Below are positions 1-64,000 of a stretch of DNA of 64,000 nt, piece by piece (the first letter of the stretch is position 1; each line of letters starts with the position of its first letter). A model generated the notes under the pieces. It did not search any database. It saw nothing but the letters and a program-made list of their open reading frames with translations, and was not told the origin of the DNA. The stretch is from Thermoflexus hugenholtzii JAD2 (GTDB lineage: Bacteria; Chloroflexota; Dehalococcoidia; UBA2979): positions 1 through 64,000 of the forward strand of contig CAMDNW010000003.1 of NCBI GenBank assembly GCA_945903275.1, given 5' to 3'. Position numbers and translations under genes: made by a program.

Positions 1-1727
1 TCGCAGGGGCTGCGTTGCTCGGCTGCGGCGGCGGTGACAGTTCAGCATCAAGTGGCAGTTCAGCATCAAGCGGCGCACCGGCTGGCAGCCCAATGGCAGA
101 CTCCGGAGCCCCAAAGAACGTCAAGCGCGCCGAAGGCTTCGACCCGAAAATGGGTGACGTCGCCATTAACAATAAGAAGAAGATCGAAGGAGGTACAGTC
201 CGTCGCCACTCGACCGACACCTCGCGAGAACAAGACCCGGATGTCTCCATCGCCGGTTCCGTCATGGAGATGGTCAACGACCGCCTTGCCTATGCCAACG
301 GCTGGACGATGAAGGTCACCCCTGACCTGCTCTCTTCATACGAACTCACTGACAAGACCGGTCTCGAGATGGTCTTCAAGATCCGGCCTGGAATTAAGAC
401 CTACAACCGCGCTCCTGTGAACGGCCGGGTGTTCACCGCCAAGGATGTCGCGTACAGCCTCATGCGCAAGGCTGGCAAGGTCGACGCGAAGGCCGCCGCC
501 AAGTACGCGCGTGTCACGCAGTTCGCTGGTCTAGAGAAGGCTGAAGCGGTCGACGATGTCACAATAAAGCTGACCTTCAGCAAACCGAACGGCTCGATCA
601 TGCAGGCGCTGACTGACCCCCGCGCCCAGATGATACCCATCGAACAGGACACGATCGGCTACAAGGATCCAACGAAGTTCGTCGGCACCGGCGCGTGGAT
701 ACAGACGGAATACCTAGACGGTGCGCGCGAGGTCTTCAAGGCCAACCCCGACTACTACCGAAAATTCGACGAGGGCGGGCGACCCGGCTACGACACCATG
801 GAACGGATCACGATCTCCGACCGGTCTTCAGCGCTCGCGGCATTCATCAGCGGTCAGATTTCCGAGTACGGCGGAGTGCAACCCCAAGAAGAGCCGCAGA
901 TCAAAGCATCCTCAAAAGACTCTCAGTGGTTCCTGTGGCCCGGCCCAACTTGGGACCACATCGCCATGAACCTGACATTGCCCAACGGCATGTTCAAGGA
1001 CGACAGAGTACGTCAGGCAATCATGCTCGCCGTTGATTACAAGGCCCTTGCGGACCCGCTCGGCAGGGGCTGGATTTACTCCGCGATCACGCACTCGCAG
1101 TTTCCGGAGTCACTGTCCTCTGAGCAGGTTTCGAAGCTCCCCGGCTACAACCCTGCCACTAAGGCTGCCGACATCGCCGAGGCTGTAAAGCTGATGGAAG
1201 CCGCCGGACACAAGGATGGCGCCGGCATGAAATTCAAGTCGATCAACAGCGGCCCTTCCGTCTCCGACTCAAATGTTCGTGTGAAGGACATGCTCAACAG
1301 CGTCTGGAAGAAGATGGAGATCGCACTTGGTCCGGCGCCGGACTACGCGTCGTTCACCAACGTCCTCAACAACAAGGACTACGAGTTCCGTGTCTACAAC
1401 CACACCAGTGTGCCAGACGGCGCCATCGACGCTGTGACCTACTGGCACACCAAGGGCGGAAGAAACTACCAAGGCTACAGCCAGCCATGGGCTGACGCGA
1501 TCCTAGACAAATTGTCGCTGGCTCAAACCACCCAAGAGCGCAAGGATCTGTTGCAACAGTTCACGACCCGCATCCTCAAGGAGGGGCCACCGCTGATCCT
1601 CACGCGCACTCCCCCGGACAACCTAGCGGTGCGCGGCAACGTCGCTGGCTATGACCTTGTTTCCGGGCCATGGGCATACCGCCAGTACTGGGTTGGTCTG
1701 CGCTGGCTCTGGCAGACCCAGGCCTAA
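1..1727 (+). CDS. ABC transporter substrate-binding lipoprotein, extracellular family 5 (peptide/oligopeptide type), 5' end outside window
   Basis: Frame open from base 1; lipobox-like AALLGCGGG followed by Ser/Gly linker; SBP_bac_5-like body (MKVTPDLLSSYELTDKTGLEMVFKIRPGIK, TAKDVAYSLMR, RVRQAIMLAVDYKAL). Confidence 0.88.
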   Translation, partial: AGAALLGCGGGDSSASSGSSASSGAPAGSPMADSGAPKNVKRAEGFDPKMGDVAINNKKKIEGGTVRRHSTDTSREQDPDVSIAGSVMEMVNDRLAYANGWTMKVTPDLLSSYELTDKTGLEMVFKIRPGIKTYNRAPVNGRVFTAKDVAYSLMRKAGKVDAKAAAKYARVTQFAGLEKAEAVDDVTIKLTFSKPNGSIMQALTDPRAQMIPIEQDTIGYKDPTKFVGTGAWIQTEYLDGAREVFKANPDYYRKFDEGGRPGYDTMERITISDRSSALAAFISGQISEYGGVQPQEEPQIKASSKDSQWFLWPGPTWDHIAMNLTLPNGMFKDDRVRQAIMLAVDYKALADPLGRGWIYSAITHSQFPESLSSEQVSKLPGYNPATKAADIAEAVKLMEAAGHKDGAGMKFKSINSGPSVSDSNVRVKDMLNSVWKKMEIALGPAPDYASFTNVLNNKDYEFRVYNHTSVPDGAIDAVTYWHTKGGRNYQGYSQPWADAILDKLSLAQTTQERKDLLQQFTTRILKEGPPLILTRTPPDNLAVRGNVAGYDLVSGPWAYRQYWVGLRWLWQTQA

Positions 1728-1737
1728 CCCGCTATTC

Positions 1738-1772
1738 AACCACTGCCCCGGCCGATGGCCGGGGCAGTGGTT
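1738..1772. terminator. Strong hairpin terminator candidate (16-bp stem, 3-nt loop)
   Basis: AACCACTGCCCCGGCC-GAT-GGCCGGGGCAGTGGTT immediately after the stop of the upstream CDS. Confidence 0.8.
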
Positions 1773-1893
1773 TCCACAGCCAGTCCTCCCGCGAGGGGTT
1801 CTCCCTTGCGGGCGAACCCCTCGGACACGAGGGCCGAGCAATCGGTTTTTGTTATGTCTTTACCTGCATACCACTGATGCGCTTGAGTCGACG

Positions 1894-2145
1894 CTACAGG
1901 CCTCCCTCACCCCAACGCATCACCATATCGTGATTCCACGCGAAGAACGGCCTCACAACCCGCGCGAGCAGACTCACCCACAGCCGCGTCGTCCGCACAT
2001 CACAACTGTAGGTCGCATCCGTTCTACCCATCGAGGCCTCAAGGCGCCACCACTCGCTACCCGCCAGTCCACCGAACGCCTCGCCGATGATCGCGCGGCA
2101 TATCTCGATACGTACCGTGCGATTGAACACCAGACCGTACGGCAA
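1894..2145 (-). pseudogene. C-terminal part of an SRPBCC-like protein, apparently truncated or disrupted
   Basis: GEAFGGLAGSEWWRLEASMGRTDATYSCDVRTTRLWVSLLARVVRPFFAWNHDMVMRWGEGGL resembles SRPBCC C-termini; only about 80 aa open, N-terminal half not found in frame. Confidence 0.45.
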
Positions 2146-2259
2146 TCGGCTCCGCCGTACGTTCCCGATGCCATCCGCATCACCGCCTTAACCAAGGCGC
2201 CGATGTATCAGTGCGAAACACGAAACAAGGCGGTATTCGGCCACCAGTGATGCGCCTCG

Positions 2260-3645
2260 CTACGGCAGATCGCGCACTTTCGGCACCCACAGCAGGCCAA
2301 TGGCCGCGACCACCACCAGCGAAAACGCCGTCACGCCGATCGCCCATTGGATCCCGACTACCGAAGCCATCATGCCCACGAGGAACGTGCCGAACGAGAC
2401 CAGACTGAACTCCATCATGAACACGCTCATCACACGGCCCTGGTACGCCGGGTGAGTGTAACTCATGATGAGGATGTTCCCGAGCGACATGCGCCCCGCC
2501 GACCCCAATCCAACCGCCAGCATGATCACCGTCGTCAGCCAGAACGAGGTCGAAGCCGCGAACGCCATCAGCGCCACACCTAGCACTAAGGCACTCCACA
2601 GGAACATCTTACCCCGCGCCCGGTTCGGCATCGAAGCGATCACGAGCGACCCCACCAGCGAGCCGACGCCCGTCACGCTCCACAGGATCCCAAGGCCTTC
2701 CGGCCCCGAGTCCAGCACCTGCTTCACAAACCCTGCCATCATCTGCATGTAGGGCATCGACATCAGTACGATGAAGAAATTCACCGTCAACAGCATGAAC
2801 ACGACCGAGTCCTGCCGGATGTAACGGATGCCATCGGCGATATCTCGGAAGCCGCCGCCCAATGTCTTCGCATTCGTGCGATGCTCCGCCCACGCCATGC
2901 CGCCGAAGCCCGTTTCCTCCTGCTCGCGCAGCACCGCATGGTCGTCGTCGCTCATCACATGCTTCTGCACCGGCATCAGCGTGATCATCGCGATGAAGAT
3001 CAGCGCCGCCATCACATAGAACACCCCATCGGCGCCGATCAGCGCGATCAGGATACCGCCGAGCGCCGGGACGCCCATACGCGTGACGTTGAGGCCCGCC
3101 ATGTTCAGCGCGATCGCGTTCGTGAGCCGTGCTGGCCCGACGATCTCCGGAATAAACGCCTGCCGCGCCGGGCCCACAATGGCGAATACTGCCCCCTGCA
3201 ATGCAGCTAGCGCCAGCAGGTGCCAGTACGCGAGCATCCCAAACGAGATCAGCAGCGCGATGACAAACGTCCCCAGCGCGCTGATCGCCTGCCCGGTCTG
3301 CACCACCGCCTTCTTCGGCGCACGGTCAGCCACTACCCCGCCGACAAAGCCGAGCACGATCCCCGGCACCGAACTGACCAGCGCGACCGTACCCAGCGCT
3401 GCGTACGAGCCGGTCAACTCGTAGACCAGCCACGGGTTGACCACCATCTGCATGTGCATCGAGGAGAACTGCGAGAGCATCGAGACAGAGAACCAGCGGA
3501 ACGAATGATCCTGTAACGCATCAAACGTACGTAGCGAGCCTAGACCACCCTCGCGAGGCCCGCTCGGTGCGTCGTCTGCCATCATCACGGGACGCGCAGC
3601 CTCCGAGGCCGCCGTTACGACCCCACCCGCATCCTGGTCAGGCAT
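2260..3645 (-). CDS. MFS transporter
   Basis: 461 aa with repeated hydrophobic segments and MFS-like loop VVADRAPKKAVVQTGQ. Confidence 0.85.
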   Translation of the reverse strand: MPDQDAGGVVTAASEAARPVMMADDAPSGPREGGLGSLRTFDALQDHSFRWFSVSMLSQFSSMHMQMVVNPWLVYELTGSYAALGTVALVSSVPGIVLGFVGGVVADRAPKKAVVQTGQAISALGTFVIALLISFGMLAYWHLLALAALQGAVFAIVGPARQAFIPEIVGPARLTNAIALNMAGLNVTRMGVPALGGILIALIGADGVFYVMAALIFIAMITLMPVQKHVMSDDDHAVLREQEETGFGGMAWAEHRTNAKTLGGGFRDIADGIRYIRQDSVVFMLLTVNFFIVLMSMPYMQMMAGFVKQVLDSGPEGLGILWSVTGVGSLVGSLVIASMPNRARGKMFLWSALVLGVALMAFAASTSFWLTTVIMLAVGLGSAGRMSLGNILIMSYTHPAYQGRVMSVFMMEFSLVSFGTFLVGMMASVVGIQWAIGVTAFSLVVVAAIGLLWVPKVRDLP

Positions 3646-3714
3646 CTGCTGCTCGATTCACGACACACCGGATTTACGGGGGTGGCACATCATAACGCCC
3701 GCGATGCCGTCAGC

Positions 3715-4818
3715 CTACCCGCCGCCCTGCCCAGGCACGAGGTCAGCGCCGATCCCTGCAACCGACCCGCACCCGCACAGCGCCATCGCCCGCGCGAACT
3801 CCTCGTGCAACAGTGCCAGCACGCGCGCCACCCCCGCCTCACCATCTACCGCGAGGCCCCACAGCACTGGCCTGCCAATGAGCACCGCCGCCGCCCCCAG
3901 CGCCACTGCCTTCACGATGTCGGTACCTCGCCGCACGCCACCATCCAACAGCACCGGCACGCGCCCCGCGACCGCCTCAACAACCTCCCGAAGCACATCG
4001 ATAGTCGCCGGCGCCGAGTCGAGCTGCCGACCGCCGTGGTTCGACACGATGATACCTGCCGCTCCGTGCGAGACCGCGAGGCGTGCGTCGTCCCCGCGCA
4101 CGACGCCCTTCACCAGTACCGGCAGCCGCGACACCGACCGCAGCCAGTCCACGTCGTCCCACGTCAGTGCCGGATCGATGCGCGAAGTGAAGTAGCGCGC
4201 GAGGCCCGACTCCTCGCCAGCCGGCCGCACCTCTTGCCCTTCCTCAGGCACCAGGTTCGCCGGGTACATGCCCTCCGGCAGCACGAAGCGGTTGCGCACA
4301 TCGCGCTCGCGCGATCCGAGCACCGGCGCATCGACGGTGAGCACCAGCGATTCGTACCCCGCCGCCTCGGCACGCTCCACCAGCGACCGTGTCAGCGCGC
4401 GATCCCGGAACACATACACCTGAAACCATCGAGGCCCACCGCCCGCCTCGACTACCGCTTCAAGGCTGTACGTGGACAGTGTGCTCAACGTCTGCGTCAC
4501 GCCCGCCGCGGCGCACGCCCGCGCCACCGCTATCTCCCCGTCCGGGTGCGCGAGGCGTGCGAATGCCGTCGGGGCGACGATCAGCGGCAACGGGTGCCGC
4601 CGCCCAAACACCTCCACCGAGGTATCAGGCACGCCCACCCCGCGCAGCACTCGAGGCCGCAGCGCCAGCCGCTCGAACGCCTCGCGATTGCGCCGCAGCG
4701 TCACCTCGTCATCCGCCCCGGACGCGAAGTAGTCGTAGGTCATCACCGGCAGTCGCGCGGCGGCGAGGCGCCCGTACTCGGCGATGCTGACCGGTGGTGG
4801 CTCAGACGGTGTGGTCAC
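3715..4818 (-). CDS. FMN-dependent alpha-hydroxy-acid oxidizing protein (glycolate/lactate oxidase family)
   Basis: YDYFASGADDEVTLRRN, LPLIVAPTAFARLAHPDGE, PVLVKGV, GIIVSNHGGRQLDSAPATID, LDGGVRRGTDIVKA. Confidence 0.93.
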   Translation of the reverse strand: MTTPSEPPPVSIAEYGRLAAARLPVMTYDYFASGADDEVTLRRNREAFERLALRPRVLRGVGVPDTSVEVFGRRHPLPLIVAPTAFARLAHPDGEIAVARACAAAGVTQTLSTLSTYSLEAVVEAGGGPRWFQVYVFRDRALTRSLVERAEAAGYESLVLTVDAPVLGSRERDVRNRFVLPEGMYPANLVPEEGQEVRPAGEESGLARYFTSRIDPALTWDDVDWLRSVSRLPVLVKGVVRGDDARLAVSHGAAGIIVSNHGGRQLDSAPATIDVLREVVEAVAGRVPVLLDGGVRRGTDIVKAVALGAAAVLIGRPVLWGLAVDGEAGVARVLALLHEEFARAMALCGCGSVAGIGADLVPGQGGG

Positions 4819-4895
4819 GCCCAGAGGTGTACCTCGTCCGCGTCTCGGTGACTAGCAGCCGTGCCCGGTGGCCGCGTGATGGGTACACTCTCCCG

Positions 4896-6236
4896 ATGCA
4901 GAAGGCCCCCGCATCTCCTCCATCAGGCAGTCTAGGGCTGGGCCGCCGCACCGGCGATATCTTCTACGGCTGGTGGATTATCGTGGCCTCCGCGGGCATC
5001 CAGTTGCTGAATGGCGCGCTCCTCGGTCAGGCCTTTGGCGCCTACGTCGTCGTGCTGCATCAAGAGTTCAACTGGAGCAAGACGGTGCTCTCCGGCGCGT
5101 CTTCGCTGCGAGAGATGGAGTCCGGTATCGTCGGCCCGATCCAGGGCTGGTTGCTCAATCGCTTTGGCCCGCGGCTTATCTGCCAGATCGGCCTCGTCAT
5201 CTTCGCTGGCGGCTTCATCATGTTCGGCCGAGTACAGACGATCGCCGACTTCTACATCGCCTTCCTCGTCATGTCCGTCGGGGCGAGCATGAGTGGCTAC
5301 CTCACGCTGACCTATGCCGCCGTGCAGTGGTTCGAGCGTCGCCGCGCCACCGCACTTAGCCTGATGGCCACCGGTGGCGCCATCGGCGGCGTCATGGTGC
5401 GTCTCACGGTCGCATCGATGGAGCAGTTCGGCTGGCGCGAGACGACCGTATTCTCGGCGATCATCACCATCGCCATCGGCCTCCCGCTCTCATTCCTGAT
5501 CCGGTGGCGGCCAGCCGACCATGGTATGTACGTCGATGGCATCGCCCCCGCCCTCGACGCCTCCGGCCAACCCATCGAGGTTGACCCGCTGGCCTTTGGT
5601 GGCACCCGCGACTTCACGCTGCGTGAGGCGATGGCGACGCGTGCGTTCTGGTTCGTCGGCCTCGGGCACGGCTCCGCGCTCTTCGTCGTGTCGGCGCTCA
5701 ACGTCCACTTCATCTCGTACCTCGTCGAGAGCCTCGGCCTGTCGCTCGGCACGGCGACCACGATCTCATTGACGCTACCCTTCATGTTCCTCATCGGCAC
5801 GCTGATTGGCGGCCCCATCGGCGACCGCTTCTCTAAACGCTGGGTCGCCGTCGCCTGCATGATGGCGCACGCCATCGCCATCGTCGGCGTTGCCTACTCC
5901 GGCACCGTCCCTATCGTGCTGGCCTTCGCCGTATTGCATGGCCTCGCATGGGGCATCCGAGGCCCCCAGATGGCAGCGATCCGCGCGGATTACTTCGGCC
6001 GCAAGAACTTCGGCACCATCCTCGGCGTCTCCAACGTTCTGATCATCATCGGCACCATCTCTGGCCCGATCATCGCCGGGTACGTCTACGACGTGACCGG
6101 CTCCTACCGCATCGGCTTCGTCATCACCGCGGTGCTGGCAGCGGGTGGCTCGCTGTTCTTCGTCATGGCTCCTAGGCCCATGCACCCCATCGACCGCGCC
6201 CGCGCTCATGCAGCCGAGGCTGTCCCGCCCGCCTAA
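4896..6236 (+). CDS. MFS transporter (oxalate/formate antiporter-like group)
   Basis: Internal ATG at 4896 (MQKAPASPPSG...) in ORF 4794..6236; MFS topology and motifs (GGPIGDRFSKRWV). Confidence 0.85.
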   Translation: MQKAPASPPSGSLGLGRRTGDIFYGWWIIVASAGIQLLNGALLGQAFGAYVVVLHQEFNWSKTVLSGASSLREMESGIVGPIQGWLLNRFGPRLICQIGLVIFAGGFIMFGRVQTIADFYIAFLVMSVGASMSGYLTLTYAAVQWFERRRATALSLMATGGAIGGVMVRLTVASMEQFGWRETTVFSAIITIAIGLPLSFLIRWRPADHGMYVDGIAPALDASGQPIEVDPLAFGGTRDFTLREAMATRAFWFVGLGHGSALFVVSALNVHFISYLVESLGLSLGTATTISLTLPFMFLIGTLIGGPIGDRFSKRWVAVACMMAHAIAIVGVAYSGTVPIVLAFAVLHGLAWGIRGPQMAAIRADYFGRKNFGTILGVSNVLIIIGTISGPIIAGYVYDVTGSYRIGFVITAVLAAGGSLFFVMAPRPMHPIDRARAHAAEAVPPA

Positions 6237-7210
6237 CGTCCCGCCATCGCGGCCGCCGCCTCAAACGTCGCCCGCACCGACCGCCGCAGCACAGCGTCAA
6301 TGTCGTCCTCGCTCGCACCGTGCTCGCGCAGCCACGGCACTTCGAACTTCGGCACGCGCGTCCAACAATCCGAGATGCGCTCCTCACGCCACCGCCCCCA
6401 GAACCCGGCGGGCGACGCATCGTGCCCGAACGAAATCTGCTCCGAGTATCCTGCCTGGATCAGCGCCAGCGCGATCCCGCCACGCTGTGCTACGTAGTCC
6501 GGCTCCGTCGAAAAGAACCGGTCAAGGCCCACCGTCGCTCCTCGCGCCGCAAGTGACTTCAGGTAACGCAGATTCGTCGAGTCGTTCGAATGCCCGATCG
6601 TCACCGCGCGCAGGTCGAGGCCTTCGTCCTCAAAAATATCGAGCAACGGCGTGCCAAGTTCGTCCACTGCGCGCGTGTGGCAGGTGATTGGTACACCGCC
6701 CGCCTTCGCCGCCCGTGCCGCCGCCCGCGCCGTGCGCTCCAGCATCCCGCGCGGCGTGTTCTCCGGCACCGGCCCCTCGTTCAACTGGTACTCCAGGTCC
6801 CACGCGAGCTTGATGATTCCCGCGCGGATGCCGCTGCCTTCTATACCATCCTGTATCTCGCGCAGGAAATGCGCGGCGATCTCGTCCGCATCCCACTGTA
6901 AGTAGATCGGCGGGACCCAGCGGTACACGCCGCTCGCAGGCACCACGTGCACATCCGTCCGCTCCGCCACCGCCTCGAACAGCCACACCTGTCGCCCGAG
7001 GTCGAGCGGCGTAACGTCGAGGATCGCGTCGACCCCCGCAGCCCGCGCCTGCTCCAACGCCTCGACGCTCCGTGCGATCATCTCCTCACGGTCGAACAGG
7101 CCGGGGATGCGTTCCATTCCACCGATGCCGTTCGTCAGATGCTCGTGCGTCAGCGTGCGTCCGAGCGCCGCCGAATCAATCGGCCCGCGGATCGTCTGGA
7201 TCATGGACAT
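6233..7210 (-). CDS. Phosphotriesterase-family metal-dependent hydrolase
   Basis: LGRTLTHEHL, AGIIKLAWD, VPITCHT, VTIGHSNDS, ISFGHDASP pattern of the PTE superfamily. Confidence 0.88.
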   Translation of the reverse strand: MSMIQTIRGPIDSAALGRTLTHEHLTNGIGGMERIPGLFDREEMIARSVEALEQARAAGVDAILDVTPLDLGRQVWLFEAVAERTDVHVVPASGVYRWVPPIYLQWDADEIAAHFLREIQDGIEGSGIRAGIIKLAWDLEYQLNEGPVPENTPRGMLERTARAAARAAKAGGVPITCHTRAVDELGTPLLDIFEDEGLDLRAVTIGHSNDSTNLRYLKSLAARGATVGLDRFFSTEPDYVAQRGGIALALIQAGYSEQISFGHDASPAGFWGRWREERISDCWTRVPKFEVPWLREHGASEDDIDAVLRRSVRATFEAAAAMAGR

Positions 7211-7232
7211 GTCGCTTCTCCCTTCGCCCGCG

Positions 7233-8042
7233 TCAGCCGCCAGGCGTCCTCACCCCGCGCCAGGTGCGCGTCCCATTCACCACCACAAAGTGCCCAATGC
7301 TCGGTGCGGGCAGGTGGCTCGCACCCACAAGGTGGTTCCCCATCTCGATTCGGGCCAGCAGCATCTTCCGCGTCAGCACTGTCTGCACCGGGTCGCCGTC
7401 CCAAGTCGTCGGCCACTCTGGCTCCGCCACGTCCACCGGCGTAATGAACGCATCTCCGATGATGTAGGCCTCCTCGCCGCCCGACCGCACGACAATCGAG
7501 GTATGCCCGGGCGTGTGCCCCGGCGTCGGCAGCGTGATCAGCGACGGCGTCAGCGCCCGCTCGCCTTCTATCAAATCGAGCACACCCAGCGCATCGAGCG
7601 GACGTACATCGCGATTGAATGATCCGCCCTCGCGGTTCTGCTCGATGCCCCGATCCCAGTCCGCGCGCGGCACCCAGTAGCGCGCATTCACAAACCTCGG
7701 CTGCCCGCTCTCGCGTTCGAGGTTCCACCCGGTGTGGTCGCCATGCAAGTGCGTGAAGATCACGATGTCGATCTCGCCGGGCCGCACCCCGACCGCCTCG
7801 ATCTCGCGAAGCAGCGTGCCTTCGCGCTCTGGGCCGTTGCCACAATCGACGAGCACAGTGCGCCCGTCCGCGCGCAGCAGGAACGATGCGAAGTTCTGCA
7901 GCAGGTTGCCGTCGGTATCCATCAGGTGCGCGTACTGCTGGATCGCCTGGCCTGCCGCCGCGTACGTGCGCGTGGCGGGAAACGCCCCGCCCCCGTCTGA
8001 CAGCGCAACCACCTCGACGTTGCCGACCTGCACTCGTTCCAT
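7233..8042 (-). CDS. MBL-fold metallo-hydrolase
   Basis: FTHLHGDHTGWN, TPTPGHTPGHTSI, GDAFITP metallo-beta-lactamase motifs. Confidence 0.9.
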   Translation of the reverse strand: MERVQVGNVEVVALSDGGGAFPATRTYAAAGQAIQQYAHLMDTDGNLLQNFASFLLRADGRTVLVDCGNGPEREGTLLREIEAVGVRPGEIDIVIFTHLHGDHTGWNLERESGQPRFVNARYWVPRADWDRGIEQNREGGSFNRDVRPLDALGVLDLIEGERALTPSLITLPTPGHTPGHTSIVVRSGGEEAYIIGDAFITPVDVAEPEWPTTWDGDPVQTVLTRKMLLARIEMGNHLVGASHLPAPSIGHFVVVNGTRTWRGVRTPGG

Positions 8043-8057
8043 CGCGATCCCCCGTCC

Positions 8058-9341
8058 TTATCTCGCAGCCTCGGCCGCAGAGACACGCCCGTACGCACCC
8101 GTCTCGCGCAGTTCCTCGCGCGCGCGCCGCATCAGCACTGCGAACACCACTGCGCCGATTAGCGCGAGGATACCCGCATACCGGAACACCGCGTCGAGAT
8201 TCCACACCTCCACCACCAGCGCACCCAGCAACGAGCCCGTCAGGAACCCTATCGAACTCCCTGTCTGGTTCAGCCCCATGATCGAACCCATGCCCACAGC
8301 CCGCCCTACGCTCACGAAGATCGCCTGCTGCGCCGGGAACGTCACCGCCTCCGCGATCCCCACGACCGCGATCACCCCCAGCAGCCACGGCGCGATCACC
8401 GCCGGCTCCCCGAACAATTCGCCATGCCACAGCACCCGCGGCACCGAGGGGAACACGAACTGCGCCACTGCCGAGACGCACAGCCCGACTACCACCAGTT
8501 TCAGCCGATCCAGCCGGTCTGCCAGCGGCCCAAAGATCGGCTGCAGCGCTCCCGACAGCAACGACTGCGTCGCCAGCAGCACCCCGACGAACAGCGCACT
8601 GTTCGTCCCGAGGCCTTCGTCACTCACGATAAACACCGCAACAAAGGAGGAGGTCGCACCCCACCCGAGCGCCACCACCGTCTGCACCGCCAGCGCTGCC
8701 TGCACCGCCGGCCGCACGATCAATTCCTGCCAGCCGAGGTGTGGCTCCTCGGGTGCCCGATAGTCGCTCGCCGAACCTCGGTTCGGCTGCCCCCGAGCAG
8801 GCAAGAGCAGCAGCGTCGCAAGGCCGGTGCCCGCGAGCAAGAATGCCATCAACGTGAAGGCCGCATCTGCGCCCACCGCGTCGCGCACCCCGCCCCCCAG
8901 CAATGGCCCGAGGCCGAACCCGATCGTCTGCGAGATCGAGAACGCCCCCATGAACGTGCCCTCGCGTCCTGGCGGCGCGAGCCTGCCGATGTACGCCAGC
9001 GACATTGGGAAGATGCCCGCCGCGCCAAACCCCGACAGCACGCGGAAGAACACCACTAGTTCCCACGTCGGCGCAAAGATGTACCCCGCCGCGCCGATCG
9101 CGTAGATGAAGAACCCCGTGACGATGAATGGTTTCGCACCCAGCCTGTCCCCGAGCCGCCCGATGAACGGGGCGGCGATCAGCTGGGCCAGCGCCAGCCC
9201 TGAAAACGACAGCGCAACAGCCACCGCTGGCCCGTGCAGAGTGTCCCGCACATACACCGGTAGCAACGGCGATACCATCCCGATGCCGAGCATCGCGACC
9301 AGCATCGCGAACCAGAGCACGACAAAGCCTCGTGAAAACAC
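8058..9341 (-). CDS. MFS transporter
   Basis: 427 aa; motif A-like GRLGDRLGAKPFI; two blocks of TM segments. Confidence 0.88.
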   Translation of the reverse strand: MFSRGFVVLWFAMLVAMLGIGMVSPLLPVYVRDTLHGPAVAVALSFSGLALAQLIAAPFIGRLGDRLGAKPFIVTGFFIYAIGAAGYIFAPTWELVVFFRVLSGFGAAGIFPMSLAYIGRLAPPGREGTFMGAFSISQTIGFGLGPLLGGGVRDAVGADAAFTLMAFLLAGTGLATLLLLPARGQPNRGSASDYRAPEEPHLGWQELIVRPAVQAALAVQTVVALGWGATSSFVAVFIVSDEGLGTNSALFVGVLLATQSLLSGALQPIFGPLADRLDRLKLVVVGLCVSAVAQFVFPSVPRVLWHGELFGEPAVIAPWLLGVIAVVGIAEAVTFPAQQAIFVSVGRAVGMGSIMGLNQTGSSIGFLTGSLLGALVVEVWNLDAVFRYAGILALIGAVVFAVLMRRAREELRETGAYGRVSAAEAAR

Positions 9342-9404
9342 AGTCTTCCTGTCCGGCGCCCGGCGACTCTACCCCAGCCGCGTCCAGCTGACTCCCTGAG
9401 TTCG

Positions 9405-10697
9405 TTAACCTCGCGTCGGTGAGGGAGCGCGCGATGCCGAGGCGCCCGCGGGCGGCGCGATCCGCCGGAGCGACGGCACGGTAGCGAGCAACAGCAACGC
9501 GAACGCGGAGACCATCAGCGCGCCGATCGCGATCGCCGTCGGCGTTCCCACCCACGCCGCGAGAATGCCCACCGGCAGCCCGCCGACCGCCTGTAGGAAC
9601 CACGTCATGCCCCACACACCCATCACTCGCCCGCGCAACTCATCAGGCACGAGCATCTGCAATGCAGTCATGCCGATGTTCAGGTAGATCGAAGAGGTCA
9701 GCCCCGCCGCGAACAGGAACGCCAGCACTACCGGCAGTGAACGGCTGGCCGCGAACCCGGCGACACACAGCCCGAATGCCGCCGCCGCCAGCAGCATGAT
9801 CGGCCCCAACGCCGTGCTCTTCGCGAGCCGCACGATCAGGATCGTTCCGATCAGCGCACCAACGCCAACCGCTGCCCCCATCATGCCGAGCACCTCGGAA
9901 CCTTGCCCCAGCACGCTCCGCGCGAAGTTCGGCAACAGAATCGTGTACGAGGTTCCGAAGATCGAGGTAAAGAACGACAACCCGATCACCGCCGCGAACA
10001 ACTGGTTCGAGGCGATGTAGCGGATCCCCCCCAGCATCCCACCCGGCACATGCGGTCGCGTCTCGATCGGCGCGAGCCGTAGCGTCTGCAACAAGATCGC
10101 CGACACCCCGAAGCCCGCGGCGGTCACAAAGAACGCCTGCCCCGTGCCAATCACCGCGATCATCACGCCCGCGGCGGCTGGCCCCACGATCCCCATCACG
10201 TTCCAGATACCACTCATATACGCGACCGCGCTCGGGATCGCCTGCTTCTCGATCAGCCTCGGCAGCATCGCGTTCTGTGCCGGGTTGCCGAGCGACATCT
10301 GCGCACCCACCAGTGCCGACCAGACCACCACCACCCACACGTTCACCAGCCCCGCGACGATCAGCAGCGCCATCGCGAGCATCGAGACTGTCGTCCCCCA
10401 TTGCGACCACACCAGCAGCCGCTTGCTGTCGAAGCGATCCGCCAGCGCCCCCGCTGGCACCGACAGCAGGATCATCGGCAGCGCCGAGGCCACTCCCACG
10501 ATTCCCAGCCATACCGGCGACGGCGTCAGTTCCGTGACCAGCCAGCCCGAGCCGATGAACCGGAACTGCATCCCGAACACTCGAGCCACGTTTGCGAGCC
10601 AGAACCACCGGTAGTTCGGGTAGCCGAGCGCGCCGAAACGCGGCAGCGGCGAGGCATCCGAGGATTCTTGTTGGTTCGCGCCGTGACTCCAGGCCAT
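9405..10697 (-). CDS. MFS transporter
   Basis: In-frame ATG at 10697 (MAWSHGANQQESS...); PAGALADRFDSKRLLVWSQ. Confidence 0.85.
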   Translation of the reverse strand: MAWSHGANQQESSDASPLPRFGALGYPNYRWFWLANVARVFGMQFRFIGSGWLVTELTPSPVWLGIVGVASALPMILLSVPAGALADRFDSKRLLVWSQWGTTVSMLAMALLIVAGLVNVWVVVVWSALVGAQMSLGNPAQNAMLPRLIEKQAIPSAVAYMSGIWNVMGIVGPAAAGVMIAVIGTGQAFFVTAAGFGVSAILLQTLRLAPIETRPHVPGGMLGGIRYIASNQLFAAVIGLSFFTSIFGTSYTILLPNFARSVLGQGSEVLGMMGAAVGVGALIGTILIVRLAKSTALGPIMLLAAAAFGLCVAGFAASRSLPVVLAFLFAAGLTSSIYLNIGMTALQMLVPDELRGRVMGVWGMTWFLQAVGGLPVGILAAWVGTPTAIAIGALMVSAFALLLLATVPSLRRIAPPAGASASRAPSPTRG

Positions 10698-10862
10698 ACC
10701 CACCTCCTCGCCTGCCCGGCTCGTCGGGCGGCCCGGTGATTCTCTCACTCCGCACGTCCGGGCGGGGGCTTCACAATCGCCTCGCGGAGGCCCATGCTCA
10801 CCCCAACAGACACGAGGCAGACGCCCGACGTTGGCTCGGACTGCGCGGCAAAGGGGGACATC

Positions 10863-12524
10863 ATGGCCGAAATCGATGGGCAGACAATCATCGCGCGTGC
10901 GTTGAAGACGCAAGGCGTGGAGTCGATGTTCGGGGTGGTGGGTATACCCGTCACTGGCATCGCCAGCGCCGCGCAGAAGGAAGGTATCCGCTACATCGGG
11001 ATGCGGCATGAGATGCCCGCCACCTATGCGGCACAGGCCGTCTCCTACATCGGTGGGCGCATCGGCGTCGCGCTCGCGGTCTCCGGCCCCGGCGTGCTCA
11101 ACGCCGTCGGCGCCTTCGCCAACGCTTGGTCCAACCGCTGGCCGATGCTACTCATCGGCGGTTCCTACGAGCGCGGCGGTCACAGCGCCGGCTTCTTCCA
11201 GGAAGCCGACCAACTCACTCCGCTCCGCCCCTACGCGAAGTACGCCGAGCGCGTCGAGAAGATCGAGCGCCTCCCTATCTACATCGCTGAGGCCATCAAA
11301 AAATCGCTCTACGGCACTCCCGGCCCGTCATATCTCGATATTCCCGGCGATATCATCGCGGGCAAGGTCGACGAAGATCTCGTCGAGTGGGCCCCCCGCG
11401 TTCCCGAACCACGCCGCATCGCCGCTGACCCTGCGGACATCGAGGCGGCCATCGCCGCGTTGAAGACCGCCGAGCAGCCGCTGATCATCTTCGGCAAGGG
11501 TGTCACCTACTCCCGCGCCGAGAACGAGATGAAGACGTTTGTCGAGCGCACCGGCATTCCCTACCTCGCGATGCCGATGGCGAAGGGCGCGATTCCGGAC
11601 ACGCACGACCAGTCGGCCGCTGCGGCACGCTCCTTCGTGCTCCAGAACTCTGACCTCGTCTTCCTCGTCGGTGCGCGCCTCAACTGGATGCTGCACTTCG
11701 GCCTGCCGCCACGCTTCAAGAAGGACGTCCGCGTCGTCCAGCTCGACATCAACCCCGAGGAGGTCGGCGTCAACGTCCCCTCCGAAGTCGCGCTGGTCGG
11801 CGACGCCAAGGCCACCCTCGGCCAACTACTCGATGCCCTCGACCGTGAGCCGTGGCAGTTCCCGCAGGACTCGGAATGGCTGCAGAGCGTCCGCAAGGAG
11901 GCTCGCACCAACGCAGAGAAGATTGAAGACCTGAAGCATGACGACCAGACGCCGCTCAACTACTACCGTGCGCTGCGCTCGCTCGAAGAGGCGATGCCAC
12001 ACGACATGATCCTCATCGCCGAGGGCGCGAGCACGATGGACATCAGCCGCACCGTGCTGAACCACTTCGAGCCGCGCACGCGCCTCGACGCCGGTTCGTT
12101 CGGCTCGATGGGCCTCGGGCACGGCTTCGCCATTGGCGCGGCGGTGCAGACCGGGAAGCACATCCTCTGCCTGCAAGGCGACGGCGCCTTCGGCTTCGCC
12201 GGCACCGAGTGTGAGGTCGCCGCACGCCACAACCTACCGATCACATGGGTCGTCTTCAACAACGGCGGCATCGGCGGCCACAAAGCGGAACTCTTCGAGG
12301 GCCCCATCAAGCCTGTCGGCGGCATGAGCCCGAACGCCCGCTACGACTTGATGATGGAGTCACTCGGCGGCAAAGGCTTCTTCGCCCAGACCGCGGAGGA
12401 ACTCGACAAAGCCCTCGCCGTCGCCCTTCGCATGGACGGTCCCTCGCTCATCGATGTCCCCATCGACCCCGAGGGGCGCCGCAAGCCGCAGCAGTTCGCT
12501 TGGCTCACCACCCGCCGCGACTAA
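10863..12524 (+). CDS. oxc: Thiamine-diphosphate enzyme, oxalyl-CoA decarboxylase / 2-hydroxyacyl-CoA lyase-like
   Basis: MAEIDGQTIIARALKTQGVESMFGVVGIPVT, EGIRYIGMRHE, IIFGKGVTYSRAE, AKGAIPDTH.QSAAAARSF, GDGAFGFAGTECEVAARHNLPITWVVFNN resemble Oxc. Confidence 0.85.
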   Translation: MAEIDGQTIIARALKTQGVESMFGVVGIPVTGIASAAQKEGIRYIGMRHEMPATYAAQAVSYIGGRIGVALAVSGPGVLNAVGAFANAWSNRWPMLLIGGSYERGGHSAGFFQEADQLTPLRPYAKYAERVEKIERLPIYIAEAIKKSLYGTPGPSYLDIPGDIIAGKVDEDLVEWAPRVPEPRRIAADPADIEAAIAALKTAEQPLIIFGKGVTYSRAENEMKTFVERTGIPYLAMPMAKGAIPDTHDQSAAAARSFVLQNSDLVFLVGARLNWMLHFGLPPRFKKDVRVVQLDINPEEVGVNVPSEVALVGDAKATLGQLLDALDREPWQFPQDSEWLQSVRKEARTNAEKIEDLKHDDQTPLNYYRALRSLEEAMPHDMILIAEGASTMDISRTVLNHFEPRTRLDAGSFGSMGLGHGFAIGAAVQTGKHILCLQGDGAFGFAGTECEVAARHNLPITWVVFNNGGIGGHKAELFEGPIKPVGGMSPNARYDLMMESLGGKGFFAQTAEELDKALAVALRMDGPSLIDVPIDPEGRRKPQQFAWLTTRRD

Positions 12525-12544
12525 CCCTGCACGGCCGCTATACA

Positions 12545-12577
12545 CGAGGAGCGCCCGGTATTGCCGGGCGCTCCTCG
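12545..12577. terminator. Hairpin terminator (14-bp perfect stem, 5-nt loop)
   Basis: CGAGGAGCGCCCGG-TATTG-CCGGGCGCTCCTCG between convergent oxc-like gene and slt-like gene. Confidence 0.8.
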
Positions 12578-12589
12578 CATCTGTGCACA

Positions 12590-14052
12590 TCAGTTACCGG
12601 ATACTCGGCTCTCCGCCGCCCCATACACGTACCGATAATACCCGCAGTGCTCGATCACGCGCTGCAAGTAGAGCTGCGTCTCCTCGTAGTCCACCGCCGC
12701 TAGGTAGCCGTCGGCGTCCGCGCTCCGCGCCTCGCGCAGCCACCGCGCCGCTGACTCCGGCCCCGCGTTGTACGCCGCCAAAGCCGCCAGCACGTTCCCG
12801 CCGAATTGCTGCAACTGCCTGCCGAGGTAGTACGCGCCGAACCGCAGCGATGTCTCCGCCTCCATCAGCGAGTCAACATCCCACTCCGCTCGCAACACCG
12901 AGGCGATCGCTCGCCCCGTCTCCGGAATCACCTGCGTGAGACTCACCGCACCCGCCGAGGAACCCACGCGCACGTGGAACGCCGATTCCTGCCGCACCAA
13001 CGCGAGTAACAAGAGCGGCGGCACGCCCTCTGCCTGCGCCGCCGCCACGACCTCCTCTGGGTACCCTCGGATACGCAAGCCGACCGAGTGCCACCGGAGA
13101 TTCGAGGCGCTCCGCAGGCGTGAGCCGGTTGAGCACATACCCCACTACCGCAATTCCCACATCCGGGAAACCTGCTGCCGAGGCCGTCCGCCCCCACGCG
13201 ACCGCCTCGTGCGGTCGCGTGGGATACGAGGCCGCCTGCGCGAACAGCACCGGCCGGCCGCCTCCCGCTCGCCGACGCTCACCATCGCAAGCGCGAGGTG
13301 CATCGTTGGGTCATCAGCTGCTGCGTGCGCCTCAGCCGGTGGCGCACTGAAGCGCGCCTTCAGCCTCGCCTCTGCTGCCGCCCAGTCACCCGGCGATGCA
13401 TCCCACTCCCGCTGCGCCGAGGCTGGCAACCTTACCGTCGTACCCGGATCCTCGATCAAAGCCGCGAACGAGTACGGGGTGGCGCCCCTAGCAACGGCGT
13501 CATCCGTCGTGCGCAGCCCCAGTCGCTCCAACCAGTACAACGCGGTCGCAGCCTCCGCCGCCGGCCGTGTCGAGGCGATCGCGCGCAACCGTTGCGCCGC
13601 GTCGTCACGCGCGCCTGCGTGCTCCGCCGCAAGCGACGCCTCCAGCATTGCCCGGCCCGCCCACGATGAACCCCCGAACCCCATCACTACCGCATCGAAC
13701 GCCGCAACCGCTTCCACGTACCGCCTTGCCCGCGCGAGCAACGAGCCGCGCCACCAGTGCGCCTCCGGTGCAAACGGCCCCGCTGGCGCGAGTGCCGCCG
13801 CGTCTGCGTACCACTCGGTCGCAGCGCCGTTCCGATCCGCACGCTCCGCCAGCGCACCGAGGCAGAACGCAGCCCGCGCCGCATCCAGAGTCGAGCCGGG
13901 CACAGGCGGCGCGATCTCCTCAGGAGTCGCATCCGGCCCGCCATGCAGGCCACGGACGCCGCGAGGCACAGGCCGAGCGCCCAGCCTCTGAGGCCACGCA
14001 CGGCATGTGGCTGCTGATCTTCTCGCCTGCCTCGTGCGCGCACCATCACCAT
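12590..14052 (-). pseudogene. Soluble lytic transglycosylase (SLT) homologue split over three reading-frame changes
   Basis: ATG 14052 signal segment RGWALGLCLAASVACMAG; then PDATPEEIAPPVPG... in another frame; then PVLFAQAASYPTRPHEAVAWGR...LAYPR; then GYPEEVVAAAQAEGVPPLLLLALVRQESAFHVRVGSSAGAVSLTQVIPETG...NVLAALAAYNAGP. Confidence 0.8.
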
Positions 14053-14093
14053 CAAGGGTACGCTCTGCCCCGGCGTTGACTCGACCATCGCTC

Positions 14094-14225
14094 GTGCTAC
14101 TGTCTGTCGAGGTTCCATGAGGAAGCCGGTGCAAACTCGGCACGGTCGCGCCACTGTGACTGGCCGCTTCGGTGGCCAGAAGTCAGACCCTCAGGATCAG
14201 GAATAGCCAGCGGGACGCGTGATCC
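14094..14225 (+). ncRNA. Cobalamin (B12) riboswitch
   Basis: GAGGAAGCCGGTGCAAACTCGGCACGGTCGCGCCACTGTGAC...GAAGTCAGACCC, matching the B12-box/core consensus, just upstream of cbtB. Confidence 0.9.
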
Positions 14226-14240
14226 CAGAGGAGTGCAGTC

Positions 14241-14459
14241 ATGATGCAATCAGTCTCCGTACCGATCCCCCAGTCCGCCCCCATTCCGGCCATCCCCGTC
14301 CGCGAGATCGTCCCATGGGCGGTCTTCGGCGGCGTGGGCGTCCTCGTCTTGCTCTACTTCGTAGGCGTCGAGCAGGGTGCAGCGTCGATCTTCTCGAACA
14401 CCCTCGTACACGAGTTCGTCCACGACGCCCGCCACCTCGCGGGCCTGCCCTGTCACTAG
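14241..14459 (+). CDS. cbtB: CbtB cobalt transport subunit
   Basis: Single-TM 72-aa protein with C-terminal His cluster LVHEFVHDARHLAGLPCH; downstream of B12 riboswitch. Confidence 0.9.
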   Translation: MMQSVSVPIPQSAPIPAIPVREIVPWAVFGGVGVLVLLYFVGVEQGAASIFSNTLVHEFVHDARHLAGLPCH

Positions 14460-14486
14460 TCCTACGGTCGAACGAGGAAACTCCCC

Positions 14487-15233
14487 ATGACGATGGGAGA
14501 CCTGCTAGTCCGCGGCATGGTCGCAGGCCTCATTGCCAGCGTCCTCGCTTTCGGCTTCGCCTCCCTCATCGGTGAACCGCCCATCGAGGCTGCCATCGCT
14601 CTCGCAGACACCACCACGAACCCCGCTCACGCCACTGACGACTCCCCTGTCGTCACCAGAGTCGTGCAGCGCACCATTGGCCTCGCCACCGGCATCGCGA
14701 TGCTGGGTACCGCCTTCGGCGGCTTCTTCGCCATCGCCTTCGCGTTCATCGCCGGGCGTGTTGGCGCATTCAGCGCGCGCGCGACCGCGCTCGGCATCGC
14801 GCTCACCGCATGGGGCGTCATATACCTCATCCCCTACCTGAAGTACCCGCCGAATCCGCCTGCCGTCGGTGATGCAGAGACGATTCAATACCGCACCGCG
14901 ATGTACCTCGCCATGCTGGCGATCTCTGTGTTCGCGGCTGTCGCGGCGCTGGCACTCGGCCGCCACATGACGGCGCAGTCCGGCGCATGGAACGCCTCGC
15001 TCGTCGCGGGCGGCCTGTTCCTCGCCGTAGTCACCGCCGGTTACCTATTGCTACCAGTAATCAACGAAGTACCCGAGACCTTCCCCGCAAGCCTGCTCTG
15101 GAGCTTTCGCCTCGCCTCGCTCGGCACGCAGTTCGTGCTGTGGACAGCCATCGGTCTTGTCTTCGGTACGCTCACCGAGCGGGCGTTGCACGGCAGCCAG
15201 CAGCCCTCGCTCACGCGCGCCGGCGCGCGCTAG
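14487..15233 (+). CDS. cbtA: CbtA cobalt transporter
   Basis: MTMGDLLVRGMVAGLIASVLAFGFASLIGEPPIEAAIAL...; adjacent to cbtB. Confidence 0.88.
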   Translation: MTMGDLLVRGMVAGLIASVLAFGFASLIGEPPIEAAIALADTTTNPAHATDDSPVVTRVVQRTIGLATGIAMLGTAFGGFFAIAFAFIAGRVGAFSARATALGIALTAWGVIYLIPYLKYPPNPPAVGDAETIQYRTAMYLAMLAISVFAAVAALALGRHMTAQSGAWNASLVAGGLFLAVVTAGYLLLPVINEVPETFPASLLWSFRLASLGTQFVLWTAIGLVFGTLTERALHGSQQPSLTRAGAR

Positions 15234-15253
15234 CCGAGGCGCACGGCATCACG

Positions 15254-18200
15254 ATGCCCGACTCGGCCGCTGACTCCCCACGCGAGCCGCAGCGCCCGCG
15301 CGCCACGCGCAACATCGTCACGCGCCCCGACGGCAAACTCGTCAACGTTGCGCGGCAACAGGGGCAACTCTTCGTCTGCGTGAACGGCTGCTGCTGCGGC
15401 GACACTGACTTCGGCGCTGCGCCCGCGCGCAAGGATCTCTACAAGGCCGAATGGACGCGCCGCCGCCTCCGCAACCGCGTCCACCTGAACGAAGCCGGCT
15501 GCCTCGGGCCCTGCCCGCTCGCCAACGTGGCGCTGCTGCTCTTCCACGGCCACCCGACTTTCTTCCACTCGATGAACACCGAGCGCCAGGTCATCGCGCT
15601 TTTCGACTACGTCGAGCAGCAGTCGGACGCCAACGCTTACCTGCCGCCGCCGCCCGAACTCGCGCAGTACGCCTTCAGTGGCTTCACGTGGGACGGCAGC
15701 GCCACGCACGACACCTCCATAGCCATCGAACTGCATCGCCCCACCGTCCGGCAGTCCGGCATCCTCTTCCTCACGCAGGCCGATACCGATCTGCTTGCCC
15801 TCGCACGTGCGATACCACTGATGGACGAAGACTTCCCGCCCGTCCGCGCCTATACCGTGAACCACCTCACCACCGAGGCTGACGCCATCGCCTTCTTCGA
15901 GTCGGTCGTCCTCTCTGCCGAGGTCGTCGTCGTCCGCCTCCACGGCGGTCGCGCCAGCCTGCCCGGTTTCGATGCGCTCGCGCGGATGGCCGAGCGCGAC
16001 GGCCAGTGGTTCGTCGCCATGCCGGGCACCGAAGACCTCGACCCCGAACTCACCGCCGCCTCGAACGTCGGCGTCCCTATCGCGCACGAGGTGAAGGCCT
16101 ACCTCCAGTACAGCGGCATCGACAATTACCAGCAGGCGCTCTACTTCCTCGCCGACCACCTGCTCACCACCGGCTACGGCTACCTCCCGCCCATCGAGCA
16201 ACCCCGCCACGGCGTCTACCACCCGCGTATGCGCGGCCACGACATCGATGAGTGGCGGCGGCTCACCGATCCGGCCCGCCCCACCTTTGGAGTGCTTTTC
16301 TATCGCTCCTATCTGCTCACCGGGAACACGGTGTTCATCGATGCCCTGGTTATGCAGGGCGAAGCGATGGGCGCGAACGTGCTACCGATCTTCGCCTACT
16401 CACTGAAAGACCCGCTCTCCGCCGAAGGCACACTGCCCGAGGCGCTCGAATACTTCGTCGGCGCCGACGGCAACGCCTGCGTCGATGTCGTGATCAACAC
16501 CATGTCGTTCGCGATGGGTAGCGCCGATCCCGCCGCCAACGACGAATGGGCCGTCCCTGCGCTGGAGCGCCTCGGTGTTCCGCAGTTGCAGGCGATCACC
16601 GCATCCGTGAGCGCGGAACAGTGGGACGAGTCTTCCGCCGGCCTCAACCCGCTCGATGTCGCCATGAACGTCGCCATCCCCGAACTCGACGGCCGCATCA
16701 TCACCGTCCCCATCGCCTTCAAAGAGACCGTCGAGGCGCCCCGCACCGCTCACAAGGCACTCGGCGGCTCGAGCGTGATCCACCACGCGCCGCGCGCCGA
16801 CCGCATCGAGCGCGTCCTCGGCATCGCCATGCGTCTCGCCGCGCTCCGCCGCAAACCAAACGCGGAGAAGCGCATCGCCGTCGTCCTCACCAATCACAAC
16901 GCGAAAGCGTCGCGCATAGCGAACGGCGTCGGCCTCGACTCGCCCGCCTCGCTCATCGCGCTGCTCCACCGCATGCGCGGCGAGGGCTACGAGGTACGCG
17001 ACATCCCGCCGGACTCCGACACGCTGATGCACATGCTCGTCGACCATGGCCACTACGACCGTGACCTGCTCACCACCGAGCAGATGCGCGGCGCGTTCGC
17101 GCGTGTCGCTCCTGACCTATACGCGGACTGGTTCTCGGCGATCCCCGCCAACCGCCGCACCGAAGTCGAGCGCCAGTGGGACGCCGCCCCTGGCCGCTAC
17201 TACATCGATGATGACGGCACATTCAGCCTCGCGGGCCTCCAGTTCGGCAACGTCTTCGTCGCCGTGCAGCCGCCGCGCGGCTACGGCATGGACAAGAACG
17301 CGATCATGCACAACCCCGGCCTGCCGCCACCGCACCCGTACCTCGCGCTCTACCAGTGGCTCACGCACACCCTCGCCGAAGGCGGCTGGGGCGCGGACGG
17401 CCTCGTCCACATGGGCAAGCACGGCTCGCTCGAATGGCTGCCCGGCAAGGGCGTCGGCGTCGCCGAGGACTGCTATCCCGACCTGCTGCTCGGCGATCTA
17501 CCGCTCGTCTACCCGTTCATCGTCGACGACCCCGGCGAGGGTGCCGCCGCCAAGCGCCGCACACACGCGGTGATCGTTGACCACCTCCCGCCACCGATGA
17601 CCACCGCGGACACCTATGGCCCGCTCACCCAGATCGACCGCCTCGTCGACGAGTACTACCTGCTCGAACGCACCGACCCCGCCAAGCTGCCGTTCCTCCA
17701 GCAGGAGATCTGGCAGGTGATCCGCGACGCCCGCCTCGATGCCGACCTCTCCGCGCTACTCAACGCCGACGGCGCGACCGCCAGCCACATCCACGTCTGG
17801 GATCCCGCCACCCACGAGGACGGCGTCCCCTACTCCATCTCCGACCTGTCGGCTTCCGACTTCCGCCACCTCGTCGAGTCCATCCACGCCTACACCCACG
17901 AACTCGGTGCGGCCCCCATCCGCGATGGCCTGCACACCCTTGGCCGTACCCCCGCTGGCGACCAACTCACCGAAATGCTCGCGATGCTCACAAGGCTGCC
18001 CAACGCCAGCATTCCCTCGCTTCGCGAGGGCCTCGCCCGCACCTTCGGCCTTGACCTCGACATGATGCTCGACGCCCCAGGTGCCCCGCTCACCGCGCCC
18101 CACTCTGCGCTCGAGGCCCTCGCGGGCCGCCTCCTCAACGCCCACGCCGACGCACTCGATGCCTTGCACGCACTCGGCCTCGCCCTGCTTCGCGCGCTTG

Positions 18201-19660
18201 CCCGCCGCGAGTTCGCCGCCACCACCATCGACGACGTGATGGTCGAGGTACTCAGCGGCGCGGCGGCCTCCCCCGCCCGCGATGACCTCGTCGCCACGCT
18301 GCGCTTCGTCTGCGGCCACGTCGTACCCGGCCTGTTGCGCGCCGACGACGAACTCGCGCACCTCATCGATGCACTCGCGGGCCGCTACGTGCCGTCCGGC
18401 CCCAGCGGCGCGCCGACGCGCGGGATGGCGCACGTCCTGCCCACCGGCCGCAACTTCTATACGGTCGACCCGCGTGTTGTACCCAGTCCCACCGCCTGGC
18501 AGACCGGCCAACTGCTCGCCGATGGCGTCCTCAACCGCTTCCTGCGCGATGAGAACCGCTACCCGGACAGCGTCGGCATCTCGATCTGGGGCACCAGCGC
18601 CATGCGCACACAGGGTGACGATGTCGCACAGGTGCTCGCCCTCCTCGGCGTCCGCCCGCGCTGGCAGCCCGAGTCGCGCCGCGTCGTCGGCCTCGATGTC
18701 ATCCCGCTCACCGAACTCGGCCATCCGCGCATCGATGTTGTCTGCCGCATCTCCGGCTTCTTCCGCGACGCCTTCCCTCACGCCATCACGCTCATCGACG
18801 AGGCCGTCGAACTCGTCTCCAACCTCGATGAACCCGACGAGGCGAACTACATCCGCCGCAACCGCCACCGCGAGCAGCACCGCCTGCGCAACATGGGCCT
18901 CAACGCGCGCGAGGCGTGGAAGCAGGCCGGCTACCGCGTCTTCGGGAGCCCACCAGGCACCTATGGCGCGGGCATCCTCCAGTTGATCGACGAGCGCCAG
19001 TGGAGTTCGGATGCCGACTTCGCCGCGACCTACGTGAACTGGGGCGGATACGCTTATACCCGCGCCGAGTTCGGCGTCGACGCCCGCGATCAGTTCCGTG
19101 CGGCGCTGTCCAGCGTGCAAATCGCGCTCAAGAACCAAGACAATCGCGAGCACGACATCTTCGACTCCGACGACTACCTCCAGTTCCACGGCGGCATGAC
19201 CGCCACCGTTCGCGCCCTCACCGGCGCGAATCCGCGCCGCTACTTCGGCGACTCGCAAGATCCCGCCCGCCCGCGCGTGCGCGATCTGCGCGAGGAGACA
19301 CTCCGTGTCTTCCGTTCCCGCGTCGTGAATCCGAAGTGGCTCGCTTCGATCCGCCGTCACGGCTACAAGGGCGCACTCGAGGTCGCCGCCACCGTCGACT
19401 ACCTGTTCGGCTACGACGCGACTGCGCAGGTGCTCGATGACTGGATGTATGAGCAACTCGCGCAGACTTACCTGCTCGACACCGAGATGCAGGCCTTCTT
19501 CCGCCAGAGCAACCCATGGGCCGCCACCGACATCGCCAACCGCCTCATCGAGGCGATCGACCGAGGTATGTGGGAGTCACCCGACCCTGCTCTGCGCACG
19601 GCCATCGAGGATCAGTTGCTCGCCGTAGAGTCCGACATCGAAGGGCGCGCGCCAGCATGA
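15254..19660 (+). CDS. cobN: Cobaltochelatase CobN subunit with N-terminal ferredoxin-like [2Fe-2S] domain
   Basis: ATG 15254; N-term FVCVNGCCCGDTDF...HLNEAGCLGPCPLANVALL; long CobN/BchH body (PFIVDDPGEGAAAKRRTHAVIVDHLPPPM, GKHGSLEWLPGKGV, RISGFFRDAFPHAI). Confidence 0.93.
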   Translation: MPDSAADSPREPQRPRATRNIVTRPDGKLVNVARQQGQLFVCVNGCCCGDTDFGAAPARKDLYKAEWTRRRLRNRVHLNEAGCLGPCPLANVALLLFHGHPTFFHSMNTERQVIALFDYVEQQSDANAYLPPPPELAQYAFSGFTWDGSATHDTSIAIELHRPTVRQSGILFLTQADTDLLALARAIPLMDEDFPPVRAYTVNHLTTEADAIAFFESVVLSAEVVVVRLHGGRASLPGFDALARMAERDGQWFVAMPGTEDLDPELTAASNVGVPIAHEVKAYLQYSGIDNYQQALYFLADHLLTTGYGYLPPIEQPRHGVYHPRMRGHDIDEWRRLTDPARPTFGVLFYRSYLLTGNTVFIDALVMQGEAMGANVLPIFAYSLKDPLSAEGTLPEALEYFVGADGNACVDVVINTMSFAMGSADPAANDEWAVPALERLGVPQLQAITASVSAEQWDESSAGLNPLDVAMNVAIPELDGRIITVPIAFKETVEAPRTAHKALGGSSVIHHAPRADRIERVLGIAMRLAALRRKPNAEKRIAVVLTNHNAKASRIANGVGLDSPASLIALLHRMRGEGYEVRDIPPDSDTLMHMLVDHGHYDRDLLTTEQMRGAFARVAPDLYADWFSAIPANRRTEVERQWDAAPGRYYIDDDGTFSLAGLQFGNVFVAVQPPRGYGMDKNAIMHNPGLPPPHPYLALYQWLTHTLAEGGWGADGLVHMGKHGSLEWLPGKGVGVAEDCYPDLLLGDLPLVYPFIVDDPGEGAAAKRRTHAVIVDHLPPPMTTADTYGPLTQIDRLVDEYYLLERTDPAKLPFLQQEIWQVIRDARLDADLSALLNADGATASHIHVWDPATHEDGVPYSISDLSASDFRHLVESIHAYTHELGAAPIRDGLHTLGRTPAGDQLTEMLAMLTRLPNASIPSLREGLARTFGLDLDMMLDAPGAPLTAPHSALEALAGRLLNAHADALDALHALGLALLRALARREFAATTIDDVMVEVLSGAAASPARDDLVATLRFVCGHVVPGLLRADDELAHLIDALAGRYVPSGPSGAPTRGMAHVLPTGRNFYTVDPRVVPSPTAWQTGQLLADGVLNRFLRDENRYPDSVGISIWGTSAMRTQGDDVAQVLALLGVRPRWQPESRRVVGLDVIPLTELGHPRIDVVCRISGFFRDAFPHAITLIDEAVELVSNLDEPDEANYIRRNRHREQHRLRNMGLNAREAWKQAGYRVFGSPPGTYGAGILQLIDERQWSSDADFAATYVNWGGYAYTRAEFGVDARDQFRAALSSVQIALKNQDNREHDIFDSDDYLQFHGGMTATVRALTGANPRRYFGDSQDPARPRVRDLREETLRVFRSRVVNPKWLASIRRHGYKGALEVAATVDYLFGYDATAQVLDDWMYEQLAQTYLLDTEMQAFFRQSNPWAATDIANRLIEAIDRGMWESPDPALRTAIEDQLLAVESDIEGRAPA

Positions 19661-21579
19661 CCGGTGTAACGCATTTCCCATTTTCCGCCGTCCTCGGCAA
19701 TGACGACCTGAAGCGTGCGTTGCTCGCGAACGTCATCGACCCGCGCATCGGTGGCGTGTTGATCCGAGGCGACCGCGGCACCGCCAAGACCACGCTTGTG
19801 CGCGCGCTCGCCTCGCTGCTCCCGCTCGTCCACGTGCGCGCGTCCTGCCCGGCCGCATGCGACCCCGCCGAGGCACACTGCCCCTTCTGCGACAGCGCAG
19901 GCGACGCGACCGAGCGCCCCGCCCGCATCGTCGAACTCCCACTAGGCGCCACCGAGGATCGCGTTGCGGGCACACTCGATCTCTCGCGCGCCGTCCGCAG
20001 CGGCGAGCGCCGCCTCGAACCCGGCCTCCTCGCCGCCGCGCACCGAGGCGTGCTCTACATCGACGAAGTGAACCTGCTCCCCGACCACCTCGTCGACCTG
20101 CTGCTCGATGTTGCTGCCTCCGGCGTGAACGTCGTCGAGCGCGATGGTGCATCGATCGCACACCCCGCCCGCTTCGTCCTTGCCGGCACCATGAACCCCG
20201 AGGAAGGCGATCTCCGCCCGCAACTACTCGACCGCTTCGGTCTAGTCGTCGACGCCCATACCCCCACCGAGCCCGCGCAGCGCGCCGAGATCGTCCGCCG
20301 CCGCATCACCTTCGACCGCGACCCCGCCCGCTTCGCACACGAATACGCTGAGGCCGAACGCACGCTCTGCGCACTCCTCGCGCGCGCACGCGACAACCTC
20401 CGCACCATCACCGTGCCCGAGAAGATGCTCGCGCTCGCCGTCGCGCTCTGCATTGAGGCACACGCCGACGGTCTCCGCCCCGACCTCGCCGTCTACCGCA
20501 CCGCCGTCGCACTCACCGCCCTCGACGACCGTGGCCGCGTCGAGGATCACGATGTCTACGCCGCCGCGCTACTCGCGCTCCCTCACCGCCAGCGACGCAA
20601 CCCCGACGGTTCCCCCACCGCCCCGCCCATCGAGGACATCGTCCGCTCGCATCAGCAACAGGACGGCGAGGACACTCGCGACGGCGGCATGCCTGCTTCC
20701 CCACCGCCACAACCCGGCGGCAACAACGACGGTGCCGGTGCGCCTCGCAATCAAGCGCCCGCCGACGAACGGACAGCACGCAGCGAACCCGGCGACCTCG
20801 GCCGTCCCGGCGAGCGTCCACCCGACAACACCACGCGACCCTTGGGCACGCTGCACGTACCGCTCCCGCCCGTTCCCCGGCGCCTCGCTGCTGGCGAGGC
20901 GCGCGGGCGTCATCGCCACGCCGCGGCCGCCCCCCGAGGTCGCACGACCGGCGCCCTCCCGTGGGATGGTCGCTCGCGGGACTTCGACCTGCACGCCACG
21001 CTCATCGAAGACGCTCGGCGCCCTGATGGCACCACACGTGCCGATGCCCTCCGCATGCACCGCCGCGCCGCGCCGAACCGCCGCCTCATCTTGCTCCTCG
21101 TTGATGCCAGTGGCTCGATGGGCGCACGCGAGCGCATGGCCTCGACGAAGGCCGCGCTCCTCGATGTGATCGATCAGGCCGCACACCACCGCGACGCCGT
21201 CGCCCTCGAAGCATTCCGCGATGACATCGCCCAACTGCTCGTCGCGCCCACGCGCGACCTCAACCGTGTCCGCACCGTCGTCGCCTCGCTGTCAACGGGC
21301 GGCCGTACCCCGCTCATCGATGGCCTTCTGCGAGCTGCACGCCTGCTCCGTCAGACTCACGTACGCTCAGGCGGCTCGCAGCAATCGCTGCTCGTGCTCG
21401 TCACCGACGGCCGCTACCCCGGCGACCTCAATGCCGCCGCGCGCATCCTCCCGCGCACGCTTACCGACGTTCTCGTCGTCGACACCGAGCGCGGCCCGAT
21501 CCGCCTCGGCCTCACCCGCCGCCTCGCCACGGCCCTCAACGCGCACTACCTCGCGCTCGCATCGGGTAGTGCGAGATAG
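19657..21579 (+). CDS. Fused ChlI/ChlD-type chelatase AAA+ ATPase with VWA domain
   Basis: ATGA overlap with cobN; RGDRGTAKTTLVRAL Walker A, LYIDEVNLLPDHLVDLLLD; Pro-rich linker; VWA LLVDASGSMGARERM. Confidence 0.92.
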   Translation: MTGVTHFPFSAVLGNDDLKRALLANVIDPRIGGVLIRGDRGTAKTTLVRALASLLPLVHVRASCPAACDPAEAHCPFCDSAGDATERPARIVELPLGATEDRVAGTLDLSRAVRSGERRLEPGLLAAAHRGVLYIDEVNLLPDHLVDLLLDVAASGVNVVERDGASIAHPARFVLAGTMNPEEGDLRPQLLDRFGLVVDAHTPTEPAQRAEIVRRRITFDRDPARFAHEYAEAERTLCALLARARDNLRTITVPEKMLALAVALCIEAHADGLRPDLAVYRTAVALTALDDRGRVEDHDVYAAALLALPHRQRRNPDGSPTAPPIEDIVRSHQQQDGEDTRDGGMPASPPPQPGGNNDGAGAPRNQAPADERTARSEPGDLGRPGERPPDNTTRPLGTLHVPLPPVPRRLAAGEARGRHRHAAAAPRGRTTGALPWDGRSRDFDLHATLIEDARRPDGTTRADALRMHRRAAPNRRLILLLVDASGSMGARERMASTKAALLDVIDQAAHHRDAVALEAFRDDIAQLLVAPTRDLNRVRTVVASLSTGGRTPLIDGLLRAARLLRQTHVRSGGSQQSLLVLVTDGRYPGDLNAAARILPRTLTDVLVVDTERGPIRLGLTRRLATALNAHYLALASGSAR

Positions 21580-21583
21580 TGCG

Positions 21584-22033
21584 TTAGCCCTCGCCCGTCC
21601 CCATGCGCAGCGGCTGCAGGCGCAGCGGCGCTTGCAGCCTCGGGTACAGCAACCCGAAGGCGCCTGCACCTACCAACGCACCCGCGAGCGCCGCGAGCGC
21701 GTACAACTTTCCCTCGCCGATGTTCACAAGAATCGGCCCCGGGCACATCCCCGTGATCGACCAGCCGATCCCAAACAAGATGCCGCCGTAGATGTTCCCG
21801 CGATGACCTAGGCGCGCAGGCAGCGTGATCGCCTCGCCTGTCATGGTCTTGCCGTACCGCTTCAACAGCCACAGCCCCGGCGCGGTCAGCACTACCGCCG
21901 CCCCAATGATTCCGTACAACTGGAAGTTCGTGAACAGGAACATCCCTTGGATGAAGTCATAGTCCGCCGCGCCCGACCTGCTGAGCGCCAGCCCAAACAC
22001 CGCGCCGAGCATGACAAAGAACACTGGCATCAT
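21584..22033 (-). CDS. YeeE/YedE family membrane protein (sulfur-compound transport type)
   Basis: FGIGWSITGMCPGPILVNIGEGK. Confidence 0.8.
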   Translation of the reverse strand: MMPVFFVMLGAVFGLALSRSGAADYDFIQGMFLFTNFQLYGIIGAAVVLTAPGLWLLKRYGKTMTGEAITLPARLGHRGNIYGGILFGIGWSITGMCPGPILVNIGEGKLYALAALAGALVGAGAFGLLYPRLQAPLRLQPLRMGTGEG

Positions 22034-22040
22034 CGTCCTC

Positions 22041-22547
22041 CTACGCCAATACGACGCGGTACAACAGGTTCGTCGTCACCACACCCGCGCCCATGAAACT
22101 CACCGTCGCCACCAGGCTCGGCACTTCGAGGTTTGACAACCCAAAGATGCCGTGACCGCTCGTGCAGCCCCCCGCCAGCCGCGTCCCGAAGCCGATCAGT
22201 AGCCCGCCCCCGAACATCCACATGACCTTGCCCGTCGGCCCCCAGCCCACCTCAGTGTCAAACATCCCGAGCGCCCACGTCGGCTCCCAGCCGCCTCCCA
22301 GCACCGCCGAGAGCACCCCGCCCAACACAAGGCCGCCGAGGAACGGCAGCCGCCACGTGCGCCCGTCCAGTGCGCCCGACCGTCGGAAGTACGGCGCGTT
22401 GAGCACGAGGCCACACGCATCCTCGAACCCCGTCGAGATGCCCAGACGCCGGTTCCCCACGAACAGCATCGTGAGCGTCACCGCCGCGATCACCGCGCCC
22501 GCAACGGCCCAGTGGATCGGTGTCATGTCATGCAGGATCAATTGCAT
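22041..22547 (-). CDS. YeeE/YedE family membrane protein
   Basis: GGGLLIGFGTRLAGGCTSGHGIFGLSNLEVPSLVATVSFMGAG. Confidence 0.85.
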   Translation of the reverse strand: MQLILHDMTPIHWAVAGAVIAAVTLTMLFVGNRRLGISTGFEDACGLVLNAPYFRRSGALDGRTWRLPFLGGLVLGGVLSAVLGGGWEPTWALGMFDTEVGWGPTGKVMWMFGGGLLIGFGTRLAGGCTSGHGIFGLSNLEVPSLVATVSFMGAGVVTTNLLYRVVLA

Positions 22548-22636
22548 CGTCCGCTCCTTGTCCCCACATCCATCGTAGCCCACGCGCCACTGTGCATGGC
22601 TGCGAGGCGACCGCCCACCGTGTACGCTGCGGCCCG

Positions 22637-23263
22637 ATGACCAACCCCGCTGCACCGCTCGAACTCGCCATCAATACCAACCGCGGCCCCGTGCGCTGCG
22701 CTTACCACCCCGTGCCACACGCCACGACCGCCGTCCTGATGGTCGGCGGCACGGACGGCGGCCTCGATGGCCCCGCCGATGCCATCTACCCAGCCCTCGC
22801 CGATGACTTTGGCGAGCACGGCATCGCTGCCCTCCGCGTCGACTTCCGGGGCCGTATCGCCCCCGGCAGCGTCCCCGAAGGCGTCTTCGATGTCGAAACC
22901 GGCCTCGAGTTCCTCCGCTCCGATGGCCTCCAGCGCTTCGCCCTCGTCGGCCACTCCTTCGGCGGCGCAGTCGTGATCGCTGCCGCAGCAGCCACCGAGG
23001 ATGTCGTGAGCATCACCACGCTAGCCGCGCAGACCGCGGGCGCACAGCCGGTCGCCATACTCGCCCCCCGCTGCGCTGCCCTCTTCATACACGGCCTAGA
23101 TGACATCCGGCTCTCCCCGGACTGCTCCCGCCTGCTCTACCGCCTCGCCGGCGAGCCAAAGCGCCTCGAACTCCTCGAAGGCGGCCGCCACAGCCTCCGT
23201 CAGTGCCGGGAGGAAGTCCGCAGCCTCGTGCTTGGCTGGTTCGAAGAAACCCTCCCGCCCTGA
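22637..23263 (+). CDS. Alpha/beta hydrolase
   Basis: ALVGHSFGGAVVIAAAA nucleophile elbow; FIHGLDD; GGRHSLRQ. Confidence 0.85.
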   Translation: MTNPAAPLELAINTNRGPVRCAYHPVPHATTAVLMVGGTDGGLDGPADAIYPALADDFGEHGIAALRVDFRGRIAPGSVPEGVFDVETGLEFLRSDGLQRFALVGHSFGGAVVIAAAAATEDVVSITTLAAQTAGAQPVAILAPRCAALFIHGLDDIRLSPDCSRLLYRLAGEPKRLELLEGGRHSLRQCREEVRSLVLGWFEETLPP

Positions 23264-23353
23264 TAAGCGCCCGATCCGCCCATACATGGCGTTCGTACTA
23301 CCTACAGCGCCATACACATCCATGAGTCATCGGAGCACCCCGAGGGAGCCTCT

Positions 23354-24309
23354 ATGAACATCACCTTGAACCCACACCAGACCTACCTCATCGAGGAGTT
23401 CGCCGACGAGTACCAAGAGCAGCACATGAGCCGCCGCGACATGCTGCGGCGCGTCCTGCTCATCACCGGCAGCATCCCAATCACCGCCTCCACTCTGTTC
23501 AGTCTTGGCTGCGGCACCGCCTCCCCCGCCGACAAAGCCGCCAGCGCGACGGCCACCGCTACTGCGACCGTCGCGGCCACCCCCGCCGTCGCGGCCACTC
23601 CCGGCGTCTCGCCACCGACCCCGCGATCACCGTCACCGAGGTCACCTTCCCCGGCCCCGCCACGCCGATCAAGGCGTACATGGCCCGTCCCAGTGGCACC
23701 GGCGCCTATCCCGGCATCCTGATCATCCATGAGAACCGTGGCCTCAACGACCACACCAAGGACATCGCCCGCCGCTACGCCAAAGAAGGCTTCGTCGGCC
23801 TCGCTATCGACCTTGTCTCGCGCAACGGCGGCACCGTCGCCGATATCGCACTCAACACAGGTGCACTCGGCCGATCCAACCCGGACGACCTCGTCACCGA
23901 CCTGATCGCCGCGCTCGCCTACCTCAAGGCACAGCCCTCAACACAGGGCAAGGCGCTCGGCGTCACTGGTTTCTGCTTCGGCGGTGGCTACACCTTCGAG
24001 GTCGTCGCCAACAGCAAGGACGTGAAGGCCGGCGTCCCGTACTACGGCAGCGCCACTCGCCCGCTGGAGAAGCTCGCCACCACGCAGGCCGCCGTCCTCG
24101 TGATGTACGGCGGCACCGACGCTCGCATCACCGGCCAGTCTGCCGATGTCGACGCGAAACTGAAGGCCTCCGGCAAGCCCTACGAGATCAAAGTCTATCC
24201 GGAGGCAGGCCACGCATTCTTCAACGAGACCGGTCAGGCCTACAACGCCGCTGCTGCCGCCGATGCGTGGAAACTCACGCTCGCCTGGTTCCGTCGCCAC
24301 CTCGCGTAG
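23354..24309 (+). pseudogene. Secreted dienelactone hydrolase family protein with an apparent single-base frameshift
   Basis: N-term MSRRDMLRRVLLITGSI (Tat-like) in one frame; ATDPAITVTEVTFPGPATPIKAYMARPSGTGAYPGILIIHENRGLN...VTGFCFGGGYTF...EAGHAFFN in the next; junction about 23598-23614. Confidence 0.82.
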
Positions 24310-24412
24310 CACTGACTCGCCTCGTCCTCCCCAGCGCGACCGCGGCAGTGATGTCGCGGGCGCGTCGCATCGCAAGGTTCGCGCCTAGTCTTCCGCGCGG
24401 TACAGTCCTCAA

Positions 24413-25636
24413 ATGTCACAGCCGCCGGCGCCCCCGTTCCGTATCCGTGACCTCGGGTTATCGGTCTACCTCCCCACCTTCCTCTTCGCCGTCGGGCAGG
24501 GCGCATCCATCCCTTTCACTCCGCTGATCGCCACCGATATGGGCGCATCCGTCGCGTTCGCCGCGTTCACCGTCGGCGTGCGAGGCGTGGGCATGATGGT
24601 GTTCGATGTCCCCGCGGGGATGCTGGTCGGCGCGGTCGGCGAGCGCTGGGCGATGGTGGTTGCGACGGTACTACTCGTGGTCGTATCAGCCGGAGCCGCT
24701 GTCACACAGTCGCCCGCGCAATTCGCTGTCCTGATGTTCGTCATGGGCTGGTCGTGGTCGATCTGGCAACTCGCACGGCTCACCTACGTCAGCGACCACG
24801 CCCCGCCTGAGGTGCGCGGACGCGCCCTCTCCCTCGTCGGCGGCACCAACCGCATCGGTAACTTCGTCGGGCCGTTCATCGGTGGCCTGCTCGCTGTGCA
24901 GTTCGGCCTCGTGAGCACGTTCCACCTACAAGCCGTGTGCGCCATCGTCTCCTGCGCGCTGATGTTCCTGCTCATGCGTAGCAACGAGGGCACCGAGGGC
25001 GCACATGGCTCGATGGGCCACCGCTTTACTTCCGTCATCACCGAGAACCGTCGCATCTTCGCGACGGCGGGCCTCGCGATCATCTGCCTCGGCGTCCTCC
25101 GTGCGTCCCGGCAGACCGTGATCCCGCTCTGGGGCGAGCACATCGGCCTCGACGCGCAGGCCGTCGGTTACGTCTTCGGCCTCTCGGGTGGCCTAGACAT
25201 GTTGCTCTTCTATCCCACCGGCGTCGTAATGGATCGCTGGGGCCGTAAGTGGGTCGCCATCCCCTGCCTCACCGTCCTCGCACTCGGCATGATCCTTATC
25301 CCGTGGGCCACCACTCTCATCCCGTTCATCGTGGTCGCCCTCATCACCGGCCTCGGTAATGGCATGGGTTCCGGCATCGTGATGACGCTCGGCGCCGACT
25401 TCTCGCCGCCGCAGAACCGTGCCGAGTTCCTGGGCGTCTGGCGCCTGATCGGCGATATCGGCCAGTCCGCGGGCCCCTTCGTGCTCAGCGCCGTCACCGG
25501 CATTGCGACGCTCGGCATCGCCTCCATCGCCACCGGCGGCATCGGACTCGTTGGTGCGGCGATCACCGTGTTCTTCGTCGCCGAGACCCTCCCGAAGCGC
25601 GCTCGTGCTCCACAAATACCGGAAGCACCCCGATGA
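24413..25636 (+). CDS. MFS transporter
   Basis: 407 aa, MFS topology; GVVMDRWGRKWVAIPCL. Confidence 0.87.
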   Translation: MSQPPAPPFRIRDLGLSVYLPTFLFAVGQGASIPFTPLIATDMGASVAFAAFTVGVRGVGMMVFDVPAGMLVGAVGERWAMVVATVLLVVVSAGAAVTQSPAQFAVLMFVMGWSWSIWQLARLTYVSDHAPPEVRGRALSLVGGTNRIGNFVGPFIGGLLAVQFGLVSTFHLQAVCAIVSCALMFLLMRSNEGTEGAHGSMGHRFTSVITENRRIFATAGLAIICLGVLRASRQTVIPLWGEHIGLDAQAVGYVFGLSGGLDMLLFYPTGVVMDRWGRKWVAIPCLTVLALGMILIPWATTLIPFIVVALITGLGNGMGSGIVMTLGADFSPPQNRAEFLGVWRLIGDIGQSAGPFVLSAVTGIATLGIASIATGGIGLVGAAITVFFVAETLPKRARAPQIPEAPR

Positions 25637-25789
25637 TTCGCACGCACTCCTCGGCTGCACGCGCCTCCCGCCCGATGTCCGCACAACCTCGACACCCACA
25701 CCGCTCCCAACACCAATCCCGACGCAGACGCCGGTGCGCTCACTCGACACCGCCGCGCCCCCCCCCGGCGCGTGCATCCAGCCCGCACA

Positions 25790-26080
25790 GTGGATCGCTG
25801 TTCCGGTCTCGGGTGGCAAGCGCATCACCGCCGCCCGAGCCGTACCAATCCGCCGCCCCAGCGCGGACGAGGCCGAGTTCGCCAGTCGCAGCATGGTCAA
25901 CGTGAGCGCCGGGTCGGTCTCGACGATCGAGACCAGCTCTCCGAGTTCAACATCCGCACGCGGAAGCAGTTGCAGCACCCGCAGCCTCGGCCTCGGCCTC
26001 GGCCTCGGCAATGGCTGGATATCGAGGTCGATGATGCGGTGTGCTGGCACATCAGCATCATCGACTGCTAGATGCCACGA
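25790..26080 (-). pseudogene. Partial HDOD-domain remnant (approximate bounds)
   Basis: Minus-strand LRVLQLLPRADVELGELVSIVETDPALTLTMLRLANSASSALGRRIGTARAAVMRL resembles the HDOD N-terminal half; remainder not seen. Confidence 0.4.
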
Positions 26081-26099
26081 GTGAACCGTCAGAAAGCAC

Positions 26100-28019
26100 C
26101 TATGCAGGCGTCTCTTCCAACTCCGCCGCCGCCTGTTCCCACTCCCACATCGCCGCCACCAGGCGTTTCTGCACCGCTTCTCGCCGCTCCGCCTCGCGCT
26201 CGAACTGCTCCCGCCCCACGCGTTCGTAATATGTCGCGTCCCCAAACACCGCTTCGAGGCGCGCCCCTTCCGTTTCGAGGTCTGCGACCTCACGCTCCAG
26301 CCGCTCAACCGTCCGGCGCAGTGCCGCCATGTTCCGCCGCTGGCCCTTCCGTTGCACGTACCCAGTCACCGGCGCCGCCGCGCTGGATGCGCTCATCATC
26401 TGGGGACGCCGCGCCCGCTCGACATCTAGGTAGTCTTCGCCGCGCTCGCGCAGGTATTCCTCGTACCCTCCTGCGAAGTCATCGACGCCATCCGGCGTGA
26501 CCGCGAGCACCCGCGTCCCCACCGTCGCCACGAAATGCCGGTCGTGACTCACGAACAGCACCGTCCCCGGGTAGGCCGCCAGCGCGTGCATCAACGCCTC
26601 GCGCCCTTCGAGATCGAGATGGTTCGTCGGCTCGTCCAGCAGTAGCAGATTCGGCTGCTGCAACATCATCGCGGCCAGCAGTAGCCGTGCTGACTCGCCC
26701 CCGCTCAGGTCGGCGATCTGCTTGTCCGCATCGCTGCCACTGAACAGCAGCGCACCCAGCATTCCGCGCACCGTCGGGATGTCCGAAGTACCCCCCGCCC
26801 CACACAGCCACTCGTACGCGCTCTCGCGCTCGTGCAGCAACTCAGCGTGATCTTGCGCGAAGTATCCAGTCGCTACTTCATGGCCTAGCGTAACGCTCCC
26901 AGAGTCTGCTTCCAGCATCCCCGCGATGATCCGTAGCAGCGTGGACTTGCCAATGCCGTTCGGCCCGACGATCGCAACCTTCTCGCCGCGCTCGATGCCG
27001 AACGTAACATCGCGCAGCACCTGCGTTGCCCCATACGCCTTGTGGATCCCCGTGACACGCAGCACTTCACGTCCTGAAGGTCTCCGCTGCGCGAATTTGA
27101 AACCCGGAGCCTTACGCGACGAGCGCTTCACCTCCGGCATCTCGATCCGCTCGATCTGCTTCTTCCGCGACTGCGCCTGCCGTGCCTTCGACGCCTTCAC
27201 CCGAAAGCGATCGATGAACTCTTGCAGATCTTCGATCTTCTGCTCGGCGCGTTCCGCCTCCGCCTCGCGCTGCTTCGTCGCCAGCGCCTTCGCGCTCTCA
27301 AAGGCGTCATAGTTGCCCGGGTAGACTCGCAACTCATGGTAGTCGACATCCGCGACCGAGTTACACACAGCATTCAGGAAGTGCCGGTCGTGCGAGATCA
27401 CCACAAAAGCCCCGCGGAACCCGCGCAGATGCCCCTCCAGCCACCGGATCGAGGCGATGTCGAGATGGTTCGTTGGCTCGTCCAACAGCAGCAACTCCGG
27501 ATCGCCGAACAGCGTCTGCGCCAGCAGCACCCGCAGCCGGAACCCTCCTGACAACTCCCGCATCGGCCGCGTATGCCACCCATGCGGGATGCCGAGGCCT
27601 ACCAGCAACTCCGCTGCGCGTGCATCTGCCTGGTACCCGGCGAGCGAGGCAATCTCGACTTCCAGTTCGCCCAGCCGCTCCCCGGCCGCCGCACTATCGG
27701 GACGGCCGAGCAGCCGCAGGCGTTCCGCTAGCGCCTCCCACAGCACCGGCTGCCCCATGATCGCCACGTCGATCAGCCGCTCGTCGTCAAAACGGAAGTG
27801 ATCCTGCCCCAGCGTCCCGACCCGCAGCCCGCTCAGCATCGAGACCGATCCGGCCGTCGGCGCCAGTTCGCCGGTCATAATCCGCAGCAGTGTGGACTTC
27901 CCGGAGCCGTTCGCCCCCACCAGCCCGTAGTGCCCGTCGGGGCGCAACTGCCACGAGACACCCTCGTATAGCGTCTGCCCGCCGAAGCGCATCGCAATGT
28001 CCGTCAGCGTCATGACCAT
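26100..28019 (-). CDS. ABC-F family ATP-binding protein
   Basis: Two Walker A (GANGSGKSTLL, GPNGIGKSTLL), two LSGG signatures, LLLDEPTNHLD twice. Confidence 0.93.
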   Translation of the reverse strand: MVMTLTDIAMRFGGQTLYEGVSWQLRPDGHYGLVGANGSGKSTLLRIMTGELAPTAGSVSMLSGLRVGTLGQDHFRFDDERLIDVAIMGQPVLWEALAERLRLLGRPDSAAAGERLGELEVEIASLAGYQADARAAELLVGLGIPHGWHTRPMRELSGGFRLRVLLAQTLFGDPELLLLDEPTNHLDIASIRWLEGHLRGFRGAFVVISHDRHFLNAVCNSVADVDYHELRVYPGNYDAFESAKALATKQREAEAERAEQKIEDLQEFIDRFRVKASKARQAQSRKKQIERIEMPEVKRSSRKAPGFKFAQRRPSGREVLRVTGIHKAYGATQVLRDVTFGIERGEKVAIVGPNGIGKSTLLRIIAGMLEADSGSVTLGHEVATGYFAQDHAELLHERESAYEWLCGAGGTSDIPTVRGMLGALLFSGSDADKQIADLSGGESARLLLAAMMLQQPNLLLLDEPTNHLDLEGREALMHALAAYPGTVLFVSHDRHFVATVGTRVLAVTPDGVDDFAGGYEEYLRERGEDYLDVERARRPQMMSASSAAAPVTGYVQRKGQRRNMAALRRTVERLEREVADLETEGARLEAVFGDATYYERVGREQFEREAERREAVQKRLVAAMWEWEQAAAELEETPA

Positions 28020-28093
28020 GCCATCGAGGATCGCCGCCACTCGCCTGGGCCGCAACCTCCATACCCTGGCCTCGGGGCGGGTAGGCTATCGGC

Positions 28094-29115
28094 ATGACGA
28101 CTGCTCCTGAGCCGCCAGCGCCAACCGAACCGCTGCTCACCGTCCGCCACCTCACGGCGACGTACAGCACCAACGAGGGCCCCGTTCCCGCCGTCCGCGA
28201 TATCTCCTTCGACCTCTACCCTAGAGAGGTGCTCGCCCTCGTCGGCGAGTCCGCCGCTGGCAAGAGCACCGTCGCCCACGCCATCCTCAATCTGCTCCCG
28301 CAACAGACGACCGTCCATGGCGACATCCGCTACCTCGATATCGACCTCACGCATACCGATCCCGAAGCGATGCGCCAGATCGCCAGCCGCCACATCGCGA
28401 TGATCTTTCAAGAGCCGCTCGCCGCGCTCACGCCCACCCTCTCTATCGGTGAACAGGTCGACGAGCTGTTCACCGTCCATCGGCACTTCACCAAGAACGA
28501 GGCGATCGCCGCCGCCTACCGCACGCTCGGAGCCGTACTTCCCGACCCCGCCCGCATCGTGGAGTCGTACACACACCAACTCTCCGGCGGCATGGCGCAG
28601 CACGTGATGATCGCGATGGCCACCGCACTCGGCCCGGACATCATCATCGCCGACGAAGCCACCTCCAACCTCGACCCCGGCACGCGCCAGGAGACCATCT
28701 CCCGTATCGAAGGTATGCGTGACGACGGCACCGGCGTGCTGCTGATCACCCATGACTTCGGTGTCGTTGCACGCCTCGCCGACCGTGTCGCCGTCATGTA
28801 TGCCGGTGCCATCGTCGAAACCGGCGATGTCAGCACGATATTCGCCGCCCCCGCCACCCCTATTCCTTCGGCCTGCTCGAAAGCCTCCCAAGCATCGACC
28901 GCCGCGAGCGGCTCACCCCCATGCGGGGACAGCCGCCCGACCTCGCCACGCTTGGCCCCGAATGTCCCTTCCTCCCCCGCTGCCCCAAGGCCACCTCGCA
29001 GTGCCGCACCGATCCTGCCCCCGTCCTCATCCCCGCCGACACCGGCGTCGATGGCCACACCGTCGCCTGCTACAACCCCGTCGCCATCGACCGCCGCCCG
29101 CCCCGCGCGGACTAA
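28094..29115 (+). pseudogene. Oligopeptide/dipeptide ABC transporter ATPase (OppD/DppD type) with apparent C-terminal frameshift
   Basis: GESAAGKSTVAHAIL, QLSGGMAQHVMIAMA, IIADEATSNLD; after IFAAP the conserved oligopeptide-transporter tail (RHPYSFGLLESLPS..RGQPPDLATLGPECPFLPRCPKATSQC) continues in another frame after a C5 run at 28848-28852. Confidence 0.85.
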
Positions 29116-29147
29116 ACCCTGCTGCTCCCGAGGACTACACTGACCCC

Positions 29148-30164
29148 ATGACCATCCGCCTCGGCATCGTCGACCAGTCCCCTATGCGCACGGGCGGCAC
29201 GCCGCGCGAGGCGCTCCTTGCTACGCTTGCCCTCGCGCAGGCAGCCGACCGCCTCGGCTACTGCCGCTACTGGCTCGCCGAGCACCACAACAGCCGCACC
29301 CAGGCCAGCGCCTCGCCAGAAATCCTGATCCCGATGATCGCCGCCAACACCAGCCAGATCCGCGTCGGCTCCGGCGGCGTGATGCTCACCCACTACAGCG
29401 CGCTCAAGGTTGGCGAGCAGTTCCGCATGTTGGAGACGCTCTTTCCCGGCCGCATAGACATGGGCCTCGGCCGCGCCCCCGGCAGCGACGGCCTCACCGC
29501 CGCCGCCCTCCAGCACGGCCCCGGCGCGCTCCCGCTCGATGCCTATCCCGATCAGGTCGCTGACCTGCTCGACTTCATGGCCGACACCATCCCCGATACC
29601 CACCGCTTCCGAGGCGTCCGCGCCATCCCCTCCGGCGACTCCATGCCCGCACCGTGGCTGCTCGGCTCGGCCTACGACAGCGCCCGCTTCGCCGCCGAGC
29701 AGGGCCTCGCCTTCTCCTTCGCCCATTTCATCAGCCCCGACGGTGGCCCCAAAGTCGTGCAGGCCTACCGCGACCACTTCCGTCCCTCGCGCTTTCTCGA
29801 TGCGCCCCTCGTGAACGTCGGCGTCTCCGCCCTCTGCGCCGAGACCGACGAGGAGGCACACCGCATCGGCATGAGCCGCCACCTCATGCGCCTCCGCCGC
29901 GCCGAAGGCCGCTCTACCGCTGGCGTTCCCAGCATTGAGTATGCCCTCGCCGTCGAGTTCACCGCCCCGGAGCAGGATTACATCCGCTACCAGCAAAGCC
30001 TCGCCATCGAAGGCAATCCTGATCGCGTCCGCGCTGGCCTCGAAGAGATCGCGGAGTCATACAGCGTCGGCGAGTTGCTCGTGATCACGATCACGCACGA
30101 CTATGCCCACCGCCTCCGCTCCTACGAACTGCTCGCCCAGGCCTGCGGCCTGACGCGCGACTAG
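29148..30164 (+). CDS. LLM class flavin-dependent oxidoreductase
   Basis: YWLAEHHNSRTQASASPEILI, RIRVGSGGVMLTHYSALKVGEQFRMLETLFPGRIDMGLGRAPGSD. Confidence 0.92.
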   Translation: MTIRLGIVDQSPMRTGGTPREALLATLALAQAADRLGYCRYWLAEHHNSRTQASASPEILIPMIAANTSQIRVGSGGVMLTHYSALKVGEQFRMLETLFPGRIDMGLGRAPGSDGLTAAALQHGPGALPLDAYPDQVADLLDFMADTIPDTHRFRGVRAIPSGDSMPAPWLLGSAYDSARFAAEQGLAFSFAHFISPDGGPKVVQAYRDHFRPSRFLDAPLVNVGVSALCAETDEEAHRIGMSRHLMRLRRAEGRSTAGVPSIEYALAVEFTAPEQDYIRYQQSLAIEGNPDRVRAGLEEIAESYSVGELLVITITHDYAHRLRSYELLAQACGLTRD

Positions 30165-30173
30165 CGCGAGCCG

Positions 30174-30785
30174 ATGCGCGTCGCCCTCATCTCAGACACC
30201 CACCTGCCTTCGATCTACCGCGACCTAGACGGCCTCGGCCCCGAAGCGGCGCAGTTTCTCTCGACCGTTGACCTCATCCTCCACGGCGGCGACATCGTCA
30301 CCCGCGGCGTGCTCGATTGGTGCGGGCAGTTCGCGCCCGTCCTCGCCGCCCGCGGCAATCACGATGTCTTCGACGACCCGCGCCTCGCCGACACGCAGAT
30401 GATCACTCTCGAAGGCTGGCGCATCGGCATGGTACACGACCTCCGCCCCGTCTCCGCCACGCCCGCGGAACTCGCCGCTCTCCACTTCGGCGGCGAGGCC
30501 GTCGATATCATGATCGGCGGCGACACCCACGTGGACCGCCTCGACCATAGCGATGGCATTGTCGTTATCAACTCCGGCAGCCCCAACCTGCCACACCACA
30601 AAGAGACCCGCCTCGGAACCGTCGCCCTGCTCGACCTCGCCCCCGGCCGCCTCCGCGCCGAGATCCTCGTCCTCGGCCACACCACCGGCAGCCCCAACCC
30701 CGGCACCGCCCGCTACATCGAGGTTGCCGAAGGCCGCCTCGTCTCCACCTACCACAGCGGTGCCTCAATCCCCATCGACCGCTAG
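30174..30785 (+). CDS. YfcE/MJ0936-like metallophosphoesterase
   Basis: MRVALISDTHLP, LHGGDIV, ARGNHDVFDD, GGDTHVDR, NSGSPNLP. Confidence 0.9.
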   Translation: MRVALISDTHLPSIYRDLDGLGPEAAQFLSTVDLILHGGDIVTRGVLDWCGQFAPVLAARGNHDVFDDPRLADTQMITLEGWRIGMVHDLRPVSATPAELAALHFGGEAVDIMIGGDTHVDRLDHSDGIVVINSGSPNLPHHKETRLGTVALLDLAPGRLRAEILVLGHTTGSPNPGTARYIEVAEGRLVSTYHSGASIPIDR

Positions 30786-30801
30786 TCCTGATTCGCAGTC
30801 C

Positions 30802-31131
30802 CTACACCTGAACGGGTGTGCGCTCCCCTTGCTCGATGGCTTCATTGATCGCCGCCCGCAGACCGGGGCTGAATTCTCGTTCCAAGCAGCGCGGGCACGT
30901 CGGCGTCTCCGGCGCACCCATATCGAACAGCCGCACGATCCGTGGTTCCCCGGAAATGGTGATCCCACACGCCGTTCGCACCCGCACGGCATGGAATACA
31001 CGAGGCTCCACCTCAGTCGCGGCGACCAGTAGCACCCAGTGCCAGTCGTCGGCTAGGTCATTCATCGCCTTCGCCACGATCCGCACGTCCGCCACCAGAG
31101 CCTCCCGCATCACATCCGCCGCACCGTACAC
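30802..31131 (-). CDS. Hypothetical protein with Cys motif (TCPRCLEREF)
   Basis: 109-aa ORF, plausible composition. Confidence 0.5.
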   Translation of the reverse strand: MYGAADVMREALVADVRIVAKAMNDLADDWHWVLLVAATEVEPRVFHAVRVRTACGITISGEPRIVRLFDMGAPETPTCPRCLEREFSPGLRAAINEAIEQGERTPVQV

Positions 31132-31138
31132 TAGCCAC

Positions 31139-31330
31139 GTGAGCCGTTACATCCACTCGATGAGCCGGGATGAACTGGTCGCCGAGATTCGCGACATGAT
31201 TCTCTGGGGCGTCGCCGAGCATCACGAGATTCCCGACGCCACCATCCTCCACGTCCGCAAACTCCGCCCGCTGCTCGCCGCGCTCCGCATCCGCGCGCTT
31301 CAGGTCACGAGGCACATGGCCTCCGAGTAG
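31139..31330 (+). CDS. Hypothetical small helical protein (GTG start)
   Basis: VSRYIHSMSRDELVAEIRDMILWGVAEHHEIPDATILHVRKLRPLLAALRIRALQ. Confidence 0.4.
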   Translation: MSRYIHSMSRDELVAEIRDMILWGVAEHHEIPDATILHVRKLRPLLAALRIRALQVTRHMASE

Positions 31331-31557
31331 CGCCGAGTCCGAACGTCGCCGATGCGGCAGCAATGTTTCGATCGTCACGCCAATGAATGTCCCACAAAGC
31401 GGGATCGCCAACAAAGGCGTCAGCCCATCGTCGTCCGCCGCGATCACAATCGCCCCCGCCACACCGGCGAACAGCCCACCAAAAACCCCACCGGGGTTAG
31501 CGTCAGTTCCTTCATGAATCGACCCTACCAGCCCGCCACCTCGTCCGTGCGATCAGT

Positions 31558-32085
31558 TCATCTGTGGGTCATCCGGATAGTAGCGGCCATCACCAACCGC
31601 CCGAGTTGCCGTCGCAATACATCGAGCCACAGCGTCTCGGGCATCGAGGTGGACACGCCTTCTCCCCGAGCCCCCACGACTAACAAGCCCTGCGCCGCGA
31701 TCTGCATCGCGAGCTGTCCCGCACTCCATACCACGTACCTGCTCAACACGCGCTTAACTTCCACGTCGTCGGCCACCACTTCCACGACATCTTCGAGGGC
31801 GATCAATCCAACACCATCGACCACCCGGCGCGACCATGACTCATCCGGGACGCGCCGCTCGAAGCACACCGCGAACGCCGATGACACATTCACCAGCCCA
31901 CAGTTGAACATCACCCCCAGCGTCACCATCGGCGCTGCGAAGTCTGGCAGGCAGCGCTCCACCTCCGCGCCCAATGGCCGGTTGAGCAACAGCCCAAACA
32001 CGCCAATCGGACCGTGTATGCAGAGCAGGATCACCGTACGCGAGAAACTGGTGTCTTCTGCAATCGGGCTGGCCGCCAGCAACCG
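31558..32085 (-). CDS. YqgE/AlgH family protein (UPF0301); start uncertain, possibly TTG
   Basis: SLAGRLLAASPIAEDTSFSRTVILLCIHGPIGVFGLLLNRPLGAEVERCLP resembles AlgH N-terminus. Confidence 0.75.
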   Translation of the reverse strand, partial: RLLAASPIAEDTSFSRTVILLCIHGPIGVFGLLLNRPLGAEVERCLPDFAAPMVTLGVMFNCGLVNVSSAFAVCFERRVPDESWSRRVVDGVGLIALEDVVEVVADDVEVKRVLSRYVVWSAGQLAMQIAAQGLLVVGARGEGVSTSMPETLWLDVLRRQLGRLVMAATIRMTHR

Positions 32086-32137
32086 CCCGGCGAGTGATGC
32101 GTTCTTGCAGTCGTTCGCACTCTCTCAGCCACGCTGA

Positions 32138-32186
32138 GGCGTATAACAAGGCCGCGCCGGGGACCGGCACGGCCTTGTTATACGCC
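32138..32186. terminator. Long inverted repeat / bidirectional terminator candidate (17-bp perfect arms)
   Basis: GGCGTATAACAAGGCCG ... CGGCCTTGTTATACGCC with GC-rich 15-nt loop; followed by a second small hairpin GCCCGGcattaCCGGGC at 32192-32208. Confidence 0.65.
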
Positions 32187-32217
32187 TGGATGCCCGGCAT
32201 TACCGGGCCAAAGGTGA

Positions 32218-32430
32218 CTACCCCGCCGTGGCGCGGCGAACAGCCGGCTTTCGGGCCGCTGGCTTCTTCGCTACGGCCTTCTTCGCCGCCGGCTTTCGGG
32301 CCGCTGGCTTCTTCGCTGCGGCCTTCTTCGCTGCCGGCTTCTTCGCTGCCGGCTTCTTCGCTGCCGGCTTCTTCGCCGCCGGCTTTCGGGTTGCCGGCTT
32401 CTTCGCTGCAGTTGATCGAGTTGTCGCCAT
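32218..32430 (-). CDS. Histone H1-like Lys/Ala/Pro-rich repeat protein
   Basis: MATTRSTAAKKPATRKPAAKKPAAKKPAAKKPAAKKAAAKKPAARKPAAKKAVAKKPAARKPAVRRATAG; start ATG 32430 preceded by purine-rich RBS-like sequence. Confidence 0.8.
   Translation of the reverse strand: MATTRSTAAKKPATRKPAAKKPAAKKPAAKKPAAKKAAAKKPAARKPAAKKAVAKKPAARKPAVRRATAG
32240..32412. repeat. Degenerate 15-bp tandem repeat encoding KKPAA pentapeptides
   Basis: Repeated gccggcttcttcgct/gccggctttcgg units on + strand. Confidence 0.85.
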
Positions 32431-32639
32431 GTATCCCTCACTCTCTTCGTTTTTCGTGTCACACGACACGCACACAATTAATGCTGAAAGTGTGTTCAGC
32501 AGGTTATCAACATACCCCATATAACGCTTATATAGCGCAACTGCTCACACTTTTTTCTACTCGTGATTGTGGATAGCGTGGATATCTGCGCGTATGATCG
32601 CGCTTCGCGCGACACACATCGCGCTGCTAGTATGAAAGT

Positions 32640-32807
32640 ATGCCGACATATCGACAGACCACGCGCGTCGGCCCTTGCTGGCACTGTCGCGCCGCAACCG
32701 TGCAAGCATGCGAGGCGTGCGAAAACTTCGTATGTGAGCAGTGCGAAAAAGCGCACAATGAGTACCCGAGTCCTGAGACTATCGTGCACTCTAAGCCTGG
32801 CGGCTAA
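32640..32807 (+). CDS. 55-aa Cys/His-rich B-box-like zinc-finger microprotein (not in supplied ORF track)
   Basis: MPTYRQTTRVGPCWHCRAATVQACEACENFVCEQCEKAHNEYPSPETIVHSKPGG*; C-x2-C-x7-C-x2-C-x4-C-x2-C-x3-H-x10-H. Confidence 0.65.
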   Translation: MPTYRQTTRVGPCWHCRAATVQACEACENFVCEQCEKAHNEYPSPETIVHSKPGG

Positions 32808-32808
32808 C

Positions 32809-33459
32809 CTATCGCATCGAACTCTTCCGCTCGCGCCAAACATGCCACACCGCTGGCAACACTGACACCACTATCACCACGATCACCGTAAACACGATCG
32901 CAATCTCCGGGTTCACCGGCAGGCGCTCCAGCGTGTCACCCAGCCAGTACCCGCCCAGCGTCATTGACGTGATCCATGCCACTCCGCCGGTCACGTTGTA
33001 GAGCGAGAACTGCCGGTATGGCATCCCCACGGCCCCAGCCACCGTCGGCGCGAACGTCCGCACAAAAGCCAGAAATCTGGCTAAAAATATAGTCTTCCCA
33101 CCATGTTGGTCGTAGAACTCACGCGCCTTAAGCAGATGCCGCCGCTTGAAGAACCGCGATTCATCCCGCGCGAACAGCATGGGGCCCGCCTGCTTGCCGA
33201 TGTAGTACCCGGTCGCGTCACCTGCCACTGCCGCCACGATCAGCAGTGGAATCAAAAGCCGGATATCGAATATCCCTTTCGACGCGACTAACCCCACCGT
33301 GAGCAACAACGAGTCGCCCGGCAGGAACACACCGATGAGCAGTCCCGTCTCCGCGAAGATGATGACGAACAATCCGACGTACCCCGCCGCTACAATGAGG
33401 CTCACTAGGTCGAGATACACGGCAAGCCCTCCATGAGGCGCATATGTCGTTACGTACAT
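32809..33459 (-). CDS. DedA family membrane protein
   Basis: FVIIFAETGLLIGVFLPGDSLLLTVG, GDATGYYIGKQAG, FLARFLAFVRTFAPTVAGAVGMPYRQFSLYN. Confidence 0.92.
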   Translation of the reverse strand: MYVTTYAPHGGLAVYLDLVSLIVAAGYVGLFVIIFAETGLLIGVFLPGDSLLLTVGLVASKGIFDIRLLIPLLIVAAVAGDATGYYIGKQAGPMLFARDESRFFKRRHLLKAREFYDQHGGKTIFLARFLAFVRTFAPTVAGAVGMPYRQFSLYNVTGGVAWITSMTLGGYWLGDTLERLPVNPEIAIVFTVIVVIVVSVLPAVWHVWRERKSSMR

Positions 33460-33833
33460 CCGAGGGTACGGCCTGCTCCGCCAACAGTCGCCGCGCGCGC
33501 GTCATGTGACACGTTACATCACAACATTCTGTCGCCTGAATTGTTAACTTCACGCACTTTGATTATGCATCGTGTCAAGGCGACACGTATCGGGCGCGAT
33601 GCTACGGTTTCGTAAGTAGATAAACGCATTCACATCATCCGACGTGAAAAAACGCCAGTAAGTCAACATGGCATTCGGGATACCTTGCAACACATCGGCA
33701 AGAACAACAGCTCGCAGTACCGTTCGCGTGCGAACGTCGCAACATTCGGTGTTGCTACGGGTGAGGCCGCTTTCGCTTTTAGGCACATGCCGGGCGGCGC
33801 GGATTCGCACGCGAAGGTAGATTCGGCCGCCGG

Positions 33834-34598
33834 TTGATTCACCCCGTGCAACGGTCGCGGCTCAGGCCGCGTCTCTCGACGGCCACCCGGGCGGCGCGGA
33901 GGCATGTCGTGCTCATCGTCGCCGTGCTCGCAGTGACCGTCCTGATAGCCGGTACCATGCAACACCCAGACGCCCTACCCACGGAAGCCAAAACTCGCTC
34001 CGAGGCTCTCAATCTCATCGACGGTCGCCTCCAGTACGTTGGAGCCCCTAGCTATACCATCCATGCCAATGGCGCATCGGAGTCCATGAGCACCTTCGCA
34101 GTCCAGTTGGACACCCCAGCCGCCCAGTCGGCCCTAGCCAGCATGCTCGCAAAGCCCACCGCAACCTCCGCTGCCAAGGGCGCCGCCCTCAGCAACCCAG
34201 CGGCCACTCCAGCCGTAATGACTGCGGTCATCGCCATGCCTGCTCCGCCCTTAACGCCAGAACCAGCCGTTCGACCTGCAGCAGCCGGCGCCTACGCCTC
34301 CCAGTCGGAAGTCGAAGCTACGCTCGCCACCACAGCATGGCCTCGCGAACTTTGGCCAACCGTGCTCGCCATTGCCTACTGCGAGTCAGGAATCGATAGT
34401 GACCGCGACGGTCACTACGACTCCGTCGACACGCTCGCCTCCGGCGCTGGCGGCCTCTACATCGGCGTGATGCAGATAGACGTGAAGCACCACTTCAGCA
34501 GCCAGTACGATCTGCGTGCGTTGCGCGACAACCTCGCCGCCGGACATGAACTCTGGGTACGCGCCGGCCATTCATTCGCCCCGTGGGGCTGCCACTAG
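33834..34598 (+). CDS. Secreted transglycosylase/lysozyme-like protein
   Basis: N-terminal TM/signal segment; Ala/Pro-rich linker; WPTVLAIAYCESGIDSDRDGHYDSVDTLASGAGGLYIGVMQID...AGHSFAPWGCH. Confidence 0.75.
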   Translation: MIHPVQRSRLRPRLSTATRAARRHVVLIVAVLAVTVLIAGTMQHPDALPTEAKTRSEALNLIDGRLQYVGAPSYTIHANGASESMSTFAVQLDTPAAQSALASMLAKPTATSAAKGAALSNPAATPAVMTAVIAMPAPPLTPEPAVRPAAAGAYASQSEVEATLATTAWPRELWPTVLAIAYCESGIDSDRDGHYDSVDTLASGAGGLYIGVMQIDVKHHFSSQYDLRALRDNLAAGHELWVRAGHSFAPWGCH

Positions 34599-34607
34599 CG
34601 CAAGTCC

Positions 34608-35126
34608 CTACGAAAAGTGCTCCGGCTCCGTCGCCCGGAACCCTGCACGGTACTGCTCGTAGAGTTCCGTGTAGTCGCTCGTACCCTTGGCGATGATCGC
34701 AGCGATGTCCGTCGGAGTTGTCACGCGGCGTGCTGGCACGCCGAGCATCAACGCACCAGCAGGCACCTCGCCGCCGTTCATTACCGCGCCAGCACCGATC
34801 ATGGCGCCCTTGCCGATGTGCACGCCACCGAATACAAGCGCGCCGTTAGCGATCATGACGTCGTCTTCCGTGACCACCTCGTGTACCAACGCGAAGTGCG
34901 CAATCGTGCAGTTCCGCCCGATCGTCGTCGTCTTATGCATCACAGCGTGATCCTGCACGTTCGTCCCCTCGCCGATGACGATAGGTCCAGTGTCGCCACG
35001 CAGCACTGCTCCCGGCCAGATCGTTGCCCGCGCGTGTACCGTCACATCACCAATCAACGTCGCTTCTGACGAAACCCACGCCGTCTCATGCACTCGCGGC
35101 ACCTTGTTACCAATCGCATAGAACAT
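34608..35126 (-). CDS. Gamma carbonic anhydrase family protein
   Basis: LRGDTGPIVIGEGTNVQDHAVMH, IGRNCTIAHFALVHE, left-handed beta-helix hexapeptide pattern. Confidence 0.92.
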   Translation of the reverse strand: MFYAIGNKVPRVHETAWVSSEATLIGDVTVHARATIWPGAVLRGDTGPIVIGEGTNVQDHAVMHKTTTIGRNCTIAHFALVHEVVTEDDVMIANGALVFGGVHIGKGAMIGAGAVMNGGEVPAGALMLGVPARRVTTPTDIAAIIAKGTSDYTELYEQYRAGFRATEPEHFS

Positions 35127-35139
35127 GCTTCCCCCTCGC

Positions 35140-36258
35140 CTACGCCCGTGCCGTATTGCCCGTTTCGATGCCTACCACGTGCAACAACTCTGCCAACCGC
35201 GCATCGAGGTAGCCCTCATCCACCGCGCACAACGTCACATGCCCCACCTTACGGCTCGTTCTCGGCGCTTTGCCGTACATATGGACATGCGCTCCTGATA
35301 ACGAGGCCAGCGTTTCCAGCGGCGGCGGTGTCCCAACCAGGTTTACCATCGCCCACACTCCCAGCGCCTGCGGCAACCCCAGCGGCAAACCCGTCACGGC
35401 GCGTAGGTGGTTTTCAAACTGGCTCGTCGCCGCGCCTTCGATCGTCCAGTGCCCCGAGTTGTGTACGCGCGGCGCGATCTCGTTCGCAACCAGCCGCCCC
35501 TCATGCTCAAACCATTCGATGGTCAGCACACCCACGTAGTCCAGAGCTTCCAGCACACGCCGCGCGGCATATTCCGCGTCCGCCTGCATCAAGGCGTTCA
35601 CCACCGGCGACGGCGTGCGCGAGACGCGCAGAATGCCATCATGGTGCCAGTTCTGCACCAGCGGGTAGCACACCACCGCTCCATCGAGGCCGCGCACCGC
35701 AATCACCGACAACTCTCGCGCGAACGGCACGACTCCTTCGAGGATCGACGGCGTCCCATCGAACGCCGCAATAGCAGCCTCGGCATCTGCATCGCTGCGC
35801 AGCACTGCCTGCCCTTTGCCGTCGTACCCCATCCGCCGCGTCTTCAGTATTGCGGGCAGCCCGAGCGTCGCCACCGCGCTGCGCAACCCTTCCGCCGAAT
35901 CCACTGCCGCAAACGGCGCAGTCGCAATACCGAGGCCGTTAAGGAACTGCTTCTCAGTCAGCCGGTCCTGTGATACGTCCAACGCCACCAGCGGTGGCAG
36001 CAACCGCGCACCGCGCGCTTCCAGTGCCCGCACCGCATCTACCGGCACGTTCTCGAACTCGTATGTGACCACGTCCACGCCGTCCGCGAACTGCGCGAGC
36101 GCATCCACATCCTCATATGCCGCCCGCACGCGCGGTGCGATGTCGTCGACACATACCTCATCGGCCGGGTCAAAGAAGCGGAACCGCATCCCCAGCGGGT
36201 AGCCAGCGAGCGCCAGCATCCGTCCCAACTGGCCCCCGCCGAGTACGCCGAGGATCAC
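35140..36258 (-). CDS. purK: 5-(carboxyamino)imidazole ribonucleotide synthase
   Basis: MILGVLGGGQLGRMLALAGYPLG, KTRRMGYDGKGQ, EIAPRVHNSGHWTIEGA. Confidence 0.96.
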   Translation of the reverse strand: MILGVLGGGQLGRMLALAGYPLGMRFRFFDPADEVCVDDIAPRVRAAYEDVDALAQFADGVDVVTYEFENVPVDAVRALEARGARLLPPLVALDVSQDRLTEKQFLNGLGIATAPFAAVDSAEGLRSAVATLGLPAILKTRRMGYDGKGQAVLRSDADAEAAIAAFDGTPSILEGVVPFARELSVIAVRGLDGAVVCYPLVQNWHHDGILRVSRTPSPVVNALMQADAEYAARRVLEALDYVGVLTIEWFEHEGRLVANEIAPRVHNSGHWTIEGAATSQFENHLRAVTGLPLGLPQALGVWAMVNLVGTPPPLETLASLSGAHVHMYGKAPRTSRKVGHVTLCAVDEGYLDARLAELLHVVGIETGNTARA

Positions 36259-36260
36259 GC

Positions 36261-36773
36261 CTATGCCTGTGGGTCGGGTACGCGCGGATCCGGGTCGTCC
36301 AGCACCAGCCTCGTCTGTGCCTCACGGAACTCCGCCAGCGCCGTGTGTAACATCGCGTCATGTGACGAGAGGATCGCCGCTGCCAGCAGCGCCGCGTTCA
36401 CCGCGCCAGCCCGCCCGATGGCTAGCGCACCCACGGGAATCCCCGCTGGCATCTGCACGATCGAGAGCAGTGAGTCCATCCCCTTGAGTGCACGCGACTC
36501 CACCGGCACACCCAGCACCGGGAGCGCGGTCTTCGCCGCCGCCATCCCCGGTAGGTGCGCCGCCCCGCCCGCACCTGCGATGATCACACGCAGCCCACGC
36601 CCTTCGGCAGACGCGGCGTACTCGAACAGCAGGTCGGGGGTGCGGTGTGCCGAGACCACGCGCACCTCGAACGGCACACCGAGAGTCTCTAGGGTGTCTG
36701 CCGCATGCTGCATCGTCTCCCAGTCGGACCGGGAACCCATGATGATGCCTACCAGCGGATCGACTGCCACCAC
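36261..36773 (-). CDS. purE: 5-(carboxyamino)imidazole ribonucleotide mutase
   Basis: [57 protein letters not shown] start likely. Confidence 0.96.
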
Positions 36774-36929
36774 GTTAGCATTGTAGCCCCATCCCCTGAC
36801 TGTGGCTTGAGGTAGCAATCGCTGCTACCACACACCACTCGTCGCTCTCGGCTTGACAGATCCGGACACGAATGTAACCGTCCCGCAATCCGGCAGGCTC
36901 GCTTGTAAGACTGACATCGTGGAGGGCTC

Positions 36930-37616
36930 ATGAACCCGGTCGTCGACGCGTTGGCTGGTGGACGCCCGTCCCTGACAGAGCACGAGGCGAAGCAATTCCT
37001 CGCCGGTTTCGGGATTCCCATCAGCCGATATGCAACGGCTGCCGATGCCGAGGCGGCGGTGGCAGAAGCGAAGACCATCGGCTTCCCCGTCGTCCTGAAA
37101 GCCTCCGGCGCCGAGCTCCAACACAAGACCGAGGCCGGTGGAGTCGTCCTCGACCTCCGCTCCGAAGCCGAAGTACGCGAGGCCGCCCAACGCCTGTTGC
37201 AGATTCCCGGATGCGCGGCCCTGCTCGTCGAAGAGATGGTCAGGGGCGACCGCGAACTCGTCTGCGGTATCATCCGCGATGTGCAACTCGGCCCCTGTGT
37301 CATGTTTGGCCTCGGCGGGATCCTCACCGAGGTGCTGGACGACGCCGTATATAGAGTCGCGCCGCTCACGGACGCCGACGCGCTCGGCATGTTGCAGGAC
37401 ATCCGGAGCACGAAAATCCTCGGCCCATTCCGCGGACAGTCCCCAGCAGATCGCGTGGCGCTCTCGAAAATTCTGGTCGCCCTCGGCAACATCGCGATCG
37501 AGCACGAGGCGATCCGTGAAATCGACCTCAACCCGATCAAGATTCGCCTGGATGGCTCGCCCATAGCTGTAGACGCCCTCATCGCCGTGACCATCAGTGG
37601 CACGACACAGCGTTGA
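36930..37616 (+). CDS. ATP-grasp subunit of ADP-forming acyl-CoA synthetase (beta-like)
   Basis: GFPVVLKASGAELQHKTEAGGVVLDL, LVEEMVRGDRELVCGIIRD, EIDLNPIKI. Confidence 0.88.
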   Translation: MNPVVDALAGGRPSLTEHEAKQFLAGFGIPISRYATAADAEAAVAEAKTIGFPVVLKASGAELQHKTEAGGVVLDLRSEAEVREAAQRLLQIPGCAALLVEEMVRGDRELVCGIIRDVQLGPCVMFGLGGILTEVLDDAVYRVAPLTDADALGMLQDIRSTKILGPFRGQSPADRVALSKILVALGNIAIEHEAIREIDLNPIKIRLDGSPIAVDALIAVTISGTTQR

Positions 37617-37695
37617 GCTGCCTACGCAATTGTCCGGTCGGCCTGCAGGCCTGAATTCCACGCCGAGGTTCGCAAGTATTGCCGGGAGGCAAGCA

Positions 37696-39102
37696 ATGTA
37701 CGACGCGACGAAGCAGAGCCTGACCCCGTTCTTCGAGCCTCGCAGTGTGGCCATCGTCGGCGCCTCCGGCACCCCCGGCAAAGCTGGCTACGAGGCGATC
37801 CGCAACCTTCAGGCCAACGCCTACCCCGGACACATCTATCCGGTGAATCCACGCGGTGGCGAGATCCTCGGGCTCCCCGTCATGGCGTCTATCGGCACCC
37901 TCCCAGATGGCGTAGACGTCGCCATAATCATTCTGCCCGCAGAGGCCACCCCGCAGGCCGTGCGGGAATGTGCCTCCAGAGGCATCGGCCACGTGGCCCT
38001 GATGGCGGGTGGCTTTGCCGAAGTCGATGAGACGGGCGTCGAAGCCCAGAATGAACTGCTGACGATCATCCGCGAGACCGGTATTCGCGTCCTCGGCCCC
38101 AACATCTCAGGTCACGCGTCGACGCCGCAGTCGTACACGTCTGCCTTCTTCCCGCTGGGCAAGATTCGCCGCGGCACCGTCTCGGTCATCGCCCAGACCG
38201 GCAATTTCCTCACCCACACCATGCGCTACATCCTCACTGGCGAGCACTTCGGAGTCGCCCGCGTCATCGGGCTTGGCAACAAAGTGGACGTCGACGAGGT
38301 CGACGCCCTCGAGTACCTCGCAGATGACCCGGAAACCAGCGCTATCATCATGTATCTGGAGAGCTTCAAGCGCCCAGCGCGCTTCCTCAGCGTCGCCAGA
38401 GAAGTGTCTCGCCGGAAACCCATCGTCATGCTCAAGAGCGGGATGACCGAGGCTGGCAAGCAAGCCGCCGTCGCGCACACCGCCGCTATGGCGACCGAAG
38501 ACCGCCTGGTAGACGGCATGCTTCGTCAGTCCGGCATCGTCCGCCTAGAGGAGTACACCGACCTCATCCTCGCCGCGAAGGCTCTGTCTATGGTGCCACT
38601 GCCGAAGGGCAACCGCGTCGGCTTCCTCGCCCCCTCCGGAGCGATGCTCGTCGTTCTCACCGACCTCTGCGTGCGTCTCGGACTCGAGGTGCCCACTGTC
38701 ACAGATGAAACTGTCGCCCGGCTACACGAGATCAGCCCGCCTTACATCCGTATGCGAAACCCCGTCGATATCTGGGCATCGGCCACAGTCAATGGGGTCG
38801 AGTTCGGCTACCGCGAGGGCATGGAAGCCCTCCTCAAGGACCCAACGATCGACGCCGTTGTGCCGATCCTGATGTTGACCCGAGACACCGGCATCCCGCC
38901 CTTCGACTTCATCGTCGATCTCGCGCAACGCTATCCGGAGAAGCCCATCCTCGTAGGCTTCAGCGGCGATGCCGACTGCATGGAGGAATGCAAAGCGTTC
39001 CTTGAGCCAAGAAACATCCCGACGTTCCCGGTGCTCGAGCAGCCCTTTAAAGCCCTCGCCATCTTGGCGCGTTGCCATGAGGCGATGCTAGGCAACCACT
39101 GA
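37696..39102 (+). CDS. CoA-binding subunit of ADP-forming acyl-CoA synthetase (alpha-like)
   Basis: FFEPRSVAIVGASGTPGKAGYEAIRNL, YPVNPRGGEILGLPV, VLGPNISG, VAHTAAMATEDRLVDGMLRQSG. Confidence 0.88.
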   Translation: MYDATKQSLTPFFEPRSVAIVGASGTPGKAGYEAIRNLQANAYPGHIYPVNPRGGEILGLPVMASIGTLPDGVDVAIIILPAEATPQAVRECASRGIGHVALMAGGFAEVDETGVEAQNELLTIIRETGIRVLGPNISGHASTPQSYTSAFFPLGKIRRGTVSVIAQTGNFLTHTMRYILTGEHFGVARVIGLGNKVDVDEVDALEYLADDPETSAIIMYLESFKRPARFLSVAREVSRRKPIVMLKSGMTEAGKQAAVAHTAAMATEDRLVDGMLRQSGIVRLEEYTDLILAAKALSMVPLPKGNRVGFLAPSGAMLVVLTDLCVRLGLEVPTVTDETVARLHEISPPYIRMRNPVDIWASATVNGVEFGYREGMEALLKDPTIDAVVPILMLTRDTGIPPFDFIVDLAQRYPEKPILVGFSGDADCMEECKAFLEPRNIPTFPVLEQPFKALAILARCHEAMLGNH

Positions 39103-39147
39103 CCAATACGCGCGAGCGCACTACCTGATGACAGCGCTTGCCGGTCG

Positions 39148-39378
39148 TTAGTACCCGTCTGGCTCCGCGACCGCCGTCGGCTCACGCGGGTCGAGCGCCT
39201 TCACGCTCATCCCCGCCTCGGCCGCCCGCACCTTAGCCGGTCGTACAGCAATCGATGACTTCGCCGAGTGTTTCGGCGTCGCGACCGCGAACGAAAACAC
39301 CATGAGAGTCGCGACCACCGTGCCCAAGATCCGGGCCGGCCGCCACCATCGCGCCACACGCCACACGCCACACGCCAT
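39148..39378 (-). CDS. Small membrane-anchored hypothetical protein
   Basis: RWWRPARILGTVVATLMVFSFAVATPKHSAKSS; single TM segment. Confidence 0.35.
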   Translation of the reverse strand: MACGVWRVARWWRPARILGTVVATLMVFSFAVATPKHSAKSSIAVRPAKVRAAEAGMSVKALDPREPTAVAEPDGY

Positions 39379-39557
39379 GCGAGGTATACCCCCAGCGACG
39401 GGAGACCATCAGCGCCGCACTCACGATGCTCGTCCGGCCATACCACGGGTCAACCAGTCAGACACAACATTGCTCCAGCCTCGCGCCGCCTACTCGTAAC
39501 TATCGGCACGATCGGCGACTGCCACAGGTGGCCCGATGCCTCGTGCTTGCGCTCGTA

Positions 39558-40637
39558 TTACCCCGGCCCGGTCCCGATGGTTAATGCCGCCGACGTCAGC
39601 GACCAGTCGAACGCCGCAAATCCCCAGTCCAACAAAGCCGCCACGTCCGCCTCGTACCGCGGGTCGTTCAGCACCACCACATATAGCCGGTGCCCGTCTC
39701 GCAACGCCGAGGCCACCATCGTCCGCCCCGCCTGCTCCGTGAACCCGCTCTTCACTCCGTCCGCCCCCGGAATCGCGTACAGCACGTTGTTCAGCACGTT
39801 AAACAGCGGCACGTTCCGAGACCCGCTAGCCACCCAGCTGGATGTACCGATGATCTCGCGGAACTCCGGCAGCGTCATCGCGTACCGCGCCAGCATCGCT
39901 AGGTCGTGCGCGGAAGCGGCATGCCCCGTCGCGTTCAATCCATGCGGGTTGGCGAAGTGGCTCTCGATCAACCCGAGGCGTGCGATCAGCTCGTTCATCT
40001 GCTCCACAAACGCCGCGTCGCTCCCCGCGACATGCCGCCCGATCGCCAGCGCCGCATCGTTCCCCGAAGGCAGCATCAACCCGTACAGCAGATCGCGCAC
40101 TGTGAAGTGGTCACCCGGCATCAAGCCCATGACCGTGCTCCCGTGCATGATTCGGCTATCCACGTCCACCTCAACCCACTCATCGAGGTTGCCCCGCTCA
40201 ATAGCCAAGATCGCCGTCGCGATCTTCGTCAGGCTCGCCGGCGGCAGCGGTGTCCTGCCTCCTTCGTGGTACAGCACCGTGCCCGAAGCATCATCGAGCA
40301 ACAACAGTGCCACCGCCGAGTTCTGCGGCGCGCTCGACGCGCTCGCCAGCATCTTCGGCGCAACCGCCCACGCGGTCTGGATCGGCACACGAGGCGCCTT
40401 CCGAACCGCAACACGCGCAGGTGCGGAAGCAAGCGGCACTGCATCGGGCACAGACGTGGGTATCGCACTCACTCGTGCTGAGACAAACTCAACCGGCGCA
40501 ATGACCACCACCGTCGGCAGATCTGGGATATCACTACCGCGCGCAGCCAGACCCACCAGTATCACTAGCAAACTGATTGCGAGCATCCGCCGAATCTTCG
40601 ATTCTATGGCGCCGTATCGCATTCCAGCCTCGCTCAC
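39558..40637 (-). CDS. D-alanyl-D-alanine carboxypeptidase (S11)
   Basis: PPASLTKIATAILAIE (SxxK), LLYGLMLPSGNDAALAIG (SGN), GVKSGFTEQAGRTMVA (KSG). Confidence 0.93.
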   Translation of the reverse strand: MSEAGMRYGAIESKIRRMLAISLLVILVGLAARGSDIPDLPTVVVIAPVEFVSARVSAIPTSVPDAVPLASAPARVAVRKAPRVPIQTAWAVAPKMLASASSAPQNSAVALLLLDDASGTVLYHEGGRTPLPPASLTKIATAILAIERGNLDEWVEVDVDSRIMHGSTVMGLMPGDHFTVRDLLYGLMLPSGNDAALAIGRHVAGSDAAFVEQMNELIARLGLIESHFANPHGLNATGHAASAHDLAMLARYAMTLPEFREIIGTSSWVASGSRNVPLFNVLNNVLYAIPGADGVKSGFTEQAGRTMVASALRDGHRLYVVVLNDPRYEADVAALLDWGFAAFDWSLTSAALTIGTGPG

Positions 40638-40643
40638 CGCCTG

Positions 40644-42761
40644 CTATGCCAACTGCTGCGTCACACTGATCACCACAGTGTTGCGGCGATGGTACAGCGC
40701 ATCGCGCAGCCGGTTCGCCGTCCGGTTGTGCAGGAACCTCTGCCACCAGTGCTTCGGCACGAACTCCGGCAGCACTACCGTCAGCGGCACCCCCTCCGGT
40801 ATCGACAGTGCATCGATGTACGCCATGAACGGCGCCTGGAACGATCGGTACGGCGAGTCAAGCATGATCAGCTGTGTCTCCGGATACCGGGAGTGCCAGT
40901 ACTCCTCCAGCGCCGTCGTGTCCTCGCCCTCCTCGGTCACGACGTGCAGCGCCGTGACATTGGTGGACAGCGCCTTGGCGTAAGTCAGCGCCCGCGCCGT
41001 CGCCAGGTTCACCTCGCTCACCGGCACGATCACCGGCCGGTCGGGCGGCAGCGCCAGACTGAGTGCAGGCCCGCTGTCTTCGAGGTGCAACTGGGTTCGC
41101 GCCAAGGCGTAATGCTGATGCACAGCGTGCAACAGCAACACCAGTACCGGGAGCAGCAGCAGCACAACCCATGCCCCGGTGGTGAACTTCGCCACCGCCG
41201 TAATCACCGCTGCCACACCAGTGAGCAGCGCCCCGGTCCCATTGATCGTCGCTGCATAACGCCAGCCCGCCTCGCGGATCCGCTGCCACCGGCGCACCAT
41301 GCCGTATTGTGCGATCGTGAACGCAAGGAACACGCCGATGGCATACAGCGGGATCAACCGGTGCGTGTCCGCTTGGAACAGAATCAGCAGCACGACCGCG
41401 AAAACCGCCAGCACCAGAATTCCGTTCGAGTACGCGAGCCTGTCCCCCCGGAACGCAAACTGCCGCGGCACGATCTCGTCTTTCGCAAGGATCGAGGCGA
41501 GCATCGGGAACCCGCTGAATGCGGTGTTCGCAGCCAGCACCAGGATCATCGCGGTCGTCGCCTGTAGGTAGTAGTACGCCGCGTTCTCGCCTCCAAACGC
41601 GACCCGCCCGATCTGCGAGATCACCGACTCACTGTGCGACGGCACGATGCCAAACCGCACCGTGAGGAACGTCGCGCCTATGAAGAACGTAGTGAGAATA
41701 GCGCCCATCACCGCTAGCGTTGTTGCCGCGTTCCGCGCCTCTGGCGGCCTGAACGCCTGCACCCCGTCCGCGATCGCCTCCACACCTGTGAGCGCCGCCG
41801 ACCCCGAAGCGAACGCACGCAGTACGAGGATCAAGGTCAGTCCCTGTAGCGCCTCCACATGCTCGCGCGGCGGCGCAGACATCGTCAGCGTTGCCGGTCC
41901 ATCACCCATAGCTAGGCGCACCAGTCCTACCACAATCATCCCGCCGAATCCCGCGATGAACAGGTAGGTCGGTATCGCAAACAGGTTGCCCGCCTCGCGG
42001 ATGCCGCGCAGATTGCCAGCTGTCACCAGCACCACCGCCGCGACCGCCATCTCCAACCGGTACGGCGCCATCGTCGGTATCGCTGAGATGATCGCTAGCG
42101 CCCCAGCCGAAATGCTCACCGCAACCGTCAGTACGTAATCGACCAACAGTGCCGCCGCGCACACCAGTCCCGCCCAGTAGCCGAGGTTGTCACTTGCTAC
42201 CGAGTACGCCCCGCCGCCGCGCGGATACGCACGCACCGTCTGTCGGAACGACAGAATCACCACCCCCAGCAAGACCGCAATCACCAGTGCCACCGGCAAG
42301 GCGATGCCCAAGCTCCCGGTCCCCGCCAGCACCAGCGCCAGCAAGATCTCCTCAGTGGCGTACGCCGAGGACGACAGCGCGTCCGAGGAGAACACGGCGA
42401 GCGCCTTCACCTTCGATAACCGCTCTTCTATCGCCAGCGATGTCGCCATCGGCGCACCGAAAACAAGGTGCCGTGCATTGGCGAAGGCCCGTCCCACCGC
42501 CGACGTTGGCAGTTCTGCTGCCAGCGTCGCCCGCCACCGCGTTGCCCCCACGCGCTGGAACGGGCGCTCTGAGGCGCGTGTCACCCGCACATAGCGCGTG
42601 CCGGGCTTTGCTCCTCGCCGCACTTCGCCGATCTTCAGGTCGGGCGCCAGCCGTCCAGCCGGTGTCGTTTCTGGCTCTACGTTGTCAGGTGCAGCGTCTG
42701 ATAGCGGTGGCCCAGAAGCCGCTTCATCGGATGCTGCGGCTGGCTCAGAGGGTAAGGTCAT
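40644..42761 (-). CDS. APC family amino acid permease
   Basis: AVFSSDALSSSAYATEEILLAL, SFRQTVRAYPRGGGAYSVASDNLG, multiple TMs, C-terminal cytosolic domain. Confidence 0.9.
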   Translation of the reverse strand: MTLPSEPAAASDEAASGPPLSDAAPDNVEPETTPAGRLAPDLKIGEVRRGAKPGTRYVRVTRASERPFQRVGATRWRATLAAELPTSAVGRAFANARHLVFGAPMATSLAIEERLSKVKALAVFSSDALSSSAYATEEILLALVLAGTGSLGIALPVALVIAVLLGVVILSFRQTVRAYPRGGGAYSVASDNLGYWAGLVCAAALLVDYVLTVAVSISAGALAIISAIPTMAPYRLEMAVAAVVLVTAGNLRGIREAGNLFAIPTYLFIAGFGGMIVVGLVRLAMGDGPATLTMSAPPREHVEALQGLTLILVLRAFASGSAALTGVEAIADGVQAFRPPEARNAATTLAVMGAILTTFFIGATFLTVRFGIVPSHSESVISQIGRVAFGGENAAYYYLQATTAMILVLAANTAFSGFPMLASILAKDEIVPRQFAFRGDRLAYSNGILVLAVFAVVLLILFQADTHRLIPLYAIGVFLAFTIAQYGMVRRWQRIREAGWRYAATINGTGALLTGVAAVITAVAKFTTGAWVVLLLLPVLVLLLHAVHQHYALARTQLHLEDSGPALSLALPPDRPVIVPVSEVNLATARALTYAKALSTNVTALHVVTEEGEDTTALEEYWHSRYPETQLIMLDSPYRSFQAPFMAYIDALSIPEGVPLTVVLPEFVPKHWWQRFLHNRTANRLRDALYHRRNTVVISVTQQLA

Positions 42762-42958
42762 GTGCGCTCTACCCCGCCGCGCCGGGACGACCAGATGCCA
42801 ACCATGTAAGGCCAACTCGTCCCGTCCCAGAGGACGCTACTGCGCGCGGAGCAGGCGGTAAAGCATGCTATCCCCCGCGTGCTTGCCGCGAAACATGCCC
42901 TCAACCCTTAAGCCGGACACCACCAAGTGATCAAGGTCCACCAATTTACCTTTAACGC

Positions 42959-42992
42959 GCCGCTCCGGTCGATATGCCGCTCCGGTCGATAT
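42959..42992. repeat. Perfect 17-bp tandem duplication
   Basis: GCCGCTCCGGTCGATAT directly repeated, 27 bp upstream of the dsbA-like start codon. Confidence 0.9.
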
Positions 42993-43018
42993 ACAGACAC
43001 GCGTCGTATCATCCCATT

Positions 43019-43756
43019 ATGACCATCGAAACCCCGACCTCCCCCTCCACCGAGCCAAACGACGATGCAAGCAAGGCCGTGCAACTCGTCGTCGTCTCTG
43101 ACTTCGTCTGCCCATGGTGCTTCGTCGGCCTGACGCTCGTCGAGCGTCTTCGCCGCGACTACCCGGACATCGAGGTCGCCTGGAGCCCTTACCTCCTCGA
43201 TCCGTCTGTCCCTCCTGAGGGCCGTCCGACGCTGCCGAGGCAACAGCCCGGCGACCAGCCCTCTGCTGTCGAGATTCGCGCTGCGGACGCCGGACTCTAC
43301 TTCAAGCGTGGCCGCACCTTCCGCCCCAACTCCATGCTCGCGCTCGAAACCGCATGGTTCGCACAGGAGCAGGGTCTCGATGACGCCGCCCTCCACCGCG
43401 ACCTCTACAGCGAGCACTTCGAGCAACTCGGCAACATCGGCGAGGTCGACACGCTCGTCCGCATCGGCGCCGAACACGCCCTCGACCCCGCCGTCCTCCG
43501 CAAGGCGCTCGAAACCCGCCGCTACCAGTCCGAGGTCGAGCAAGCCATCGAGGAGGTACAGGTGATCGGCGTCTCCGCCGTCCCCACCTTCATCTTCAAC
43601 GGTGAGTACGCCATCGTCGGCGCGGAGACCTATCCGGCCTTCCAGCGCATGATGGAGCGCCTCGGCTACCCCATCCCTCCCGGTGCCGAAACCCCACCAG
43701 ACACCTACCGCCTCACCTTCTCCGAGCCAACTACCGCCCCCACCAGCGAAGACTGA
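43019..43756 (+). CDS. DsbA family oxidoreductase (FrnE-like)
   Basis: VVVSDFVCPWCFVGLTLVERL; IGVSAVPTFIFNGEYAIVGAE. Confidence 0.93.
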   Translation: MTIETPTSPSTEPNDDASKAVQLVVVSDFVCPWCFVGLTLVERLRRDYPDIEVAWSPYLLDPSVPPEGRPTLPRQQPGDQPSAVEIRAADAGLYFKRGRTFRPNSMLALETAWFAQEQGLDDAALHRDLYSEHFEQLGNIGEVDTLVRIGAEHALDPAVLRKALETRRYQSEVEQAIEEVQVIGVSAVPTFIFNGEYAIVGAETYPAFQRMMERLGYPIPPGAETPPDTYRLTFSEPTTAPTSED

Positions 43757-43776
43757 CCGGGGCACGCACCGCTCAC

Positions 43777-43812
43777 AACAAAACGCCGAGGCAATTGCCT
43801 CGGCGTTTTGTT
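43777..43812. terminator. Perfect 36-bp palindromic bidirectional terminator
   Basis: AACAAAACGCCGAGGCAATTGCCTCGGCGTTTTGTT between convergent genes. Confidence 0.9.
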
Positions 43813-43836
43813 AGTGCACAGTTTCGGCTTACGTCG

Positions 43837-44274
43837 CTACAGTTTGCGCGGCAACTCCACCAGCGCGGTTCCCTGCACCGGTCGCTCGCCTCGCTCGTTC
43901 TCGAAGTAGACGTCCAGTTTCACTGTGGGCCGCCCGCCGTCTTCCAGCGTGTCCGTCACCAGTGCCAGGATGTTCAGCGCGTCCTCATGCAGCATCGGCC
44001 GCCGGAAGTCCACGTCGATACTGTGCAGCGTCCCGTACGCGCCCATCCAGTCCGTCACCACGCGCGTCGCCATGCACAGAGCGAACGCCCCCGGCACGAT
44101 CGCCTTCGGCATCCCGATCTGCTTAGCCGCCTCGTCGTCCGTAAACCGGTCGGGCCGCTCCGCCGTCTCAGGGTTCCCCGCGGCGCGGAACGCCACCACC
44201 TGCGCCCGGTCCGGCCGCCAAGGCAACGAGAATTCGTCGCCCGGCTCAACGTCTTCGAAGTACCGTTGTTCCAT
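43837..44274 (-). CDS. MaoC-like dehydratase
   Basis: RYFEDVEPGDEFSLP, IVPGAFALCMATRVVTDWMG, VDFRRPMLHEDAL. Confidence 0.8.
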   Translation of the reverse strand: MEQRYFEDVEPGDEFSLPWRPDRAQVVAFRAAGNPETAERPDRFTDDEAAKQIGMPKAIVPGAFALCMATRVVTDWMGAYGTLHSIDVDFRRPMLHEDALNILALVTDTLEDGGRPTVKLDVYFENERGERPVQGTALVELPRKL

Positions 44275-44276
44275 GA

Positions 44277-44753
44277 CTACGCCTCTCGCGGTGCTGTCTG
44301 CCGATGCACCATCGCCTGCTCCGAGACCGCCACCACGTCGCCGTGCTGGTTGCGGAACCGGTTCCGCCGCACCTCAAACACCATCGTCCCGGTGCGCCCG
44401 GTCTTCGCGTAGACCTCTTTCACGTCCGAAGACACGTGGATCGTGTCTCCCGGCCGAATCTGACCGAGCACTTCCATGCGCTGCCCGCTGTGGAACGCGG
44501 TGTTGCCGAACTTCACTTTCGCCGTCGGCCCACCCGCGATGCTGAGCGTCTGCAGGATGCCCGGCGGCACCGTCAGCCCGCCGTGTGGCCCCGCCGCCGC
44601 CGCCGCCTCATCCGTGTACAGCGGGTTCGTCTCCCCCGTCGCCACGAGATACTGCGCGACACGGTCGGGGAGTATCTCCGCCGACCCCACTTCAACCTCA
44701 ACGCCGATCGCGCTCGCGTCGTACTCGAACACCGGTGCCTGTTCTGTCGTCAT
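44277..44753 (-). CDS. MaoC-like N-terminal (FAS1-like) dehydratase
   Basis: VEVGSAEILPDRVAQYLVATGETNPLYTDEAAAAAGPHGGLTVPPGIL, LGQIRPGDTIHVSSDV. Confidence 0.82.
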   Translation of the reverse strand: MTTEQAPVFEYDASAIGVEVEVGSAEILPDRVAQYLVATGETNPLYTDEAAAAAGPHGGLTVPPGILQTLSIAGGPTAKVKFGNTAFHSGQRMEVLGQIRPGDTIHVSSDVKEVYAKTGRTGTMVFEVRRNRFRNQHGDVVAVSEQAMVHRQTAPREA

Positions 44754-45523
44754 CCTCGCACCTCCCCACTCGTGGCTCCTGCCTCAAGCGTCTGCTCCAC
44801 CGTGACCGGATGGTACTCCCCGTGCGTCAGCTCCTGTACGAGTTCCTCTACCGAGATAATCGGCCGCCGGAACGCCGTCAGGCACCGCCCGATCGCGCTC
44901 ACAAAGTGCGCGTCCGACCCGCCCACGCACTTCAGCCCGAACCGATCCGCGAGTTCCTGCCCGCGCCCGTTCTCCTCGTTCGAAGACCCACCGTTCAGCT
45001 GCTCAATCGCCGTCACGATCCCCTCGACGGCCACTCCGCGCGTGTCCACGTGCTCAGCTAGACCGATCCGAGGCCGTCCTGCGTGCGCCGCGACCGCGAA
45101 TCCGCCGGTCTCGCGTGCCGCCTTGAAGACATCCACGTACGGCAGCGCGACCGACTTCAAGTCGAACCCACGGACAAACTCTGGCGTGATCCCGTACACG
45201 AGCACATGCCCGATGTCCGTCTCTACCTCCGCGCCCCGCAGAATCGTGACCCCGTACTGCTCACTGAGCGCTGAGTATTCCGTCGCCGGGTCGTACTGCC
45301 GGTGCTCCGTGAGCACAAAACCGTCGATGTGATAGCCGCGCTTCCGCCGCGCGACGATCCATTTCGCATACCCCTCCACCGTCCCGCCCGCATCGTCGGA
45401 AGCGTCAGTCGAGTGCGAATGGAGGTCGAGGTACCAGAGTCCGTCAGCAGAAGGTGATGTCGTAATGGTCGTGTCCTGCCCGCTGTCCGTCGGGTGGCTG
45501 CACACCGAGGCGTGCCGCGCCAT
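44750..45523 (-). CDS. PHP-domain metal-dependent phosphoesterase
   Basis: WYLDLHSHSTDASDDAGG, FVLTEHRQYD, AVAAHAGRPR, GGSDAHFVSAIG. Confidence 0.88.
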   Translation of the reverse strand: MARHASVCSHPTDSGQDTTITTSPSADGLWYLDLHSHSTDASDDAGGTVEGYAKWIVARRKRGYHIDGFVLTEHRQYDPATEYSALSEQYGVTILRGAEVETDIGHVLVYGITPEFVRGFDLKSVALPYVDVFKAARETGGFAVAAHAGRPRIGLAEHVDTRGVAVEGIVTAIEQLNGGSSNEENGRGQELADRFGLKCVGGSDAHFVSAIGRCLTAFRRPIISVEELVQELTHGEYHPVTVEQTLEAGATSGEVRG

Positions 45524-45563
45524 TCTCGCCGTTACGCCGAAAGACCGTCAACGGAGTCGAGTT

Positions 45564-46679
45564 CTACCCCCGCCGCTCCATCCACGGCCACGTCGCCAGC
45601 GTATCGAGAGCGCCCGCGTCCACCTCGACCCCCAGTCCCGGCCGTTGCGGCACTTCCATCCGCCCCTCAGTCGGCAACAGCGGTTCGTCCACAATGTCCG
45701 CCGCCAGGTGCTCCCCCGTGCTCAGCCCATGCGCCACCAGCGTCGAAGGCAGCGCCACCGCAAGGTGCAGCGCCAGCGCCGTCCCGATGCTCGAATCAAA
45801 GGTCGTCGTCACAAAGCAGCCGACGCCTGTCCGCGCCGCCCGCCGCGCAATCGCCAGTGCCGGACGCACGCCGCCGAGGCGCATCGGTTTCAGCACCAGC
45901 AGGTCCGCCGCCCCGCCCGACAATACTTTCAGCGCACTCTCTTCATCGCTGATCGCCTCGTCTGCCGCGATCCGGCCAATGTCGTCCCACTTCAATCGCT
46001 TCAGTGCGTCCAGATCCGTCCCTGCCACCGGCTGCTCGATTAATTCGATGTGCAGCGGCATCAGCCGTTCCAACGCCTCACGCGCCTGCACCTCACTCCA
46101 CGCCCCGTTGGCATCAAGGCGGATCGCGACGTTCGGGAACTGCGCCCGCAACCCTTCGATGCGCGCGATGTCGTCGTCGATGCTACCCGCGCCGACTTTC
46201 ACCTTGATCGTGCCGTACCCCGCCGCGATCGCCTCGGCGGCGAACGCGCCCATCACTTCCGCTGTCCCGCTCCCGATCACGGCGTTCACCATCACGTGGT
46301 CGAGCGGCGCCGATGACAGGAGTGCCGACAGCGTCGCCCCTTGCCGTCGTGCTTCTAGGTCGAGTAATGCGACATCCAGCGCGCAGCGCAGCGCTGCCAC
46401 ACCCGGCCCGCGCACCGGCAACGCCTCCGGTGCCGGGTCGATCAGTAACGCGTCCCCACGCGCATCGAGCAGTGCGAGCACGTCCGTGACTGTCCCATCG
46501 CCAAGCGCCGGGAACGGCGATGCCTCACCGATCCCCACTGCACCGTCCGCACTGTGCAACTCCAGCAACACGCCCTCGCGGTCGGCCAGCACCGAATGCG
46601 CCGCCTCGAAGCGGTGCCGCAGCGGCAGCCGGAACGGTCGCCACCGCACCGCGATCAGCCGGGGCAACGTCTCGTTCAC
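45564..46679 (-). CDS. menC: o-Succinylbenzoate synthase / enolase-superfamily enzyme
   Basis: GTG start 46679; GYGTIKVKVG, IRLDANGAWS, IELIEQPV, RIAADEAI, LVLKPMRLGG; in men cluster. Confidence 0.88.
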   Translation of the reverse strand: MNETLPRLIAVRWRPFRLPLRHRFEAAHSVLADREGVLLELHSADGAVGIGEASPFPALGDGTVTDVLALLDARGDALLIDPAPEALPVRGPGVAALRCALDVALLDLEARRQGATLSALLSSAPLDHVMVNAVIGSGTAEVMGAFAAEAIAAGYGTIKVKVGAGSIDDDIARIEGLRAQFPNVAIRLDANGAWSEVQAREALERLMPLHIELIEQPVAGTDLDALKRLKWDDIGRIAADEAISDEESALKVLSGGAADLLVLKPMRLGGVRPALAIARRAARTGVGCFVTTTFDSSIGTALALHLAVALPSTLVAHGLSTGEHLAADIVDEPLLPTEGRMEVPQRPGLGVEVDAGALDTLATWPWMERRG

Positions 46680-47578
46680 AGCGCGGTCGTGACGATGCCC
46701 GTCGACAGCAGCAGCGCGAACACCAAATGCAGCCGCGCTGTCGCGCGCAACGCGCGGTTCAACGTCGGCCCGTCCACATTCCTCAGCACGGCTTCGGCCG
46801 GCCGGAATGCTAGTGGTGCGCTCAACCACGGCAGCAATGTCCACACCGGAAAGTCGCCCACCAGCCACAGCCCCGCCGATGCGAGATACGCGCCCAGCAT
46901 CATGCTCACGTACATCGCACGCGTCCGTCCGCGCCCCAGCAGCACCGCCAGCGTCCGCTTCCCCGCCACCCGGTCGGTCTCGATGTCGCGCACGTTGTTC
47001 ACCACCAGGATCGCGCACACCGTCAGCCCCACGGGGATCGAGGCCGCAAACACCTCACGCGTGACCGTCCCCGCCTGTACGTAGTACGTTCCCGCCACCG
47101 CCACCACGCCGAAGAACAGGAACACGAACAACTCGCCCAGCGAGCGGTACCCGAACGGCCACGGCCCGCCGGTGTACGTCAGCGCCGCAAACATCGAGGC
47201 GAGCCCGATCGCGATCACCGGCCACCCCGCCACGTACGTGAGGTACAACCCCATGACCGTCGCAAGGCCGAATGACACCGCAACGCCCAGCATCACCGCG
47301 CGCTCGCTCACCCACCCCAGCTGCGTGACCCGAGGCGGCCCGACGCGCTGGTCGGTGTCCGCACCGCGCCGGAAGTCCGAGAGATCGTTGGCGAGGTTGG
47401 CCCCCGCCTGAATCAGCAGCGCGCCAAGCAGCGCCGCCAGCGCGGTCATCGGCTCGAACGCCCTATCCCGCAGCGCGAGCGCCGTTCCGACCGCCACCGG
47501 TGCAACCGCCGCCGTCAGCGTTGGCACGCGGATCGCGAACAGCCACGTCCGCACGGCCCCTGGGCGCTGGCTCTGCAT
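46676..47578 (-). CDS. menA: 1,4-dihydroxy-2-naphthoate polyprenyltransferase
   Basis: GANLANDLSDFRRGADTDQRVGPPRVTQ, VVNNVRDIETDRVAGKRTLAVLLGR; in men cluster. Confidence 0.93.
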   Translation of the reverse strand: MQSQRPGAVRTWLFAIRVPTLTAAVAPVAVGTALALRDRAFEPMTALAALLGALLIQAGANLANDLSDFRRGADTDQRVGPPRVTQLGWVSERAVMLGVAVSFGLATVMGLYLTYVAGWPVIAIGLASMFAALTYTGGPWPFGYRSLGELFVFLFFGVVAVAGTYYVQAGTVTREVFAASIPVGLTVCAILVVNNVRDIETDRVAGKRTLAVLLGRGRTRAMYVSMMLGAYLASAGLWLVGDFPVWTLLPWLSAPLAFRPAEAVLRNVDGPTLNRALRATARLHLVFALLLSTGIVTTAL

Positions 47579-47599
47579 CCGTTATTCCTTATGTCACTT

Positions 47600-48430
47600 C
47601 TACGAAGCGGTCGTGCCGTGTACTCGCCGCAGGAACTCCAGCACCAGCGCGGTGAACCGCTCCGGCTGCTCCAGGTGCGCGGCGTGTCCCCCGCCTGCGA
47701 TCACATGCATCGTAGCGTCCGGCATCGCTGCCGCCATCTCGTGCCCAACCGCCGTGTAGCGCGTGTCCCCTTCGCCCGCCATCAGCAGTGCCGGCACACG
47801 CACTTCGGACAGCCGCTCGTGGACCCCTTCCTGCGACCCTGTTCCCATCCCCCGCAGCGAGTTCGCCAGCCCTCGCACGGAGTTCCGCAGCCGCCCCGCG
47901 CGCTGCGCGTCCCACACGTCCTTCGGCAACGAGGCGTGCGAAGCGAACAGCGGGATCGCCTGCCAGTAGTCGGTGAACGGCTCCACCCCGTCGGCTTCGA
48001 GGCGCTGCGCGAGCACCTCATCGCTCGCTACCCGCTCCGCACGCTCCTTCTCGGTACGCAGCCCCGGGCTGGCCCCTTCGAGGATCAGCGCGGCTACCAC
48101 ATCCGGCCGATATACCGCCACCTGCAACGCCGTCCGCCCGCCCATCGAGTACCCCAGCCACGTCGCGCGCGGATACCCCACTCGCTGCACGAGCATCGCG
48201 AGGTCATCGGCCACCTGCCGCATCCGGTAGTGATCCAGTCCCTCCGGTGCGTCTGACTGTCCATGCCCGATGATGTCGCAGGCGATCATCGTGAACTCGC
48301 CCGCAAGCGCCTCGGTCACACGCGCCCACCCGCGCGCCGATCCGGTGAAACCGTGTAGCAGCACGACCGGCGGCCCCTGCCCCGCGACCTCGGCGTTGAG
48401 CATCACCCCGCCAGCGTCGAGGCGTGTCAT
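47600..48430 (-). CDS. menH: 2-succinyl-6-hydroxy-2,4-cyclohexadiene-1-carboxylate synthase (alpha/beta hydrolase)
   Basis: VVLLHGFTGSARGW, CDIIGHGQSDAPEG, WLGYSMGGRTALQ; ATGA overlap with menD. Confidence 0.9.
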   Translation of the reverse strand: MTRLDAGGVMLNAEVAGQGPPVVLLHGFTGSARGWARVTEALAGEFTMIACDIIGHGQSDAPEGLDHYRMRQVADDLAMLVQRVGYPRATWLGYSMGGRTALQVAVYRPDVVAALILEGASPGLRTEKERAERVASDEVLAQRLEADGVEPFTDYWQAIPLFASHASLPKDVWDAQRAGRLRNSVRGLANSLRGMGTGSQEGVHERLSEVRVPALLMAGEGDTRYTAVGHEMAAAMPDATMHVIAGGGHAAHLEQPERFTALVLEFLRRVHGTTAS

Positions 48431-50205
48431 CGCGCTGCGGCCCGCGGCGCATCAAGCACGCGCGCGACTGCTTCCTCGACACGCGCCCACACCTCGCGGT
48501 GCTGTGCCACGTTCCGCACCCGGTCAGTGCGTACTTCGAGCACGTTCAGTCCCTCGCGCTGCACGGCGGAAGCAATCGATGTCGCCCACCCGCGTGCGGC
48601 CTCGATCCGCTCGTATCGTCCGCCGTGCAGCGCCACCGCATGTGTGAAATCGAGGCCATGCGGTGTCCCAAACCACGTCTCAAACTCCTGCAGCGCATCC
48701 TGCGCCTGTGGCAGGAAGTGGAATATCCCGCCGCCGTCGTTATTCACCAACAGCACTGTCAGCGACAGCCCGTGCCGCCGCAGCGCCCACAGTCCGTTCA
48801 GGTCGTGGAAGAACGAAAGGTCGCCGATCAGCAGCACCACCGGCCCCTGCTTCGCCGCCGCCGCTCCCACCGCCGTCGACACCACGCCATCAATGCCCGA
48901 GGCGCCCCGCGTCCCTACGATGCGCACCTCACGTCCCACCGCCGGGTAGAACGACTCCATGTCGCGCACCGGCATCGAGTTCCCCACCACCAGCGTCGTG
49001 CCGTCCGGCAGCGCCTCCGCCAGTTCCATCGGCGCGCGGCCCTCGAACGGCTCGTCCATCGCATCCGCCGCCGCGAGCAGCGCCTCACGCGCCGCCGCGT
49101 TCGCCTCGCGCCACAACACGAGCCAGCCCGCCTCTGTGCGCACGCCCATCGAGGCGACCGCATCGCACAGCGTCACGCAGAACAGCCCGGGGTCGGCATG
49201 CACCATCGTCTGCGCCGTGCCCTCCGGATCGCGCCATCCGCCTGCGACATCGACGACGATCTCGCGCAACCCCTCGCGCGACGCGAGGAACCCCAGCGCG
49301 GGCCGCGAGGTCGCCGCGGCCCCGAACCGCAGCACTACATCTGCTGCTGCCGCCTGTGCAAACCGCGCGGTGCGGAACAGCGGGTCGTATGCATCGATCA
49401 CACCGTCCAGTACGTGCGTTCCCGCCCGCAGTCCCGACAGCGGCTCCGCCAGCACCGGCCACCCGAGCGCCGCCGCGAGCGATGCGATCTCGTGCGCGGG
49501 CAGTCCGTACGGCTCCGGCCCGCAGTAGATCACGCCGTGCTTCCCTGCGATCTCACGCGCCAGCCCTTCGGCCACCTCTCGCGCAAGCGCGGCCGGTGGC
49601 GGAACCATCGAGGCGACCTCGGGTGCAAGCGCAGGCAGCGGCGGTGTCGCGTCGGTCAGCGGTTCGCGGAACGGGAAGTTGATGTGTACCGGCGCCGGTG
49701 GCTGCTCGCACGCCAGCGCCAGCGCCCGTGCCGCCGTGGATCGCGCGAGGCGCAACAGCACGTCGGTGCCATCGGCGACTGGCATTTCGAACGCCTGCTT
49801 CACATGTGTGCCGTACACACGCGACTGGTCGATTGTCTGGTTCGCACCTACGTCACGCAGTTCCGGCGGCCGGTCCGCCGTGAGCACGATCAGCGGCACC
49901 CGCGACAGCGACGCCTCGAATACCGCCGGCGCAAAGTTCGCTGCCGCCGTGCCCGAGGTGCACACCAGCCCCACCGGCTCGCGCAACTGCCTCGCCAGCC
50001 CCAGCGCGAAGTACCCCGCCGACCTTTCATCGAGGTGCAGCCACGGCGTGATCCCTGGCTCGCGCACAATCGCCAGCGTCAGCGGCGTCGACCGTGATCC
50101 CGGTGCGATCGCAATGTGGCGCAGCCCGCTCGCGCGCAACTGTGCGATGAAGGTGCGGACGTACTGGTCGGCATGCGCTGTTGGCGATGCGTGCGACGGT
50201 GTCAT
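48427..50205 (-). CDS. menD: 2-succinyl-5-enolpyruvyl-6-hydroxy-3-cyclohexene-1-carboxylate synthase
   Basis: IAPGSRSTPLTLAI, LDERSAGYFALGLAR, VCTSGTAAANFAPAVFEA, VGNSMPVRDMESF, RGASGIDGVVSTA, GDLSFFHDLNGL. Confidence 0.97.
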   Translation of the reverse strand: MTPSHASPTAHADQYVRTFIAQLRASGLRHIAIAPGSRSTPLTLAIVREPGITPWLHLDERSAGYFALGLARQLREPVGLVCTSGTAAANFAPAVFEASLSRVPLIVLTADRPPELRDVGANQTIDQSRVYGTHVKQAFEMPVADGTDVLLRLARSTAARALALACEQPPAPVHINFPFREPLTDATPPLPALAPEVASMVPPPAALAREVAEGLAREIAGKHGVIYCGPEPYGLPAHEIASLAAALGWPVLAEPLSGLRAGTHVLDGVIDAYDPLFRTARFAQAAAADVVLRFGAAATSRPALGFLASREGLREIVVDVAGGWRDPEGTAQTMVHADPGLFCVTLCDAVASMGVRTEAGWLVLWREANAAAREALLAAADAMDEPFEGRAPMELAEALPDGTTLVVGNSMPVRDMESFYPAVGREVRIVGTRGASGIDGVVSTAVGAAAAKQGPVVLLIGDLSFFHDLNGLWALRRHGLSLTVLLVNNDGGGIFHFLPQAQDALQEFETWFGTPHGLDFTHAVALHGGRYERIEAARGWATSIASAVQREGLNVLEVRTDRVRNVAQHREVWARVEEAVARVLDAPRAAAR

Positions 50206-50208
50206 GGA

Positions 50209-51492
50209 CTACCCGGCAGCGCCGCCGGCGAGCGCACCCGTCAGCGGCATAAACTTCATTTCGATCTCGGCCAGTTCGTCAGCGGGTCGCGAGTCGCCCA
50301 TGATCCCCGCCCCCGCAAACAACCATGCCCGTGCGCCGCGCACCAGCGCCGACCGCAACCCGACCGCGAACTCGCCGTCGCCCGCCGCGTCCAGCCAGCC
50401 GACCGGCCCCGCGTACCAACCCCGGTCGAACGTCTCGTGCTGCGCGATCACTGCGTGGGCCTCCGCCCGTGGATACCCGCACACCGCCGGCGTCGGGTGC
50501 AGCCCCTGCACCAGCGCGAGGATGTCGATGCCCTCGATGGCCCGCGCGGTCACTTCCGTCGCCAAGTGTTGGATGTTCCGCAGCTTCAGCAGGACCGGCT
50601 GGTTCGGCGCACGCACCTGTTCCGTCAGCGGCGCAAGGCTCTCACGCAACGCGCGCACCACGGTCTCGTGCTCAATGCGGTCTTTCGCGCTGTTCAGCAG
50701 CGCCTGCCCCGCCCGCTCATCCTCCGCCGCGTCACCACCTCGTCGCGCCGACCCCGCGAGGCCAAGCGCGCGCACTAGGCCCTCGCGACTGCTCACCAGC
50801 AACTCCGGACTGGCGCCAAGGAATGTGCTGGCGCCCGCGCGAAAGGAGAACACGTGGCAGTCCGCATACTCCGCGCGCAGCCGTACCAACGCCGCGCCGA
50901 TCGCGATCGGCCCGTCCGCAATCAGTGCTCTTGATGCTGCCAGCACCGCTTTCTCATAGTGCCCCGCGCGCACCGCTGCCGCGACCGCAGCGACGCTCGT
51001 CAGCCACCGCGTGCGGTCAATGTCGTGCGCGATCGTGAGCGTCCGCTCCACGCAGTCGTTGCTTCCGCCACCGCCAAGCACGGCCTCCACCTCACCAGGA
51101 TCCACCCCCGGCGCGACCACCACGCCGCTCACTCCGCCGTCGCGCACGAACAGCAGTCGAGGCAGCACCAGCGCCCCTGCCGCAAATCCGTCCCACGCAC
51201 CCGAAGGCGGTCGCGCGCCATCGAAGGCGAACCCACCGATCAGCCTCGGCCGCAATTCCGGTGTATCAAAGTCCGCGGGAGCATCGAGTAGTCGTCGTAC
51301 CGCCTCGCGCACGCCGGACGGCCCCACACGCGGCGCGGCCTCGGCTCGCCCCGCCTCGCCGACACCGACCAGCGCAAATTCCCGCGCGGGTTGCTCGTAC
51401 GAGGCGACCACGTGGTTCGCGGCAGGATGCGCCAGCAGTGTGCACGGGTCAAAGTCGCCCGGCAGCCGGATGCTGCGGAATCCCCGGCTCAT
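50209..51492 (-). CDS. menF: Isochorismate synthase
   Basis: KAVLAASRAL, FLGASPELLVSSREG, GSARRGGDAAEDERAGQALLNSAKDRIEHETVV, LHPTPAVCGYPRAEA, RGWYAGPVGWLDAAGDGEFAVGLRSALV. Confidence 0.96.
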   Translation of the reverse strand: MSRGFRSIRLPGDFDPCTLLAHPAANHVVASYEQPAREFALVGVGEAGRAEAAPRVGPSGVREAVRRLLDAPADFDTPELRPRLIGGFAFDGARPPSGAWDGFAAGALVLPRLLFVRDGGVSGVVVAPGVDPGEVEAVLGGGGSNDCVERTLTIAHDIDRTRWLTSVAAVAAAVRAGHYEKAVLAASRALIADGPIAIGAALVRLRAEYADCHVFSFRAGASTFLGASPELLVSSREGLVRALGLAGSARRGGDAAEDERAGQALLNSAKDRIEHETVVRALRESLAPLTEQVRAPNQPVLLKLRNIQHLATEVTARAIEGIDILALVQGLHPTPAVCGYPRAEAHAVIAQHETFDRGWYAGPVGWLDAAGDGEFAVGLRSALVRGARAWLFAGAGIMGDSRPADELAEIEMKFMPLTGALAGGAAG

Positions 51493-51662
51493 GAAGGGTG
51501 CTGGAATCGGCGCACGCTCGATGGGAAGGCGGCGCGCCAGCTGGTGTGGCGAAGCATCTGGTGTCCCTGGATATGTGTGTACCCGTCTCTCGGGCCGCAT
51601 TCAGTATAGAAGCGGCCCCCGTTACACGCGCCCGTTGCGCCGCCCTCCGTTACCATGCCGCC

Positions 51663-51956
51663 ATGTTCGGCATCCCACCTCGCCTGCTCGTCACCGCCGC
51701 GATCCTGCTCGCGCCCGCCATCGCCATCTCCTATCTGGTGGCCGAAGGCGATATCCGCGTCGCCGCCTACGTCTTCCTCCCCTTCACCGCCATGTCGCTG
51801 CTCTCCTTCCTGCTCTCCCGCCGCATCGCCAGCCGCTGGGCCCCGCCCCCCGCCAAACCCCTAGGCCCCACCTACATCGAGCCATCCACCGACCGCCCCG
51901 AGCACGTCCAGCGCCGCCGCGAGCGCCGCCGCGAGCGCCGCCGTCCGCGCCGCTAG
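51663..51956 (+). CDS. Small membrane protein with Arg-rich C-terminus
   Basis: Two TM segments; tail RRRERRRERRRPRR; divergent from menF. Confidence 0.6.
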   Translation: MFGIPPRLLVTAAILLAPAIAISYLVAEGDIRVAAYVFLPFTAMSLLSFLLSRRIASRWAPPPAKPLGPTYIEPSTDRPEHVQRRRERRRERRRPRR

Positions 51957-51959
51957 CCC

Positions 51960-52943
51960 TTACCCCTCACACGCCCCCAGAATCGCCAGCGCCATTTCGG
52001 CGTACCGTAGCGCCACCACGCCCGGCTCATGCAGCCCGTTCGTCAGATACGCCGCCGCGATTCCCCGCTCCGGGTCGCACCATCCCACCGTCGACTGCTG
52101 CCCGAAGTGCCCGAACGCCCCCGGCATGTCCAGCGGCGGATACCCGCCCACCAGAAACCCGAGGCCATACGCCGCCGGGTACCCACTCGTCCGGTCGCGT
52201 AGCGTCGAGGCATGTACGCGCGTCGCCTCCCGCACCGTCTCATCACGCAGTACCCGCACTCCATCCAGCGACCCGCCCTGTTCGAGCATCGCGTAGAACC
52301 GTGCGAGTGCCTCAGCAGTGCCGAGCCCGTTACCCGCCGGGATCTGCGCCCGCAGCGTCGCCGCCGCATTGAAGCGCTCCACCATCTCGCTCGTTCGCCG
52401 CTCACTCCCCTCAGGGTCGTCGAACGTCACCTCCGACATCGCCTCCACTCGCACCACGCTACCGAGGTCGTCCGTCCCCAGTGACGCCTCCATCCTCAGC
52501 GGCCCGAACACCTCGTCGCGCATGAACTCGCGAGGCATCCGCCCGTCCGCCCGCCGCATCACCTCGCCCAGCACAAACCCGTACGTCACCGGGTGATAGC
52601 CAATCACCGTCCCCGGTGCCCAGTCTGCTTCGATGCCTGCCGTCACCGCCATCACCGCCGCCCAATCGCCGATGCGCGTCCAGTCGAACCCGCGCGGAAA
52701 CACCGGGAACCCACCTTGGTGCGTGAGCACATGCCGGGGCGTGCACGCCCCCTTGTCGCCGTGAGCAAACTCGGGCCACACCTCCGCCATCGGTGTATCG
52801 AGGTCGATCAGCCCCCGCTCCGCTAGCAGCAGCACGCACACCGCCGTCACCGGCTTCGTCGCCGAGAACCACAGCATCCGCGCATGCGCATCGCTCGCCG
52901 CGCCCAATCGCACGTCGCACTGCAACACGCCGTCGCGATACAC
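51960..52943 (-). CDS. Beta-lactamase-family serine hydrolase (class C-like); true start probably further upstream
   Basis: WFSATKPVTAVCVLLLAERG (SxxK), YHPVTYGFVLGEVMRR (Y-x-x-x type), open frame continues upstream to about 53038. Confidence 0.88.
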   Translation of the reverse strand: MYRDGVLQCDVRLGAASDAHARMLWFSATKPVTAVCVLLLAERGLIDLDTPMAEVWPEFAHGDKGACTPRHVLTHQGGFPVFPRGFDWTRIGDWAAVMAVTAGIEADWAPGTVIGYHPVTYGFVLGEVMRRADGRMPREFMRDEVFGPLRMEASLGTDDLGSVVRVEAMSEVTFDDPEGSERRTSEMVERFNAAATLRAQIPAGNGLGTAEALARFYAMLEQGGSLDGVRVLRDETVREATRVHASTLRDRTSGYPAAYGLGFLVGGYPPLDMPGAFGHFGQQSTVGWCDPERGIAAAYLTNGLHEPGVVALRYAEMALAILGACEG

Positions 52944-53043
52944 CGCGACCTGCGCACCCGTCTGCCATCCCTGCTCGATGTGTGCCCGCGCGACCGCTTC
53001 AATCGCGCGGATGCCTGCCGCTGTCAGTCGCCGAGGCAGCCCG

Positions 53044-53421
53044 CTACTCCGTCAGCAGCACGACGTGACTGGAATGGTGATGCGCCATTCGCCACTCGCC
53101 GTCCTCGCGCGCAAAGACGTTCGTCACCACGATCGCCGCCCCCGCCACAAACTCCCGCCCCACAGTGAATGCGAGATCACCCACCAGCGTCACTTGATCG
53201 GTGACCCCGACCACCCGAGGCTGCTCCGGGTTGAGCAGGATCGCTTCCCACGTCGTCATCACCTCGTCGCGCGTGGTAAGCAACGAACCCAGCGGATGCA
53301 CACACGCCACCGGCACGGCGCGCGCCCACAGCGCATCCATCGCTTCGATGTCTTTGCCCGCGAACGCCGCATAGAACATGCGGTTCGCGTCCAACACACG
53401 CTGTTCATCGCCCTCAGTCAT
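53044..53421 (-). CDS. SnoaL-like / NTF2-family protein
   Basis: VLDANRMFYAAFAGKDIEAMDALWARAVPVACVHPLG...WEAILLNPEQPRV...EWRMAHHHSSHV. Confidence 0.88.
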   Translation of the reverse strand: MTEGDEQRVLDANRMFYAAFAGKDIEAMDALWARAVPVACVHPLGSLLTTRDEVMTTWEAILLNPEQPRVVGVTDQVTLVGDLAFTVGREFVAGAAIVVTNVFAREDGEWRMAHHHSSHVVLLTE

Positions 53422-53428
53422 CGTCGCA

Positions 53429-53824
53429 CTACGGCCACAGCGCAATGATCGCGCCTATCACCGCAAACGCGAGCACGGTGTACCCGTTGTTGATCGCGAA
53501 CAGTCACAGTGAACGCCACCAACTTCGTGTGATCCGACACCATGAGACCCACACCGAGCAGCACCCCGACTCCGATACCCTCGATGATGTTGTTCGCACC
53601 CGACCACGCGATCACCACCGCAATCACCGCCGCCGTCGCCACCATGACCACCGCCTGCACCACCATCGCGATCGGCGTGCTGCTGCTCATCTGCTCTTGC
53701 GACAGGTTCACGAGGCGCGCCTACGTGTTCGAGAACAACACTGGCGAGTACCAGATCGCCCCACCACATACGCAATAAACGCTGCCACCATGACCGCGAC
53801 CCAGTTCAGATCGACAGAGTGCAT
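53429..53824 (-). pseudogene. DUF1761-like membrane protein, disrupted by two frame changes and one stop
   Basis: MHSVDLNWVAVMVAAFIAYVVG / AIWYSPVLFSNT*ARLVNLSQEQM...GLMVSDHTKLVAFTVT / FAINNGYTVLAFAVIGAIIALWP* across frames. Confidence 0.8.
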
Positions 53825-53851
53825 GTCACAGCCCTTTCGCGTGTTCCTGCG

Positions 53852-54841
53852 CTAGTCCGCGTCATGCCGTAGCACGATCTTCCCGAAGTTCGCGTTCGTC
53901 TCCATGTATCGGTGCGCATCAGATACCTCGGCCAGTGCGTACACCCGATCCACCACCGGCACGAGGCGCTCCGAGGCGAACAGCGGCACCCATCGCTTCG
54001 CGAACGCTTGCGTCAGTGCTGCTTTTTCTTCCAGCGGCCGGGATCGCAGCAGCGTCCCATGCACGCGCGCCCGCTTCCCCATCAGCGCACCCAATTCCAC
54101 TTCGACCTTCGACCCGCCCAGCGTGCCGACGATCACCATCCGCCCCCGCATCGCCAGTGCCGCAAGGTTCTGGTTCCAGTACGGCCCGCCGATGACATCT
54201 AGGATCACATCAACCCCGCGCCGCTCTGTCCGCGCGCGCACCACCTCCGCAAAGTCTTCGTCCTTGTAGTTGATTCCCACGTTCAGCCCGAGTTCGCCCG
54301 CCTGCGCCAGCTTCTCCGCCGAACCCGCCGTCCCAAACACCCGGCACCCCGCCGCCGAGGCCAACTGCACCGCCGCCGACCCCACGCCCGACCCCACCGC
54401 GTGTACGAGCGTGCTCTCTCCCGGCTGCAGCTCGCACTGTCCGAACATCGCGTCGAACGCGGTCAGGAACACCTCGGGAATACTCGCCGCCTGCTCGAAC
54501 GTCAGGTTTGCCGGGATCGCCATCAGCATCCGTTCATGTACCACGATCCGCGACCCGTACCCGCCGCCCGCCAGCAGAGCCATCACCCGATCGCCCGGCT
54601 TCACCGCCGTCACATTCGCGCCGGTCTCGATCACCTCGCCCGCCATTTCGAGGCCCGGCAGGTCGTCGCGCGTACCCGCAGGCCCCGGATACCTCCCCCG
54701 CCGCTGCAAGAGGTCTGCCCGGTTCAGCGCCGTCGCCCGCACCGCCACCAGCGCCTCCTCCGGCCCCGGCTGCGGGTCAGGCAATTCCTGAATCGCGAAC
54801 ACATCCGCGTCGCCCGGGGTCGTAATCACCGCTGCTCGCAT
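53852..54841 (-). CDS. Zinc-type alcohol dehydrogenase / quinone oxidoreductase (PIG3-like)
   Basis: MRAAVITTPGDADVFAIQELPDPQPG, LNRADLLQRRGRYP, LVHAVGSGVGSAAVQLA. Confidence 0.92.
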   Translation of the reverse strand: MRAAVITTPGDADVFAIQELPDPQPGPEEALVAVRATALNRADLLQRRGRYPGPAGTRDDLPGLEMAGEVIETGANVTAVKPGDRVMALLAGGGYGSRIVVHERMLMAIPANLTFEQAASIPEVFLTAFDAMFGQCELQPGESTLVHAVGSGVGSAAVQLASAAGCRVFGTAGSAEKLAQAGELGLNVGINYKDEDFAEVVRARTERRGVDVILDVIGGPYWNQNLAALAMRGRMVIVGTLGGSKVEVELGALMGKRARVHGTLLRSRPLEEKAALTQAFAKRWVPLFASERLVPVVDRVYALAEVSDAHRYMETNANFGKIVLRHDAD

Positions 54842-54948
54842 ATCCCCTCCTCTATCGCCCGCATGCTAGCACCCGCCCCGTCTCACACCCCACGCACCCG
54901 GGCCGCAACAGGCCACAGTGTTACCATCCTCAGGGCCATGACACAGCA

Positions 54949-57609
54949 ATGAAGGGACAGGCCATGCCCGACCTGCGAACTGAGCGTCGCGTCAATGCCG
55001 ATCGACTCGACGGCGCATGCGACCCAGCAATGCTCCCCTTCCGCACCACCGAGGAACTACACCCGCTCGAAGCGATCTTCGGCCAGGAACGCGCCGTCCG
55101 CGCAATCGAGTTCGCGCTCGGCATGGGTGCAAATGGCTACAATCTCTACGCTGCCGGCCACGATGGTCTTGGCAAGCACACCATCGTACAGGCATTCCTC
55201 CGTCGCCACGCCGCCCAGATCGACCCGCCTGCAGAGTGGGTCTACGTTCACAATTTCGAGGATACCGACCGCCCCATCGCTATCTCCCTCCCCACCGGCC
55301 AAGCCCACCCATTCGCCGCCGCGGTCGCAGAGGCCGTCCAGCAGGCCGCCGACGAACTGCGCCAGACCTTCGAATCCGACCCCTACGTCCTCCAGCGGCA
55401 AGAACTCCGGCGTTCACTGGAGACAGAACGCGCCGACCTGATCGGCTTGCTCCAGCAGCAGGCGCTCAGCCTCGGCTTCGCGCTACAAATGGGGCCACAG
55501 GGCATCGTCACTGCCCCTGTCGAAGATGGCCAGCCGATCACCGACGAGCAGTTCGCCGCCCTCACCGACGAGCGCCGCAAGGAGATCACCGCCAACGCTC
55601 AACGGCTAGACCGCGTGGTCCAGGAGTCTCTGCTGCGCATGCGCAGCCTCGAACGCGATCAGCAGCAGCAGGTACAAACCCTCGACAAGCAAGTCGCGGC
55701 CTTCGCCGTCGATCACCACTTCCAGTCCATCCTCGAGCGCTGGGGCGGCGACCGTGAGATTCAGCAGTTCATCGAGTCCGTACATGCAGATATGATTCAG
55801 GAGCACGCACGCTTCCGCGCCGCGCAGCAGCCAGGCGCCATGATGCCCGCCATGACCCCAGTCGCCTCGCAACAGGCTGACCTCATCCACCGGTACGAGG
55901 TCAACGTCCTTGTCGCCCGCAGCCTCACGCACGGCGGCCCCGTCGTAGTCGAGCGCAACCCCACCTACTACAACCTCATCGGCCGCATCGAGCACACCGG
56001 CGGCCTCGGCGGCATGAACACCGACCACACCATGGTGCGCGCTGGCTCACTGCTGCTCGCCAACGGCGGCTACATCGTCCTTAGCATGCGCGACCTTGTC
56101 GCCAACCCACAAGCATACGAGGCGCTCAAGCGGGCCCTCGCCCTCCGCGCCGTCGCCATCGAGAACCTGAATGAAATGCAGGGCGTCGTACCCACTCTCG
56201 GCCTTCGTCCCGAACCGATCCCTCTCGACGTCAAAGTCGCCATCGTCGGCGACGGAGCGCTCTACGCCTCCCTTCTCCGCTACGACCCCGACTTCCGCGA
56301 ACTCTTCCGCGTCAAAGCCGATTTCGAGATCGATTTCGAACGCACGCACGACAACATCCTCGGCCTGGCCTCTGTCGTGCGCGCGCAGTGCGAGCAGGCC
56401 AGCCTCCGCCACTTCACCAACGATGGGGTAGCCCGACTCGTCGAGCACTCATCGCGCATAGTAGAAGACCAGCGCCGCCTCTCCGCGAACATGGGCACCT
56501 TTGTAGACATCATTCGCCAGTCCGACTACTGGGCTGCCCAGGACGGGGCAACGGTCGTCGAGGCGAAACACGTCGGCCGCGCCCTGGCCGAACTCGAGTA
56601 CCGCTCCTCGCTCGTCCGCGACCGCATGCAGCAGATGATCGTTGACGGCTCCATGTTCATCACTACCACCGGGGCGGTCGTCGGCCAGGTCAACGGCCTC
56701 TCCGTCTACGACCTCGGCGACATCTCCTTCGGCCGTCCCTCGCGCATCACCTGCATCACCTCCGCCGGCCGCGGCACCATCGTCAATATCGAGCGCGAGA
56801 CGGAGATGGCTGGTCCTATCCACAACAAGGGCTTCATGATCCTGCGTGGCTTCCTCGCCGACCGCTTCGGCCAGAATCGTGCACTCGCCCTTAACGCCAG
56901 CATGACCTTCGAGCAACTCTACGGCGGCATTGAGGGCGACTCCGCCTCTTCCACCGAGATATATGCGTTGCTCTCCTCCCTCTCCAGCGTCCCCATCACG
57001 CAGTCCTTCGCCGTCACCGGATCCGTTAATCAGCTCGGCGAAGTGCAGCCCATCGGCGGCGCGACCGCCAAGATCGAAGGCTTCTACGATGTCTGCCACG
57101 CCCGTGGCCTGGACGGCACGCAGGGCGTGATGATCCCCCACACCAACGTCCCCAACGTCGTCCTCCGCCCCGAGGTCGCTCAGGCTATCCGCGACGGCAA
57201 GTTCCATGTCTGGTCTGTCGAGACCATCGAGCAGGGCATCGAAGTACTCACCGGCGTCCCCGCCGGCATCCGCGGCCCCGACGGCAAGTACCCCGCAGAC
57301 ACCATCTTCCGCCGCGTCGAAGACCGCCTCGACGAGTTCGAGCAGGCCCTCAAACTCCACGAGTCTTCCACCATTCCCACCGAGGCCGCCCATCCCGGCC
57401 AGCAGCCCGCCCCACCCCCCAACCTACCCGGCACCCCGCCCCCGCCCCCGCCCCCGCCCCCTATCCAGGTATGCTCAGCCGAGGCGCCCTGGGCCCGCCG
57501 ACCCGCGCCCCCTCATCACCCTCGACCTCGCCGGCGTCAGCTGCGATCCGCCCTTCGGCATCAACCTCGGCATCAGCGCGGACTTCCTCGACCCCGCCGC
57601 ACCACCTAG
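54949..57609 (+). CDS. Lon-related (S16) protease, YcbZ/LonB-like; last ~40 residues after the poly-Pro stretch doubtful
   Basis: LPFRTTEELHPLEAIFGQERAVRAIEFAL; GGIEGDSASSTEIYALLSSLSSVPITQSFAVTGSVNQLGEVQPIGGATAKIEGFYDVC (Ser-Lys dyad region). Confidence 0.92.
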   Translation: MKGQAMPDLRTERRVNADRLDGACDPAMLPFRTTEELHPLEAIFGQERAVRAIEFALGMGANGYNLYAAGHDGLGKHTIVQAFLRRHAAQIDPPAEWVYVHNFEDTDRPIAISLPTGQAHPFAAAVAEAVQQAADELRQTFESDPYVLQRQELRRSLETERADLIGLLQQQALSLGFALQMGPQGIVTAPVEDGQPITDEQFAALTDERRKEITANAQRLDRVVQESLLRMRSLERDQQQQVQTLDKQVAAFAVDHHFQSILERWGGDREIQQFIESVHADMIQEHARFRAAQQPGAMMPAMTPVASQQADLIHRYEVNVLVARSLTHGGPVVVERNPTYYNLIGRIEHTGGLGGMNTDHTMVRAGSLLLANGGYIVLSMRDLVANPQAYEALKRALALRAVAIENLNEMQGVVPTLGLRPEPIPLDVKVAIVGDGALYASLLRYDPDFRELFRVKADFEIDFERTHDNILGLASVVRAQCEQASLRHFTNDGVARLVEHSSRIVEDQRRLSANMGTFVDIIRQSDYWAAQDGATVVEAKHVGRALAELEYRSSLVRDRMQQMIVDGSMFITTTGAVVGQVNGLSVYDLGDISFGRPSRITCITSAGRGTIVNIERETEMAGPIHNKGFMILRGFLADRFGQNRALALNASMTFEQLYGGIEGDSASSTEIYALLSSLSSVPITQSFAVTGSVNQLGEVQPIGGATAKIEGFYDVCHARGLDGTQGVMIPHTNVPNVVLRPEVAQAIRDGKFHVWSVETIEQGIEVLTGVPAGIRGPDGKYPADTIFRRVEDRLDEFEQALKLHESSTIPTEAAHPGQQPAPPPNLPGTPPPPPPPPPIQVCSAEAPWARRPAPPHHPRPRRRQLRSALRHQPRHQRGLPRPRRTT

Positions 57610-58066
57610 GCCCGCGCGCGTCCCCCCGCGCTGGTTCTCCGCCCCCGCCGACGCCCTCCGCTTCAACCTCCGCCGCCCCATCCCCGGTGTCGCTCAGGCC
57701 CTCCGCGACCTCCACGAGGTTCGCACCATCTACCTGCTCACCGGCCGCCGCACCGTACCGCTCGCATGGCTCCGCCGCCACGGCATCGAGGCACACCTCG
57801 ACCGCGTCCTCATCAACGACACTGCACTCCGCAGCCCGCACTTCAAACTCGATGCCCTCGTCCGTCTCGGCGCGCAGGAACACGTCGACGACGACGGCCG
57901 CACCGCCCAACTGCTCGCCGAACGCCCACATGCGCGCATATACCTCTGCGACTGGCCCCGCAACCGCAACGCCCGTTACGCCGAGACCATCACCCGCGTC
58001 GCCAACCTCGCCGATGCCGTCCGCCTCATCCGCGAGCGCGAAGGCGCACCCGGCCCCCGCCTCTAG
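57471..58066 (+). pseudogene. Hypothetical HAD/phosphatase-like protein with apparent frameshift near start
   Basis: MLSRGALGPPTRAP (frame of 57471) joins LITLDLAGVSCDPPFGINLGIS... (adjacent frame) at a C5 run, 57508-57512. Confidence 0.6.
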
Positions 58067-58506
58067 CCCGCGCTTGCTGCCGCTTCCACGCGCGCCTTCA
58101 GCGCGCGGTTCATCGCCGCAAAGTCTCGCCCCATCGCCGTGATCAGCCACCCCAGCAACGGCACGAGAACATCCGAAAACCGCTCGGAATGCACAAACCT
58201 CACCCGCCCCTCACCCGCCACCTCGATGCGAAACGAGTGCTCCCCATCGAACAGCCCGCGCACCACTAGCGTCCCCAGTCACCGCAACTCGCGCGGCGCA
58301 TCCACAGCCAGCAATCGAGGACGCATCGCCATCGTTCGCCCCCGGCCCATCGAGAACTGCACCACCAACCGCTCACCTACCGCAGGCTCTCTGGCAACAC
58401 TCCGCAGCGACGGATTCCACTCCGGATACCGCGAAAAATCCGTCAGCATCTCCCACACCCGCAGCGCAGGCGCAGCAATCTCAATCTCCGTATGCAACTC
58501 CCGCAC
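58063..58506 (-). pseudogene. SRPBCC family protein interrupted by in-frame TGA
   Basis: VRELHTEIEIAAPALRVWEMLTDFSRYPEWNPSLRSV...APRELR*LGTLVVRGLFDGEHSFRIEVAGEGRVRFVHSERF; same frame on both sides of TGA at 58279-58281. Confidence 0.82.
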
Positions 58507-58510
58507 CCTG

Positions 58511-58731
58511 CTACACCCACACCGTGACGAATTCACTCCATGCTGCTGGTTCCGGCATCGGCTCGGCTGACTCACGCATCAATTCCAAATGCAACCCAAT
58601 CGCCTCGCGCATCAACTGCTCAACTTCTTCGCGCGTATCACCTGCTGCGATGCACCCCGGAAGACCGGACACATATGCCGAGTAGTTGCCCGGCGCCTTC
58701 TCAAACACGGCCGCGTAGTGGACTTCTTCAT
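58511..58731 (-). CDS. HicB-like antitoxin family protein; start codon appears frameshifted
   Basis: VHYAAVFEKAPGNYSAYVSGLPGCIAAGDTREEVEQLMREAIGLHLELMRESAEPMPEP is HicB-like; ATG at 58731 (ATGAAGAA-GTCCACTAC) out of frame by one base. Confidence 0.78.
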
Positions 58732-58733
58732 CG

Positions 58734-59522
58734 CTAGACCTTCGCCCCCAGCCGCCGCAGCAATTCGAGGCACGCCCCCGGCGCGCCTGCCGCATACGCC
58801 GGCACACGCACTTGCTGCGGCGACAGCCGCAGCGGCTTGCCGTTGAACATCGTCAGCGACCCGCCCACCGCTTCGAGGACTGCGACGCCCCCCGCGACAT
58901 CCCACACCGATCGCGGCCCCGTCGAGAAGTACACGTCCGCCCGCCCGTCCGCCGCGTGGACTAATTTCACCACCGCCGACCCGCACGGGTACACGTCCCA
59001 CGGCAACTGGCGCTGTATCCCGTTCCGCTCATAGTCGTTCCGTGACACCACCACGCGCTGTACCGCCCGCTCCGCCGGCAGCATCGCCATCGCCTCGCCG
59101 TTCCGCCGCGCCTCACGCCGATCGCCATCGAGCAGCCCGGACATCACCACGCTGTCCGTAGGCAGCCCCGCCGCGCCAAGCACGAGCACGTCCCCCACAA
59201 ACAGCCCCACTGACACCCCGAACTCCGGCAACCGGCGCACGAACTCCCGCGTCCCGTCCAGCGGGTCGACCACCCACGTCGGCTCTCCGTGGATCAGCGG
59301 TGCTTTCTGCTTCGACTCTTCCGAAAGCCAATGCGCCCCCGGGATCAGCGGCATCAGCATCCGCTGCAACACATCGTCCGCCGCGTAGTCGGCCTCCGTG
59401 ACCGGCCCGTCCCACCCTTTTTGCCGCACGCGCATCCGGGGCTGCCGCGCTACTTCCAGGATCGCCTCGCCCGCCGCGCGCACCGCCGCCTCAAGCCCCT
59501 CGCGTACCGCGTCGAGATCCAT
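58734..59522 (-). CDS. Inositol monophosphatase / 3'(2'),5'-bisphosphate nucleotidase-family protein
   Basis: GPVTEADYAADDVLQ, LSEESK, WVVDPLDGTREFVRRLPEFGVSVGL, SVWDVAGGVAVLEAVGG. Confidence 0.92.
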   Translation of the reverse strand: MDLDAVREGLEAAVRAAGEAILEVARQPRMRVRQKGWDGPVTEADYAADDVLQRMLMPLIPGAHWLSEESKQKAPLIHGEPTWVVDPLDGTREFVRRLPEFGVSVGLFVGDVLVLGAAGLPTDSVVMSGLLDGDRREARRNGEAMAMLPAERAVQRVVVSRNDYERNGIQRQLPWDVYPCGSAVVKLVHAADGRADVYFSTGPRSVWDVAGGVAVLEAVGGSLTMFNGKPLRLSPQQVRVPAYAAGAPGACLELLRRLGAKV

Positions 59523-59619
59523 GTCATAGCCATTGATGTGGGAGGTTGGCACTCCCTCAGATGCTACACTCACGCGCACAATGCGGTTCCCCTTCACAAG
59601 AATCACAGCCGCCCTCACC

Positions 59620-59683
59620 GGGCGAGTCCCCGCTCGTGGTGAGCCTGTCGAACCACGCCGCGAAGCGGCGCGGGGACTCGCCC
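59620..59683. repeat. REP-like compound palindrome near glcD 5' end
   Basis: Arms GGGCGAGTCCCCGC (59620-59633) / GCGGGGACTCGCCC (59670-59683), with internal GTGGT...ACCAC and GCCGCgaaGCGGC hairpins. Confidence 0.75.
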
Positions 59684-59709
59684 GCGCTGACTCGCGCCCC
59701 TCCACCCTC

Positions 59710-61137
59710 GTGACTGACCTCCAGGCCGCCCTCGGCGAGCACAACGTGCTCTGGGCGCCTGAGGATCTCGCCGGCTACGAGTATGACGCCACCATCGAGC
59801 GACACCGCCCAGACGCTGTCGTCTTCCCCTCCACCACCGATCAGGTCTCCGCCGCTGTCATCCTCGCCAACGCCCACGGCGTCCCCATCGTCCCCCGCGG
59901 CTCCGGCACCGGCCTCGCTGGCGGCGCAGTCCCCATCAAGGGCGGCGTCGTCATCGCCCTCACGAAGATGAACCGAATCATCGAGATCAACCCGCGCGAC
60001 CGCGTCGCCGTCCTGCAACCCGGCGTCATCAATCTCGCGTTGCAGGACGCCTGCGCCGCCCACGGCCTGCTCTACGCGCCCGACCCGTCCTCACAGCGCA
60101 TCTGCACCATCGGCGGCAACATCGCGACGAATTCCGGCGGCCCCCACACCCTCGCCCACGGCTCCACCGTCAACCACGTCCTCGGCCTCGAGGTCGTCCT
60201 GCCCGACGGCCGCATCACTTGGCTCGGCGGCCGTCAGCCGGACGCCCCCGGCATCGATCTCCGCGGCATCTTCGTCGGCTCCGAAGGCACCCTCGGCATC
60301 GTCACGCAGGTTTGCGTCCGCCTCATGCGCAATCCCGAAGCCGTCCACACCATGCTCGCCATCTTCGAGACCGTCGACGCGGCGTCGGAGGCTGTCTCCG
60401 GAATCATTCGCGGTGGTGTCATCCCCGTCGCCCTGGAGATGCTCGACAACGAGATCATCAAGGCCGTCGAACCACGCCTCCACGTCGGCTACCCGCTCGA
60501 CGCCGGCGCCGTCCTGCTTATCGAGGTTGAAGGCCTCCGCGAGTCCGTCGAGGCCGACGCCGAGCGCGTGGTCATCGCCTGCCGCGAAATGGGCGCACGC
60601 GAAGTCCGTACCGCCGAGTCTGAAGCCGAACGCGCACGCCTCTGGGAAGGCCGCAAAGGCGGCATCGGCGCCATCGGCGCGCTCAGCCCCAACTTCTACA
60701 TCCTCGATGGCGTCGTCCCGCGCACCCAACTCCCCGCCGTGATGTCCGAGGTGCTCCGTCTCTCCGCCGAGGCCGGTTTCCGTTGCGCTAACATCTTCCA
60801 CGCTGGCGACGGCAACCTGCACCCCAACATCATGTTCGACGAACTCGTCCCCGGCGCGACCCAGCGCGTGCTCGATCTCGGCGGCGCGATCATGCGCCTC
60901 TGCGTCGATGCAGGCGGCTCCATCACGGGCGAGCACGGCGTCGGCCTCGAGAAGCGCTCCTACATGGAGTGGATCTTCAGCGAGCATGACCTCGACGCAC
61001 AGCACCGCGTCCGCGCCGCCTGGGGCACCGGCGACCTCTTCAACCCCTGCAAGATCCTCCCCAACAGCCACGGCTGCGGCCAGGCCCACGAAGCCGAAAT
61101 TCGCCACCACCTCGCCACTCCCGGCGTCTACGTATGA
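59710..61137 (+). CDS. glcD: Glycolate oxidase subunit GlcD-like FAD-binding oxidoreductase
   Basis: GTG 59710 (VTDLQAALGEHNVLW); VPRGSGTGLAGGAVP, TIGGNIATNSGGPHTLAHG, FHAGDGNLHPNIMFD, GEHGVGLEKR. Confidence 0.92.
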   Translation: MTDLQAALGEHNVLWAPEDLAGYEYDATIERHRPDAVVFPSTTDQVSAAVILANAHGVPIVPRGSGTGLAGGAVPIKGGVVIALTKMNRIIEINPRDRVAVLQPGVINLALQDACAAHGLLYAPDPSSQRICTIGGNIATNSGGPHTLAHGSTVNHVLGLEVVLPDGRITWLGGRQPDAPGIDLRGIFVGSEGTLGIVTQVCVRLMRNPEAVHTMLAIFETVDAASEAVSGIIRGGVIPVALEMLDNEIIKAVEPRLHVGYPLDAGAVLLIEVEGLRESVEADAERVVIACREMGAREVRTAESEAERARLWEGRKGGIGAIGALSPNFYILDGVVPRTQLPAVMSEVLRLSAEAGFRCANIFHAGDGNLHPNIMFDELVPGATQRVLDLGGAIMRLCVDAGGSITGEHGVGLEKRSYMEWIFSEHDLDAQHRVRAAWGTGDLFNPCKILPNSHGCGQAHEAEIRHHLATPGVYV

Positions 61138-61150
61138 AGGCTCGCTGCTA

Positions 61151-61915
61151 GTGGACGCCATCTTCACGTCGGATGCACTGACCGCGCTCGTCACCCTCAC
61201 GCTGCTCGAGGTCGTCCTCGGCATCGACAACGTGGTCTTTATCTCCATCCTCGTCGGCAAACTCCCGCCCGCTCAACAGGCCCGCACTCGCCGCATTGGA
61301 CTGCTCGGCGCGATGGTGATGCGCATCTGCGCGCTCTTTTCGCTCGCCTGGATCATCAGCCTCACCGCGCCGCTCTTCACCGTCCTCAGCCAGGAGGTTT
61401 CCGGTCGCGACCTCATCTTGGTCGTCGGAGGCCTCTTCCTACTCGCCAAAGCCACGATGGAACTCCACGACCGGCTCGAAGGCAACGAAGGCCACGCCTC
61501 TGCGCGCGTCGCGCCGTCCTTCGTTGCGGTGATCGTGCAGGTCATGCTGCTCGACATCGTCTTCTCGCTCGACTCCGTAATTACCGCCGTCGGCATGACT
61601 GACCAACTGTGGGTGATGATCACGGCCGTCGTGCTCGCCGTCTCGATCATGCTTCTCTCGGTGAGCACCATCAGCGAGTTCGTGAGCAAACATCCCACCA
61701 TCAAAATTCTTGCTCTCTCGTTCCTGCTGCTGATCGGCATGTCCCTCGTTGCCGAAGGCCTCGACCAGCACGTCCCCAAGGGCTACATCTACTTCGCGAT
61801 GGGCTTTTCGATCCTCGTCGAGGCGATCAACATCCGCGCTGGCCGCGCCGGTTCGAAGCAGGCCGAACCTGTGCGACTGCACGAGCCATACGCCGACGGC
61901 ACGCCTCCCCGATGA
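61151..61915 (+). CDS. TerC family integral membrane protein
   Basis: LTLLEVVLGIDNVVFISILVGKLP, LLDIVFSLDSVITAVGMTDQLWVM. Confidence 0.93.
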   Translation: MDAIFTSDALTALVTLTLLEVVLGIDNVVFISILVGKLPPAQQARTRRIGLLGAMVMRICALFSLAWIISLTAPLFTVLSQEVSGRDLILVVGGLFLLAKATMELHDRLEGNEGHASARVAPSFVAVIVQVMLLDIVFSLDSVITAVGMTDQLWVMITAVVLAVSIMLLSVSTISEFVSKHPTIKILALSFLLLIGMSLVAEGLDQHVPKGYIYFAMGFSILVEAINIRAGRAGSKQAEPVRLHEPYADGTPPR

Positions 61916-63168
61916 CCACTACCTCCACCGCCATCGATGCCGTTCGCACCGTCCTCCCCCCCGATCGCGCCCGCGCGCCCGAAACCTACGCCATCGATGG
62001 CGTCACCCCCGCCGCGGCCTTCCGCCCCGAAACTCGCGACGAGGTCGCCCGCCTGCTCGCTTCGTGCGATGCCGCCACCCTCGCTGTGACACCGCTCGGC
62101 GCGCGCACCGCGACCGCCCTCGGTCGCCCCCTCACCGCCTACGACGTCGCCATCGACACCACTGCCCTCGCCCGCATCATCGAGTACGAACCTGCCGACC
62201 TCACCATCACCGTCGAGGCCGGCATGACCCTCGCGACGCTCCAGCAGACCCTCGGCGCGAACAGCCAGTTCCTGCCCGCCGACCTCCCACCCTCGGACGC
62301 CGCCACCGTCGGCGGTTTGCTAGCCACCGCGCGCCCCGGCGCATGGCGCAACCACCTCCCCAACCAGCGTGATCTCATCCTCGGCCTCACCGTCGCGAGC
62401 CCCGAAGGCACCCTCGTCCACTCCGGCGGCAAGGTCGTGAAGAACGTCTCCGGCTACGACCTCCACCGCATGCACACCGGCGCGCTCGGCGCGCTCGGCA
62501 TCATCGTGGAGGCCACCTTCAAACTCGCTCCCCGTCCGCCCGCCATTCGCTCGTGGGCCATCCAGTGCAACACGCTCACGCAGGCCGCTGACCTCGCCTT
62601 CCGTCTCTGGAATCAGTCGCTCCCCCTGCGCGCACTTTCCTTACTCACCTCCGAGGCCTCCCGCGTTGCCTCCCTCACCCCCGCCCCACACGTCCTCCTC
62701 GAATGTGGCGGCTACGAGGCCGTCCTCGTCCGCTGCGAAGAGATCGTCCGCCGTGAGACCGTGCTCGCTCGCGCTATCGGCGGCGAAGCCATCGGCAACC
62801 AGCCATGGGACGCCCTCCGCCTCGCCGCCGGCGACCTCACCAAGACTGTCCTCCGCCTCGGCATCCCCTCATCACGTGTCGCCGAAACAATCGAGGCCGC
62901 GGCGGCCGCAGGCTGTACCGCCTGGGGCCACCTCGCCGCCGGTAGCGTCCTCGCCCACGGCCTCCACATCGAAGAGCCCGCCATCGAGTCCCTCCGCGCC
63001 CTCGCCCAATCCCATGGCGGCTTCCTCCAGATCGAGTCCGCCCCCGCCCCCCTCCGCCGTACCATCGACCCCTTCGGTGCCGCAGAGCGTGACCTCGTCG
63101 CCTCCCTCAAACACCAATTCGACCCGCGCGGCACCCTCAACCGCGGCCGCTGGCAGGAACACGCATGA
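61912..63168 (+). CDS. glcE: Glycolate oxidase subunit GlcE-like FAD-binding protein
   Basis: ATGA overlap with terC-like gene; DAATVGGLLATARPGAWRN, GLTVASPEGTLVHSGGKVVKNVSGYDLHRMHTGALGALGIIVEATFKLAPRP. Confidence 0.92.
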   Translation: MTTTSTAIDAVRTVLPPDRARAPETYAIDGVTPAAAFRPETRDEVARLLASCDAATLAVTPLGARTATALGRPLTAYDVAIDTTALARIIEYEPADLTITVEAGMTLATLQQTLGANSQFLPADLPPSDAATVGGLLATARPGAWRNHLPNQRDLILGLTVASPEGTLVHSGGKVVKNVSGYDLHRMHTGALGALGIIVEATFKLAPRPPAIRSWAIQCNTLTQAADLAFRLWNQSLPLRALSLLTSEASRVASLTPAPHVLLECGGYEAVLVRCEEIVRRETVLARAIGGEAIGNQPWDALRLAAGDLTKTVLRLGIPSSRVAETIEAAAAAGCTAWGHLAAGSVLAHGLHIEEPAIESLRALAQSHGGFLQIESAPAPLRRTIDPFGAAERDLVASLKHQFDPRGTLNRGRWQEHA

Positions 63169-63398
63169 CCACAGCTACACACCCCTCAACCAACGCCTTC
63201 CCTCCCCTGTCCATCGATGCGGCCATAGCCCAGATTGATCGGCTCCCTGCTCGTCAGCGCGTGCAACGCGCTCCGAAGCAGGGGGGATGGGCTGCAACCA
63301 CCACCTCGCCCAGCAAAGACGCAACAGACCACCTCGCCACCCCTCACACCATCCGGTCGCGCACCCTCGCGCCCACCACCCAGCAGGAGGAGCGATGA
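63165..63398 (+). CDS. Hypothetical ORF between glcE and glcF
   Basis: 77-aa ORF with ATGA overlap at both ends; no recognisable motif. Confidence 0.3.
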   Translation: MTTATHPSTNAFPPLSIDAAIAQIDRLPARQRVQRAPKQGGWAATTTSPSKDATDHLATPHTIRSRTLAPTTQQEER

Positions 63399-64000
63399 CC
63401 ACCAGCCCCCTCAACTTCGTCGGCTTCACCGGCGAAGACACTCCCGCTCTCACCGATCTCCAGAACTGTATCCACTGTGGCTTCTGCCTCCCCTCCTGTC
63501 CCACTTACATCGCCACCGGCCAGGAACTCGAATCACCCCGAGGTCGCCTCCACCTCATCCGCAACGTGCTCGACCAGAAAGTCGCCCCCACCGACCGGCT
63601 CCTCGGCCACCTCGACCTCTGCCTGCAATGCCGCGCCTGTGAAACCGCCTGCCCTTCCGGCGTCCCCTACGGCCGCATCATGGAAGACGCCCGCGCCTCC
63701 ATCGTCGCGGGCGGCATCACCAAGCGCCCCGCGCAGTGGACGCTCCGCATGCTCCTGCTACGTCATGTCATCGCGAAGCCGAATATGGTCGTCGGCATCT
63801 TCTCCCTCGGCCGCCTCTACACCCGCTCCGGCCTCCAGCGCCTCGTTCGCGGCCCCCTCGGCCGCCTGCTCCCGAAGCGCCTCCGCTGGCTCGAGGCCCA
63901 GGCCCCCGTCCTCGCAACCCCGCCCTACCGCGACCGCGGCACTGTCGCCTCGCCGGCAGCGCCCCGCGCGCGCGTCGCGCTGCTCACCGGCTGCATGCAC
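63395..64000 (+). CDS. glcF: Glycolate oxidase iron-sulfur subunit GlcF-like, truncated by window end
   Basis: LQNCIHCGFCLPSCPTYIATGQELESPRGRLHLIRNV...HLDLCLQCRACETACPSGVPYG; two 4Fe-4S motifs; absent from supplied ORF track. Confidence 0.92.
   Translation, partial: MTTSPLNFVGFTGEDTPALTDLQNCIHCGFCLPSCPTYIATGQELESPRGRLHLIRNVLDQKVAPTDRLLGHLDLCLQCRACETACPSGVPYGRIMEDARASIVAGGITKRPAQWTLRMLLLRHVIAKPNMVVGIFSLGRLYTRSGLQRLVRGPLGRLLPKRLRWLEAQAPVLATPPYRDRGTVASPAAPRARVALLTGCMH

Follow-up and report, generated by a model that had tools for sequence, protein, structure and literature searches.

A short, predicted leaderless gene for a B-box-like Cys/His microprotein in a bacterium of the class Dehalococcoidia

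The window analysed here, a stretch of 64,000 nucleotides, comes from a bacterium of the Chloroflexota, class Dehalococcoidia, and carries a 55-codon open reading frame (ATG start, TAA stop) that we conclude is a real gene because it has homologues, a fixed spacing of its putative metal ligands and purifying selection on its Cys and His codons. A preliminary description had read this frame by hand, and that translation is identical to the computed one. The gene had also been placed divergently from a histone H1-like gene across an AT-richer region and just before dedA, and this arrangement holds: the H1-like gene starts 210 nt away on the opposite strand, the stretch in between is lower in G+C than the window (66%), and the stop codon of the convergent dedA gene lies 1 nt from the end of the microprotein gene (Table 1). 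The H1-like gene is small, and its product is Lys/Ala-rich with AAKKPA-type repeats.

Table 1. Position, strand and basis of the features at the microprotein locus
Feature	Position	Strand	Basis or remark
AlgH-like (DUF179) gene	31558..32082	-	Pfam DUF179
Histone H1-like gene	32218-32430	-	Pfam HC2
A+T-rich divergent intergenic region, H1-like gene to microprotein gene	32431..32639	.	46% G+C
-10 promoter hexamer TAGTAT	32628..32633	+	6 nt before ATG
55-aa B-box-like zinc-finger microprotein gene (clade A)	32640..32807, stop included	+	translation, homologues, purifying selection
Putative zinc-ligand core codons C13, C16, C24, C27, C32, C35, H39	32676..32756	+	alignment
Codon 45 (Pro), eighth-ligand column	32772..32774	+	His there in clade B and two clade-A members
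Convergent DedA/VTT-domain gene	32809..33459	-	Pfam VTT_dom; tail-to-tail also in L032, L033

The pattern C-x2-C-x7-C-x2-C-x4-C-x2-C-x3-H occurs once across the six frames of the window and in none of 100 first-order Markov windows of the same composition. Its spacing, with C or D at the sixth position, is identical in the 17 aligned members of the family and in an additional one, L066; C13, C16, C24, C27, C32 and H39 are invariant, C35 is replaced by Asp once (in L034), and three residues outside the ligand set (R5, T20 and V31) are invariant as well. Members are 45 to 58 residues long, with seven or eight Cys/His ligands each and a net charge between -2 and +2. Of the eight-ligand spacing originally proposed, the first seven positions are conserved and the final -x10-H is not: H50 (32787-32789) is absent from every other member, and the window protein has Pro45 in the column usually taken by the last ligand. 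Across members the eighth ligand is a His after 10, 5, 2 or 0 residues, a Cys after 3, or missing; H-x5-H is found in nine of nine full-length members of clade B (see below) and in L031 and L034, H-x3-C in L043 and L066, and L033 has no eighth ligand. Because this ligand varies, some members, that of the window among them, may have a second zinc site that is three-coordinate or recruits a different residue.

Six-frame searches found homologues in 10 of 60 related whole genomes, and a profile search found them in 13 of 44 genomes of the order (six genera), the order being sampled here by one family only, so that the conserved homologues sought as a test of the gene are present. The relatives that are named are MAGs labelled 'Chloroflexi bacterium' or 'Dehalococcoidia bacterium'. 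Presence across the order is patchy, partly since genomes are incomplete. Outside the order, the class sample held one clear member (G274, from another family of the class) and no clear member was found in the phylum sample. A scan of genomes with a narrower alignment, the initial version having been too diverse, returned four Chloroflexota loci, all of clade A. No homologue was found in phages and plasmids by tblastn or in viral contigs, PHROG held no match to the window protein and NCBIfam gave nothing usable. Weak matches in the phylum were rejected as homologues; these are a 70-residue MKCWHCEE family and membrane-fused fingers. The former (L046, L049-L054; about 70 residues, from another family of the phylum) reads MKCWHCEE..AACxFCGRFVCKDHA...VIWCGECEPQPEPISMPELY and its C-terminus is strikingly conserved. 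A further Cys-rich family of about 70 residues in the class (L079, L092, L093, L094, L095), with sequences like MGENVCGVCQKKEAEWKCSVCGVALCSECVREV...KVCEKC, is possibly also a stand-alone treble clef.

In a tree, the members are split into two clades by one branch (support 94/96). Clade A (the window, L031, L032, L033, L034, L043, L056 and L066) has the signature [YF]RxT[TS]R[VA]G...C-x-[HQ]-C...T, and clade B (L035-L042, L044 and L045) mostly reads MPYRxxP..GRCxHC...T..AC..CAHxVC..C..xHDxxFxHKxY. The window's own genome carries a diverged second copy, L035, which belongs to clade B. Since the clades separate and five genomes (G000, G001, G002, G004 and G005) hold copies of both, the sequences suggest an old duplication. 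Codon comparison of the window with L056 gave a pN of 0.21 and a pS of 0.66, and comparison with clade-A members overall gave a pN of 0.21-0.38 and a pS of 0.66-0.75, the latter near saturation; in some other pairs pS was about equal to pN and the comparison was uninformative. The synonymous-site test that had been proposed for this gene thus reveals purifying selection, Cys and His codons included.

With regard to the start site, 15 of the 17 members have TANNNT 6-7 nt ahead of their start codon, where local composition would predict 0.04 such cases; these cases are not independent, the members being related, though the surrounding bases have diverged. L035 and L043 lack the box at this distance, and L066, beyond the 17, has it. 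There is precedent for reading this as a leaderless-gene signal: such genes have been described with TANNNT about 12 nt ahead of the start (PMC3160421). Because the distance from the -10 box to the start codon is fixed, we predict from the sequences that the microprotein mRNA is leaderless, with its 5' end at about 32640. Elsewhere in the window, open reading frames of at least 100 codons show a TANNNT peak at exactly 12 nt (9 cases as compared with 0-5 at other distances; the frames starting at 4896, 24413, 28094, 29148 and 43019 are examples). Given this peak, the signal is probably common in the host genome, which suggests many leaderless genes.

The preliminary description had likened the ligand pattern to a B-box or treble-clef zinc-binding pattern, and, as far as sequence pattern and predicted fold go, this reading is supported. 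Among Pfam families, PF00643 (zf-B_box) is the one matched most often, by 13 of 17 members at E <= 1 (best 7.4e-5). The window protein scores 16.6 bits against it (E 0.009), below the curated cut-off of 24.1 bits, and has no Pfam match at its curated cut-off. The nearest sequence in the PDB is PML B-box 1 (2mvw; profile E 0.0067). The B-box ligand motif is CC/HCCCCHH (PMC4506424), and all members have its first seven positions (with Asp for C35 in L034), the eighth His being present in clade B and a few members of clade A. AlphaFold models of both clades agree in showing a hairpin, a knuckle and a short helix; their pLDDT exceeds 90 in the core and is low near the C-terminus. Foldseek neighbours of the models are mostly C1, RING, MYND and other two-zinc treble clefs, all at E of at least 0.3 (best 0.34, not significant), with no solved B-box among the neighbours listed; they support the fold class only. 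We regard the fold as a predicted one of the binuclear treble-clef class, and infer that the microprotein very probably binds zinc and may belong among B-boxes in the strict sense.

Fingers of this kind are widespread in the class: a zf-B_box match at E <= 0.01 occurs in 103 of 148 genomes, and in most of the examples inspected the finger caps a membrane protein at its N-terminus, some examples being other small soluble families. Prokaryotic B-boxes are known to go with membrane-protein functions (PMC4506424). The window's own genome encodes a 169-residue membrane-cap finger protein (L089), and the membrane-fused finger proteins used for comparison are 140-193 residues long with hydrophobic segments. 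The microprotein has no transmembrane segment, and the finger makes up most of its 55 residues. Cap fingers and the microprotein family align over 23 columns by hhalign (probability 93%).

The neighbouring genes tie the microprotein to no single pathway or partnership. The dedA gene is tail-to-tail with it in three genera (those of the window, L032 and L033), and in L033, where dedA is at 1031-1657, their stop codons overlap in CTAG. The AlgH-like gene is found on the opposite side in the window and L032. The L031 copy adjoins murJ and a phosphotransferase gene, and the L034 copy a solute-binding-protein gene and the SRP54 gene. For several clade-B copies, a shared conserved block includes a protein of about 600 residues, probably prolyl-tRNA synthetase to judge from its N-terminus. 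No conserved operon partner was found among the loci compared, and a function based on an operon was rejected, as neighbours differ between genera.

A plausible scenario, to which we give roughly even chances, is that this gene, monocistronic and leaderless, encodes a soluble binuclear treble-clef finger of B-box type that likely acts as a protein-interaction module. By analogy with the B-box, one zinc would sit between C13/C16 and C32/C35, and a second between C24/C27 on one side and H39 with the variable eighth ligand on the other. The N-terminal beta-hairpin would carry R5 and T20, with the zinc knuckle next and then, at residues 36-41, a short helix. The protein could then serve as an adaptor or small partner protein, a role we infer, and would represent a free-standing version of the finger that caps the N-terminus of the class's membrane proteins. 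More tentatively, the family may be a previously undescribed, lineage-specific group of soluble single-finger B-box proteins that was duplicated early in one Dehalococcoidia order and acts in trans.

It is also conceivable, if rather unlikely, that the same zinc finger acts by binding RNA or DNA, as a ribosome-, transcription- or nucleoid-associated protein. This could account for the invariant R5 and would be in keeping with the piggyBac-type transposase finger among the structural neighbours, with the adjoining H1-like gene and with the many treble clefs that bind nucleic acids; however, all members are close to neutral, where a nucleic-acid binder would be expected to be strongly positive, no H1-like gene was seen next to the homologues, and sequence similarity points to the B-box, usually a protein-binding finger. 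Somewhat less probable still is a zinc- or redox-responsive buffer or sensor, in which case the microprotein would use its abundant Cys to take up zinc or to sense oxidation. The density of seven or eight Cys/His ligands within so short a chain and the gene's own promoter would suit such a role, whereas the invariant R5, T20 and V31 and the confident predicted fold point to a structured surface, unlike a store of the metallothionein kind, and no zinc-uptake genes were seen among the identified neighbours. We consider it improbable that the protein is a separated soluble cap that partners the convergent DedA protein or functions at the membrane: dedA is tail-to-tail in three genera and many B-box fingers of the class cap membrane proteins, but dedA was not seen beside the L031, L034 and L056 copies or at clade-B loci, and co-transcription is ruled out for convergent genes. 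A chance, untranslated reading frame, for which the shortness speaks, is already contradicted by the conserved sequence, the constant spacing of the ligands, the purifying selection and the conserved position of the promoter box, and its probability is negligible.

We favor, then, the soluble protein-interaction finger, and regard the result as sound but modest: the kind is known, the small family is new. It illustrates that a reading frame of 55 residues read by hand can prove to be a real gene. Short leaderless genes are easily missed in high-G+C Chloroflexota, and the fixed -10 box provides an independent mark for finding them there. If the family does act in trans, it would use as a free agent the finger that, in other bacteria, is built into membrane proteins as a cap.

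The B-box domain is best known from the eukaryotic TRIM and PML proteins, and a minimal soluble B-box-like finger now joins its bacterial relatives. PML B-box 1 and PF00643 share with the microprotein the ligand order C-C-C-C-C-C-H-(H), which fits the published motif (PMC4506424). In contrast to them, the microprotein is stand-alone, bacterial, 45-58 residues long across its family, below threshold in Pfam and variable in its eighth ligand, and has no RING, coiled coil or second B-box. MYND, C1, RING and other binuclear treble clefs, the structural neighbours of our models, hold two zincs and differ in the position and type of the last ligands, a likeness at the level of fold only (E of at least 0.3). 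Membrane-fused bacterial fingers, among them the mycobacterial rhomboids with a zf-B_box match (PMC2989971), have the core C-x2-[CH] ... C-x2-C-x4-C-x2-C in common with the microprotein; they have His as second ligand and C-x2-C as last pair, followed by hydrophobic segments, whereas the microprotein family begins with C-x2-C, ends in H-x5-H in most members and has no membrane part. Alike in size and in having a single domain are the archaeal C(P)XCG proteins of Haloferax volcanii, single-domain zinc-finger micro-proteins of less than 70 residues whose deletion leads to stress, biofilm and swarming phenotypes (PMC6562870, PMC11241148).
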